NCBI GenBank assembly: GCA_018822845.1
Contig: JAHJJD010000094.1
Span: 1 to 46,541 of the forward strand
Length of the DNA: 46,541 bases
Direction: 5' to 3'
Source: Gammaproteobacteria bacterium
Lineage (GTDB): Bacteria > Pseudomonadota > Gammaproteobacteria > Thiotrichales > Thiotrichaceae
The translations under genes and the position numbers were made by a program. The notes beneath the pieces were generated by a model. It saw only the letters and a list, made by a program, of their open reading frames with translations, was not told where the DNA came from and made no database searches. Shown here in pieces: positions 1-46,541 of this stretch (within the stretch, counting starts at the first letter, position 1; every line of letters starts with the position of its first letter).

Positions 1-141
1 GAGTGCTTCATCCAATGATTTGGCGTCGAATGCGCCGCCACCTTCGGCCATGACCATGCGCGGGGTCAGCAAACCGGCACTAACGGCCAGACCGGCTGCG
101 CTGGCAGCCATCGCGCCTTGTAAAAATGTTCTACGTTTCAT
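1..141 (-). CDS. soxY: Thiosulfate-oxidation carrier protein SoxY (5' end only, cut by window edge)
   Basis: Only the first 47 codons lie in the window; the gene runs off the left edge. They read MKRRTFLQGAMAA followed by an Ala/Leu-rich stretch and then an AEGGGAFDAKSLDEAL-type mature start. The RRTFLQG box is a twin-arginine signal, and SoxY is known to be Tat-exported (usually with SoxZ) and to carry sulfur intermediates on a C-terminal GGCGG cysteine, which is not visible here. A good ribosome site (AGAGAGGAAC) precedes the ATG. It sits 34 bp downstream of soxX in the same direction, the usual Sox order. The call rests on the Tat signal, the start of the mature sequence and the neighbour; another Tat substrate is possible but unlikely. 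Confidence 0.75.
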   Translation of the reverse strand, partial: MKRRTFLQGAMAASAAGLAVSAGLLTPRMVMAEGGGAFDAKSLDEAL

Positions 142-175
142 AGTTCCTCTCTCCAGAATTTTTTGGCAAGCTCGC

Positions 176-565
176 TTACAGTGTTGAAATGTATTCAACG
201 ACCTTGTCAATCTGCTCATCGTTTATGACGCCCATTGGGCCAAACGGAATCATGATGGTGTTAGGGTTGGCGACACGGGCATCATAGATTTGAGCGCGAA
301 GTTTTTCCTTGTCCGGGAAACGGGCTGCCATTCCCACCAGTGGCGGGCCGATATTGCCAGTCATGTCGCCACCAGCAATCATGTGGCATGCAAGACAATT
401 ACCCAGCTTGCGGTCGAAAGCAATTTCCTTGCCTTCTTCTGCCGGGGTCATTTTTTTCTCTTCCTTTTTAGCCTCATCTGCTGCGTAAACAGATGAAATG
501 CCTGCGCTCATCACCAGCAAGGATACTGCTGCCGACGCTGCCAGGCTGCGAAACAGATTTCGCAT
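176..565 (-). CDS. soxX: Sulfur-oxidation cytochrome c SoxX
   Basis: 129 aa. Residues 1-29 form a Sec signal peptide ending near VYA-AD. A charged Lys/Glu stretch follows, then a single c-type haem site CLACH (residues 57-61) and the segment NIGPPLVGMA, with Met105 (NTIMIPFG) as the probable distal haem ligand. SoxX is the small mono-haem subunit of the SoxAX cytochrome, which starts thiosulfate oxidation by attaching the substrate to SoxY in the periplasm. Length and single haem fit the family. The start is supported by a strong AGGAGGT ribosome site just upstream. It is the first gene of a minus-strand sox unit that continues into soxY. Confidence 0.9.
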   Translation of the reverse strand: MRNLFRSLAASAAVSLLVMSAGISSVYAADEAKKEEKKMTPAEEGKEIAFDRKLGNCLACHMIAGGDMTGNIGPPLVGMAARFPDKEKLRAQIYDARVANPNTIMIPFGPMGVINDEQIDKVVEYISTL

Positions 566-777
566 GATTACCTCCTCTCTCTAAACAGAAACATCACTAT
601 AAAAATCTTAATCTTGCCTGTGAGGCGTAGATGACAAGCAGTTGCTGCACCCCTTGGCAAAGCTTGAGATATATCAATAGCCGGGTAGGCAGCTTAACTG
701 ATTGTGTCAAGACAATCAAAAAAAACTTAATGAAATTAGACACTAATAAGAATATTATTAAATAATGATGTAGCTGG

Positions 778-2211
778 TCAGAGTCGGTCGATTTGCTTGG
801 CTTTGGCTTCTGCCCGATCAATTTCCTGAATCATGGCAAACATCCGGGCGATAGTCTGGGCAGGTGCTCCCGGAATGCGGGTAGCCTGTTCCAGGACGGC
901 GCGGGCATGATTGTATTCACCCATGCGGACACTGCGCTCAGCAGCAGAGCGGTAGGCTTCAGCAGCTTGCCCGGCCTGTTCTGCAACACGCTGGCGGGTT
1001 TCCAGAAACTCCAGGCTGGTTTGTTCGGTCAAGCGGACGTTATTAAAGGATGGCCATACCTGGGCAGCCTTGTTGGTGGCAAGCATGGCTTCGCCCAGCA
1101 GCGTCAGAATATCTTCCCGTTCAGGGCGAGCCTTCGCCAGAGGCAGCAATAGCTTTTCGGTTTCTGCATATTGGCGGGTATGGTTCAGCGCCTGGGCAAT
1201 GACAAGCGCCGTCGGCAGGTGTTGTGATTGTGTTCCAAGCGTTTGCAGTGCTGCATTGGGGTTGCCTTGCAACTGGCGTAATGCCTGGGAGTAACGTGCG
1301 AGTTGCGGGTCATCCTGGGCGACAGGGGGTGCATTCGGGGCAGTCAGGATGCGCAGCTTTTCCCGTGCGTAAAGGTAGTCGGCGCTCTCATGGGCAGGCC
1401 GCTTGCCCATCTGTCCGGCGCGGCTGCGGGTGTCGCTGAGCCGGTCGATACTCATGGGGTGAGTGCGCAGGTACTGGGTAATGTTGCCATAAACATCATG
1501 GTTGCGGCGGTCGAGTTTCTCCATGAAAACAGACATGGCGTAAGGGTCAAGCCCGGCACCCGCCAGTATGCGTAGACCCACCCGGTCGGCTTCGGTTTCC
1601 ATTTGCTGGCTGAATACCAACTGGTTGTGTATCTGGCTGGCAATGGTGCCGGTAATGATCGCTTCCCCGGCTTGCGGATTTTGGCGGGCAGCGGCGGCTC
1701 CGGCAAGGACGCCCAGTCCTGTCACCAGAGGGTTGAACTGCGGCCCCTCCATCATGCGTGCAATATGACGCTGGGAAACATGTGCAATTTCGTGGGCAAT
1801 GACTGCCCCCAACTCGCTTTCAGAGCGGGTATTCAGGATCAGCCCGGAATAAATGGCAATAGCACCGCCGGGCATGGCGTAGGCGTTGATGTCGGGATTT
1901 TTGATGATCAGGAAATGATACTTTCCGGCACCACCGGGCGCATGTTTCGCCAATCGGTTGCCAAGCGCCTGAATCCAGAGGTTGAGTTCGGGGTCTTCTA
2001 TCGTGGGTTGGCTCCCGCGTAATTCGCGCACAGCTTGCAGGGCGTAGATGGACTCTTCAGCCGTGCTGATACTGCGGTTGGCGGAGCTGCCAAGGTCGGG
2101 TATGTCGAAATCGGGGCGTTCCAGGTTCAGGGTGGCGGCAGGTGACGATGACGGCAGGGTGGCCGCTGCAAGCGAAATGGTGAGGCACAATTTGATGAAA
2201 TTGATGTTCAT
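778..2211 (-). CDS. bepA: M48-family periplasmic metalloprotease/chaperone BepA-like
   Basis: 477 aa. N-terminal signal peptide (about 1-25, with SPAA near the cut site), then an M48 peptidase domain with the zinc motif HEIAH at residues 140-144 and the third-ligand region EADRVG about 60 residues later. The C-terminal half (about 300-470) is helical and Ala/Gln/Leu-rich, in keeping with TPR repeats. This is the layout of BepA (YfgC), which helps assemble or degrade outer-membrane beta-barrel proteins and LptD. The domain order is read from the sequence; the physiological role is taken from the family. It is transcribed alone, with about 210 bp separating it from soxX. Confidence 0.85.
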   Translation of the reverse strand: MNINFIKLCLTISLAAATLPSSSPAATLNLERPDFDIPDLGSSANRSISTAEESIYALQAVRELRGSQPTIEDPELNLWIQALGNRLAKHAPGGAGKYHFLIIKNPDINAYAMPGGAIAIYSGLILNTRSESELGAVIAHEIAHVSQRHIARMMEGPQFNPLVTGLGVLAGAAAARQNPQAGEAIITGTIASQIHNQLVFSQQMETEADRVGLRILAGAGLDPYAMSVFMEKLDRRNHDVYGNITQYLRTHPMSIDRLSDTRSRAGQMGKRPAHESADYLYAREKLRILTAPNAPPVAQDDPQLARYSQALRQLQGNPNAALQTLGTQSQHLPTALVIAQALNHTRQYAETEKLLLPLAKARPEREDILTLLGEAMLATNKAAQVWPSFNNVRLTEQTSLEFLETRQRVAEQAGQAAEAYRSAAERSVRMGEYNHARAVLEQATRIPGAPAQTIARMFAMIQEIDRAEAKAKQIDRL

Positions 2212-2306
2212 CCGCTAACTATAGCTGAATCGGGCGGACTTGACAGTTACCGTGACTTCATTAGAATATCGGAATATTTTGATATATCTGGGATTTGAGA
2301 CTGCTT

Positions 2307-2639
2307 ATGTTCGGAATTCGTGAAGTTGACGGGGCTGGCCTGAAAAAATTGCTGGATTCAGGTGAAAAAGTGCGCCTGATTGATGTGCGCTCAGCATCTG
2401 AGGTGGCGCAGGGTATTATTGAAGGTTCCGAATTCATGCCATTGCACACCTTACCTTTACGTATGAACGACCTTCCCAAAGATGAAACCATTGTCTTCTA
2501 TTGCCGTAGCGGCGCGCGTTCGGCGCAGGCATGCATGTTCCTTGCCCAGAATACCGGCATTGAGGCAATCAACCTGCGTGGTGGCATTATCGGCTGGTAT
2601 CAGTCCGGCTTGAAAGTCGTGTTGCCAAACGCTGCCTAA
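2307..2639 (+). CDS. Single-domain rhodanese-like sulfurtransferase
   Basis: 110 aa from the ATG at 2307; a TTG 12 bp earlier (2295) is in frame but less likely, because GAGA sits well placed only for the ATG. A single rhodanese domain holds LIDVRSASE (about 25-32) and the active loop CRSGAR, with the persulfide-forming Cys66. The substrate is not evident. The next gene is a DsrE-family protein about 90 bp downstream on the same strand. Rhodanese and DsrE-type genes are commonly found together in sulfur oxidisers, where they pass sulfane sulfur between proteins, so cytoplasmic sulfur trafficking is the likely job. No signal peptide is seen. Confidence 0.85.
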   Translation: MFGIREVDGAGLKKLLDSGEKVRLIDVRSASEVAQGIIEGSEFMPLHTLPLRMNDLPKDETIVFYCRSGARSAQACMFLAQNTGIEAINLRGGIIGWYQSGLKVVLPNAA

Positions 2640-2731
2640 ATTAGTTGATTCTGTTATAGTGATATTGCTACTTGAGAGAGGTGGGTCTTTACAGACCTGT
2701 TAACTGTAAATTTATCTATGAGACACATGGC

Positions 2732-3193
2732 ATGAAAAAGCTGGCTATCATCGCAACCAAAGGTACTTTGGACTGGGGTTACCCTCCATTCATTCTGGCA
2801 TCCACTGCGGCTGCGCTTGGTTATGACGTACAGATTTTCTTCACTTTCTACGGCCTGCAATTGCTGAAGAAAACCCCTAACCTGCAAGTAACTTCCCTTG
2901 GCAACCCAGGCATGCCCATGCCTATGCCGATGCCGGTTCTGTTGCAGGCGCTGCCTGGCATGCAGGGCATGATGACGGCCATGATGAAAAAGAAAATGGC
3001 TGACAAGGGCGTTGCTGACCTGCGGGAACTGCGCGATCTGTGCCAGGAAGCTGATGTCAAGTTCATCGCCTGCCAGATGACCGTTGACCTGTTTGAAATG
3101 GAAACGTCTGAATTCATTGATGGCGTTGAGTATGCTGGCGCGGCAGCATTCTTCGAGTTTGCAGGTGAATCCGACATCTGTCTGTTCATCTGA
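2732..3193 (+). CDS. DsrE/DsrF/DrsH-like family sulfur-carrier protein
   Basis: 153 aa from ATG 2732 (MKKLAIIATKGTLDWG); a TTG start 60 bp upstream would add an unconserved leader. The fold signature is a Rossmann-like alpha/beta pattern with AIIATKGTLDW at the N-terminus and ACQMTVDLFEM near residue 113, where Cys114 is the probable persulfide carrier; Cys104 and Cys150 are also present. A short Met-Pro repeat lies at about 60-68. DsrE-family proteins relay sulfur in the cytoplasm, often with rhodanese and TusA; the rhodanese is next door but no tusA is visible. A rho-independent terminator follows directly. It resembles the membrane-associated DsrE2 branch in sequence but has no clear membrane segment. 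Confidence 0.8.
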   Translation: MKKLAIIATKGTLDWGYPPFILASTAAALGYDVQIFFTFYGLQLLKKTPNLQVTSLGNPGMPMPMPMPVLLQALPGMQGMMTAMMKKKMADKGVADLRELRDLCQEADVKFIACQMTVDLFEMETSEFIDGVEYAGAAAFFEFAGESDICLFI

Positions 3194-3220
3194 TTCCGGA
3201 AGGTTACTGGACAGTCATTG

Positions 3221-3247
3221 AAAAGCCGGGTATATCCCGGCTTTTTG
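3221..3247 (+). terminator. Rho-independent terminator after rhodanese-dsrE
   Basis: Perfect 10-bp stem AAAAGCCGGG/CCCGGCTTTT (3221-3230 with 3236-3245), five-base loop, ending in a short T run. It lies 28 bp after the dsrE-like stop and just before the FMN reductase gene. Confidence 0.8.
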
Positions 3248-3263
3248 CTGGAGGGTACGAAAC

Positions 3264-3884
3264 ATGCGCATCATGGTGATCAGTGGCAGCCATCGCGATA
3301 ACTCGCAAAGTGAAAAAGTGGCGCATTATGTTGCGCGATCCTTGCTGGATACTGGTCAGGCAACAGAAACCGAAGTTTTTAGTTTGGCGGGTAACCCGCT
3401 GCCACTATGGGATGAAGGTATCTGGAACGGAGACGAGCGCTGGAACGAATTGCTTGCCCCTTTGTCGGATAAACTGGCGGCCAGTGATGGTTTCGTTATT
3501 GTTTCACCCGAATGGCATGGGCAGGTTCCCGCAGGTTTGAAAAACTTTTTCCTGCTGTGGGGCGGAGGCTCGGCTGAACTGGCGCACAAGCCAGCGCTTA
3601 TTGTTACCGTTTCGGCAGGGGATGGTGGAGCCTACCCAGTCGCAGAATTGCGAATGAGCAGTTACAAGAACAACCGCATCTGTTATATCCCGGAGCAGGT
3701 GATCGTGCGCCATGTGGAGTCTGTCCTCAATGAGGACGCCAGCAAGAACAATCCGGATGCGGACGCTTACTTCCGCAAGCGTATCGTATATGCAGGGGGA
3801 ATCCTCTGTGCCTACGCGACTGCCCTCAAGGGCGTGCGGGAATCCGGGGTTGCCCGGACAGAGACTTTCCGCAATGGCATGTAA
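3264..3884 (+). CDS. NAD(P)H-dependent FMN reductase family flavoprotein
   Basis: 206 aa. The N-terminal MRIMVISGSHRDNSQSEK is the FMN-phosphate binding loop of the flavodoxin-like NADPH-dependent FMN reductase family. The middle segment SPEWHGQVPAGLKNFF matches the family's conserved P-E-(Y/W)-x-G-x-x-P-x-x-L-K-N region. Such enzymes reduce FMN or quinones with NAD(P)H in the cytoplasm. The ATG at 3264 is preceded by GGAGGG at good spacing. The gene is followed within 15 bp by a metallophosphoesterase on the same strand, suggesting one transcript. Substrate cannot be told from the sequence. Confidence 0.85.
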   Translation: MRIMVISGSHRDNSQSEKVAHYVARSLLDTGQATETEVFSLAGNPLPLWDEGIWNGDERWNELLAPLSDKLAASDGFVIVSPEWHGQVPAGLKNFFLLWGGGSAELAHKPALIVTVSAGDGGAYPVAELRMSSYKNNRICYIPEQVIVRHVESVLNEDASKNNPDADAYFRKRIVYAGGILCAYATALKGVRESGVARTETFRNGM

Positions 3885-3899
3885 ACCGAGGCCATAAAC

Positions 3900-4763
3900 A
3901 TGTTGAAAACAGCGTCGAAAACACCTCAGCGAATGCTGAACAGGATCGGACGCCTGAATTATTTCCACGACGACCGCCATGCCGAGCGCACCAACGAGAT
4001 CCGCTGGCTGGTGGAGGAGTTCGTCGAAATTCCCGTAAAGAACCTGCCGCCTGCACTGGAAGGTTTCACCATCGTGCAGCTTACCGACATGCACTTGCGC
4101 CCTTACACCCAGATTGAGCACATTGAGCGTGCGGTGGAAAAAACCAACGCACTCAAGCCTGATCTGGTGGTGTTGACGGGGGATTACGTCTGGCACGACG
4201 AGGAGGACATCCTTGATCTTGTGCCCGTGCTGGCAAAACTGGATGCACGTTATGGCATATTTGCCGTGATGGGCAATCATGACATCAAGACTGACCCGGT
4301 ACTGATTGAGGAAACGTTTGCGCAACACGGCATCCCGGTGTTGCGCAACGCGGGGCTGGACATTCAGCACGGCAACGGCGTTATGCACCTGGCTGGCATT
4401 GATGACGGCTGGCTGGGGAAGCCTGACATCAAAACCACCCTGGATAGTCTGCGCGGCAACAAGCCGGTAGTGCTGCTGGCTCACGAACCGGATATGCTCG
4501 ACTGGTATGCACATGACAGCCGTATTTCCCTGCAACTTTCCGGGCATACGCACGGTGGGCAAGTGCAACTCAAGCCGGGTAAGCCTTTCATCCGGCCTTA
4601 TCTGGGGCGCAAGTATGTACAGGGTTTGTACCGTGTGAATGAATCCTGGGTCTACACCAGCAGGGGCATTGGTTCGACCGGTTTACCGATTCGCCGCAAT
4701 TGTGCGCCGGAAATTACCCATGTCACCTTGGTGGCAGGTGATTACTATCCGCTGGCAGCGTAA
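3900..4763 (+). CDS. Calcineurin-like metallophosphoesterase (YkuE/YaeI type)
   Basis: 287 aa. All the metal-binding blocks are present in order: QLTDMHLRP (about 57-65), TGDYVW (about 94), GNHD (about 122) and SGHTHGGQ (about 214-221). The C-terminus is short and polar. The family includes phosphodiesterases acting on UDP-2,3-diacylglucosamine-like lipids or on other phosphoesters; the substrate here is unknown. There is no strong signal peptide, so the protein is probably cytoplasmic or peripheral. The ATG at 3900 has a CGAGG ribosome site and follows the FMN reductase closely. Confidence 0.85.
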   Translation: MLKTASKTPQRMLNRIGRLNYFHDDRHAERTNEIRWLVEEFVEIPVKNLPPALEGFTIVQLTDMHLRPYTQIEHIERAVEKTNALKPDLVVLTGDYVWHDEEDILDLVPVLAKLDARYGIFAVMGNHDIKTDPVLIEETFAQHGIPVLRNAGLDIQHGNGVMHLAGIDDGWLGKPDIKTTLDSLRGNKPVVLLAHEPDMLDWYAHDSRISLQLSGHTHGGQVQLKPGKPFIRPYLGRKYVQGLYRVNESWVYTSRGIGSTGLPIRRNCAPEITHVTLVAGDYYPLAA

Positions 4764-4932
4764 CGTTTGTCAGAAAGGCTTTGGATATTTGCAGCATTTC
4801 AGTAAACTGCCAGCATAAATAAAAAAGTGTTATACGGGGTTTTCTCCTCGCATCCACACCTTTTGTAGGCGCAGGCTTGCCGGTTGTTACCGGGTGGTCT
4901 GGAATAATTAAAAAAACAACGAGCTATTAAGT

Positions 4933-5418
4933 GTGAACACGTCTGATTCCCAAACCAATGCGCCAGGGCGCGATCTGACCGGACTGAAAGTCGTTGTCGT
5001 GGATGACAGCAAAACCATCCTGCGTACTGCCGAAGCCTTGTTGAGTGAACAGGGTTGTTGGGTGGTGACTGCCAGTGATGGTTTTGAATCATTGGCGAAA
5101 ATCGCATCTTTCAAGCCGGATGTCATTTTTGTGGACATCATGATGCCGCGTCTGGATGGTTATCAGACCTGTGCACTCATCAAGGCCAACCGGCAGTACC
5201 GCGAGATTCCGGTCGTCATGCTTTCCAGCAAGGACAGCATCTTCGACATGGCGCGTGGGCGTCTGGCCGGTTCTGACAAGTACCTGACCAAACCATTTAC
5301 CAAGCAGGATCTGCTGACTGCCATCTATACCCACGTCAGTCTGGGGGATACCGGCATTGCCAGCACAGTGTCCGCGCCAGAGCCAGCAGCGGAACCCATG
5401 ATTCTGCCAGAGGGGTGA
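4933..5418 (+). CDS. pilG: Twitching motility response regulator PilG
   Basis: 161 aa, starting at GTG 4933; the first ATG comes too late to keep the receiver domain. It is a single receiver (REC) domain: acidic pair Asp24-Asp25, phosphoacceptor Asp68 in FVDIMMPRLDG, and the Lys of KYLTKPF near residue 118. The C-terminal tail (about 140-161) is an acidic/Pro-rich extension. PilG is the response regulator that promotes pilus extension and adenylate cyclase output in the Pil-Chp pathway. It heads a compact same-strand operon with pilH only 4 bp downstream. The gene assignment rests on order (G-H-I-J-ChpA) as well as sequence. Confidence 0.88.
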   Translation: MNTSDSQTNAPGRDLTGLKVVVVDDSKTILRTAEALLSEQGCWVVTASDGFESLAKIASFKPDVIFVDIMMPRLDGYQTCALIKANRQYREIPVVMLSSKDSIFDMARGRLAGSDKYLTKPFTKQDLLTAIYTHVSLGDTGIASTVSAPEPAAEPMILPEG

Positions 5419-5422
5419 TCCT

Positions 5423-5806
5423 ATGGCGCAGCCTCATGTTCTGATTATTGACGACTCTTTGGCCGAAACCCGTATATTCAGCGCTGTTCTGGAGAAAAAC
5501 GGTTATCAGGTCAGTGTGGCGTGCAATGGTCAGGAAGGAATCCAGGTCGCCAAGGCACGCCAGCCGGATATCATCCTGATGGATGTCGTCATGCCGCTGG
5601 TCAATGGTTTTCAGGCTACCCGCGAACTGACCCGCTGTGCCGAAACGGCGCATATTCCCATTATCGTCTGTACTTCAAAATCAAGCGAAACCGACCGTAT
5701 GTGGGCCATGCGCCAGGGGGCCAAAGCCTATCTGGTCAAGCCAGTGGCTTCCCGGACATTGCTGGATACCATTGCCCAGTTTACCCACAAGGCAGGCGGA
5801 TCATGA
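5423..5806 (+). CDS. pilH: Twitching motility response regulator PilH
   Basis: 127 aa, a stand-alone receiver domain. Asp10-Asp11 and phosphoacceptor Asp54 (ILMDVVMP) are present, as are the Thr/Ser of VCTSKS and the Lys of YLVKPV. In the Pil-Chp system PilH acts as a phosphate sink or as the regulator tied to pilus retraction. It starts 4 bp after pilG stops, and its TGA overlaps the ATG of pilI (ATGA at 5803-5806), so translation is probably coupled. Confidence 0.9.
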   Translation: MAQPHVLIIDDSLAETRIFSAVLEKNGYQVSVACNGQEGIQVAKARQPDIILMDVVMPLVNGFQATRELTRCAETAHIPIIVCTSKSSETDRMWAMRQGAKAYLVKPVASRTLLDTIAQFTHKAGGS

Positions 5807-6336
5807 CCAGCCCGTATGAGCTGTTGGCTGGTCTGGCCTTGCTGCGCGAAAAAAAGCGCAGCTTCCGCCAGCATGACGAGCAGGAGTTGCAGGAATGGTC
5901 AGGTTTTCGTGTACAGATCGGTCATCTGACCTGCCTGATTCCCTGCGAACAGGTGGATGAAGTGCTAACACCAACGGCTGTGGCGGCTGCACGCGGCGTG
6001 CCTGTGTGGGTGCGCGGGGTTGCCTATTTCCGCGCCCAACTGGTGACGCTGGTGGACTTGGCAAACCTGTTGCTGGGGGAAATGAAAGCGCCAACGGTTT
6101 CTGCCCGTGCCTTTGTCATGAAAGGCAAGCAGGAGTGGTTCGGCTTGCAGGTCAGTGCCTTTGAGGGCGTGCGCCACATCTGGTCGGATACGCCGGAGGT
6201 GGAAGCGCCTGTCAACAGTTCCGGTGTCTGGCTGCAATACGTGCAGCAGTGGCTGGTGCTGGAAGGTGAGGCGGTGGCGGTGCTGGATGCCAACCGGCTG
6301 GTGGCAGCCCTGGAAAGCAGGGAGGCGCTGGTATGA
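5803..6336 (+). CDS. pilI: CheW-like adaptor PilI
   Basis: 177 aa from ATG 5803. The open frame extends further upstream, but that part overlaps pilH and has no reason to be used. A CheW domain covers about residues 30-170, with the typical VPVWVRGVAYFRAQLVTLVDL block. PilI couples the chemoreceptor PilJ to the kinase ChpA in the cytoplasmic array. Overlaps of 4 bp with both pilH (upstream) and pilJ (ATGA at 6333) support tight co-translation. Confidence 0.88.
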   Translation: MTSPYELLAGLALLREKKRSFRQHDEQELQEWSGFRVQIGHLTCLIPCEQVDEVLTPTAVAAARGVPVWVRGVAYFRAQLVTLVDLANLLLGEMKAPTVSARAFVMKGKQEWFGLQVSAFEGVRHIWSDTPEVEAPVNSSGVWLQYVQQWLVLEGEAVAVLDANRLVAALESREALV

Positions 6337-7460
6337 GTGTCCTGATGTGGCAAGGGTTGGCTGTTTTGGCACTGATTGCAGCATTGGTGCTGGGTTTTAT
6401 GCTGGTGCGGCTGCAACGCCAGGTGCGCGCGCAGACCGCTGGTGATGCCCGCCAGCAGCAGCAGGCCATTTTACGCCTGCTGGATGAAATGAGTTCACTG
6501 GCGGATGGCGACCTGACCATGCGGGCGACGGTCACGGAAGACGTGACGGGTGCGATTGCCGATGCGGTGAATTATGCGGTGGATGCCTTGCGGGCACTGG
6601 TTATCCGCATGGATTCGACCTCCCATCGGTTGACGAAATTTGCCCAGGACGCAGATGGCCGGGTTAACCAGTTGGCTGATTCCAGTTCCCTGCAAGCGCA
6701 GGAAATTGCGCAGGCCAGTTCCGCCATTGCGACCATGGCGCAATCCATCCAGAAGGTGTCGCGCAATGCTTCCAGTTCGGCGGAAGTGGCCCGCAAGTCA
6801 CTGGAGATTTCGCAGGCAGGGGCGGGTACGGTGCGTGCCACGATTGCTGATATGGTGGCGATCCGTGAACAGATTCAGGCCACTTCCAAGCGCCTCAAGC
6901 GGCTGGGGGAAAGTTCGCAGGAAGTGGGTGACATTGTACGGCTGATGAACGACATCGCCGAGCAGACCAATATTCTGGCATTGAATGCCTCGATACAAAC
7001 GACAACAAATAATACGGCGGGCGGAAATAGCGGTTTCCGGCGGCTGGCTGATGAAATGCAGCAACTGGCGCAACAGGCAGCTGGTGCTTCGCGCAAGATT
7101 GACGTGCTGATCCGTACCATGCAGGCGGATACCCACGAGGTCATGGCTTCCATGGAGGAAACCACCGCCAAGGTGGTGGATGGCGCACGCAATGCTGGCT
7201 CTGCTGGTGAGGCGCTGGACGAAGTGGAAAATGTGACGGTTGGTCTGGCGCGTCTGATCGGGAATATTTCGGATGCTTCGGGCAAGCAGACCGATATGGC
7301 TGAACGGGTGAAAGCCACCATGGAGAAAATCCAGGAAAACACCCGGCAAGCCGCCCAATACAGTCAGGAAACCCGCAGTCTGGTAACCAATCTGAACACC
7401 ATGGCGACGGACTTGCGTGAATCCATCAAGGGTTTCATTCTGACGGAAGAAAAAAAATAA
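6333..7460 (+). CDS. pilJ: Methyl-accepting chemotaxis protein PilJ, short form without periplasmic domain
   Basis: 375 aa, compared with roughly 680 for typical PilJ. One transmembrane helix (about residues 7-27) is followed directly by the PilJ-type HAMP segment (LLDEMSSLADGDLTMRATV) and a coiled-coil signalling domain. The second membrane helix and the periplasmic ligand domain are missing. The hairpin tip, normally a GEAGRGFAVVADE-type sequence, reads NTTAGGNSGFRRLADEM: the conserved GEAGRGF is lost and two residues are added. Position between pilI and chpA identifies it. It should signal to ChpA via PilI, but it can sense only cytoplasmic or membrane cues, or cues from pilus proteins. 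Confidence 0.85.
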   Translation: MSVLMWQGLAVLALIAALVLGFMLVRLQRQVRAQTAGDARQQQQAILRLLDEMSSLADGDLTMRATVTEDVTGAIADAVNYAVDALRALVIRMDSTSHRLTKFAQDADGRVNQLADSSSLQAQEIAQASSAIATMAQSIQKVSRNASSSAEVARKSLEISQAGAGTVRATIADMVAIREQIQATSKRLKRLGESSQEVGDIVRLMNDIAEQTNILALNASIQTTTNNTAGGNSGFRRLADEMQQLAQQAAGASRKIDVLIRTMQADTHEVMASMEETTAKVVDGARNAGSAGEALDEVENVTVGLARLIGNISDASGKQTDMAERVKATMEKIQENTRQAAQYSQETRSLVTNLNTMATDLRESIKGFILTEEKK

Positions 7461-7471
7461 GCAGGTGAAAT

Positions 7472-9289
7472 ATGATTTCTGATAAATCAAGTTTGGCAAG
7501 CCGACTCGGCTGGATCAGGAGTGACGCAGAGCAGGCCATCGAAACGGCCCGCCAGCAGTTCGCGGGATATGCCCAGTCAAGTGATGGCAGTGGGTTCAGC
7601 GGATGCCGCGAAGTCTGTCGGCAGATCTGGGGCGTGCTGGACATACTGGGGGCAGATGGTGCCAGCATGCTCGGGCGTGAGATCGTGCTGTTGCTGGATG
7701 CCCTGATTCAGAACAGGGTGGCAAACGTCCGGGCGGCGCAGGAGGCAGTGGCAGAAGGTTTGTTGCAGCTTTCCGAGTACCTCAAGCATTTGCAGGAGGG
7801 TTATGCTGACCTGCCGGTAGTGGTGCTGCCCACCCTGAACAATCTGCGCGCTGCCCGCGATTCAGAGCTGCTTTCCGAATACCTGGTATTCCTGCCGGAA
7901 GATGGCCATGTAGGCAATGAGCAGATTGGCAGCGAAGAATACATGCAGTTGTCGCTGGAGAAGTTGCAACAGGTCGCCACCAAGCTGCGTTTCTATTTTC
8001 AGAAGGCATTGCTGGGTTGGTTCCGTGGTGAACAGCCGCAGCGCATGTTGCAGGCAACCGGCAAAGTAGCCGCCAATATGGTGGTGTTGAGCAATGCCCA
8101 GCGTTTGCGCGCCCTGTGGTGGATTACTTCTGCCCTGTCCGCAGCGCTGGCCGATGGGCGGCTGGAGCATAGCGTGGCGGTCAAGATGCTAATGGGGCGG
8201 ATGGAGCGTGAAATCCGCCACTTTGGTGAGATGGGTGAAACGCATTACGATCCGACAGTACCGGATGAGTTGCTAAAAAACCTGTTGTATTACATCGGTC
8301 TGGCTGAATCCGGCTCAGCTATTACCGACAAGGTGAAAGCTGCCTACAATCTGGATTTGTACCTGCCGCAAGGTGAAACCCTGAGTGAACTGCGCCAGTA
8401 CTACACCATGCCGGGCCGCGATTTGTGGCATGCCGTCGGCAATTCCGTCATTGATGAATTGCAAGGTTTGCAGGGCATTCTGGAAGGCATGCAGGATGAG
8501 GAACACCAGCCTGAGTTGCTTGAGAAACTTGCGGACAAAACTTCCCGCCTGTCCAGCACGCTGGGCATGATTGGTTTGGGTCAGGCGGCTGAATTGACCA
8601 GCCGGTTGGGTGATGAACTGACTGGCAAGGCAAATAAGCAGGCAACACAAAGTCTGGATGAGCTGTTGTACATCAGCACCCATTATCTCAAGCTGGAAAA
8701 GGTGCTGAAGGAATACGCCCAGACCGGTTACGACACGACCGAAACCATTTTCAGCGAGGATGGCGAAGGGCAAGACCCATCCACCGCCCGGAGCCTGATG
8801 CGCACTACGCTGTCGGAACTGAACAAGGCACAGGCGCGCATGGTGTCTTTTTACAAGGAAGGCTGGGCGTTTTACTACCTGGATGAAGTAGTGGCTGCGC
8901 TGGAAAACATCAGCGGTGCGCTCAATGTGCTGGATGCGCCCGAACTGTTGCCAATGGTCAGTACTGCCCTGCGCTATTTGCGTGATGACTTGCAGGCCCA
9001 GCGTCGCGAGCCGTCGAATCAGGAACTGTCCACCTTTGCGGATATTCTGACCCTGTTTGAGGCCTGTATTTCGACCCGCCAGCATGATGAAGATTATCTT
9101 TCCCTGCTGCCAACCGGTTACGAAAAACTACGGGAACTCGACCGGTTCAGTGAACTGGATTTGCTGGAAGATATTGATCTTGATGAAATGACCCAGGATG
9201 TCGCAGCAAAAAAAAAAGCACAACAGCAAACAGCTGCGAGCCTTTTCCACAAGATCAGGAATCAGGGTTTGCGTCCGGCACTGGCCTGA
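7472..9289 (+). CDS. chpA: Chemotaxis-like histidine kinase ChpA, N-terminal part (zero frame, stops at 9287-9289)
   Basis: 605 aa with a good CAGGTGA ribosome site. It consists of helical, Hpt-like N-terminal modules typical of ChpA (FimL/ChpA N-terminal domain), without a clear HxxKG phosphorylation motif. Residues up to about 579 look like authentic coding sequence. After a run of ten A (9208-9217) the zero frame gives a short tail, AQQQTAASLFHKIRNQG and seven more residues, then TGA. The -1 frame instead runs on into the first phosphorylatable Hpt domain. I read this as the first part of one ChpA of about 1,699 aa whose frame changes at the A run. Whether the 605-aa protein is a real product is open. 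Confidence 0.8.
   Translation: MISDKSSLASRLGWIRSDAEQAIETARQQFAGYAQSSDGSGFSGCREVCRQIWGVLDILGADGASMLGREIVLLLDALIQNRVANVRAAQEAVAEGLLQLSEYLKHLQEGYADLPVVVLPTLNNLRAARDSELLSEYLVFLPEDGHVGNEQIGSEEYMQLSLEKLQQVATKLRFYFQKALLGWFRGEQPQRMLQATGKVAANMVVLSNAQRLRALWWITSALSAALADGRLEHSVAVKMLMGRMEREIRHFGEMGETHYDPTVPDELLKNLLYYIGLAESGSAITDKVKAAYNLDLYLPQGETLSELRQYYTMPGRDLWHAVGNSVIDELQGLQGILEGMQDEEHQPELLEKLADKTSRLSSTLGMIGLGQAAELTSRLGDELTGKANKQATQSLDELLYISTHYLKLEKVLKEYAQTGYDTTETIFSEDGEGQDPSTARSLMRTTLSELNKAQARMVSFYKEGWAFYYLDEVVAALENISGALNVLDAPELLPMVSTALRYLRDDLQAQRREPSNQELSTFADILTLFEACISTRQHDEDYLSLLPTGYEKLRELDRFSELDLLEDIDLDEMTQDVAAKKKAQQQTAASLFHKIRNQGLRPALA
9195..9217 (+). other. Frameshift site in chpA: A10 slippery run with upstream AGGA
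   Basis: Ten consecutive A at 9208-9217 read GCA AAA AAA AAA GCA in the zero frame. A -1 shift, or one extra A in the mRNA, joins the 7472 frame to the 9187-12570 frame, giving an uninterrupted 1,700-codon gene. A Shine-Dalgarno-like AGGA (9195-9198) lies 9 bp upstream of the run, similar in arrangement to the dnaX frameshift signal. No strong downstream stem-loop was seen. A homopolymer sequencing error is the main alternative. Confidence 0.6.
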
Positions 9290-9501
9290 CGGCAGGGCCG
9301 TTTCCATCTCAACCGGAACCGGCATCCCCCAGCATACGTGAATCGCTGGGGGAGGAAATTTTCGAAATCTTCACTGAAGAAGTTGCTGAAATCGCTGCTA
9401 CGCTTGGCGACCTTTTTCCGCAATGGGATAAGGAACGCCACGATCATGGCCTGCTGACCGAAATCCGGCGCGGTTTTCATACCCTCAAGGGCAGTGGGCG
9501 C

Positions 9502-12500
9502 ATGGCAGGCGCTTTTGCACTTGGGGAATTTGGCTGGGCGCATGAAAACCTTCTGAACCATATCCTGTCAGGGCAGTTGCCAGCCAATAACCGGGTTTCT
9601 GCCCAGATCCTCCGGGCTATTCAGGAACTAGCGGCCAGGCTGGAATTTTTCCAGACGGCACAGGCGGTGGATGCCGGGGTGGAAAGCATGGTCGCCGCAG
9701 CCGAAGCCATTGTTGCGGGTGAAGATGAGGTTACGCCGGTATTCCAGCCTGCCCTGCCCCCTCCGGTCGCAGAAGTCAACAACAGCAAAATTATCGCGTC
9801 GGAAGGCTGGTTGCTGGATGACGAGCCTGAGGCTGAAACCGGCGCTACTGAACCAGAGGACTGGCTACAGGACGTGGTTGAGCCTGAAGTCGGCATAACT
9901 GAAGCGGAGGACTGGCTACAGGACGAAACCGGGGTTGCTGTTCCTGAGTGGGTTGAGGAGGAGGAAACAGAGGAAGTACTGGATTTCACCAGCCCTTCAC
10001 CGCCCATTATGGAGCTGGAGCCAGAACTGCAATGCCTGCATGCTGATGAAGTAACACCAGCAGTTGCCATGGCCACCGATGCAGAACAGGATGCAGAAAC
10101 CCAACTGATCTGGCAACTGTTCTGGGAGGAAGTCCCCGACCAGCTCCAGGCGCTCGACCATAACCTGCAACGCCTGCTGGATGACCCCGGCGATCAGGAA
10201 GCTATCCGCGAACTGGAGCGTGAATTCCATACCCTCAAGGGTGGTGCCCGCATGGCGCAATTGACGGATCTGGCCGACATCAGCCATGAGGCGGAAAGCT
10301 TGCTGAACCGGCTTTCCGGCAGCGGTGAGGCTGACCAGGCGCTGCTGGATACCTTGCAGGCTTCGCTCGACAAGCTGCACGCGCTGGCAGAAAGTTACCA
10401 GCAGGGCGACATCATTACTCCACCTGAGCAGCAGCCGGAGCCGGTTGTTGCTGAAACTGTTGCTGCGCCAGAGGTTGTAACGGTTACATTGCCTGTTGCC
10501 GAAGTGGATGAGGCTGAAAACACCCTGACCGATTCCTGGGCAAAACTGCGGGTCGAGCAGGGCGAATTCAGCAGCCTGCTGGAACGGATGCTGGCAGAAC
10601 AGGCCGAAAGCCTGCCTGACATCAGCGTGCTGGGTATTCCAGCGCGAACCGGGTCAGCCGTTGCCCATGTCGCGGAAGATGCTGGCAAGCAAGTCAAAAA
10701 CCACGAAACCATCCGCTTGTCAGCTTCCTTCATCGACCACCTGATTGATCGTGCGGTTGGGCTGAATGTCCAGCAAGTCCGCATGTCCGAATATTTCAAC
10801 GGCATGGGTGGCGATGTGGCTGAACTGGGCCGCACGGTCACGCGCCTGCGCCAGCAGATACGCACCCTGGAACTGGAAACCGAAGCGCAAATCCATGATG
10901 GGCGTACTTCCAGTAGTCGTTCGCATTCCGGCGGCAAAGGTTTTGATCCGCTGGAAATGGATCAGTATGCCGAAATCCAGCGTATATCCCGTTCTCTGGC
11001 CGAGAGCCTGAACGATCTGGTGAACCTGGAGGCTGACCTTTCCGGTCAGTTGCGCAAAGGCGAGCAGCTTTTACAGGACGACATGCGCACTACCCGCCAA
11101 ATCCAGCAGGAATTGCTGGAAACGCGCCTTGTCGCACTCACCATGCTGGTGCCACGTCTGCGTCGCCTGACCCGCCAAACATCCACTGAGTTGGGCAAGC
11201 AGGTTACGCTGGAGGTGCAGGGCGAGGAATGCGAACTGGACCGCAACCTGTTGCAAAACATGACAGCGCCACTGGAGCACCTGATCCGCAACGCCGTTTC
11301 CCACGGTCTTGAAACGCCCGAAGAGCGGGAACGCCTGGGCAAACCAGCGGCAGGCACTATTACCTTGGGTGTCAGCCGGGATGATGCCGAAATCGTGATG
11401 CGTTTCCGCGACGATGGCAAAGGGCTTGACCGGCAGAAACTGCTTAAGCGTGGGCGTGAACTGGGTTTCATCCAGCCCGGCCAGACCTTGCCGGACAGCG
11501 AGCTTGACCGCTTGATCCTGCGTGCTGGTTTCTCCACGGCGGATGCAGTCAGCCAGATTTCGGGGCGTGGCATCGGCATGGACGTGGTGAATTCCGAACT
11601 CAAGGCGCTGGGCGGCAGCCTGCAAATTGAATCTACGCCTGGGCAGGGCACGGAATTCATTATGCGTTTGCCGTTTACCATGGTGGTTAATCCTGTGTTG
11701 CTGGCGGAGGTGCATGGGCAGATTTTCGCTTTACCCATGAGTGGCATTCAGGGGCTGGCACGGATAGCGGGCGGTGAAATACGGAAATTGCTGGCATCCG
11801 GGGAAAAGCAACTGGAGTTTGCTGGCGAGCTGTATCAACTGCGGCAGTTGGCGGAGCAGCTTGGTGCCGGGGCAGTACACGAGTTTGCGGAAGAGGACAT
11901 GTTCCCGGTGGTGTTCTTTATCCTGCATGGGCAGTCGATTGCCTGGGTGATTGAGCGCATCAAGGGGCGGCGGGAAGTTGTCCTGCAACCGCTGGGCGTG
12001 TTGTTCAATGAATGCCGCTTGTATTCGGCGGCAACGGTTTCACCGGATGGCAGCGTATACCTCGTACCTGACATGGCTGAACTCGCCCGCCGCGTAGCGC
12101 AGGCTGACGCTGTGCCAGCCGATGCGCTTGCCGGGGAAACCCTGCCGGACGCGCCGGATTCGCCTGCGGGGTCGCCGCGCATCATGGTGGTAGACGATTC
12201 GGTTACTGTGCGGCGGGTAACGGAAAAATTCCTCAATGCGCAGGAATACGTGGTGGCGACTGCCAAGGATGGTATGGAGGCGCTGGAACGTGTCGGCGAA
12301 TTCCAGCCGGATGCCGTGTTGCTGGACATCGAAATGCCGCGCATGGATGGTTTCGAGCTGCTGGGGCATTTACGGCGTGATCCACAATGGCGGAGCTTGC
12401 CGGTCATCATGATCAGTTCCCGTACCGCGCCGAAACACCGTGAGCATGCCTTGTCGCTGGGGGCGACCAGTTTCCTCGGCAAGCCTTACCAGAATGAAAT

Positions 12501-12570
12501 CCTGCTGGACACGCTGCAAGGCGTGCTGGTGACCGGACATAACCCGCATGGGGAGCACGTTTCAGCATGA
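9502..12570 (+). CDS. chpA: Chemotaxis-like histidine kinase ChpA, C-terminal part (Hpt, kinase, CheW, REC)
   Basis: 1,022 aa from the first ATG, but this ATG lies inside an Hpt helix: the phosphorylatable His of FHTLKGSGRMAG is at 9478-9480, just before it. The frame is open back to 9187, with no ATG, GTG or TTG between 9187 and 9502, so this part must be made by frame change from 7472. Domains counted from 9502: acidic linker with a 17-residue repeat (about 110-145), second Hpt with His243 (FHTLKGGARMAQ), HATPase (NAVSHG near 597; GRGIGMDVV), CheW-like domain, and a receiver with Asp942 (LLDIEMPRMDG). ChpA phosphorylates PilG and PilH. It overlaps chpC by 4 bp. Confidence 0.88.
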   Translation: MAGAFALGEFGWAHENLLNHILSGQLPANNRVSAQILRAIQELAARLEFFQTAQAVDAGVESMVAAAEAIVAGEDEVTPVFQPALPPPVAEVNNSKIIASEGWLLDDEPEAETGATEPEDWLQDVVEPEVGITEAEDWLQDETGVAVPEWVEEEETEEVLDFTSPSPPIMELEPELQCLHADEVTPAVAMATDAEQDAETQLIWQLFWEEVPDQLQALDHNLQRLLDDPGDQEAIRELEREFHTLKGGARMAQLTDLADISHEAESLLNRLSGSGEADQALLDTLQASLDKLHALAESYQQGDIITPPEQQPEPVVAETVAAPEVVTVTLPVAEVDEAENTLTDSWAKLRVEQGEFSSLLERMLAEQAESLPDISVLGIPARTGSAVAHVAEDAGKQVKNHETIRLSASFIDHLIDRAVGLNVQQVRMSEYFNGMGGDVAELGRTVTRLRQQIRTLELETEAQIHDGRTSSSRSHSGGKGFDPLEMDQYAEIQRISRSLAESLNDLVNLEADLSGQLRKGEQLLQDDMRTTRQIQQELLETRLVALTMLVPRLRRLTRQTSTELGKQVTLEVQGEECELDRNLLQNMTAPLEHLIRNAVSHGLETPEERERLGKPAAGTITLGVSRDDAEIVMRFRDDGKGLDRQKLLKRGRELGFIQPGQTLPDSELDRLILRAGFSTADAVSQISGRGIGMDVVNSELKALGGSLQIESTPGQGTEFIMRLPFTMVVNPVLLAEVHGQIFALPMSGIQGLARIAGGEIRKLLASGEKQLEFAGELYQLRQLAEQLGAGAVHEFAEEDMFPVVFFILHGQSIAWVIERIKGRREVVLQPLGVLFNECRLYSAATVSPDGSVYLVPDMAELARRVAQADAVPADALAGETLPDAPDSPAGSPRIMVVDDSVTVRRVTEKFLNAQEYVVATAKDGMEALERVGEFQPDAVLLDIEMPRMDGFELLGHLRRDPQWRSLPVIMISSRTAPKHREHALSLGATSFLGKPYQNEILLDTLQGVLVTGHNPHGEHVSA
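9856..9925 (+). repeat. Direct repeat in chpA acidic linker (51-bp spacing)
   Basis: A 19-base sequence beginning GAGGACTGGCTACAGG occurs at 9856-9874 and again, exactly, at 9907-9925. It encodes EDWLQD twice; an imperfect earlier copy reads EGWLLDDEPEAE. The 51-bp unit keeps the frame and lies between the two Hpt domains. Confidence 0.8.
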
Positions 12571-13076
12571 ACAACGAACATTTGCCTGCCGTCAAAAGCC
12601 TGATTGTGCGCTTGCAGAAAGGTAGCCTGATCCTGCCCTTGAACTTGATGGCGGAACTGGTAAAAGGGGGGGAGCTTAGCCCCTCGCAACATCCCGGAAT
12701 TGAGGGCTGGCTGCACTGGCGCAACCGGCAGATTCCGCTGGTATCGCTGGAGTCCCTGTGCATGCTGGAAGAAGCCAGCGGCGAGGGGGAGGGGCGTTGC
12801 CTGATCCTGCATACGGTGTCAGCCGTGCCGGGCTTGCCTTTCCTGGCCTTGCGGGTGCAGGGCAGCCTGAACACGCTGGATATTTTGCCGGATACCCTGC
12901 GTGACGATCATAGCGGTAATGTGCAGCGCTGCCCGTATGTGGCGCGTCAGGTTCGGGCTTCCCACCTGTTGTGTTTCATTCCCGATTTACCCGCCATTGA
13001 AGCGGTGCTGGCGGAAATCCTGCAATTGACGGGGGAGCAGGTGGCGGGTTCAAAGGAGCGTGAGGGTCATCAGTAG
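12567..13076 (+). CDS. chpC: CheW-like chemotaxis protein, ChpC type
   Basis: 169 aa. It begins MNNEHLPAVKSLIVRLQKGS and shows a weak CheW-like beta-barrel pattern (LPLNLMAELV, WLHWRNRQIPLVSLESL). Its place directly after chpA, with an ATGA overlap at 12567-12570, and its size match ChpC, the second CheW-type adaptor of the Pil-Chp system, thought to link additional receptors to the kinase. No chpB methylesterase or pilK methyltransferase is present in the cluster. The last 27 bp overlap tail to tail with the minus-strand gene that follows. Confidence 0.75.
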   Translation: MNNEHLPAVKSLIVRLQKGSLILPLNLMAELVKGGELSPSQHPGIEGWLHWRNRQIPLVSLESLCMLEEASGEGEGRCLILHTVSAVPGLPFLALRVQGSLNTLDILPDTLRDDHSGNVQRCPYVARQVRASHLLCFIPDLPAIEAVLAEILQLTGEQVAGSKEREGHQ

Positions 13077-13538
13077 CAGCAGTATCAACGAGATGCCCAT
13101 GGCCGCATTGGCGCTATTCTGGTGCAGCATGCGATCCATGAAAACATTTTTTTCGGCGACGTTGCGCATGATTTCCATGCGGGTCTGGACGTTGAGCGTT
13201 TCCGGTTTTTCGAAATTGGCGGAACCGCCTTTCAGGTTGATCAGTGGAACCAGCATGTTGATGTTGATGTGGGCCTGGATGGCGTCCTGCATGGGGGCGT
13301 CGTAATTGACGACCCATGGTGGCGCATATTCAAAGGCTTCAAGAATGAAATTGTCGCGCAATTTATCCTGGCTGGCCTTGATGATGTCACGGTTGCGCTG
13401 GAGTCCAGCTTCGAGGTCAGCCAACGGCATCATCGGCATGGGCGCGGAAATGTGCACATAATAGTCCCGCCCCCGCACAGAGACCTTAACTGTCCCGGTG
13501 TAATTGCCGGGTAATGGATTGTCTTGTTTATCAGCCAT
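13050..13538 (-). CDS. Hypothetical tail-anchored membrane protein
   Basis: 162 aa from ATG 13538; an ATG at 13553, inside apaH, is also in frame. The body is polar, with YTGTVKVSVRGRDYYVHI near the N-terminus and a helical middle part. The last 18 residues (GISLILLLLMTLTLL) are a single hydrophobic segment, so the protein looks tail-anchored with its bulk in the cytoplasm. I do not recognise the family. The start overlaps the apaH stop, so it is probably co-transcribed with apaH. Its end overlaps chpC by 27 bp in a convergent arrangement. Confidence 0.65.
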   Translation of the reverse strand: MADKQDNPLPGNYTGTVKVSVRGRDYYVHISAPMPMMPLADLEAGLQRNRDIIKASQDKLRDNFILEAFEYAPPWVVNYDAPMQDAIQAHININMLVPLINLKGGSANFEKPETLNVQTRMEIMRNVAEKNVFMDRMLHQNSANAAMGISLILLLLMTLTLL

Positions 13539-14364
13539 ATTCAGTGCATTCAACAGCGTTTGGTTCTTGATTATTGGTATCTATTCTGATGGCGCTGAGC
13601 TGACCGCCCCATACACAGCCCGTATCCAGCGCAATGACTTTATTATCAGAATAATAACCCAGAGCCGACCAATGTCCAAACAGGACGGTTAAACCCAGGT
13701 TATGTCGTGTTGGATATTCAAACCATGGAATAAGTTTCAATTTTTCTACACCTGAATGGCGATAATGTGATGGATGGTTTTTGGCCGTGAAATCAAGGCT
13801 ACCATCCTCGCGGCAGAAACGCATACGGGTAAAGGCGTTGAGGATGTAGCGGTGGCGCTCGACTTTCGGCAGGTTGGTATCCCAGCTATCCGGCAGGTCG
13901 CCGTAAACCTGCGCAAGCCATTCGCCGGGATTCGGGTTGGTCAGTTCCTGCTCTATTTCCCGCGCGCAGCTTTCGGCAGTTGGCATGTCCCATTGCGGTG
14001 GAATCCCTGCATGACTGATGGCGAACCCCAGTTGCCGGTCGACATGCAGGATGGGGCAGCTGGCCAGCCAGTAGATCAGTTCCGGGTAATCGGGCGCATC
14101 TATCAGCGCTGTGAGGCTCTTGTGCGGTTTGCGCAGGCCATGAAAAGCCGTAATCAGGCTGATGTCATGATTACCGAGTACGCTGATGGCAGCGTCGCCA
14201 AGTGAACGCACCAAGCGCAGGGTTTCCAGGGAATGTTTGCCCCGGTTGACCAGATCGCCAGCCAGCCACAGTCTGTCAGTGGAAGGGTCGAAATTGATTT
14301 TTTCCAGCAAGCGCAGGAGAGGGTAGAAACAGCCTTGCAGGTCGCCGATTGCATAAGTCGCCAT
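13531..14364 (-). CDS. apaH: Bis(5'-nucleosyl)-tetraphosphatase, symmetrical
   Basis: 277 aa. It begins MATYAIGDLQGCF and carries the metallophosphatase motifs GDLQG, GDLVNRG and VLGNHD, with HAGIPP and the C-terminal FGHWSALGYY block typical of ApaH. It hydrolyses Ap4A to two ADP in the cytoplasm; in Proteobacteria it also removes Np4 caps from RNA. Length matches the family. Its stop overlaps the start of the tail-anchored protein gene downstream. Confidence 0.93.
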   Translation of the reverse strand: MATYAIGDLQGCFYPLLRLLEKINFDPSTDRLWLAGDLVNRGKHSLETLRLVRSLGDAAISVLGNHDISLITAFHGLRKPHKSLTALIDAPDYPELIYWLASCPILHVDRQLGFAISHAGIPPQWDMPTAESCAREIEQELTNPNPGEWLAQVYGDLPDSWDTNLPKVERHRYILNAFTRMRFCREDGSLDFTAKNHPSHYRHSGVEKLKLIPWFEYPTRHNLGLTVLFGHWSALGYYSDNKVIALDTGCVWGGQLSAIRIDTNNQEPNAVECTEYG

Positions 14365-14384
14365 GGTTTATATTTCCCGCCAGC

Positions 14385-14410
14385 AATAAAAAGGCACCCA
14401 TTGGGTGCCC
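14385..14410 (-). terminator. Rho-independent terminator after the BI-1 family gene
   Basis: Minus-strand stem GGCACCC/GGGTGCC (14393-14399 with 14403-14409), three-base loop, then a TTTTTATTT tract. It lies about 30 bp past the stop of the membrane protein gene and before apaH. Confidence 0.75.
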
Positions 14411-14437
14411 GTTTGTATATCGATTATCCGTCAGGTA

Positions 14438-15154
14438 TCAGTCATTACCTGTCAGGCTCATCAGGAATTGCAGGATATACCAGAACATCAGGCCGACGCT
14501 GGAAAACAGCCCCAGTGAAGCGCCAACATGCTGGTCAGTATGATACTCGTGAATAATCTGGGATGTTTGATACAACAAGACAGCCCCGGCAAAAATAATC
14601 ATGGCACCGAAAAACACCAGCCCGAGGGTAAATCCAAACAGGATGCTGGCGAGAATCAGGCCCATAGCCACAAACCCGCCTACCGTGATGGCGGGGCGCA
14701 GGAATGAGAAATCCTTGCGGGTTGTGAAGGCGGTGAAGGTGATGCCGCCAGCCAGCATCAAGGTCAGTAGTGCAGCACTTGGCAATACATTCGGATTAGG
14801 GGCATAGTTGAGTGCCATGTAGATCATCGGCATGAAGACGATGGCTTCCGCCAGCACAAATAAACCCAGACCCGCATATTGCATTTCTTTGGATACGGCA
14901 GAGTGCGCCCATTTGTCGGCAAAGTAGGATGCGCCCATAAACAGGGCCAGCACAATCAGCCAGCTCCACATGTTGCCTTTGAGCAGGTGGACAAAAGATT
15001 CTGCTACACCTGACTGGATCAGTAAGGTTTCCACACCGGCAAAGGCGGCAATCGCTCCGCCCAGGTGCAGGTATGTGCGCCGGATAAAACCTGCTCGCTC
15101 GGTTTCACTGGCATTGGCAACCAGGATGCCTGCATTAATGTCAAGATGCGCCAT
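14438..15154 (-). CDS. Bax inhibitor-1/YccA family membrane protein
   Basis: 238 aa with seven hydrophobic segments starting near residue 30, and charged residues near the C-terminus (QIIHEYHTDQHVGA). The FxxRKDFSFLRP loop and the overall layout fit the BI-1/YccA family, inner-membrane proteins whose E. coli member YccA modulates the FtsH protease; others act as pH-sensitive calcium channels. Which role applies here cannot be told. An AGGAG ribosome site precedes the ATG, and the gene ends at a clear terminator. Confidence 0.88.
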   Translation of the reverse strand: MAHLDINAGILVANASETERAGFIRRTYLHLGGAIAAFAGVETLLIQSGVAESFVHLLKGNMWSWLIVLALFMGASYFADKWAHSAVSKEMQYAGLGLFVLAEAIVFMPMIYMALNYAPNPNVLPSAALLTLMLAGGITFTAFTTRKDFSFLRPAITVGGFVAMGLILASILFGFTLGLVFFGAMIIFAGAVLLYQTSQIIHEYHTDQHVGASLGLFSSVGLMFWYILQFLMSLTGND

Positions 15155-15190
15155 GTGGCAATACTCCTTCTTGGTTAATTTTCGCTATTT

Positions 15191-15877
15191 TTACATACGG
15201 ATCGGCATGGCGCTAATTCCCATTCCAGTCAGGGTTTGTTGCCACTTGTTCAGCATTTCCTGGCTGGTAGCTGGCCCCAGCCTTACCCGGAACCAGGTCT
15301 GGCCGTTGACGTTGGCCGACTCGACCCGTGTGTTGAGACCGCTTTTCTTCAGCCGCTCCTGCAAGGAGGCTGCTTGTGCCTGGGTTTTGTAGGAGCCAAG
15401 CTGGAAGCCGTTGGCGTTGCCGAGTTTGGCGGCAGGTGTTTCTGCCTTTTCCTTCGCTGGTTCCTTTTCCTTTTCCTTGTTTTTGGCAGCTTTTGCAGAC
15501 TCGGCCTTGGCTTGTGCCGCTTGTTCTTCCAGGACGGTCACGGGAATGCCTACTTCCAGTTGTGGCAGGACTGCGTGATAACTGAAACCGGGGGCTTCTT
15601 CACGATTTTCTTCCACAGGGGCATCCCGCATGGCAGGCGTGGTGTCAGTCATCGTTCCTGCTGCCGGGGCAGTGGTGGCCGCATACTGGGCACTGTCGGC
15701 AGTTGCCGATAGCGGGGCGGGAGTGCTGTTTGCAGGTGGTTGTTCGCCCTTATTGGCCAAGGCATACATGGTTAGACCTGCCAGCAGGCCAATAGCGATT
15801 CCGCCCAGCATCCAGCCCATGCCGTATTGCCCGAAGTTGCTTGCAGTGACGGAGGGTTTTTTGAAATCTTTTGTCAT
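15191..15877 (-). CDS. SPOR-domain cell-division protein (FtsN/DedD-like)
   Basis: 228 aa. Short cytoplasmic N-terminus, one transmembrane helix (about 21-41, WMLGGIAIGLLAGLTMYAL), a long Ala/Pro/Lys/Glu-rich periplasmic linker with a charged KEKEKEPAKEKAE run, and a C-terminal SPOR domain (about 150-226, FQLGSYKTQAQAASLQERL ... WFRVRLGP). SPOR domains bind denuded glycan strands at the division septum. The position directly downstream of priA on the same strand is common for FtsN-like proteins in this class. FtsN itself is only one possibility, so no symbol is given. Confidence 0.85.
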   Translation of the reverse strand: MTKDFKKPSVTASNFGQYGMGWMLGGIAIGLLAGLTMYALANKGEQPPANSTPAPLSATADSAQYAATTAPAAGTMTDTTPAMRDAPVEENREEAPGFSYHAVLPQLEVGIPVTVLEEQAAQAKAESAKAAKNKEKEKEPAKEKAETPAAKLGNANGFQLGSYKTQAQAASLQERLKKSGLNTRVESANVNGQTWFRVRLGPATSQEMLNKWQQTLTGMGISAMPIRM

Positions 15878-15984
15878 GGCTACTATCCCGAATCCGTGAT
15901 TTACAAGGATTATAGTGAAACAGCATAAAAATATGAACTATTAATAACTTATAGATCATATTTTCAGTAAAATCTACGGTTTGC

Positions 15985-18033
15985 TCAGGTGAAGTCCATG
16001 GGGTCCATATCGACCGACCAGCGTACACTTGAGCGCCCCGGTAATTTCGTTTCATTTGCTAAAATGAACTTTACAGCATTGTGCAGGCTTGCGCGCTGGT
16101 GGCTGCCCAGCAGCAATTGCGCACGGTAACGATTGGCGCGTTTTTCCAGTGGTGCGGGGACTGGCCCCAGCCGCTGAATATCGAATCCGCTGTCTGCCAG
16201 TTGCTGGCTTATATGATCCAGCAATTTAGTGGCTTTTTCCATACTGCTGGCGCTGGCGCGAATCAGGGCATGGTAGCCGAATGGCGGGAAATGCCAGCGC
16301 TTGCGTTCTTCCAGCAATTGCCTGGCGAACGGGGTATAACCGTGCCCGACCAGTTGATGCAGCAGGGGGTGTTGCGGTTGGCTGGTCTGCAAAATCACCT
16401 GCCCCGGTTTTTCTGCCCTTCCAGCCCGCCCGGCAACCTGTACCAGTAATTGCCCCAGTTTTTCCAGCGCCCGATAGTCAGTGCTGAGCAGCGACTGGTC
16501 GATGTCCAGAATGATCACTAGCGTCAGGTTGGGGAAATCATGCCCCTTGGCGAGCATTTGCGTACCAACCAGTATCAGGGGGGCGTTACTGCGCACAGTG
16601 GCCAGCTTGTCTTCCAGTTCGCCCTTGCGGCTGGTGCTGTCACGGTCGATGCGGACTACCGGGAACTCGGGAAAGGTGTTTTGCAGTACCAGTTCCAGCC
16701 GTTCGGTTCCCTGTCCCTGGGTGGTGAGTTTGGGATTGTGGCAGGAAGGGCATTCGGCGGGTGTTGCCTGTTCCGCTCCGCAATGATGGCAAACCAGCCG
16801 GTTGCGGCGGGCGTGCCAGGTCATGTTGACGCTGCAATGATGGCAACTGGCCTGCCAGCCGCACGAGGGGCAGAACAGGGCCGGGGCAAAGCCACGCCGG
16901 TTGAGGAATACCATGACCTGTTCCCCGCGTTGCAGGGTGGCGCGGATGGCTTGCAGGCTGGGCGGTGTTAGCCCGGCTTCCAGTGCGAACGGACGGCAGT
17001 CCTGTATTTGCAGGCTGGGTGGTTTTGCCACACCAGGGCGTTGTTGCAGGCGGGTATGGCGGTAACGGCCTGCCTGCACGTTATACAGCGATTCCAGCGA
17101 TGGGGTCGCGGTGCCCAGTACCACCGGGATATGGAGCATTTGCGCCCGTTTGACGGCCAGATCGCGGCCATGGTAACGGAAGCCTTCCTGTTGCTTTAGT
17201 GAGGTGTCGTGCTCTTCATCGACAATAATCAGGCCGAGTTGGGGGGCGGGGGTGAAAATGGCCGAGCGGGTGCCGATGATGATGTTTGCCTGCCCGCTGC
17301 GCGCCAGCAGCCATGTCTTGAGACGTTCCCCATCACTCAGGGCGGAGTGCAGGCAGACGATGTTTGCGCCAGGGAAGAAACGGGTGAATCGTTCCAGCAA
17401 TTGGGGGGTCAGGCCGATTTCCGGCACGACGACCAGTGCTTGTCTGCCTGCCGTGAGCAAGGGGGCAATCAGGCGCAGGTAGACTTCGGTTTTGCCGCTG
17501 CCGGTAATGCCATGCAAGAGGGTGGGGCGTGGATTGTCTGACTGGCTCCATTGCTGGATGGTTTGCAGGCAGAGCTGTTGTTCATCGCTGAGCGTCAGAA
17601 GATTACCCCCCATCCCCAGCCCTTCCCCCGCAGGGGGGGAAGGGGGGTTTGCATCTGGTATCGCCAGCAGCTTTAGCATGCGTGCGGATAGCGGTTTGGG
17701 TTTGCGCAGGGTGACGGGCAGGGCTGAGAACAGGGCTTCGCCTATGGGATAGTGATAGTAGCGGGCAGCCCAGTCCAGCAGTTCCAGCCAACTGGGGTCG
17801 GGTAACGGGGTTTCGTCCAGTACTTGCTGGATGGGTTTGAGTTCAAAATTCTCATCGGGGCTGGGGGGGCGTGATTCTACCTTTAACACCAGCCCGGTAC
17901 TGAGCTGCTTGCCAAGGGGGACAATGACGCGCGCGCCAATGGCAGGAATATGTTCGTTGGCAATGCCATAAGTCAGTGTAGTGCGCAATGGGCGGGGAAC
18001 AGCAACATGCACAATGTTAGGGTGTTGGCTCAT
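15985..18033 (-). CDS. priA: Primosomal replication protein N' (helicase PriA)
   Basis: 682 aa. N-terminal 3'-DNA-binding domain, DEAH-type helicase motifs (GITGSGKTEVYLRL Walker A, VDEEHD Walker B, GTATPSLES), a zinc-binding insert with four Cys pairs (CPSCGW, CHHC, CHHCG, CPSCH) and a C-terminal helicase half (VGTQMLAKGHDFPNLTLV). PriA reloads the replisome at stalled forks. Odd feature: near residues 130-143 the protein contains NPPSPPAGEGLGMGGN, encoded by a GC-rich palindromic repeat (17605-17650) inserted in frame between the N-terminal domain and the helicase core. Confidence 0.95.
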   Translation of the reverse strand: MSQHPNIVHVAVPRPLRTTLTYGIANEHIPAIGARVIVPLGKQLSTGLVLKVESRPPSPDENFELKPIQQVLDETPLPDPSWLELLDWAARYYHYPIGEALFSALPVTLRKPKPLSARMLKLLAIPDANPPSPPAGEGLGMGGNLLTLSDEQQLCLQTIQQWSQSDNPRPTLLHGITGSGKTEVYLRLIAPLLTAGRQALVVVPEIGLTPQLLERFTRFFPGANIVCLHSALSDGERLKTWLLARSGQANIIIGTRSAIFTPAPQLGLIIVDEEHDTSLKQQEGFRYHGRDLAVKRAQMLHIPVVLGTATPSLESLYNVQAGRYRHTRLQQRPGVAKPPSLQIQDCRPFALEAGLTPPSLQAIRATLQRGEQVMVFLNRRGFAPALFCPSCGWQASCHHCSVNMTWHARRNRLVCHHCGAEQATPAECPSCHNPKLTTQGQGTERLELVLQNTFPEFPVVRIDRDSTSRKGELEDKLATVRSNAPLILVGTQMLAKGHDFPNLTLVIILDIDQSLLSTDYRALEKLGQLLVQVAGRAGRAEKPGQVILQTSQPQHPLLHQLVGHGYTPFARQLLEERKRWHFPPFGYHALIRASASSMEKATKLLDHISQQLADSGFDIQRLGPVPAPLEKRANRYRAQLLLGSHQRASLHNAVKFILANETKLPGRSSVRWSVDMDPMDFT
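17605..17650. repeat. GC-rich palindromic repeat inside priA
   Basis: Inverted repeat CCCTTCCCCC (17620-17629) / GGGGGAAGGG (17635-17644) with extra C- and G-runs on each side. It belongs to the same sort of element as that at the ruvC-ruvA junction (24756-24800); both encode PSPP-x-GEG when read in the gene's direction. It is in frame and disrupts nothing obvious. Confidence 0.7.
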
Positions 18034-18531
18034 AGGCGAAGTTTAGCGGAAATACAAACCGGATGGAGGCCAGTTTATTACTTCCAGAGTTTAACCAAAT
18101 GTTCAAAAATGCTGGCAAGTAGCTGTTTCTCTGGAAGGTTATCGGGTTATTCACAAAAGCTGTGGATAACTCTGTGGAAGAACTGCGGATTATGCTCTGC
18201 AAGCCTTGTCTGGCGGGGTGTTTTTCGCTTTGACTAAAAAATATACCGATAGAATTTTTCTTTTATAAACATGTGGTTATGAAGTTGTTGAATTTGCCGC
18301 TTGACAAAAAAGCATCATTTGTGAATGAACGATGAATTTGTGGACAAGTCATAAAATGGGCTGGATAAACTGGATGTTTCCACCGTTTGTCAAGACTTGA
18401 TGTTCAGGGTTTTTTCAGTTTTAGGTCAATTTTTTTGCGGACAATTATTGACACGTAATCGATACGTCATCAGTCAGGCGGGAGGAAAATGCCAGCTTCT
18501 CCGGGAAATGGAGAAGCTGGCTAGCGTGCAT
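18034..18531. other. Gene-free AT-rich region with DnaA-box-like sites (possible origin-type region)
   Basis: About 500 bp without a credible gene. It holds TTATTCACA (18147-18155), a perfect inverted DnaA box TGTGGATAA (18161-18169), and two near matches, TGTGAATGA (18320-18328) and TGTGGACAA (18339-18347), with AT-rich tracts between and after them. A 15-bp palindrome-like ACGTAATCGATACGT lies at 18453-18467, and the pntB terminator closes the region. It must also contain the priA promoter; TTGACA on the minus strand near 18387-18392 is a candidate -35. No dnaA, dnaN, mnmG or parAB gene is near, so an origin is only a possibility. Confidence 0.4.
18491..18521 (-). terminator. Strong hairpin after pntB
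   Basis: A perfect 12-bp stem GCCAGCTTCTCC/GGAGAAGCTGGC (18491-18502 with 18510-18521) with a seven-base loop, about 10 bp beyond the pntB stop. On the minus strand it is followed by ATTTTCC, a weak T tract, so it may terminate inefficiently or protect the mRNA end. Confidence 0.65.
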
Positions 18532-19908
18532 TTAAAGTGATTTCATGTCACTAACCAGTTCATTCGCAACGGCTTGCCCGTCGCCATATAGCATCCGGCA
18601 GTTGTCAGCGAAGAACAGGTGGTTTTCAATGCCTGAAAAACCAGCGCCCTGACCGCGTTTCACCACGATAACATTCCTGGCGTAATCGGCGTTAAGGATC
18701 GGCATGCCGTAGATCGGGCTGTTCGGATCGGTGCGTGCAGCCGGATTCACCACATCATTCGCGCCAATGACCAGCACTACATCTGCCGTCTTGAACTCTT
18801 CGTTGATTTCGTCGAGGTCGTAGATGATGTCATAGGGTACGCCCGCTTCCGCCAGCAAAACGTTCATGTGACCCGGCATACGGCCTGCCACCGGGTGGAT
18901 GGCAAATTTGACCGTAACGCCGCGTTCCTGCAACTGCTTGGTCATTTCCCATACTTTGTGCTGGGCTTGCGCTACCGCCATGCCATAGCCAGGGACGATA
19001 ATGACCTTTTCGGCGAATGCCATCATGATGGCGGCATCCGGGCTTTCGATGGCTTTCATCGAGCCGCTGACTGCTTGTGCTTCACCAGTGGTATCGCCAA
19101 AGTTGCTGAACAGCACGTTGGAAATCGGGCGGTTCATCGCTTTCGCCATCAGTTGCGTCAGCAGGGTACCGGCGGAGCCAACCACGATACCGGCGATCAT
19201 CATGGCGGGGGTTTCCAGCACGAAACCTTCAAAGCCGACTGCGAGGCCCGTGAAGGCGTTGTAGAGGGAAATCACTACCGGCATGTCTGCGCCACCAATC
19301 GGTAGTGTCATCATCACACCAAACGCCAGTGCCAAGGCGAAGAACAGGAACAGGGTGAACATGCCGTAATCCGTGCCGCTGGTGGCAATGCCCAACGCCA
19401 TCCATGCGGCGACGATGAATACGCCAGCGTTGATGCGCTGCTGGTGTTTGAAGCGGGTGGGCTTGCGTAGTTGCTTGATGCCCTGCAATTTGCCATAAGC
19501 TATCAGCGAGCCGGAAAACGCTATTGCGCCGATCAGTGCGCCGGATACCGCCATGAGCTGGATGGTCAGGCTCATCGGCTCCTGCTTGATCAGTTCCACA
19601 GCGGCAATCGCGGCAGCCGCGCCACCGCCCATGCCGTTATAGAGCGCAATCATTTGTGGCATGTCGGTCATGGCGACTTCCTTGCCGGTTTTCCAGGCCA
19701 GCCCGCCGCCGATACCGATACCCAGCAGGATCAGGATGTAATTGCTGTTGACGTGCGGGTGGACGAAGGTGATCAGGGTCGCCAGTGCCATACCGACGCC
19801 CGCCCAGATGATGCCGCGCCGGGCATTAACGGGTGAGGACATCTGCTTGAGGCCGATGATGAACAGGACTGCGGCGGCAAAGTAAAAGATTTCAACAAAA
19901 AGGTTCAT
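18532..19908 (-). CDS. pntB: NAD(P) transhydrogenase subunit beta
   Basis: 458 aa. The N-terminal half has about eight to nine transmembrane helices. The C-terminal NADP(H)-binding domain III holds VIIVPGYGMAVAQAQHKV, HPVAGRMPGHMNVLLAEAGVPY and the VLVIGANDVVNPAA segment that closes over NADP. With the two PntA parts it forms the membrane transhydrogenase that uses the proton gradient to reduce NADP+ with NADH. It overlaps pntAB by 4 bp (19905-19908) and ends at a hairpin. Confidence 0.95.
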   Translation of the reverse strand: MNLFVEIFYFAAAVLFIIGLKQMSSPVNARRGIIWAGVGMALATLITFVHPHVNSNYILILLGIGIGGGLAWKTGKEVAMTDMPQMIALYNGMGGGAAAAIAAVELIKQEPMSLTIQLMAVSGALIGAIAFSGSLIAYGKLQGIKQLRKPTRFKHQQRINAGVFIVAAWMALGIATSGTDYGMFTLFLFFALALAFGVMMTLPIGGADMPVVISLYNAFTGLAVGFEGFVLETPAMMIAGIVVGSAGTLLTQLMAKAMNRPISNVLFSNFGDTTGEAQAVSGSMKAIESPDAAIMMAFAEKVIIVPGYGMAVAQAQHKVWEMTKQLQERGVTVKFAIHPVAGRMPGHMNVLLAEAGVPYDIIYDLDEINEEFKTADVVLVIGANDVVNPAARTDPNSPIYGMPILNADYARNVIVVKRGQGAGFSGIENHLFFADNCRMLYGDGQAVANELVSDMKSL

Positions 19909-20198
19909 GGCTTACTTCCCCCCTTGCTGCTTTTGAACATTTCCAGCATGCGTTCGGTGACGACGTAGCCGCCTACCGCATTGCCTGCTGCCAGTACTAC
20001 GGCGATGAAGCCGATCAGGGTTTCCATAAAACTTTCTGCCTGCCCCAGCGCCACCATGGCACCGACCAGCACAATACCGTGCACGAAGTTGGAACCCGAC
20101 ATCAGCGGCGTGTGCAGGATGACTGGAACCTTGGAAATTACTTCATAGCCGGTGAATGCCGCCAGCATGAAGATATAAAGCGGGATAAAACCTTCCAT
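19905..20198 (-). CDS. pntAB: NAD(P) transhydrogenase subunit alpha part 2 (membrane part)
   Basis: 97 aa from ATG 20198 (MEGFIPLYIFMLAAFTGYEV), which has GGAG at proper spacing; an upstream in-frame start at 20255 would overlap the preceding gene. Three transmembrane helices, with GYEVISKVPVILHTPLMSG, the conserved signature of PntA domain II. The enzyme is therefore of the three-gene type (as in Rhodospirillum rubrum), unlike the two-gene E. coli form. It lies 4 bp after pntAA and overlaps pntB. Confidence 0.92.
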   Translation of the reverse strand: MEGFIPLYIFMLAAFTGYEVISKVPVILHTPLMSGSNFVHGIVLVGAMVALGQAESFMETLIGFIAVVLAAGNAVGGYVVTERMLEMFKSSKGGSKP

Positions 20199-20202
20199 TC
20201 TT

Positions 20203-21330
20203 TTAAGCTCCTTCAACCAGTTGGCGGATGGCTTCGTTGGTGATCTGCCCGTCACGGGTCAGGCATGCGCCTGCGATGACTTCATCTTCGAAATCAGGTG
20301 CATATTCGCCGTCTTTCAGCATGGGGGAGAGGAAGTTCAGCAGGTTCTTGGCGTACATTTCAGAAGCGTGTACTGGCACCTGACTGGGGATGTTCAGCGG
20401 CGCGTGAATGGTCACGCCGTTGTGGACGATGGTTGCACCCGGTTGGGTCAGGGTGCAGTTACCGCCGCCATCAGCCGCCAGATCGATGATGACAGCACCC
20501 GATTTCATGCCGTCAACGGTGCTTTCCGGAATGATCTTGGGGGAAGGGCGACCCGGTACCGCAGCAGTGGTGATCAGCACGTCGGCTGTGGCAATGTGTT
20601 TCGCCAGTTCTTCCTGTTGCTGCTGCTTTTCTTCGGCGGTCAGTTCGCGGGCGTAACCGCCTTCACCTTCCGCCTTGATGCCGAGTTCGATGAATTTGGC
20701 ACCAAGTGATTGCACCTGTTCCTTGGTGGCGGAACGCACGTCATACCCTTCCACCACTGCGCCCAAACGGCGGGCGGTAGCAATGGCCTGCAAACCGGCC
20801 ACACCTGCGCCGATAACGATGACTTTGGAAGGGCGGATAGTGCCAGCAGCCGTGGTCAGCATCGGGAAAAAGCGCGGCGCAAGGTCTGCGCCCATGATGG
20901 CGGCCTTGTAACCAGCAACGGCGGCTTGCGAAGACAACACGTCCATGGCCTGCGCGCGTGAAATGCGCGGGATCAGTTCCATGGCGTAAGCGGTAATATT
21001 TCTGGCCTTGAGCGCGGCAACCCGCTCAGGGTATTTGTATGGCTGCAAGGAGCCGATCAGTACCGAGCCTTCTTTCAGCATATTAATTTCAGCTTCGGAA
21101 GGTGGTTGTACTTTCAGTACGATGTCAGCTTGTTGGTAGAGTTCGGCAGCCGACGGGACAATGCTTGCTCCGGTAAAAGCGGAATCAGGGATGTGCGCCG
21201 CACTGCCTGCCCCGGCTTCGATCAGGACTTCCGCCCCCAGCTTGCCGAGTTTGGCAATGACGCTGGATTCCATGGCAACCCGGCGCTCGCCCTCGGCGGT
21301 TTCTTTGGGCACAGCCACTTTGATTGACAT
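20203..21330 (-). CDS. pntAA: NAD(P) transhydrogenase subunit alpha part 1 (NAD(H)-binding)
   Basis: 375 aa, soluble. MSIKVAVPKETAEGERRVA is the conserved start of the alanine dehydrogenase/PntA family; IGAGVAGLQAIATARRLGA (about 173-191) is the NAD-binding Rossmann loop, and RAQAMDVLSSQA is the RQD-type loop region. It is domain I of the transhydrogenase, giving hydride from NADH to NADP+ in PntB. First gene of the pntAA-pntAB-pntB operon. Confidence 0.95.
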   Translation of the reverse strand: MSIKVAVPKETAEGERRVAMESSVIAKLGKLGAEVLIEAGAGSAAHIPDSAFTGASIVPSAAELYQQADIVLKVQPPSEAEINMLKEGSVLIGSLQPYKYPERVAALKARNITAYAMELIPRISRAQAMDVLSSQAAVAGYKAAIMGADLAPRFFPMLTTAAGTIRPSKVIVIGAGVAGLQAIATARRLGAVVEGYDVRSATKEQVQSLGAKFIELGIKAEGEGGYARELTAEEKQQQQEELAKHIATADVLITTAAVPGRPSPKIIPESTVDGMKSGAVIIDLAADGGGNCTLTQPGATIVHNGVTIHAPLNIPSQVPVHASEMYAKNLLNFLSPMLKDGEYAPDFEDEVIAGACLTRDGQITNEAIRQLVEGA

Positions 21331-21457
21331 ATTGTCTGTCTCCAGATGGATTGTGGTGAAAATATAGGCGGGAAAAGCGCGACCCGGCCAAAATAAAAGC
21401 CAAGTATAGTAGCTGAATATTAGAAACGAGTTAAATATCTATTCCGGGCAGGCGAAA

Positions 21458-21484
21458 GAAAAGCCGGGCATTGCCCGGCTTTTC
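21458..21484 (-). terminator. Rho-independent terminator after the OmpA-family gene
   Basis: 12-bp perfect stem GAAAAGCCGGGC/GCCCGGCTTTTC (21458-21469 with 21473-21484), three-base loop. On the minus strand the stem ends in TTTTC followed by TTTCG. It is well placed after the OmpA-domain gene stop at 21532. Confidence 0.75.
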
Positions 21485-21531
21485 AGGATCGGATGCAGAC
21501 TTCCCGAGGAAGTCCTGCCGATACGCGCAGA

Positions 21532-22122
21532 TTAGCGAGTGCCAGTAGCCATCACTTCTACACGGCGGTTGGCCGCACGGCCAGCTTTGGTGCCGTTGTC
21601 AGCAACTGGCTGGGATTCGCCTTTGCCGGAAGCCTGGATGGCAGCAGCAGGAACACCTTTGCCAGCCAGATAGTTGGCGACAGCGGCTGCACGCTTTTCA
21701 GACAGCGATTGGTTGTAAGCGTCGGAACCTACGCTGTCAGTGTGGCCAACAACGCTGATGCTGGAAACCTTGGCACCAGCCAGGCCACCCAGGAACTGAT
21801 CCAGGCTCGCTTGACCAGCAGGTTTCAGAACTGCCTTGTCAAAGTCGAAGTTGGCGTCAGCATTCAGGGTCAGCTGCTGGATTGGTGCTGGAGCCGGAGC
21901 CGGTGCTGGAGCAGGGGCTGGTGCTGGAGCAGGGGCTGGAGCAGCTTCGCAGCCTTCTGGCATGCTGCCATAAGCAGCGTTGACGCATTCACCGGCGCTG
22001 TTTTTGACAGCTTCGCCAGCACTGTTTTGTACATATTTTCCATCTTCTGCATAAGCAGTAGTAGCCATCATGGCGGCCATCATGGCGGCAATGCTGATGC
22101 CTGCAACTTTCTTCAGAGTCAT
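21532..22122 (-). CDS. OmpA-family outer-membrane/peptidoglycan-binding protein
   Basis: 196 aa from ATG 22122, chosen because AAGGAGATCACA precedes it and a signal peptide follows (MTLKKVAGISIAAMMAAM ... AYA). The mature part has a small module with two cysteines (GECVNAAYGSMPEGC), an Ala-Pro repeat hinge, and a C-terminal OmpA domain (about 85-190) with VVGHTDSVGSDAYNQSLSEK and NRRVEV, the peptidoglycan-binding signature. It probably anchors the outer envelope to the cell wall. It lacks a full eight-strand beta-barrel, so it is not a classical porin. A paralogue of its N-terminal half lies upstream. Confidence 0.87.
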   Translation of the reverse strand: MTLKKVAGISIAAMMAAMMATTAYAEDGKYVQNSAGEAVKNSAGECVNAAYGSMPEGCEAAPAPAPAPAPAPAPAPAPAPIQQLTLNADANFDFDKAVLKPAGQASLDQFLGGLAGAKVSSISVVGHTDSVGSDAYNQSLSEKRAAAVANYLAGKGVPAAAIQASGKGESQPVADNGTKAGRAANRRVEVMATGTR

Positions 22123-22317
22123 TGTGATCTCCTTAAGCCTGGTTTTGAGTTTAACTTTTGTCGGGATATAACCTGATATTCCACTGCATAGTGTGGCATT
22201 ACGGATACCAGATTGTCTATAGTGTCTTAAATATACAACAAACTCCACGATTATAGGTTAATTTTGTATTAAGTTCCTATAGTCTGGGTGAATTTTCTTG
22301 TAAGTCAAACAACATAA

Positions 22318-22336
22318 CCCCCGCCAACTGCGGGGA
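22318..22336 (-). terminator. Hairpin after the short paralogue gene
   Basis: Stem CCCCGC/GCGGGG (22319-22324 with 22330-22335), five-base loop. On the minus strand it is followed by GTTATGTTGTTT, a moderately T-rich tract. It lies about 50 bp past the stop at 22383. Confidence 0.5.
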
Positions 22337-22382
22337 TCATGCTGTGGTATGCGTCTGGGGAGGCGCATGAGCAGGCAGAGTG

Positions 22383-22706
22383 TTATTTCTGATACTGCTG
22401 CATGGTGGTGCGTGAAGCCGGATCCATCTGAACAGCGCCCTTGTAGTTGCCTTTCGCTTTCACTTTAGGCACGGCAGGAATGTGGGCGCGAGGGGTTGGT
22501 GCCGCCGCTGGTGCTGCTGGTGCTGGAGGGGCTGCTTCACAGCCTTCTGGAGAGAAGCCAAATTGCGCCTGTACGCATTCGTCGCTACTGTTTTTGACCA
22601 CATCGCCGTTGCTGTTCTTGACGACTTTCATGTCGGCTGCATTGGCACTGGCGGCAATAGCCATCAGGGCGGCAAAGCTGATGCCTGCAATCGTTTTCAG
22701 AGTCAT
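22383..22706 (-). CDS. Short secreted paralogue of the OmpA-family protein, without OmpA domain
   Basis: 107 aa from ATG 22706, preceded by AAGGAGATTACC, almost the same leader as the neighbouring ompA-like gene. Signal peptide MTLKTIAGISFAALMAIA ... NAA, then KNSNGDVVKNSSDECVQAQFG and FSPEGCEAAP, clearly related to the N-terminal module of that gene. An Ala/Pro hinge follows, then a unique basic tail ending DPASRTTMQQYQK where the OmpA domain should be. It looks like a duplication in which the OmpA domain was lost or replaced. Function unknown; exported by the signal peptide. Confidence 0.8.
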   Translation of the reverse strand: MTLKTIAGISFAALMAIAASANAADMKVVKNSNGDVVKNSSDECVQAQFGFSPEGCEAAPPAPAAPAAAPTPRAHIPAVPKVKAKGNYKGAVQMDPASRTTMQQYQK

Positions 22707-22858
22707 GGTAATCTCCTTGCAAAGTTTGATTTTGCGTTCAACGTTGAATCTTGCCTTATTTCCACCCGTGGTATTTATACAACACCTGTGTATATCACAC
22801 GACAGATGCACAATACGACACCGGTAAATATGATGCAAGGTTAAAAAGGGTAAATGAC

Positions 22859-23656
22859 ATGCCAATCAATGAGCTGCTATCCATCATGGCACATCTGCGC
22901 GACCCACAGAACGGCTGCCCGTGGGACATCAAGCAAACCTGGCAGAGCATTATTCCCCATACGCTGGAGGAGGTTTACGAGGTGGCTGACGCCATCGACC
23001 GGAATGATGCCACCGCGTTGTGTGATGAATTGGGTGATTTGCTGTTCCAGATCGTGTTTCTGGCACAAATTGCGAGTGAGCAGGGCTTGTTCGATTTCCA
23101 TGATGTGGCGCGCGGGGTTGCGGGCAAGATGGTGCGACGGCATCCGCATGTATTCGGCGACACTGTTTTCGCTAGTGAGCAAGAGCAAAAGCAGGCATGG
23201 GAGAGCATCAAGCAGGCGGAGCGCACCGAGAAAGATGCATCTGGCCATTTTTTCGATGGCATACCCCAGGCGATGCCTGCCTTGCGCCGCAGCCAGAAAA
23301 TACAGCAGCGGGCTGCAAGGGTTGGTTTCGATTGGGAGCATTGGGGGCAGGTCATTCCCAAGATACTTGAGGAGCTGGATGAAGTCCGCGCAGCTGTAGG
23401 CAATGGTGAATCATCCACGCGCATTGAGGAGGAGGTCGGCGATGTCCTGATGGGGGCGACCAATCTGGCAAGATTGCTGGGGGTAAATGCAGAAAATGCC
23501 TTGCGTGTTTCCAATCGCAAGTTCGAGCAGCGTTTCCTGCAGGTGGAGGCATTATTGTTGACAGAGGGCATTTCCCTGGATGAGGCAAGCCTGGTGCAAA
23601 TGGAAAATGCCTGGGAAGTAGCCAAGAAAGAAGAAAAAGGGATGAACGGTAGTTAA
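22859..23656 (+). CDS. mazG: Nucleoside triphosphate pyrophosphohydrolase MazG
   Basis: 265 aa from ATG 22859 (MPINELLSIMAHLRDPQNGC), with AAAAAGGG upstream; the open frame begins earlier but without conserved sequence. Two MazG domains: the first with CPWDIKQTWQSIIPHTLEE and the metal motif ELGDLLFQIVF, and VRRHPHVFGD; the second with EELDEVRAAV and EEVGDVLMGATNLARLL. It hydrolyses NTPs to NMP and PPi, cleaning the pool and tuning ppGpp. Length fits E. coli MazG. It is transcribed alone, convergent with the candidate small RNA. Confidence 0.93.
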   Translation: MPINELLSIMAHLRDPQNGCPWDIKQTWQSIIPHTLEEVYEVADAIDRNDATALCDELGDLLFQIVFLAQIASEQGLFDFHDVARGVAGKMVRRHPHVFGDTVFASEQEQKQAWESIKQAERTEKDASGHFFDGIPQAMPALRRSQKIQQRAARVGFDWEHWGQVIPKILEELDEVRAAVGNGESSTRIEEEVGDVLMGATNLARLLGVNAENALRVSNRKFEQRFLQVEALLLTEGISLDEASLVQMENAWEVAKKEEKGMNGS

Positions 23657-23663
23657 GTTGGCT

Positions 23664-23693
23664 TAAAAAACAAAGCCCCCGACGAACGGGGGC
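23664..23693 (-). terminator. Rho-independent terminator of the candidate small RNA
   Basis: Minus-strand stem GCCCCCG/CGGGGGC (pairs 23675-23681 with 23687-23693), loop of five, followed by TTTGTTTTTT. The T tract exists only in the minus direction, so it cannot be the mazG terminator. No minus-strand protein gene ends near it; ruvA stops 450 bp upstream. Confidence 0.75.
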
Positions 23694-23955
23694 AGTCAAC
23701 ACGGGCAAAAGTTATTATTATTGTGTTTATTGTTGTTGTTAGCTGGTTTGCATCTGCCCCTCTGGGGCTGCCCTCTGTGGTAAACCGATCCCCCTGCGGA
23801 CAGGGGGCTTCGTAGGGCAAGCAGCAACTTATTGTTATGATTGTTTATGGCTGCTTTCTGCCTCTTGGGCTTGCTGATAAATCTTTCCTTAACCCTTTCT
23901 TATTATTGTTGTCGTCCCTTGCAGACCTTCAAGTCTTTGCTGTCTCAGTCTGTGC
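23664..23955 (-). ncRNA. Candidate sigma-54-dependent small RNA with A-rich (AANAANAA) motifs, CrcZ-like
   Basis: About 290 nt, from the start predicted by the sigma-54 promoter (+1 near 23954) to the terminator. No open frame of note. In RNA sense it contains AACAATAATAAGAA (23895-23911), ATAAACAATCATAACAATAAG (split at about 23827-23849), and AACAACAACAATAA plus AATAATAATAA (23711-23741), separated by hairpins: AGACTT/AGGTCT (23923-23936), CCCCCTG/CAGGGGG (23790-23807) and GCCCC/GGGGC (23756-23768). Repeated AANAANAA motifs and a sigma-54 promoter are the known hallmarks of the Pseudomonas CrcZ/CrcY/CrcX RNAs, which titrate Hfq-Crc. Sequence homology to them is not claimed; similar design is. 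Confidence 0.6.
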
Positions 23956-23962
23956 AAGAGTT

Positions 23963-23981
23963 ACTGCAACCCTCGTGCCAA
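23963..23981 (-). promoter_or_regulatory. Sigma-54 (-24/-12) promoter
   Basis: Minus strand reads TTGGCACGAGGGTTGCAGT. It fits the sigma-54 consensus YTGGCACGrNNNTTGCW at every fixed position, with exactly 12 bp between the -24 G (23978) and the -12 C (23966). Predicted start near 23954. Nothing but the RNA described above lies downstream. Confidence 0.75.
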
Positions 23982-24008
23982 CTTCCAGTCTTGTTGCTTA
24001 AGATTGTG

Positions 24009-24039
24009 ATTTATATAATTTATTTTCAATTATATAAAT
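24009..24039. repeat. AT-only inverted repeat upstream of the sigma-54 promoter
   Basis: ATTTATATAATT (24009-24020) and AATTATATAAAT (24028-24039) are perfect inverted copies with a seven-base spacer. It lies between the promoter and the TGACA/TGTCA boxes, where bending DNA would help an enhancer-bound activator reach the polymerase. Confidence 0.6.
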
Positions 24040-24045
24040 TTATTA

Positions 24046-24146
24046 TGACAGGTTGGGAGGGGCGGGTTTTCTGTCAGAAAGTGACAAGATTGACAGTTTG
24101 CAGGCTGGTGAAGCCTGATAAGGTGACAATGTGACAGCTTGTGTCA
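24046..24146. promoter_or_regulatory. Cluster of TGACA/TGTCA boxes, possible enhancer (UAS) for the sigma-54 promoter
   Basis: Seven copies of TGACA or its complement: 24046, 24072, 24082, 24091, 24124, 24132 and 24142 (first base). Two pairs are 15-bp inverted repeats with N5 spacing: TGTCA-N5-TGACA (24072-24086) and TGACA-N5-TGTCA (24132-24146). They lie about 90-190 bp upstream of the predicted start, the usual distance for sigma-54 activators. The regulator is unknown. Confidence 0.5.
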
Positions 24147-24740
24147 GGTCAGGCTGGCGCGTAATGCCTGGCGGATCATCTGTTCAACGCTCAACCCCTG
24201 ATTTTCATAGGCGGCAATCATCTGGCTGGCCTGAGCTGGTTTATAACCAAGTGCCAGCAGGGCGTTGATGGCTTCGTCGCTGGCTGAGGCCGTGGGCGTT
24301 GCGTGGGAAATGTTACTGGTGGTAAAGCCATCATCCGATTTAGGCAGCCGGTCGCGTAATTCGATGACCAGGCGTTCCGCAGTTTTTTTGCCCACGCCGG
24401 GAATGCGGCTAAGACGGGCAATGTCGGAAGTGTGGATGACCTGCCTGAATTCCAGCGGACTCATGCCGGAAACAATGGCCAGCGCCATTTTGGGGCCAAC
24501 GCCATTCACTTTCAGCAGGTGGCGGAACAGTTCGCGCTCGGACTGGGAGCTGAAACCGAACAGGATTTGCGCATCTTCCCGCACCACGAAGTGCGTATAC
24601 AGGGTTACTTCCGCCTGTAATTCCGGTAGATCGTAGAAGGTAGTCATGGAGGCTTGCAGTTCATAACCCACGCCATTGACATCCAGCATCAGTTCAGGTG
24701 GCTGCTTGATGATGAGTTTTCCACGCAATAGTCCGATCAT
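24144..24740 (-). CDS. ruvA: Holliday junction DNA helicase RuvA
   Basis: 198 aa from ATG 24740 (MIGLLRGKL); the open frame upstream is repeat sequence. N-terminal OB fold, two helix-hairpin-helix motifs ([34 protein letters not shown]) and the C-terminal RuvB-binding helices ([16 protein letters not shown]). RuvA tetramers bind Holliday junctions and load RuvB. The ATG overlaps the ruvC stop (ATGA). No ruvB follows in the window, unlike the common ruvCAB order; the small-RNA locus begins right after ruvA. Confidence 0.95.
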
Positions 24741-25294
24741 GATTCTGTTCTCTTTCTCCCCTCTCCCCTTGGGGGAGAGGGGTTGGGGGTGAGGGGTGAA
24801 CTTGCCTGAATGCGGCTTTGCAAGTGACTGGCATGAGCATGGCACACGGCTACGGCCAGCGCATCCGCCGTATCCGCCTGCAAACGGCCATGCAGCCCCA
24901 GCAGGATTTTGACCATGTGCTGTACTTGAGCCTTGTCTGCGCCACCTTTGCCCACCGTGGCTTGCTTGACTTCCTTGGGGCTGTATTCGGCGACCGGCAA
25001 GCCGCAGGTAACGCCAGCGCAGATGGCTGCGCCGCGCGCTTGTCCCAGTTTTAGTGCAGAGGAGGCATTGTTGGAGACGAATACGCTTTCTATCGCCATT
25101 TCCTGTGGTTGGTATTGGCGAATGATGGCGCTAAGTTCGGTGAAAATAATGCCCAGCCGTTCGGGAAGCGGGGCATCGCCCAGCCGCAGGCAGGTGCTGA
25201 AAATGTGCCGGTTATGTTGCCCGTCGGTTTCAATAACCCCGACACCCGTCTGGCGGGAACCGGGGTCAATGCCAAGGATGCGGCGCAGTGCCAC
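24737..25294 (-). CDS. ruvC: Crossover junction endodeoxyribonuclease RuvC
   Basis: 185 aa, slightly longer than the usual about 173. Catalytic acids in LGIDPGS (Asp10), MAIESVF and [14 protein letters not shown] are present. It cuts Holliday junctions in the cytoplasm, with RuvAB. The last 17 residues, [20 protein letters not shown]-like, are encoded by a palindromic repeat (24756-24800) that replaced the natural C-terminus. It starts right at the yebC stop and overlaps ruvA. Confidence 0.95.
24756..24800. repeat. GC-rich palindromic repeat at the ruvC-ruvA junction
   Basis: Perfect 11-bp inverted repeat CCCCTCTCCCC (24758-24768) / GGGGAGAGGGG (24772-24782) with loop TTG, plus a flanking TTGGGGGTGAGGGG arm. 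The same type of element lies in priA. It encodes the end of RuvC. As RNA the hairpin could also lower or couple translation of ruvA, whose start is only about 16 bp further on. Confidence 0.75.
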
Positions 25295-26044
25295 TTAACC
25301 GAACGCTTCCATGTCTTCGCTGGTAAAGTCGGCGTTGGTGAAGACTTCCTGCACGTCGTCAAGGTCTTCCAGCATGTCGATCATTTTCAGCAGTTTCTGT
25401 GCAGTGTCGCCTTCCACCAGGGTAAGGTTGTCGGCGCGCATGGTAACTTCATCATGATCCGGGGTGAAACCGGCAGCCACCAGCGCGGCCTTGGCGGCAG
25501 CGAAATCTTCCGGGGCGGTAATGATTTCGGCGGAACCGTCATCGTCCATCTGGATGTCTTCGGCACCTGCTTCGAGGGCCGCTTCCATCAGCTTTTCCTC
25601 GTCAACACCGGGAGCGAAGTTCATTACACCGATTTTTTTGAACTGGAAGGCAACCGAGCCGGAAGTGCCGAGGTTGCCGCCGTGTTTGGTAAGGGCGTGG
25701 CGCACCTCACCAACGGTACGGTTGACGTTATCGGTCATGGTTTCGATGATGACTGCGATCCCGCCAGGGCCGTAACCTTCGTAACGCACTTCGGAATAGT
25801 TTTCCATGCTGGTTTCACCCGCGCCGCGCTTGCAGGCTTTTTCGATAGTGTCTTTGGGCATGTTCGCACCCAATGCCTTGTCCACCGCCAAGCGCAGGCG
25901 TGGGTGGGCGTTGGGGTCGGAAGTTTTACCTTCCCGTGCTGCCACCGTTATTTCGCGGATGATCTTTGTCCAGATTTTGCCGCGTTTCTTGTCAACAGCA
26001 GCTTTCTGGTGTTTGATGTTTGCCCATTTACTATGACCGGCCAT
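25295..26044 (-). CDS. yebC: YebC/PmpR family protein (transcription/translation regulator)
   Basis: 249 aa. [14 protein letters not shown] is the family's invariant start; the [19 protein letters not shown] block and the [11 protein letters not shown] region are also present. Family members are described as DNA-binding regulators and, more recently, as factors relieving ribosome stalling. It heads the yebC-ruvC-ruvA operon, a common gammaproteobacterial order; its stop is immediately followed by the ruvC start. Confidence 0.95.
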
Positions 26045-26105
26045 GTCGAACTCTCGTCAGTTAATCTCGAAAATGCGGCGTAGTTTAGCACAGGCTTGGC
26101 CAGTT

Positions 26106-26270
26106 TCAGACTTCCACCATCTCAAAATCATCCTTGCTGACGCCACATTCCGGACATTGCCAGTCGGCGGGAATGTCTTCCCAACGTGTACCGGGCAGAA
26201 TGCCTTCTTCCGGCATGCCTTTTGCCTCTTCGTAAATCCAGCCACACACGACACACATCCAGGTTTTCAT
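26106..26270 (-). CDS. Rubredoxin
   Basis: 54 aa. Two CxxC iron-binding knuckles, CVVCGW (from Cys6) and CPECGV (from Cys39), surround the conserved WIYEEAKG and [16 protein letters not shown]. This is the one-iron Fe(SCys)4 electron carrier; partners may be a reductase, oxygen-detoxifying flavoprotein or alkane hydroxylase, none seen nearby. Ribosome site GGAG lies about 10 bp before the ATG at 26270. It sits 60 bp upstream of yebC in the same direction. Confidence 0.93.
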
Positions 26271-26466
26271 CGACAGTATTCTCCGTTCGGTTGATCACTT
26301 GCCATTATGTTGGATGGGCCAAATGCCCTCAATCCTGTGCAGAAAGCCTATGGGTATTGTCGGCCAGAATGCACGTTTGTAAGGTAATGGTTCAGCTGCT
26401 TGCGAGGTTTTTGCTAGACTTCGCCAAATAGTGTCATGAATCAGGGAACATCAGGCGGAATCGTGC

Positions 26467-26850
26467 ATGTATATTGTATATGTCATTTTTGCTCTTGCCA
26501 TCGTTTGGATCATTTATTATCTGGCGTGGCGTCAGGGTGCTGCCGTGGGCTATCACGATGGCTGGGCGGATGGCTATAAAAAAGGGCAGGAAGAGGGCAT
26601 GTCCAAGGGGATCAAGGCTGGCATAAAGGAGCAGTTGATCAATAGTCTGGCCGGTGCGACACGCGAAGGGGCGCTACCTGAGGTGGAACAACAAGTGCGT
26701 CGGGAATTGCTGGCAAGCCTGACGGCCAAACCCGCCACCCCGGCCAAGAAGCCAGCCAAACCCGGCATTCTGGCGGGGCTGTGGCAACGTTTTGGCTGGT
26801 GGGCGGTGCTGTGCGCCCTGCTGGCCGTGACAGTCTACGCAGTCCGCTAG
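26467..26850 (+). CDS. Hypothetical membrane protein with two membrane segments
   Basis: 127 aa. N-terminal transmembrane helix (about 2-20), then a Gly-rich charged stretch (YHDGWADGYKKGQEEGMSKG, about 29-48) with a repeating G-x3 spacing, an Ala/Lys/Pro-rich linker (KPATPAKKPAKP), and a second hydrophobic helix (about 108-125). I do not recognise a family. It stands alone on the plus strand between rubredoxin and the convergent deacetylase gene. Codon use is like that of neighbouring core genes, so it is probably real. Confidence 0.7.
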   Translation: MYIVYVIFALAIVWIIYYLAWRQGAAVGYHDGWADGYKKGQEEGMSKGIKAGIKEQLINSLAGATREGALPEVEQQVRRELLASLTAKPATPAKKPAKPGILAGLWQRFGWWAVLCALLAVTVYAVR

Positions 26851-26858
26851 CCGCTGGC

Positions 26859-27788
26859 TCAGTGGAATTCCGCCAGTTCCTTGATGTGTGCCGTTACGCT
26901 GCGGCCCAGCGGTGACAGTTCATAACCGCCTTCCAGACAGGAAACCACCCGTCCGCCACAGCAATCCTTGGCGATTTGGCAGAGTTCGCGGGTAATCCAG
27001 ACATAATCACGTTCGACCAGATTGAAGCCGCCCATGTCGTCTTCCAGATGGGAGTCAAAACCGGCAGAAATCATGATCAGTTCGGGCTTGAACTCGCGCA
27101 TGGCGGGCAACCAGCTTGCTTCAATGGCTTCACGCCATGCGGCCCCGCCAGTGCCTGCGGGCAGCGGCAGGTTGAAAATGTTGGGTACATCGGTATCCGC
27201 CCCGCTAAACGGGTAGAACGGATGCTGGAAGGATGAGCAGAACATGACGCGCGCATCCCCGGAGAAGATTTCTTCCGTGCCATCACCGTGGTGCACATCG
27301 AAATCGATGATGGCGACCCGTTCCACCCCGTACACTTCCAGCGCATGGGCAGCACCGACCGCGACATTGTTGAAAATGCAGAAACCGGCGGCACGGTTGC
27401 GTCCCGAGTGGTGGCCTGGTGGGCGGATGGCGCAGAAAGCATGTTTGTGGGTTCCCGCCATGACCAGATCAACTGCCATCACCGCAGCCCCGGCAGCGTG
27501 CAGTGCTGCATCCAGGGAGTGTGGGTTCATGCCGGTGTCGCCATCCAGCGAGGCATGACCTTCCGTCGGGGAGGTTGCGAACACGCGCTCCACATATTCA
27601 GCATCGTGCACACGCAGCAGATGCTCGCGTTCCGCACAATGGGAGTCGTAGTGGCGCGAAATCCAGTCAACACCAGACATGATCATGCGGTTGTTGATGG
27701 CGTCCAGACGATCGGCGCACTCCGGATGGTACGGCGAGCCATTATCATGCAAGTGACAATGAGAGTGGGTAATTACGGCAACGGTCAT
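26859..27788 (-). CDS. Histone deacetylase family protein (class II-type deacetylase)
   Basis: 309 aa. It holds the zinc-hydrolase signatures RPPGHHSGRNRAAGFC (tandem His), IIDFDVHHGDGTEEIF (metal Asp/His) and ISAGFDSH (metal Asp). Bacterial members deacetylate acetyl-lysine, acetylpolyamines or short amides in the cytoplasm. The gene is divergent from, and only about 90 bp away from, a Pat-type protein acetyltransferase. This suggests matching removal and addition of acetyl groups, although the true substrate is not shown by sequence. Confidence 0.9.
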   Translation of the reverse strand: MTVAVITHSHCHLHDNGSPYHPECADRLDAINNRMIMSGVDWISRHYDSHCAEREHLLRVHDAEYVERVFATSPTEGHASLDGDTGMNPHSLDAALHAAGAAVMAVDLVMAGTHKHAFCAIRPPGHHSGRNRAAGFCIFNNVAVGAAHALEVYGVERVAIIDFDVHHGDGTEEIFSGDARVMFCSSFQHPFYPFSGADTDVPNIFNLPLPAGTGGAAWREAIEASWLPAMREFKPELIMISAGFDSHLEDDMGGFNLVERDYVWITRELCQIAKDCCGGRVVSCLEGGYELSPLGRSVTAHIKELAEFH

Positions 27789-27881
27789 ATGCTTTTATAA
27801 AAAACAAGAGTAAGATATGCTGCAATGCACAAAAGAACAGGCTTCCCTTTTGTGCATCCGTATATCATAGAGGTTTTGGCT

Positions 27882-30593
27882 ATGAGCCACCATTACTTGA
27901 ATCAACTATTTGCACCGCAAAACATTGCGGTGTTTGGTGCCAGTAACAGGGAAAACGCGGTGGGGACCGTTGTTTTCCAGAATCTGTTGAATTCCACTTT
28001 CAAGGGGAATATCTATCCGCTTAACCCCAAGCATGCCGAGGTACAAGGGCAGAAAGCCTGGCCGAATCTGGCTGAGCTGAACAAGCCGGTTGATCTTGCT
28101 GTAATTGCTACGCCTGCGTCAACTGTTCCTGCCATTATCCGTGAGTGTGGCGAACATGGGGTCAAGGACGCTGTGGTGTTGTCTGCCGGGTTCGCGGAAG
28201 CGGGTTCGCGCGGCCAGCGCTTGCAGAAAGAGATAGTCGATATTGCCCGCCAATACAGCATGCACATCATCGGTCCCAACTGCCTTGGCATCATGCGGCC
28301 ATCGGTCGGTTTGAATGCCACCTTTACCCGTAATCAGGCGCAGCCGGGCAATCTGGCGCTGGTGTCGCAATCGGGAGCCATGTGCACGGCGATCCTGGAC
28401 TGGGCGGCCAGCCAGCAGATTGGTTTTTCCACGGTCATTACCCTCGGTGATACGGCGGATGTGGATTTTGGCGATGCACTGGATTTCCTCGCGCTTGACC
28501 CCAAAACCGACAGTATCCTGCTGTACATTGAGGGCATCCACGATGCGCGCGGTTTCATGAGTGGCCTGCGCACGGCTTCGCGCATGAAACCAGTTATTAC
28601 CCTGAAAGCCGGGCGGTATGAGGAAGGTTCGCGCGCGGCGACTTCGCATACCGGCGCGATTGTTGGTGGTGATGATGCTTTTGATGCGGCGCTTGAGCGT
28701 GCTGGCGTGGTCAGGGTCAATACCATTGCGCAACTGTTTTCTGCCGCACAGATTCTGTCTTCCGGCGCGCGCGTCAACCAGAACCGTCTACTGATTGTTA
28801 CCAACGGTGGCGGCCCCGGTGTGATGGCGACTGACCGGGCGGTGGAAGTCGGCTTGCGCATGGCGAGCCTGTCTGCTGCGACGCTGGATGAACTGAACAA
28901 GGTATTGCCGTTCACCTGGTCACGCGGTAATCCGGTGGATATTCTGGGTGATGCGAATCCGGAACGTTACACCAGCGCTATCAATCTGTGCATGCGTGAT
29001 GAAAATGTCGACGGTGTTCTGGTCATGTTAAGCCCGCAGGCAATGACAGACCCGGAGGGTGTCGCCCAGGCCGTGACAGGCATCTGCGCTGAAACGAAAA
29101 AGGGCAAGGATTGCAAGCCCATCCTGACCTGCTGGATGGGGGAACAACAGGTCGCCAGTGGCCGCAAGATACTGGCGGATGCCGGTGTACCGCATTTCCG
29201 CACCCCGGAGTCGGCGGTGGAGGCTTTTGCCTACCTGACCCATTACCGTAGCAACCAGAAACTGCTGATGCAGGTTCCACCTTCCGTGAAAGAGCAGGCG
29301 CGCGAGCCGGATGTGGCAGGTGCCCGCCTGATCATCGAAAGCGTGCTGGCGGAAGGGCGACGTTCGCTGTCCACTACCGAGTCCCGTGCTATCCTGGCGG
29401 CATTCCGCATTCCTTCCATGCCGACCATCCTCACCCGCAGCCCGGCGGAAGCGCTGGTAGCGGCGGAATCGCTCGGCTACCCGGTGGTGATGAAAATCAG
29501 TTCCCCCGACATTGCCCACAAGTCGGATGTCGACGGGGTACGCCTCAATGTTGCCAGCGCCCATGATGTGCGCAGCGTCTATCAGGAGCTGACGGAATCT
29601 GTGCGCCGCAGTCTGCCGGAAGCCAGGCTTGAAGGTGTGACGGTTGAAAGCATGTATCACAGTAAATCCTCACGTGAGCTGATGGTTGGTGTGGTGCGTG
29701 ACCCGGTATTCGGCCCTGTGATCAGTTTTGGCACTGGCGGCACCTCGGTGGAAATCCACCGTGACCGGGCAGTCGCCTTGCCGCCGCTGAACGACTACAT
29801 GATCAAGAAAACCGTGTGCCGCACCCGCGTCGCCAAGTTGCTGGGCCAGTTCCGCAACATGCCTGCGATCAATTTCGAGGCGCTGTGGAAAGTCATGCAG
29901 CGTGTATCCGAAATGGTTTGCGAGCTGCCGGAAGTTGTTGAAATGGACATCAACCCGCTGGTGGCGGATGAGTATGGCGTGGTGGCGGTGGATGCGCGTT
30001 TCGTCATCAACTACCCGCCTACCAGCGCGCGGCGCTATGACCACATGGCGATCCACCCTTACCCCAACGATCTGGTCAAGCGCCAGCAATTGGCGGATGG
30101 CACCGACATCGTCATCCGTCCGATCCGCCCGGAAGACGCCGAAATTGAGCAGGCATTCGTGCGCAACCTGTCGAAAGAGTCGCGTTACATGCGCTTTATG
30201 CAGGCGTTGCGTGAACTGACGCCTGACATGCTGGTGCGTCTTACGCAAATTGATTACGATCGTGAAATGGCGTTTCTGGCGCTGAGCAGGCAGGATGGTC
30301 AGGAAATCGAAATCGGTGTGGCGCGTTACGCCATCAACCCTGACAAGGCCAGTTGTGAATTTGCGCTGGTAATTGCAGATGAGTGGCAAAACCGTGGTCT
30401 CGGCGGGCTGATGATGCACACCCTGATTGAGGCTGCCCGCACCAGAGGTTTGCGCACCATTGAGGGTGAGGTGCTGTCGCACAACGCCGGTATGCTCAAG
30501 TTGATGCAACGGCTCGGTTTCGAGCGCCACAAAAACGACATGGACGATACCATCGTGATCGTCACCAAACGTTTGGGAGATAATTGTTGCTAG
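27882..30593 (+). CDS. Protein lysine acetyltransferase, Pat/YfiQ type (ADP-forming acyl-CoA synthetase-like plus GNAT)
   Basis: 903 aa from ATG 27882 (AGAGG at good spacing); an upstream start at 27825 adds an unconserved leader. Domains: CoA-binding (about 8-130, VFGASNRENAVG), succinyl-CoA ligase-like (about 150-300, with SQSGAMCTAIL and SHTGAIVGG), an ATP-grasp region (about 490-710, VMKISSPDIAHKSDVDGV) and a C-terminal GNAT domain (about 740-895, ADEWQNRGLGGLMMHTLIEAA). Such proteins acetylate acetyl-CoA synthetase and other enzymes. The SHTGA segment keeps a histidine at the site used for phosphotransfer in true synthetases; whether it is active cannot be judged. Confidence 0.9.
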   Translation: MSHHYLNQLFAPQNIAVFGASNRENAVGTVVFQNLLNSTFKGNIYPLNPKHAEVQGQKAWPNLAELNKPVDLAVIATPASTVPAIIRECGEHGVKDAVVLSAGFAEAGSRGQRLQKEIVDIARQYSMHIIGPNCLGIMRPSVGLNATFTRNQAQPGNLALVSQSGAMCTAILDWAASQQIGFSTVITLGDTADVDFGDALDFLALDPKTDSILLYIEGIHDARGFMSGLRTASRMKPVITLKAGRYEEGSRAATSHTGAIVGGDDAFDAALERAGVVRVNTIAQLFSAAQILSSGARVNQNRLLIVTNGGGPGVMATDRAVEVGLRMASLSAATLDELNKVLPFTWSRGNPVDILGDANPERYTSAINLCMRDENVDGVLVMLSPQAMTDPEGVAQAVTGICAETKKGKDCKPILTCWMGEQQVASGRKILADAGVPHFRTPESAVEAFAYLTHYRSNQKLLMQVPPSVKEQAREPDVAGARLIIESVLAEGRRSLSTTESRAILAAFRIPSMPTILTRSPAEALVAAESLGYPVVMKISSPDIAHKSDVDGVRLNVASAHDVRSVYQELTESVRRSLPEARLEGVTVESMYHSKSSRELMVGVVRDPVFGPVISFGTGGTSVEIHRDRAVALPPLNDYMIKKTVCRTRVAKLLGQFRNMPAINFEALWKVMQRVSEMVCELPEVVEMDINPLVADEYGVVAVDARFVINYPPTSARRYDHMAIHPYPNDLVKRQQLADGTDIVIRPIRPEDAEIEQAFVRNLSKESRYMRFMQALRELTPDMLVRLTQIDYDREMAFLALSRQDGQEIEIGVARYAINPDKASCEFALVIADEWQNRGLGGLMMHTLIEAARTRGLRTIEGEVLSHNAGMLKLMQRLGFERHKNDMDDTIVIVTKRLGDNCC

Positions 30594-31396
30594 AAGCGGA
30601 TACAAACACACCGGCAATGCCCGTCGTCATGACGCTTGCCGGACACGACCCTTGCGGTGGCGCGGGTATTCAGGCTGACATTGAGGCAATCGCCAGCCAG
30701 GGCTGTCACCCGGTTTCGGTCATTACCTGTTTGACAGTGCAGGATACCTGTAATGTGCAGCGCATTGAGCCTGTCGCCGATTATCTGATTGAGCAGCAGG
30801 CGGAGGCGGTGCTGGCGGATATGCCGGTTGCGGCTTTCAAGATCGGTTTGCTGGGCAGTGTGGAGGTGGTAGAGGCAGTCCACCGCATTCTGTTGCAAGC
30901 ACCGGATGTGCCGGTGATTCTTGACCCGGTATTGGCGGCGGGTGGGGGTAAAAGCCTTGCTGCCGAGATACTGCTGGAAGCTATCCGCGAATATCTGTTG
31001 CCACTGACTACCCTGCTGACCCCCAATGTGCCGGAAGCGGCGCAACTGGCCATGGCGGGCGAAACACTGGACGAACAGGCGCTTTCCCTGCTGGATCAGG
31101 GCTGTGAATACGTGTTGCTGACCGGAACCCATGCTGAAACCGAGCGGGTGGAAAACGTGCTGTATGGCGAAGGCAAGCGCCTGCGTACCTGGACGTGGGA
31201 ACGGTTGCCGGAAACCTACCACGGTTCCGGCTGTACGCTGGCTTCCGCCTGTGCGGCCAATCTGTCCAAAGGTATGGAAATCAGCAAGGCGGTAGCGGCG
31301 GCGCAGGCGTATGCGTGGGGAAGTTTGCAGGCTGGGCGCAAGATCGGGCGGGGGCAGTGGCTTCCTGACCGGTTTTACTGGCGGACTGCTTCCTGA
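30587..31396 (+). CDS. thiD: Hydroxymethylpyrimidine/phosphomethylpyrimidine kinase
   Basis: 269 aa. The start is probably TTG 30587, 7 bp after GGGAG, overlapping the acetyltransferase stop; TTG 30584 and ATG 30617 are alternatives. Ribokinase fold: LAGHDPCGGAGIQADIEA (HMP-binding loop), VLDPVLAAGGGKS-like block, TPNVPEAAQL and the C-terminal HGSGCTLASACAANL anion hole. It phosphorylates HMP and HMP-P in thiamine synthesis. There is no other thi gene next to it. Confidence 0.92.
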   Translation: MLEADTNTPAMPVVMTLAGHDPCGGAGIQADIEAIASQGCHPVSVITCLTVQDTCNVQRIEPVADYLIEQQAEAVLADMPVAAFKIGLLGSVEVVEAVHRILLQAPDVPVILDPVLAAGGGKSLAAEILLEAIREYLLPLTTLLTPNVPEAAQLAMAGETLDEQALSLLDQGCEYVLLTGTHAETERVENVLYGEGKRLRTWTWERLPETYHGSGCTLASACAANLSKGMEISKAVAAAQAYAWGSLQAGRKIGRGQWLPDRFYWRTAS

Positions 31397-31404
31397 ATAA
31401 CCGC

Positions 31405-31557
31405 TTATCGGCAATCGTGCATCGGCTCGCTGTCAATTTCATGCACATGCCCATCGCGCCATTTCACTTTGGCGCAAGCGCCAACGGCAAGCGTGCCGTC
31501 CGTTTGGTCGAGTTCGGTTGTATTGACTGCATCACCGTTTGCATTGGAATAATCAAC
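31405..31557 (-). pseudogene. Possible 3' remnant of an unknown gene overlapping the toxin tail
   Basis: In a frame other than the toxin's, the minus strand reads VDYSNANGDAVNTTELDQ, then about 30 residues containing GACAKVKWRDGHVHEID and ends at TAA 31407-31405. The stretch has natural-looking protein composition but no start. The toxin's last 20-odd residues are read through the same DNA. This may be the tail of a gene displaced when the toxin-antitoxin pair arrived. Chance open frame is a fair alternative. Confidence 0.3.
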
Positions 31558-32006
31558 GTCAATGGTTTGGTGGTGTAGGGCGTAAACCCGTATTTCTGGT
31601 AAAACCGTTGTGCGTGTTCGTGTTTGGCATCGACGATAATGCCAACCGTACCGATTTCCCCTGCAATTCTGGCGCAGCGTGCCAGCGCATTCATCAGTAA
31701 TAACTCACCCAGCCGTTGCCCCTGACAGGTTTTGTCCACTGCCAAGCGACTCAAGCGGGCGACAGGCGCGGGATATCGTGGGGGCAATTTTTTGCGGATA
31801 GCGGCAGGCAAATCCGCTAACTGTGATTCCGCCATGCTCAGGCTGTAGAAGCCCGCCACAGTGTCGTTATCAACCGCAACGAAAGTACGGCTGACATTCT
31901 TGCGGCTGTGTTGCCCTGCCAGTTGTTGCAGGTAGTGGTTCAGGGCGGGTTCGCCGCAATCAAACACATCCCGCGCTATCGCGGCGTTGAAGGGGATAAT
32001 CTGCAT
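31464..32006 (-). CDS. GNAT-family toxin (TacT/AtaT type)
   Basis: 180 aa from ATG 32006 (MQIIPFNAAI); TTG 32015 overlapping the antitoxin stop is the alternative. The GNAT core has FVAVDNDTVAGFYSLSMA, the acetyl-CoA loop RLAVDKTCQGQRLGELLL and the end FYQKYGFTPY with the catalytic-type Tyr. Such toxins acetylate the amino acid on charged tRNA and block translation. Known relatives end soon after the PLTLIIPM segment; the extra 20-odd residues (STKRTARLPLALAPK end) look like read-through of foreign DNA. It follows a DUF1778 antitoxin with overlapping or near-overlapping ends. Confidence 0.85.
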   Translation of the reverse strand: MQIIPFNAAIARDVFDCGEPALNHYLQQLAGQHSRKNVSRTFVAVDNDTVAGFYSLSMAESQLADLPAAIRKKLPPRYPAPVARLSRLAVDKTCQGQRLGELLLMNALARCARIAGEIGTVGIIVDAKHEHAQRFYQKYGFTPYTTKPLTLIIPMQTVMQSIQPNSTKRTARLPLALAPK

Positions 32007-32011
32007 CCGGC

Positions 32012-32290
32012 TCAATCCAGCAAGGCTTGGTGGCGTTGCATGGCTGCACGTAGGGCGGCATTGGGCGGCGGCGGGTTATCCAGCAAGTCCATGAAACGAT
32101 CCCATTCCTGCTGGTTCAGAGTGATTTGGCGGGATTCTGCCAGTACCTGTTCGGCAGCTTTGCGGGCGGCATTCAACAGGAAATCGGTCATGGAAATGTT
32201 GGAAACAGCGGCAGCAGCAATCAACATCCGCTTCAGTTCGGGTGGGGTGCGGATGCTGATGCGGTCATCTTTGGCGGCGGTGCTGGGCAT
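32012..32290 (-). CDS. DUF1778 ribbon-helix-helix antitoxin (TacA type)
   Basis: 92 aa. N-terminal ribbon-helix-helix DNA-binding part (DDRISIRTPPELKRMLIAAA and NISMTDFLLNAARKAAEQVL), then a C-terminal tail that normally wraps the toxin (LNQQEWDRFMDLLDNPP). It is the first gene of the pair and should repress its own promoter. GAGGAA precedes the ATG at 32290. A 12-bp palindrome-like CTATGTGGATAG (32309-32320), 18 bp upstream, is a candidate operator. Confidence 0.88.
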   Translation of the reverse strand: MPSTAAKDDRISIRTPPELKRMLIAAAAVSNISMTDFLLNAARKAAEQVLAESRQITLNQQEWDRFMDLLDNPPPPNAALRAAMQRHQALLD

Positions 32291-32308
32291 AGCGTATTCC
32301 TCGTTAGG

Positions 32309-32320
32309 CTATGTGGATAG
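32309..32320. promoter_or_regulatory. Candidate antitoxin operator
   Basis: CTAT-GTGG-ATAG inverted repeat between the ribosome site of the DUF1778 antitoxin and its likely promoter. Antitoxins of this fold bind short palindromes at this position; no footprint can be inferred beyond that. Confidence 0.3.
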
Positions 32321-32419
32321 TCTAGGAGGAATGATGTGGTTTGTACACCCAATGGCAATCCATTTTAAGTGAAAATCCATCGAGTCTTGATACATTGATA
32401 TTTACGGTTTTCTCTACCA

Positions 32420-32833
32420 TCAAATAATCACATCAAACGCCCGCAATTCATGCCCTACTGCTACGCGATAAACAAAAAAGTCATTACGGTCAACGGTAAA
32501 TACACGATTTGTTCCCAGCCGTTGTGCTGCCACAACCAGCGACGCATCGGCAAGATCCATTGGGCGGTCAATATACTTTTCCATTAGGCTCAATGCGGTG
32601 CTGACAGCAGACTCATCCATAAACCAGACGCTTAAGGCTTTGCGCTCGATGAATTGGCGCAACGCTTTGCTGCCTTGGCTATCGGGGGATAACAGATGAA
32701 ATACTTCGGTCAGTACCGGAATGGTAGTGATCAGTGGCTCACGGATGGTTTTCAGCAAACTACTACAGTGTTTATGATAAGGGTCTTGCGGGTCAAACAG
32801 GGCTACCAATGGCCCGGTATCCATTAAAATCAT
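32420..32833 (-). CDS. PIN-domain toxin (VapC-like ribonuclease)
   Basis: 137 aa. PIN-domain acids are all present: Asp5 (MILMDTGPL), Glu43 (VLTEVFHL), Asp96 (DLADASLV) and Asp115 (VFTVDRNDF). It would cut tRNA or rRNA with Mg2+ and is held in check by the antitoxin encoded just upstream. The ATG overlaps the antitoxin stop by 4 bp. It lies 130 bp from the GNAT pair, so two toxin-antitoxin modules are in tandem. Confidence 0.88.
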   Translation of the reverse strand: MILMDTGPLVALFDPQDPYHKHCSSLLKTIREPLITTIPVLTEVFHLLSPDSQGSKALRQFIERKALSVWFMDESAVSTALSLMEKYIDRPMDLADASLVVAAQRLGTNRVFTVDRNDFFVYRVAVGHELRAFDVII

Positions 32834-33081
32834 CGGGCGTGCTTTTTCAGAAGAAGTTCACGGATACCTTGTTTTGCCCGATTCGACGGTGCTTTCGCAT
32901 AGCCGCCTTGCCCCAAATCCAGTGATTGGTAGATGGCAAAAGCATCTGGCACTGCCTGTTGTTCAAGCACTGGGACAGAGCGGTACTTGGTAACGATAAA
33001 CTCCACAAAATGCAGAATTTCTCGCTGAATGTTTTCCGGCAGGTTGCGTGTCTGGTCAACAATCTGGTCAAAAGTTTGCAT
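32830..33081 (-). CDS. Antitoxin of the PIN-domain toxin (DUF2281/VapB-like)
   Basis: 83 aa from ATG 33081 (MQTFDQIVDQTRNLPENIQR); TTG 33096 is an alternative. The N-terminal helix EILHFVEFIVTKY resembles the DUF2281 class, small partners often found before PIN toxins. The C-terminal part (GGYAKAPSNRAKQGIRELL) probably binds the toxin. Assignment leans on the 4-bp overlap with the PIN gene and on size. Confidence 0.75.
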   Translation of the reverse strand: MQTFDQIVDQTRNLPENIQREILHFVEFIVTKYRSVPVLEQQAVPDAFAIYQSLDLGQGGYAKAPSNRAKQGIRELLLKKHAR

Positions 33082-33112
33082 GGTATTAATCTGCAAGTGG
33101 TTAATGCTTAAC

Positions 33113-33140
33113 AGTATACGCCGGACGCAATCAGGGGCAA
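33113..33140 (-). promoter_or_regulatory. Sigma-70-type promoter for the VapBC-like pair
   Basis: Minus strand TTGCCC (33140-33135), 16-bp spacer, TATACT (33118-33113), about 32 bp before the antitoxin ATG. The -10 matches five of six consensus bases, the -35 four of six. Confidence 0.5.
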
Positions 33141-33144
33141 GAGC

Positions 33145-35535
<2,391 letters not shown>

Positions 35536-35614
35536 TAGGGCATTTCCATCAAGTTTCAGTTGCCGATTGTACCAAAAGCCCCATCTGCGTGTGGAAGGTT
35601 TGAAAAATGAAGGC

Positions 35615-36994
35615 TTAGCTTTTCCAGCTTTTTTGGATAACCTGTTTATCCAGCAAAAAATACACCCACTCCCGCCCCTCTTTCTGCTTGCGGAATAATC
35701 CCAGGTCTACCAAGCCATTGAGTGCCGCCGCTGCCGTGTTGTAGGAGCAGCCAAGGTTGCTTTCCACGCCGCGCACCGTAAAGTGTTGGTTGCTGTCGTC
35801 CTTGGCGATGTTGAACAGCATCCGTTGCTTGTCATTCAGTTGGCGATAGAGTCCGCTATCCCACAGCCAACGGTCAAACGCCTCAATGTCGCGGCGTATT
35901 TTCTGGTAGGTATCGAGGAATCCCCGAATCGCCCGCACAATAATTCTGCATTGGTAATCAATGAAGTAGGTTAAATCCATGCCATCCGTTTCGGTGTAAA
36001 GGTAAGACTTTCCGTACTGGATCGGGGCTTTTTTCAATAGGGTACTGATGGCGATATAACGAAAAGCGGTGTAATCGTGCTTAAACATGAACCAGTAAAA
36101 CAGCCCGCGAGCAACCCGCCCATTGCCATCGCGGAACGGGTGTTCATACCCGATCGTAAAGTGCAGGGTAATTGCCTTGACCAGTGTATGGATGTAGGCG
36201 TTGCTTTCTGCATCATCGTGGCAAGTATTGATCCAGTCAGCGAAGCGCCTCAAGCGTTCCTTCAGGGCGGTTGCTGGCGGTGGCTGATGGACGATCTCGT
36301 CATCTTTGCCAATGACGACAACATCATCAGTACGCCGAAAACGTCCCGGTGTGTATTTGTTATCATCAATGCCTTCTACGCCAATGCGGTGCAGGTCAGC
36401 GATGAATTCGATACTGAGCGGCTGGTGACGTTGTTCCCATGCAAACTGCATCATCCTGAAATTACCCAGAATCATTTTTTCATCCGGGGTACGCGGTTTG
36501 CGTTTACGTTTCAGCATCTCTTTGGCCACCAGCGTGGTCGTCGCAGCCCCTTCGAGTTGGCTGCTGCTGATCGCTTCATCCTCAATCAGATCATTGATGA
36601 GATAGTGATTCAGTTGTGTTTTTTCACCAATTTTGCTGCTCATCAAGTCGAGCGCTGAGGCACTGGTGTGCCGATCCACCATCGACAATGCCTGCTGGAT
36701 CGCGGGGGTTTGCAGGTATTGGCAGGTAGCCGCAGGGTCGCCCAAGGCTACCAATGGGGTTAATTGTTTGTCGCGTGAAAAACGCAGTACCGCCCACACC
36801 CATTCCGCATTCAGCTCAGGTTTGACCCGATAACGCATTTCATCGAAGTGCAGGTAACGCCCTTTCTCATCCACAGGACGCTGAAAAGCCATGTATTCCA
36901 TCAGCTTGTCAGGGCAACGCTGGTTGATTTCAACAACCGCCTCTGCGAATGCAGCAGTCGGGGTTTGATCCTTGAAGGGTGGATGCTTGATCAT
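35615..36994 (-). CDS. Fic-domain protein 1 (class II, with C-terminal winged helix)
   Basis: 459 aa. Canonical Fic motif [12 protein letters not shown], with catalytic His, and the inhibitory helix SSQLEG (class II, N-terminal of the Fic core), so activity is expected to be self-restrained. N-terminal DUF4172-like region, then a C-terminal winged-helix segment ([21 protein letters not shown]). Fic enzymes transfer AMP or another nucleotide moiety to protein hydroxyls. Target unknown. It lies between YgiQ and the divergent nucleotidyltransferase pair. Confidence 0.88.
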
Positions 36995-37095
36995 CTTTTA
37001 TCTCAGAAGTGCATACAATTGAAATCATTATAGCTAAAACTGCATTTTTGTTTCAAAATATATGAAATTTGAGATAAAGAGGTCGGCCAGTACGT

Positions 37096-38004
37096 ATGAG
37101 CAGCCACATCCAGTCACTCCAGCAAAAAAAGCTCCTGCCCAGCCCGCCGGATTTTCTCAGCAGTGCCGTGCAGTACGAAGTCATCATGGGTTCGGTGGCG
37201 TATGGGGTCAGCAACGACAGTTCGGACATGGACATCTACGCCTTTGCGATTCCGCCCAAGACCATGATGTTTCCGCATTTGCGCGGTGAAATTCCGGGTT
37301 TTGATAACTACTCGGTGCAATTCGAGCAGTACCAGCAGCACCATATCCGCGATGCGGCAGCACTCGGTGGCAAGGGGCGGGTGTATGACGTGACGGTGTT
37401 TGCGATTGCCAAGTATTTCCGCCTGTTGAGCGAGAATAACCCCAACATTATCGACAGCCTGTATGTGCCGGAGAATTGCGTGCTGTATGCCTCGCCCATC
37501 GGCAAGCTGGTGCGCGAGCGGCGGCAATTGTTTTTGCACAAGGGCTGCTGGGCGAAGTTCAAGGGCTATGCCTATGGGCAGATGCACAAAATCCGTACCA
37601 AACAGCCGGAGGGCAAGCGCAAGGCACTGACGGAGCAATTCGGTTATGACGTGAAATTTGCCTACCACGTGGTGCGCTTGTTGGGTGAGGTTGAGCAATT
37701 GCTGATGCATCAGGATATGGATTTGCAGCGTGATGCCGAGCAGATGAAAGCGATCCGCCGGGGTGAATGGACGCTGCCGCAACTGGAAGATTACTTTGCC
37801 CGCAAGGAAGCCGATCTGGAACGGGTGTATCTCGCCAGCCGCTTGCCGGATGCGCCGGATACGGCTGCCATCCGCCAGTTGCTGACGGATTGTCTGGAAC
37901 AGCATTTCGGCTCGATCAGCGAGGCGGTGAGCCGTCCGCACGCGGCTGAGCGGGCGTTGGAGGAGATTGAGCAGGTGTTGCAGCGGTATCAGGGGAAGGT
38001 GTAA
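37096..38004 (+). CDS. Nucleotidyltransferase-fold protein (YcgL/DNA polymerase beta superfamily) 1
   Basis: 302 aa. The nucleotidyltransferase signature GS-x10-DxD is intact: GSVAYGVSNDSSDMDIYAF. The remaining part is helical with many charged residues (KGCWAKFKGYAYGQMHKI, about 150-170). YcgL-type proteins are found in phages and bacteria; their substrate is unknown. The stop at 38004 is directly followed by the ATG of a second, related gene, so the two are made together. ATG 37096 is used. Confidence 0.8.
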   Translation: MSSHIQSLQQKKLLPSPPDFLSSAVQYEVIMGSVAYGVSNDSSDMDIYAFAIPPKTMMFPHLRGEIPGFDNYSVQFEQYQQHHIRDAAALGGKGRVYDVTVFAIAKYFRLLSENNPNIIDSLYVPENCVLYASPIGKLVRERRQLFLHKGCWAKFKGYAYGQMHKIRTKQPEGKRKALTEQFGYDVKFAYHVVRLLGEVEQLLMHQDMDLQRDAEQMKAIRRGEWTLPQLEDYFARKEADLERVYLASRLPDAPDTAAIRQLLTDCLEQHFGSISEAVSRPHAAERALEEIEQVLQRYQGKV

Positions 38005-38781
38005 ATGCAGGAACGGATTAATACCAGCATCCGCACGGAAGTGTTGGGCAAGCTGGAGGAGCTGGCTCACCAGCATCAGGTGACGATTATTAGCGCGATT
38101 GAAAGCGGCAGCCGTTCGTGGGGCTTTCCTTCGCCGGACAGTGATTACGATGTGCGCTTTGTGTATGCCCATGCGCCAGAGTGGTACATCCAGCTTGACC
38201 CGGAACGCGATGTGATCGAACTGCCCGTCAACGCGGTGCTGGATATTGGCGGTTGGGATGTGCGCAAGGCGATGACACTCGCTAACAGTGGTAACAGCGT
38301 GATTCAGGAATGGCTGATTTCACCGCTGGTTTACTGCGAAGACCCGCAACGGGCGGCACTGCTGCGTGAGATGGTGGCGCGTACCTTCAACGCCAAGGCG
38401 ACGTTCCACCATTACAGCGCGATGGCGCACAATATGATTGTTGCGCTGGATGCGCCGGACATCAAGCTGAAGCGGTTCTTTTACATCAGCCGCGCCATCC
38501 TGAGCGCGTTGTGGGTGATGCGCGAACACACGATGCCTACCGTGGTGTTCGCGGATTTGTTGCAGGCATTGACGGACGATGTGGCGGTGCTGGAGGCGTT
38601 TCAGCGGCAGATTCGGGATAAGGCGACCAAAACCGAAGCGGAAACGGGGGCGGTTGATCCGCTGTGTGTGGCGTTTGTGCGGGCGGCGTATCGGGAGGTG
38701 ATGGCGGCGGATGTGGATAAGTTGCCGCCGCGTCGGGGGGCGTTGGGGAATGGGGATTTGCGGAACTATTTGATAACTTAA
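38005..38781 (+). CDS. Nucleotidyltransferase-fold protein (YcgL/DNA polymerase beta superfamily) 2
   Basis: 258 aa. GSRSWGFPSPDSDYDVRF carries the full GS-x10-DxD metal and nucleotide-binding motif. It is similar in layout to the preceding gene but clearly divergent. Both keep the acidic residues, so both may be active. Zero spacing to the first gene suggests a two-protein unit. The pair lies between Fic protein 1 and the Gabija genes. Function unknown; nucleotidylation of RNA or protein is possible from the fold only. Confidence 0.8.
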   Translation: MQERINTSIRTEVLGKLEELAHQHQVTIISAIESGSRSWGFPSPDSDYDVRFVYAHAPEWYIQLDPERDVIELPVNAVLDIGGWDVRKAMTLANSGNSVIQEWLISPLVYCEDPQRAALLREMVARTFNAKATFHHYSAMAHNMIVALDAPDIKLKRFFYISRAILSALWVMREHTMPTVVFADLLQALTDDVAVLEAFQRQIRDKATKTEAETGAVDPLCVAFVRAAYREVMAADVDKLPPRRGALGNGDLRNYLIT

Positions 38782-38969
38782 TAAGCGTTGAGCTAGAATC
38801 AATCAAGTCTGACATCCTTGAGTTACTGTCTTATTCTCTGATGTGATTTTAAGTCGAATGTGGATCTCGCAGTTTATTTGATGCTTTTCTTTGCTAAAAC
38901 AACAGGATGGAGATGCTAGGCTGCATGTTTTTCTAAATTTTTTAACTTAATTTTTATATTTAAAAGTCT

Positions 38970-40805
38970 ATGCATTTATCCCGAATCGTTATCAGAAATT
39001 TCAGAAACTTCCGTATGCTTGATGTCGTGATTCGGGAGGGAGTTACATGTGTCATCGGAGAGAATAACGCAGGCAAGACCAATCTGCTACATGCGCTTCG
39101 CCTAGCAATCGACACTAACTTGTCATCGTCTTACCGTATTTTACTTCCACATGACATCCATGCTGGCGAAGATTTTGTGATACCTAATCAGGTTATCATC
39201 TCCGTTGAGTTTGTTCACTACAAGGACTCAATCAATGACACAGCGCTTTTTGGAAGCTGTGAGGTAGTAGAAGACTGCGCCCGCATCCACTATCGGTTTA
39301 GACCTAGACGTGAGGTGCGAGAGCAGATTGAGAATGAAGAACGACAACCTGTTGGGCTTTCTTTATCGGAGGACTACCATTTCGAACTTACAGGTGGTGG
39401 TGCGGCAGACCCTGCTACAGTTAATTGGGATGAAGATCTCGGAACGGCCTTAAGATTCGGGGATCTCCAAGCGTTTCATGTGGAATACCTTCCAGCACTT
39501 CGAGATGTTAAGAACAGCCTTAGAAATGCTTTTGACTCCCCATTAGGACGTGTTCTCAGTGTCAGTGACTTTGATGACGAAGAGAAAGAACGGCTTGTTT
39601 CGATTTTGAGAGATGCAAATTCAGCTATTGAAGCCCAGCCGACAATTGAACGTGTTGGTGGTTCTCTAAGGAGTGCCTTTTCGTCGGCATCAGGAGAGGC
39701 TCACGATATGCACCTGAAACTCGGTATGTCTGAGCCAAGTTTCACGTCATTAACGCGGTCACTGAAAATTTTGCTATCAAATGGCGAGATTAACGATTTT
39801 GAACCCGGTCGTAATGGCTTAGGTCTCAACAATATCCTTTATATCACCATGATTCTTGAGTATTTTGAGCGTCGGGTTGCTGCCGCTCGTGCATCAGGGC
39901 AGCTATTGTTGATAGAAGAACCTGAGGCGCATCTCCATCCGCAACTTCAGCGCGTTCTTTATCAGACTCTTACAGCAAAGCCTTTTCAGGCAATTCTTAC
40001 AACTCATAGCACTCATATCAGTTCGAGTGCCCCATTAGAGTCTTATGTGACCCTGACAACAGATGGGCGTTCTGCAACAAGTGGATGTACCTTGCAGGAA
40101 GCTGCTGACCTTAATCCTGAGGAAGCTGCTGACCTTAATCCTGAGGAGGCTGCTGACCTTAACCGCTTCTTGGAGGCGACCAGATCAGTTCTTCTTTACG
40201 CACGAAAAGTAATACTTGTTGAAGGGCCATCCGAGCTTTTTTTGATTCCAGCCCTGGTCAAATCTGTGATGGGAATAGATTTGGATCGTCATGGAATATC
40301 TGTTATACCAATCTTCGGTAAGCACTTCCGAATCTATGCTAAATTATTCGGCCCTAATGTGTTGCGAAAAAAATGCGCCATAATTACTGATGGTGATCTT
40401 TCTATTGAGGAATGTGAGCCAGGTATTCGTGAAGATGATGCTCTTGAGGTCACGGGCGAAAACTTTAACCAAAGTGATTATTTAAAGGTATTCGAATGCC
40501 CTGTAACTTTTGAACGTGCTATTACTGTTGAAGGAACTCTGTCTATGTTCCTTGAGGCATTAAGAGAGTGTGAATATCCAAGAGCAGTTGAAGCCTTTGA
40601 AAATGCTATTAATGAACTCTTTTGGAAAACTGATGAGCTTGAAAATCAGGCTATTCTCGCACCCTTACGTGAAATAACACTTAATTCTGCAAAACGTTGT
40701 GGGAAATCGAGGTTCGCTCAAATTGCCTCAAAACATGTTAGTTTAGCAACAGACATGCCTAATTATATCCGCGCTGCTATCGAGTGGATCATGGAGCCTG
40801 AATGA
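38970..40805 (+). CDS. gajA: Gabija defence protein GajA (OLD-family ATPase/TOPRIM nuclease)
   Basis: 611 aa. N-terminal ABC-type ATPase with GENNAGKTNLL (about 30-40), signature region and IEEPEAHLHPQLQ Walker B (about 316), then a TOPRIM nuclease part with LVEGPSE (about 417) and TDGD (about 473). GajA is a nucleotide-sensing DNA nuclease that acts with GajB against phages. It overlaps gajB by 4 bp (ATGA). DNA is visibly AT-richer than the neighbours, a sign of transfer. Between ATPase and TOPRIM there is a 24-bp tandem repeat (EEAADLNP). Another OLD/UvrD pair is the alternative. Confidence 0.88.
   Translation: MHLSRIVIRNFRNFRMLDVVIREGVTCVIGENNAGKTNLLHALRLAIDTNLSSSYRILLPHDIHAGEDFVIPNQVIISVEFVHYKDSINDTALFGSCEVVEDCARIHYRFRPRREVREQIENEERQPVGLSLSEDYHFELTGGGAADPATVNWDEDLGTALRFGDLQAFHVEYLPALRDVKNSLRNAFDSPLGRVLSVSDFDDEEKERLVSILRDANSAIEAQPTIERVGGSLRSAFSSASGEAHDMHLKLGMSEPSFTSLTRSLKILLSNGEINDFEPGRNGLGLNNILYITMILEYFERRVAAARASGQLLLIEEPEAHLHPQLQRVLYQTLTAKPFQAILTTHSTHISSSAPLESYVTLTTDGRSATSGCTLQEAADLNPEEAADLNPEEAADLNRFLEATRSVLLYARKVILVEGPSELFLIPALVKSVMGIDLDRHGISVIPIFGKHFRIYAKLFGPNVLRKKCAIITDGDLSIEECEPGIREDDALEVTGENFNQSDYLKVFECPVTFERAITVEGTLSMFLEALRECEYPRAVEAFENAINELFWKTDELENQAILAPLREITLNSAKRCGKSRFAQIASKHVSLATDMPNYIRAAIEWIMEPE
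40098..40161 (+). repeat. 24-bp tandem repeat within gajA
   Basis: GAAGCTGCTGACCTTAATCC plus TGAG is present twice exactly (40098-40121, 40122-40145) and then 16 bases of a third copy with one change. It encodes EAADLNPE units. The unit keeps the frame, so copy-number change would lengthen or shorten the protein without breaking it. Confidence 0.9.
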
Positions 40806-42544
40806 AACTCACTGATGAACAAAGAAGGGCGATTCATCATGATGGACATACTGTTATCACGGCTTGTCCCGGCAGTGGAAAGACAAGAACTATTATTGCA
40901 AAAATCCTTAGGTGTATTAACGAGCTTGTTGGGACGCCCCGCAAAATTGGCTGTATTACTTATACAAATACAGCAGTCCACGAAATTGAAAGCAGGATTC
41001 GTTCAAATGGTGTGAATGATGAAAGTTGTCATGAGGTATCGACAATTCACGCTTTCTGTCAGGCGAATATTCTGAGTAAATATTATTGGGCAACTGAAGA
41101 CTATAAAGACGGCTACATTATTCTATCCTCTGATCATGACGATTATGCAAAAGTTGTTGATGAAGTCGGAAGAGATTATAAATTAGATAGCTATGCAAGG
41201 TCTCAGTTTGAAAGTCTGAACAGAAGCCCTGATGGCTCTCCGCTATCAAGTAGTATTCCTGAAGAAGCTGTAAATGTCTTCTGGAGAAAATTAGCAGAAG
41301 AAGGCTATATTGATTTTTGCAATATCATTTATCATTCCTACCGTATATTAAAAGACAATCCATCTATAGCACATAATTTATCCTGCCGCTTTGCCTATCT
41401 ATTGGTTGACGAATTCCAAGATACTTCTACGCTTCAGGTAGAGTTATTGAAACTCATCCATGCCCAAGGACACACTAAATTTTTTTTGGTAGGAGATCCC
41501 GAACAATCAATTTACAGTTTTGCAGGTGCACGGCGGGAGTTAATGATGGATTTTGCTGAGACTATAGGTGCTCAGAAATTTCCTGTTTTAGGTAATTTTC
41601 GGACAACAAGACCTTTAGTAGATTCTGCCGAACGTCTTATTCCACGACAACCGCCAATGCTATCGGCAAGCTCCAAGAGCTTATTAAATCCTTCGATTTC
41701 ATATATTCATACTGGAAGTAGTTTTGCTGCTGTGACTGATTATTTCATACCATTTCTTAATGCAAATAATATCGACTATGGAAATGCTGCAATCCTTGCT
41801 CCAAATTGGTTTGTTTTACTTCCTCTAGGAAAGCAGCTTCGGGAATATGGGATTCCTGTCGTTGGTCCGGGAGCTAGACCCTATAAACGTAAATATTTAC
41901 TTGGAAGAATTGCAGAACAGGTTTGCGCCTATCTCGAAAGTGCTTCTCCTGAAATTTTGCGTCAGCTAGAAAAAGAGCTTTTTGCAATTGCCAGCGAGTT
42001 AACAGGTAAGCCTGTTTTTCAAATATTTTCTTATGTTGGAATGAAAACTGTTCAACGAATTTTGCGTGAAGGGCAAAGGTTGTGTCAGCTTCATGAGGGT
42101 GCGAAAGATTGGTTGAACGAGGTTGCACTAGTCTTTGAAAACATCCTCATTGAAGATCGTATTATCCCTAGTAGTTTCTTTGGATGCTTGAGAGATTCTA
42201 AAGACGAAATGTTTGATGAAATGAGAAAGCATCATATTGATATTGAGAATATGGCATTAGCCGATCTTGGTATGCTCGCAGATCCCCGAAAGAATATGAA
42301 ATTAATGACAATGCATACGGCTAAAGGTCGTGAATTTGAAGCCGTGGCAATTATTTGTGCTCATGATGGACTTATTCCCTACCATAATTATTACAATCAT
42401 TTAACAGATGATGCTTTAAGTGAATCGCGCCGATTATTTTATGTGGCGATGACTCGTGCTGAAAGAGGTTTGTTTATTTTTTCTTCCAATAATAATAAAA
42501 ATCTTCCTCCTAGTAGATTTATTGCTGAGCTTGATTTAGAGTGA
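40802..42544 (+). CDS. gajB: Gabija defence protein GajB (UvrD-like helicase)
   Basis: 580 aa. SF1A helicase motifs: ACPGSGKT (about 21), VDEFQDTS (about 201), GDPEQSIYSFAGA (about 229), MTMHTAKGREFEAV (about 502) and VAMTRAERGLFIF (about 547). GajB binds DNA ends and is coupled to the GajA nuclease during phage infection. It is translated from an ATG overlapping the gajA stop. Somewhat longer than the 494-aa founding member. It ends 50 bp before the convergent Fic gene. Confidence 0.88.
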   Translation: MKLTDEQRRAIHHDGHTVITACPGSGKTRTIIAKILRCINELVGTPRKIGCITYTNTAVHEIESRIRSNGVNDESCHEVSTIHAFCQANILSKYYWATEDYKDGYIILSSDHDDYAKVVDEVGRDYKLDSYARSQFESLNRSPDGSPLSSSIPEEAVNVFWRKLAEEGYIDFCNIIYHSYRILKDNPSIAHNLSCRFAYLLVDEFQDTSTLQVELLKLIHAQGHTKFFLVGDPEQSIYSFAGARRELMMDFAETIGAQKFPVLGNFRTTRPLVDSAERLIPRQPPMLSASSKSLLNPSISYIHTGSSFAAVTDYFIPFLNANNIDYGNAAILAPNWFVLLPLGKQLREYGIPVVGPGARPYKRKYLLGRIAEQVCAYLESASPEILRQLEKELFAIASELTGKPVFQIFSYVGMKTVQRILREGQRLCQLHEGAKDWLNEVALVFENILIEDRIIPSSFFGCLRDSKDEMFDEMRKHHIDIENMALADLGMLADPRKNMKLMTMHTAKGREFEAVAIICAHDGLIPYHNYYNHLTDDALSESRRLFYVAMTRAERGLFIFSSNNNKNLPPSRFIAELDLE

Positions 42545-42595
42545 CTTTTAAATATTCTTGTTTTAGAAAGGTTGTTAATCGAGTGGGTAACATGT

Positions 42596-43732
42596 TCATC
42601 TCGTAAACAACCCCAGATATTCCCTAAACACAAACAGCCGATTACGCCGCTGCCCGGTGATTTCAGCCAACACCCCATAACTAACCAAATCATCAACCAG
42701 CGACCCTGCCGTTTTTTGCGTGGTTTCCAAAAGCTCCGTAACCGTTTTCACATCAACAACCGGCTTCCGGTAGAGGTAGCGCATAAGCTGTTGCGCATTC
42801 TCCTGCCGCCGTACACCGAAGCGCGGCAATACATCCCTGTCGATACGCTCTTTGAGCAGCAATATGCTTTTGAATACGGCAATGGAAGATTGCGCCGTTT
42901 CCACCACACCATGCAGGAAAAACAACAGCCATTCACGTAGGTGGTTGCCCTGCCTGACCGCCATCAGGTGATCGACATAGGCCGTTTTGTTGCGCTCGAA
43001 ATAATCCGACAAATACAACGCCGGTTTGGCAAGAATCTGTTCGGAAGCCAGATACAGTGGAACCAGTAACCGCCCCAGCCGCCCGTTGCCATCCAGAAAC
43101 GGATGAATCGTTTCAAACTGGTAATGTGCAATCGCAATCTTGAGCAGTGGTGATACATAGTGCGTGTCGTCGTGCAGGAATTTTTCCAGATCACTCATCA
43201 ACTCACCAACCCACTCATGGTGCGGAGGAACAAACACCGCGTTTTTCAGGCTAACGCCAATCCAGTTCTGGCTGGTGCGAAATTCACCGGGCTGTTTGGT
43301 TGCACCTCTGACTCCTTGCAACAGGGTAGCGTGCGCCTCCCGCAACAAGCGGTTGGAAAGAGGTAGGGTTTCCAGCCGCGCCACGGCATAATTCAGCGCC
43401 TGAATGTAGTTCTGCACTTCCGCCCAATCGTCACGTTTCTCTGGCGCGACATCATCAGCATCCTTGAAAGCGTCTTCGACATTCGTTTGCGTGCCTTCAA
43501 TGCGGCTTGAGTAAGTCGCTTCCTTGGCAACATACATCTGGATGAAAAAGTCGACATTCGGCACTAATTGCGAAAACGCATTCAGCTCACCCAATGCGCG
43601 GTCAGCCTGACTCAGTAGGTGCGACAGGGCAGGATCAGCGATCACCCAAGGATGATTGATTAGGGATGGCATGAAGCTCTGGTACTCATATTGAGCTTCA
43701 TAATGACCAGATTGGTACTCAGATAGATTCAT
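42596..43732 (-). CDS. Fic-domain protein 2 (class II, with C-terminal winged helix)
   Basis: 378 aa. Inhibitory motif SSRIEGT near residue 75, active loop HPFLDGNGRLGR, and a C-terminal winged-helix region (VTELLETTQKTAGSLVDDLV). This is the common Fic/DUF4172-type architecture of about 370 aa. It is expected to AMPylate a protein target. The upstream region carries two imperfect copies of a TTTCTA-type repeat (43752-43777 and 43823-43848), possibly operators. Convergent with gajB. Confidence 0.9.
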   Translation of the reverse strand: MNLSEYQSGHYEAQYEYQSFMPSLINHPWVIADPALSHLLSQADRALGELNAFSQLVPNVDFFIQMYVAKEATYSSRIEGTQTNVEDAFKDADDVAPEKRDDWAEVQNYIQALNYAVARLETLPLSNRLLREAHATLLQGVRGATKQPGEFRTSQNWIGVSLKNAVFVPPHHEWVGELMSDLEKFLHDDTHYVSPLLKIAIAHYQFETIHPFLDGNGRLGRLLVPLYLASEQILAKPALYLSDYFERNKTAYVDHLMAVRQGNHLREWLLFFLHGVVETAQSSIAVFKSILLLKERIDRDVLPRFGVRRQENAQQLMRYLYRKPVVDVKTVTELLETTQKTAGSLVDDLVSYGVLAEITGQRRNRLFVFREYLGLFTR

Positions 43733-43751
43733 ATTTTAGAAAGTGGCATGG

Positions 43752-43848
43752 TTTCTACAATAAGAAAAACTATAATGGAGATTCTCACCGTAGCCAAGTT
43801 CTTATTGGAGAAAGCCACTAACTTTCTATAATAAGGAAATCTATATTG
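43752..43848. repeat. Imperfect direct repeats upstream of Fic gene 2
   Basis: TTTCTACAATAAGAAAAACT-type (43752-43777) and TTTCTATAATAAGGAAATCT-type (43823-43848) match at most positions over 26 bp, 71 bp apart. A shorter third match, ACTTTCTAAAAT on the minus strand, lies directly before the ATG. They lie in the 125-bp gap between two minus-strand Fic genes. Confidence 0.55.
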
Positions 43849-43857
43849 TAGGCTGAG

Positions 43858-45084
43858 CTACCTTTCCGGGAACAACCCCGGCATCCACCGCCCCGCCAAC
43901 GTCGCCGGGAAGTTCAACCGCAGCGGTGCGCGTGTCGATTCCGCCGCCAGCACGCCCCGTTCCAACAATGCCGAAGTCACCCGCCGCGCATTGCGGTCGC
44001 CAGTGCCGAGCAGCCCCGCGATTTCCCCACGCGGTAATTCCCCACGATACAAAATTGCTTCCAGCACCGTACCTGACTTGGGTGGTAGCCGACCCGCGCG
44101 GATTTCCTCCTCCGTCCAGATGAGGATGCGATCCCGCAAGCCTTTGGGGTTGACCAGCGTTTCCATGAAATCGACCTGATCGATGCAGGTTTCGAGAAAA
44201 AATATCGCAAACTGCGCCAACGCCTCTTCACTCAGATTGCCACGCCCATCCAGATCGTTACGGCGTGGCAAGTCACATTGCGCCAGCAGGCTTTTGTAGC
44301 GGGCTTCGTTTCTGGCAAGACCCCGCGCCACCGACCAAATGCCACCCGTATCCAGTGCTTCCCGCAGCATGGCGTAGGACATCAAGCGTGCAACCCGACC
44401 ATTGCCATCCATAAACGGGTGCATCCACAACAGTCGGTGATGAGCGCAGGCGGCTGCAACAATCGCGTCGACTTTGCCCAGCTTGCGGTAAGCAGCCTGA
44501 AAGCGTTCCATGAAGCGGGGTAATGCGCCGGGGCTGATGGCGATATGCCGACCGACGATAACGTCACGTTGGCGCAATTCGCCGGGAATAAGTTGTTCCA
44601 GTTTGCCGGAATCCGGGTTTTTCACCCAGAGCAATTCGTCTGGGAGCTGCTCACAAAAGCGGCGATGCGTTTCCAGAATGCCTTCGCCGCTGGTTACCCG
44701 ACCGTTCAGCCCGTCAGCATCAATCCATTGCTGAACAGCAATATGGGCTTTGGCTTCCAGTTGCAGGTCACGCTTTTGGGGGTCGGTGCTGTAGTCTTCG
44801 TTGAGTGCGCGTTCAATATCAATCGGGTGGGTGTCGTGCCCTTCAATCAGGTTGCTGTAATAGCAGTTCATGGAACGCACGAGGTCAGACAATGCCCGCA
44901 CAATCCCTTCCGGCAGGCTTTTGCGCAGCGCCGTGGATTTGGCGGTGAGTTCCAGTGTCAAATCCGCCAGTTCAGGTCGGAAACGGGATGTCGTGGAAAT
45001 CAGTAGTGGTTCCATCATGCCGATGGCTTCACCTCGGTCTTCCGCTATTTTGTCCGCTTTCATGTCCGGTTTTTTAGTGCTCAT
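43858..45084 (-). CDS. Fic-domain protein 3 (class II, with C-terminal winged helix)
   Basis: 408 aa. Inhibitory motif SNLIEGH (about residue 78), Fic loop [12 protein letters not shown], and a C-terminal winged helix (LPRGEIAGLLGTGDRNARRVT). Different from Fic 1 and 2 in sequence, so not a recent duplicate. The ATG at 45084 is the most upstream one; several Mets follow. It ends 125 bp before Fic gene 2 in the same direction. Confidence 0.9.
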   Translation of the reverse strand: MSTKKPDMKADKIAEDRGEAIGMMEPLLISTTSRFRPELADLTLELTAKSTALRKSLPEGIVRALSDLVRSMNCYYSNLIEGHDTHPIDIERALNEDYSTDPQKRDLQLEAKAHIAVQQWIDADGLNGRVTSGEGILETHRRFCEQLPDELLWVKNPDSGKLEQLIPGELRQRDVIVGRHIAISPGALPRFMERFQAAYRKLGKVDAIVAAACAHHRLLWMHPFMDGNGRVARLMSYAMLREALDTGGIWSVARGLARNEARYKSLLAQCDLPRRNDLDGRGNLSEEALAQFAIFFLETCIDQVDFMETLVNPKGLRDRILIWTEEEIRAGRLPPKSGTVLEAILYRGELPRGEIAGLLGTGDRNARRVTSALLERGVLAAESTRAPLRLNFPATLAGRWMPGLFPER

Positions 45085-45227
45085 GAAGCAATGTATATCA
45101 TAGACTTACTGTTTGATGAAGTTTGTTTTTACGTATCTCTATGTCCGTTTCCATGAGCGGCGCTGGATAATTCGCTTCCCCCGGCGCTTTTTCGTAACAT
45201 GACATGAGTTTCCCTGAGGCAAACCGC

Positions 45228-46346
45228 ATGTCCATTCTCGACTATTACCAGCAGAAACTGGCGGACAACGCCATTGAGCCAGACCCGATCCAGCAACAGA
45301 CGGTGCAGTTGTTGCACCAGATCGGGCAGCAACTGGAGCAGCAACCGCGCCGCACACTTGCGCCTTCACCCCGGAAAGGATTGTTGCCGCACTGGCTGGG
45401 TGTGGGCAAAGCAGGGCGGTCCGCAAACCCGGATGCAGTCCGTGGCGTCTACCTGTGGGGCAGTGTTGGACGGGGCAAGACCTGGCTGATGGATCAGTTC
45501 TTCAAACGTGTCGCTATCAAGGACAAGGAGCGGGTGCATTTCAACCGTTTCATGCTCGATCTGCACCGGGAGCTGCAAAAGCACGCCCACCACGCCGATC
45601 CGCTGCAACTGATAGCGCAGGAAAAGGCGCGCAAGATACGCCTGCTGTGTGTGGATGAGCTGCATTTGACCGAGATTACCAATGCGGTGCTGCTGTACCC
45701 GCTGCTGGAAAACCTGATCCGGGAGGGCGTGGTGCTGATTGCAACTTCCAACCGCCACCCTGACGAGTTGTATCAGGGTTCATTTCACGCCGAGCGTTTT
45801 CTTGAGCCGACCCGCTATCTGCTGGAGCGGCTGCATATTGTCCATCTGGATTCCGGCCTGGATTACCGGGTGCGGCGCACTGAAAACGCGCTGGGTAAGG
45901 AAATGAAAATCTACGGGCGGGATGCGGCGACCATGCTCAACTGTTTCGACAGGTTGGCCCAAGGCGAGGTGCGTGAGGCGCATAGCCTGGAAATCAGTGG
46001 GCGGGCGGTGAAAGTGAAAAAATCCAGCGACAATGTGATCTGGTTTGATTTTGCGGAGTTGTGCGAAACCCAGCGTACCACCAGCGACTACATCTGGCTC
46101 ACCGAGCGCTACGAGGTGCTGATGGTGACGGATATTCCGGTGATGAATGAAGGGCGCGATCCTGCTGCGCGGCGCTTTTTTTATCTGATTGATGAGGTCT
46201 ATGACCGCAGGGTGCGTTTCATTTTTGCTGCGCAGGATTCGGTGGATCAGCTTTATCAGGGTGTGCGTCTGAGGTTTGCTTTCAAGCGTACCTTGAGCCG
46301 CCTGATGGCCATGCATTATGGTAATCGGTTGGCCTGCATAAAATAA
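45228..46346 (+). CDS. zapE: Cell-division ATPase ZapE (AFG1-like)
   Basis: 372 aa from ATG 45228 (MSILDYYQQKLADNAIEPDP), which has TGAGG nine bases upstream; ATG 45204 is less likely. AAA-type P-loop GSVGRGKTWLMDQF (about 77), Walker B region LLCVDELHLTEI (about 141) and sensor ATSNRHPDELY. ZapE stabilises or modulates the Z ring in the cytoplasm. The terminator and a tRNA follow. Confidence 0.93.
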   Translation: MSILDYYQQKLADNAIEPDPIQQQTVQLLHQIGQQLEQQPRRTLAPSPRKGLLPHWLGVGKAGRSANPDAVRGVYLWGSVGRGKTWLMDQFFKRVAIKDKERVHFNRFMLDLHRELQKHAHHADPLQLIAQEKARKIRLLCVDELHLTEITNAVLLYPLLENLIREGVVLIATSNRHPDELYQGSFHAERFLEPTRYLLERLHIVHLDSGLDYRVRRTENALGKEMKIYGRDAATMLNCFDRLAQGEVREAHSLEISGRAVKVKKSSDNVIWFDFAELCETQRTTSDYIWLTERYEVLMVTDIPVMNEGRDPAARRFFYLIDEVYDRRVRFIFAAQDSVDQLYQGVRLRFAFKRTLSRLMAMHYGNRLACIK

Positions 46347-46347
46347 A

Positions 46348-46377
46348 AAAGGGTCACAGCGTAAACTGTGACCCTTT
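46348..46377 (+). terminator. Bidirectional hairpin terminator between zapE and tRNA-Lys
   Basis: 12-bp stem AAAGGGTCACAG/CTGTGACCCTTT (46348-46359 with 46366-46377), six-base loop. The minus strand continues into a T-rich tract (TTTTTTATTTTA-like), so it serves the tRNA well and zapE less efficiently. Confidence 0.7.
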
Positions 46378-46384
46378 CGTATAA

Positions 46385-46460
46385 TGGTGGGCCGTGAGCG
46401 ATTCGAACGCTCGACCACCTGATTAAAAGTCAGATGCTCTACCGACTGAGCTAACGGCCC
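46385..46460 (-). tRNA. tRNA-Lys (anticodon TTT)
   Basis: 76 nt on the minus strand including an encoded CCA end. Acceptor arm GGGCCGT/ACGGCCC with A before CCA, D arm GCTCAGTCGGTAGAGC, anticodon stem TGACT-TTTAATCA with anticodon TTT in the loop CTTTTAA, and T arm with GTTCGAATC. All four arms pair, so it is probably functional. Confidence 0.97.
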
Positions 46461-46541
46461 GGAGCGCGCTATTATACGTAAGCAACTCCCACTTTCAAGC
46501 CCTTATTTAAACTTTTTCCAATTTTCTCAGGCTTTCAGGCA

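Follow-up and report, generated by a model that had tools for sequence, protein, structure and literature searches.

What lies between the 3' ends of ruvA and mazG in the window (the whole 46,541-nt stretch of DNA analysed here, from a Thiothrix-type sulfur bacterium), and what would it do? An earlier note, made from the letters alone, had proposed a CrcZ-like, sigma-54-driven small RNA locus. On the minus strand we found the layout of an RNA gene: activator boxes, an AT repeat, a promoter, a segment of about 290 nt and a terminator. The consensus -24/-12 promoter (TGGCACgagggTTGCA / TGGCACGAGGGTTGCA) was confirmed by sequence match at 23980-23965. A strict sigma-54 pattern gave 29 matches in the whole genome that contains the window, compared with 7 for the reversed control, and two of the 29 had at least three TGTCA/TGACA boxes within 220 bp upstream: the locus under study and another copy of its RNA (G000:C128:23093-23165). 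All seven boxes described before are present in a minus-strand array at 24146-24046 (starting at 24146, 24136, 24128, 24095, 24086, 24076 and 24050), the most upstream one overlapping the ruvA stop codon (24146-24144). Dinucleotide shuffles contain 0.55 boxes on average, and 0 of 2000 reach seven. Regarding the spaced pair TGACA-N5-TGTCA that the note had singled out, it does occur at 24146-24132, but the unit conserved among relatives is TGTCA-N5-TGACA (TGTCACTTTCTGACA, 24086-24072, minus strand), which comparison with those relatives led us to propose as a PilR site. The AT-only inverted repeat also proved to be there (24040-24009). It could be an IHF bend site; the strict IHF consensus that we used has no match at this repeat and is found in 23 of 69 promoters of the RNA family described below, against 1.7% of shuffles.

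The RNA itself is predicted to span 23954-23664 on the minus strand (291 nt), with its start placed from the GC of the -12 element and its end at the U tract. In agreement with the claim that some 290 nt carry no protein frame, stops interrupt each of the three forward frames. The AANAANAA-type motifs, said to form three clusters, do so with nine overlapping copies; dinucleotide shuffles give a mean of 0.44 and a maximum of 6, with 0 of 2000 reaching nine, and a scan in 20-nt steps located the densest AANAANAA stretch of the window, on either strand, in this RNA. Three (ARN)n stretches with n of at least 4 are present, plus an A-rich loop. From 5' to 3' we read an (ARN)5 stretch in the leader (AACAATAATAAGAAA, 23910-23896); a type-B hairpin module (23876-23806; 44.8 bits, E 1.4e-7 with the covariance model R1, see below) made of an unpaired CAGCAAGCCCAAGA with one C fewer than most, a stem and the loop ATAAACAATCATAACAATAAG; an A-rich tail with two (ARN)4+ stretches (AACAACAACAATAAA ... 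AATAATAATAAC, 23740-23711); and the same-direction intrinsic terminator noted before (23693-23664), a hairpin with seven G-C pairs (23693-23675) followed by the U-rich tail TTTGTTTTTT to 23664. This copy hence combines one recognised module with long A-rich stretches in leader and tail. ARN motifs and a U-tract terminator are features of class II Hfq-dependent sRNAs, and both are found here. The overall folding only mildly beats that of shuffles (z -1.7, with equally good folding in 9 of 200), so that energy alone could not reveal structure.

The covariance and motif search of relatives that the earlier note had called for was run, and it showed that the promoter and the A-rich motifs are kept. 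At the DNA level, the locus had matches in 14 of 15 genomes of the same genus and in 20 of 57 relatives overall, the weakest being short and possibly due to chance. We built the covariance model R1 from 21 type-A modules; five type-B modules, including that of the window, lie outside this 21-row alignment and were recovered by the R1 search. R1 matched 56 of the 63 genomes of the GTDB family that holds Thiothrix and Thiolinea, in all eight of its genera (in NCBI taxonomy, Thiothrix belongs to Thiotrichaceae and Thiolinea to Thiolinaceae, two families of Thiotrichales). Fourteen genomes had one module match, 42 had two or more and seven had none. Matches in genera g7 and g8 are weak (E about 1e-6 to 0.01), so the RNA assignments there also lean on promoter and operator. 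In a 274-genome sample of the class, only the window's own genome and one other member of the family matched; this search and that of the 63 genomes were run with the stricter filters of Infernal, with which weak matches can be lost. A pattern scan of the named GTDB genomes returned 49 stretches, 13 of which match R1 at E <1e-6, all from Thiothrix or Thiolinea disciformis; of the others, 35 have no R1 match and one, from Flavobacteriaceae, is marginal (E 0.04). Among the Thiothrix species with copies are T. fructosivorans and T. lacustris. The RNAs that we read contain one to three modules each. Single-module RNAs lie elsewhere in the genomes, for example directly upstream of speA (arginine decarboxylase) in G001 (L026), and in genus g2 the RNA adjoins iscX (L056, L058). 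No Rfam family reaches its gathering score for the window, and relaxed thresholds gave only sub-gathering matches for the window and 18 related loci. One of these, to RF02800 (Rp_sR47), lies downstream of a module at L057:2173-2293 (39.7 bits against a gathering score of 60, E 9e-7). Nor did we find any publication on these RNAs, or on PilR-driven sRNAs, in the open-access literature. Judged by its sequence, the window RNA is a member of a new sRNA family that has no match in Rfam and is not CrcZ.

The unit of this family is a module of about 73 nt, in which an unpaired CAGCAAGCCCC(N)AGAG precedes a stem in two parts with a AUAAACAUUAAUAACAAUAA-like loop (AAUAAYAAUAA-type). From 69 loci given to it, the model search yielded 102 modules (92 distinct) and 75 sRNA loci; the G009 mazG-ruvA copy, G012:C48 and several places in g4, g7 and g8 are outside this set. 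Among the distinct modules, 95.8% of cells are paired. Changes on both sides affect 10 of the 11 pairs (7.8 on average in shuffles, with 10 reached by 30 of 500) and 167 cells (34 in shuffles; 0 of 500 reach 167), and the covariation score is 0.479, compared to 0.220 when shuffled and 0.040-0.084 in slid versions, in an alignment that favours the model because it was fitted to it. An unfitted MAFFT alignment of 21 modules has 97.3% of cells paired, four pairs with double changes (a number reached by 24 of 500 shuffles) and a covariation score of 0.292 against 0.193, with a number of pair types not above that of shuffles. One could argue that no RNA gene is involved and that the conserved DNA is an intergenic element or codes for a small protein, given that only 34 of the 102 modules contain, on their own, stops in all three forward frames. 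We consider this extremely improbable: it is at odds with the two-sided changes in nearly all pairs, with the conserved promoter before and terminator after the segment, with the stops that interrupt all forward frames of the RNA in the window and with module lengths that vary by one or two bases.

Does this RNA belong with CrcZ? It resembles CrcZ, CrcY and CrcX of Pseudomonas and Azotobacter in being a sigma-54-driven, untranslated RNA of a few hundred nucleotides with several (ARN)n stretches and upstream activator boxes, and in occurring more than once in some genomes. It differs from them in the operator shared with pilin genes, in its hairpin modules with a conserved unpaired 11-mer, and in its gene neighbourhood and bacterial order. 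The CrcZ model RF01675 scored 16.2 bits on the window (E 0.11; gathering score 95) and 19.4 bits (E 0.39) on the best of the 18 related loci. The CbrB subsites are TGTTAC / GTAACA (PMC6296734); the 220 bp that precede the -24 box contain no exact copy, and the nearest candidate is a TGTCAC box with one mismatch. A full-length Crc homologue, 41-47% identical, is encoded in 48 of the 63 genomes. The 11 homologues that we inspected, one per genome, all keep the active-site residues E, GDWN and SDH and miss R140, R196, R230 and F231, and the best PDB match is an exodeoxyribonuclease (2.7e-104, against 5.9e-73 for Crc); hence none of the 11 is a true, catalytically dead Crc. With the alignment and the PDB search pointing to an exonuclease with an intact active site, we dropped this homologue as support for an Hfq-Crc decoy, and we rejected membership in CrcZ on the Rfam score, the missing exact CbrB subsites and the absence of a true Crc among the 11. 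What stands of the CrcZ-like decoy that had been claimed is a conserved, sigma-54-driven, untranslated RNA with (ARN)n and AANAANAA motifs, and the suggested origin independent of CrcZ fits the low RF01675 score; the link to carbon catabolite repression is not supported, in view of the CbrB and Crc results.

Two other sigma-54-driven systems are worth comparing. Qrr1-5 of Vibrio are likewise multi-copy sRNAs with a conserved unpaired stretch. Their activator is LuxO and their known mode of action is base pairing to mRNAs, and in both respects the likeness ends. GlmY/GlmZ of enterobacteria share a sigma-54 promoter, TGTC...GACA activator sites and IHF. GlrR sites have the form TGTC-N10-GACA, whereas the spacing here is TGTC-N7-GACA, and neither RNA had a match among the Rfam results for the window and the 18 related loci.

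We then turn to the operator. A recognisable sigma-54 promoter precedes 69 of the 75 family loci; in the remaining six (L007, L050, L131, L144, L145 and L150) the search expression recognised none, and the operator counts leave them out; L007 shows a visible variant, TGGCACGAAGGATGCA. Compared with TGTCA-N5-TGACA, the closest site within 140 bp upstream is exact in 35 loci and differs at one position in 28, at two in five and at three in one, while letter shuffles gave 0/1380 exact matches and 3/1380 with one mismatch. The operator mostly starts 100-106 bp upstream of the -24 box. One locus, L139 (G008:C1:307500-312000), has an intact sigma-54 promoter and no TGTC/GACA box in the 140 bp upstream. 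By eye, its upstream DNA looks replaced, perhaps by an insertion. As a finder of the regulon we also tried TGTCA-N4-TGTCA and discarded it as too common, since it matched in all 16 genomes, with many chance sites among the matches listed.

Combining operator and promoter into a single pattern, we obtained 62 matches in 43 of the 63 genomes, across six genera, and none with the reversed control. There was no match in g2 and g6, where the sRNA operators mostly have one mismatch. Reading downstream, we assigned the 62 matches to 38 module RNAs (37 by R1 and one, L220, whose contig ends inside the module, by eye), 18 pilin genes, five A-rich RNAs upstream of ftsE and one contig end; the borderline assignments are L217, a module RNA at 31.7 bits, and L228, an ftsE-side RNA at 15.8 bits (E 0.07). 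Apart from the contig end, the only carriers of the pattern that are not RNAs are pilin genes. They come from three genera only (12 from Thiothrix, one from g3 and five from g5), and among the pilin promoters printed the operator is exact in five and, by eye, has one mismatch in three. Within the window's genome the pattern matches exactly twice, at one pilin gene and at the sRNA described here. G020 and G060 possess the RNA and yielded no PF00114 pilin. The ftsE-side RNAs (L227-L231 in G026, G032, G073, G074 and G075, genus g7), whose neighbouring FtsE scores above the NCBIfam cut-off, have the same operator and sigma-54 promoter and are A-rich, with 7-10 AANAANAA each. That they keep these motifs without CAGCAAGCCCC hints at a shared function residing in the A-rich part. 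In these RNAs a AUUAAUAAUAAAAAUAA-type stretch seems to lie within a stem-loop.

Since pilin genes carry the same operator and promoter, the activator of the window RNA is likely PilR-like and not CbrB, which agrees with the idea that the RNA is wired to an activator other than that of CrcZ. In the window's genome, a PilS-like kinase gene is followed by a PilR-like gene (L098), and in G017 the pilS-, pilR- and pilA-like genes are contiguous, the pilin gene with the pattern directly following the pilR-like one. NCBIfam gave no model above cut-off for four EBPs or the PilS-like kinase, and we take the names PilS and PilR from resemblance and from gene neighbours. Two PilR-like activators are encoded in the window's genome, L096 (G000:C12) and L098 (G000:C34), and a PilS-like neighbour was seen for L098 only. 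An older consensus for PilR sites is a CTGTC repeat. The hallmarks described in P. aeruginosa are a NifA-like TGT-N11-AGA with nearby GTCT elements (PMC6058289), so TGTCA-N5-TGACA as a PilR site is defined by our comparison rather than by the literature, in which a further search on PilR sites turned up nothing of use.

In that case, could some other sigma-54 activator that shares the operator with the pilin genes drive these RNAs, which would be real all the same? We regard this as unlikely. Among eight small or distant genomes sampled from other genera, seven encode a PilR-like EBP (best match L098; six with GSFTGA and G016 with GSFSGA) and six an NtrC-like EBP, missing in G073 and G079, so that co-occurrence favours PilR by one genome only, G073, which has the PilR-like EBP and no NtrC-like match. 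This reading covered all but two of 32 EBP matches, those two having no locus, and L184 resembles L099. In favour of another activator, G079 (96% complete) keeps operator and promoter and has, at E 1e-25 or better, a single EBP, which is NtrX-like and without GAFTGA; the two PilR-like proteins of the window's genome and the spread of NtrC-like EBPs point the same way. Against it, the pattern is found beyond the RNAs at pilin genes only, and in G017 at one that adjoins pilR. As for individual candidates, an NtrX-like activator is disfavoured, the GAFTGA loop being missing in the window's genome, G073, G079, G060 and G022; an NtrC-like one is only slightly less widespread than a PilR-like one; and GlrR misfits by the spacing of its site.

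What would a PilR-induced, A-rich RNA do? Hfq is encoded in 60 of the 63 genomes, and that of the window's genome has Y25, L26, I30, L32, Q33, Q52 and T61, seven residues with roles in ARN binding according to one study (PMC6422490). Besides the ordinary Hfq, some g5 genomes, such as G019, G030, G077 and G079, encode another, diverged one (about 66-72 bits). CrcZ is described as having six (ARN)n stretches, binding the distal face of Hfq and titrating it (PMC4063720). What the sequence shows here is an RNA family, covariation in its modules, conserved promoter and operator, an operator shared with pilin genes and an Hfq with ARN-binding residues. Our preferred reading, to which we give a probability of roughly 0.6, is a modular RNA induced by PilR and sigma-54 that titrates Hfq, CrcZ-like in action without being a homologue of CrcZ. 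A PilR-like regulator, with a PilS-like kinase as partner, would bind TGTCA-N5-TGACA, possibly helped by DNA bending at the AT-rich stretch, and would turn on both the sRNA and pilA, the pilin gene. The (ARN)n stretches, displayed by linkers and hairpin loops, would fit the distal face of Hfq, and an abundant sRNA occupying Hfq could relieve or redirect its translational control, as CrcZ does in Pseudomonas. We infer transcription, activation by PilR, Hfq binding and titration, with pilA mRNA as a plausible beneficiary, given the AAYAAYAAGG found at its ribosome-binding site in most cases.

Hfq binding is also compatible with another role. The RNA might be a base-pairing sRNA of class II with several seeds, holding the distal face of Hfq by ARN and the proximal one by its U tail, in which the CAGCAAGCCCC of each module pairs with mRNAs and additional modules or copies increase the dose, in the manner of the multi-copy Qrr RNAs. 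This is possible, though we lean against it. GCAAGCCC is present in 78 of the 92 distinct modules and the full 11-mer CAGCAAGCCCC in 57, the element stays unpaired and strongly conserved over eight genera between stems that covary, and the short single-module copies with their own terminators resemble ordinary sRNAs. The ftsE-side RNAs, on the other hand, are A-rich without it, and no likely target came up: among the matches listed for the exact complement GGGGCTTGCTG in 16 genomes of the genus, there was no start-proximal site shared by orthologues (20 sites outside the RNAs, in four genomes, exact 11-mers only), and many of the sites that we read lie inside coding stretches such as Gly-Leu-Leu. 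As modelled, CAGCAAGCCCC is strongly conserved and unpaired, more than a pure decoy needs; it might act as a seed, bind a protein or take part in a tertiary contact.

Titration could also concern a different RNA-binding protein, for instance CsrA through the GGGA and AAGGA of the 5' leader, with the A-rich loops acting as spacers. In the window, AAGGGACGA ... GUUAAGGA flank the first A-rich stretch (leader, 23920-23884) and are kept in many mazG-ruvA copies; these GGA motifs could bind CsrA, and by eye GGGACGA and GGGUUAAGGA-like motifs surround the first A-rich stretch in many such copies. They are confined to the leader, however, and were not seen in the short copies that we read, whereas 91 of the 92 distinct modules have AANAANAA within the loop part. 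We consider titration of another protein very unlikely.

Returning to Hfq titration, AAYAAYAAGG occupies the ribosome-binding site in 15 of 18 pilin leaders, a figure that reflects conservation and not 15 independent cases, because the pilin genes are orthologues. The (ARN) stretch of the pilin leader is short (n=3). AANAANAAGG occurs within 30 nt upstream of 0 of the 53 window ORFs, which are frames of at least 150 aa counted from the first ATG and not curated genes. A search of the open-access literature returned nothing relevant on a link between Hfq and pilA mRNA. Taken together, these observations suggest, though they fall short of showing, a loop in which PilR would both raise pilA mRNA and lift Hfq off it. 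Extended to the whole group, this would become a coherent feed-forward loop: PilR would drive pilA and the modular Hfq sponges, the sponges would release other mRNAs and that of pilA, at its (ARN)3 ribosome-binding site, from Hfq, the pilin inventory sensed by PilS would set global Hfq activity, and base pairing by CAGCAAGCCCC would be a further output, each module then acting as decoy and seed at once. We put this extended version forward only tentatively and regard it as doubtful.

In Pseudomonas and Azotobacter, Hfq sponges under sigma-54 control are already known and act in carbon catabolite repression, and PilSR is usually viewed as a controller of pilin levels. The RNAs described here have the operator and sigma-54 promoter of the PilSR-pilA regulon, and a PilS-like/PilR-like pair is encoded in the window's genome; a regulatory RNA as a member of that regulon is where they depart from what we found in the open-access literature. 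A control site shared with the main pilus gene suggests that pilus control is linked to Hfq-based gene control. If our reading is true, Hfq titration would have a second origin, in a family unrelated in sequence and wired to a pilus regulator, and PilSR would gain a route to post-transcriptional control. Besides, RNAs with one, two and three modules offer a natural series for relating the number and spacing of ARN loops to sponge strength.

Finally, the neighbouring ruvC-ruvA junction (24744-24796 of the window) holds a palindromic element rich in G+C (CCCCTCTCCCC/GGGGAGAGGGG) that resembles a dispersed repeat, and a stretch similar to it lies downstream of the promoter match in L073.
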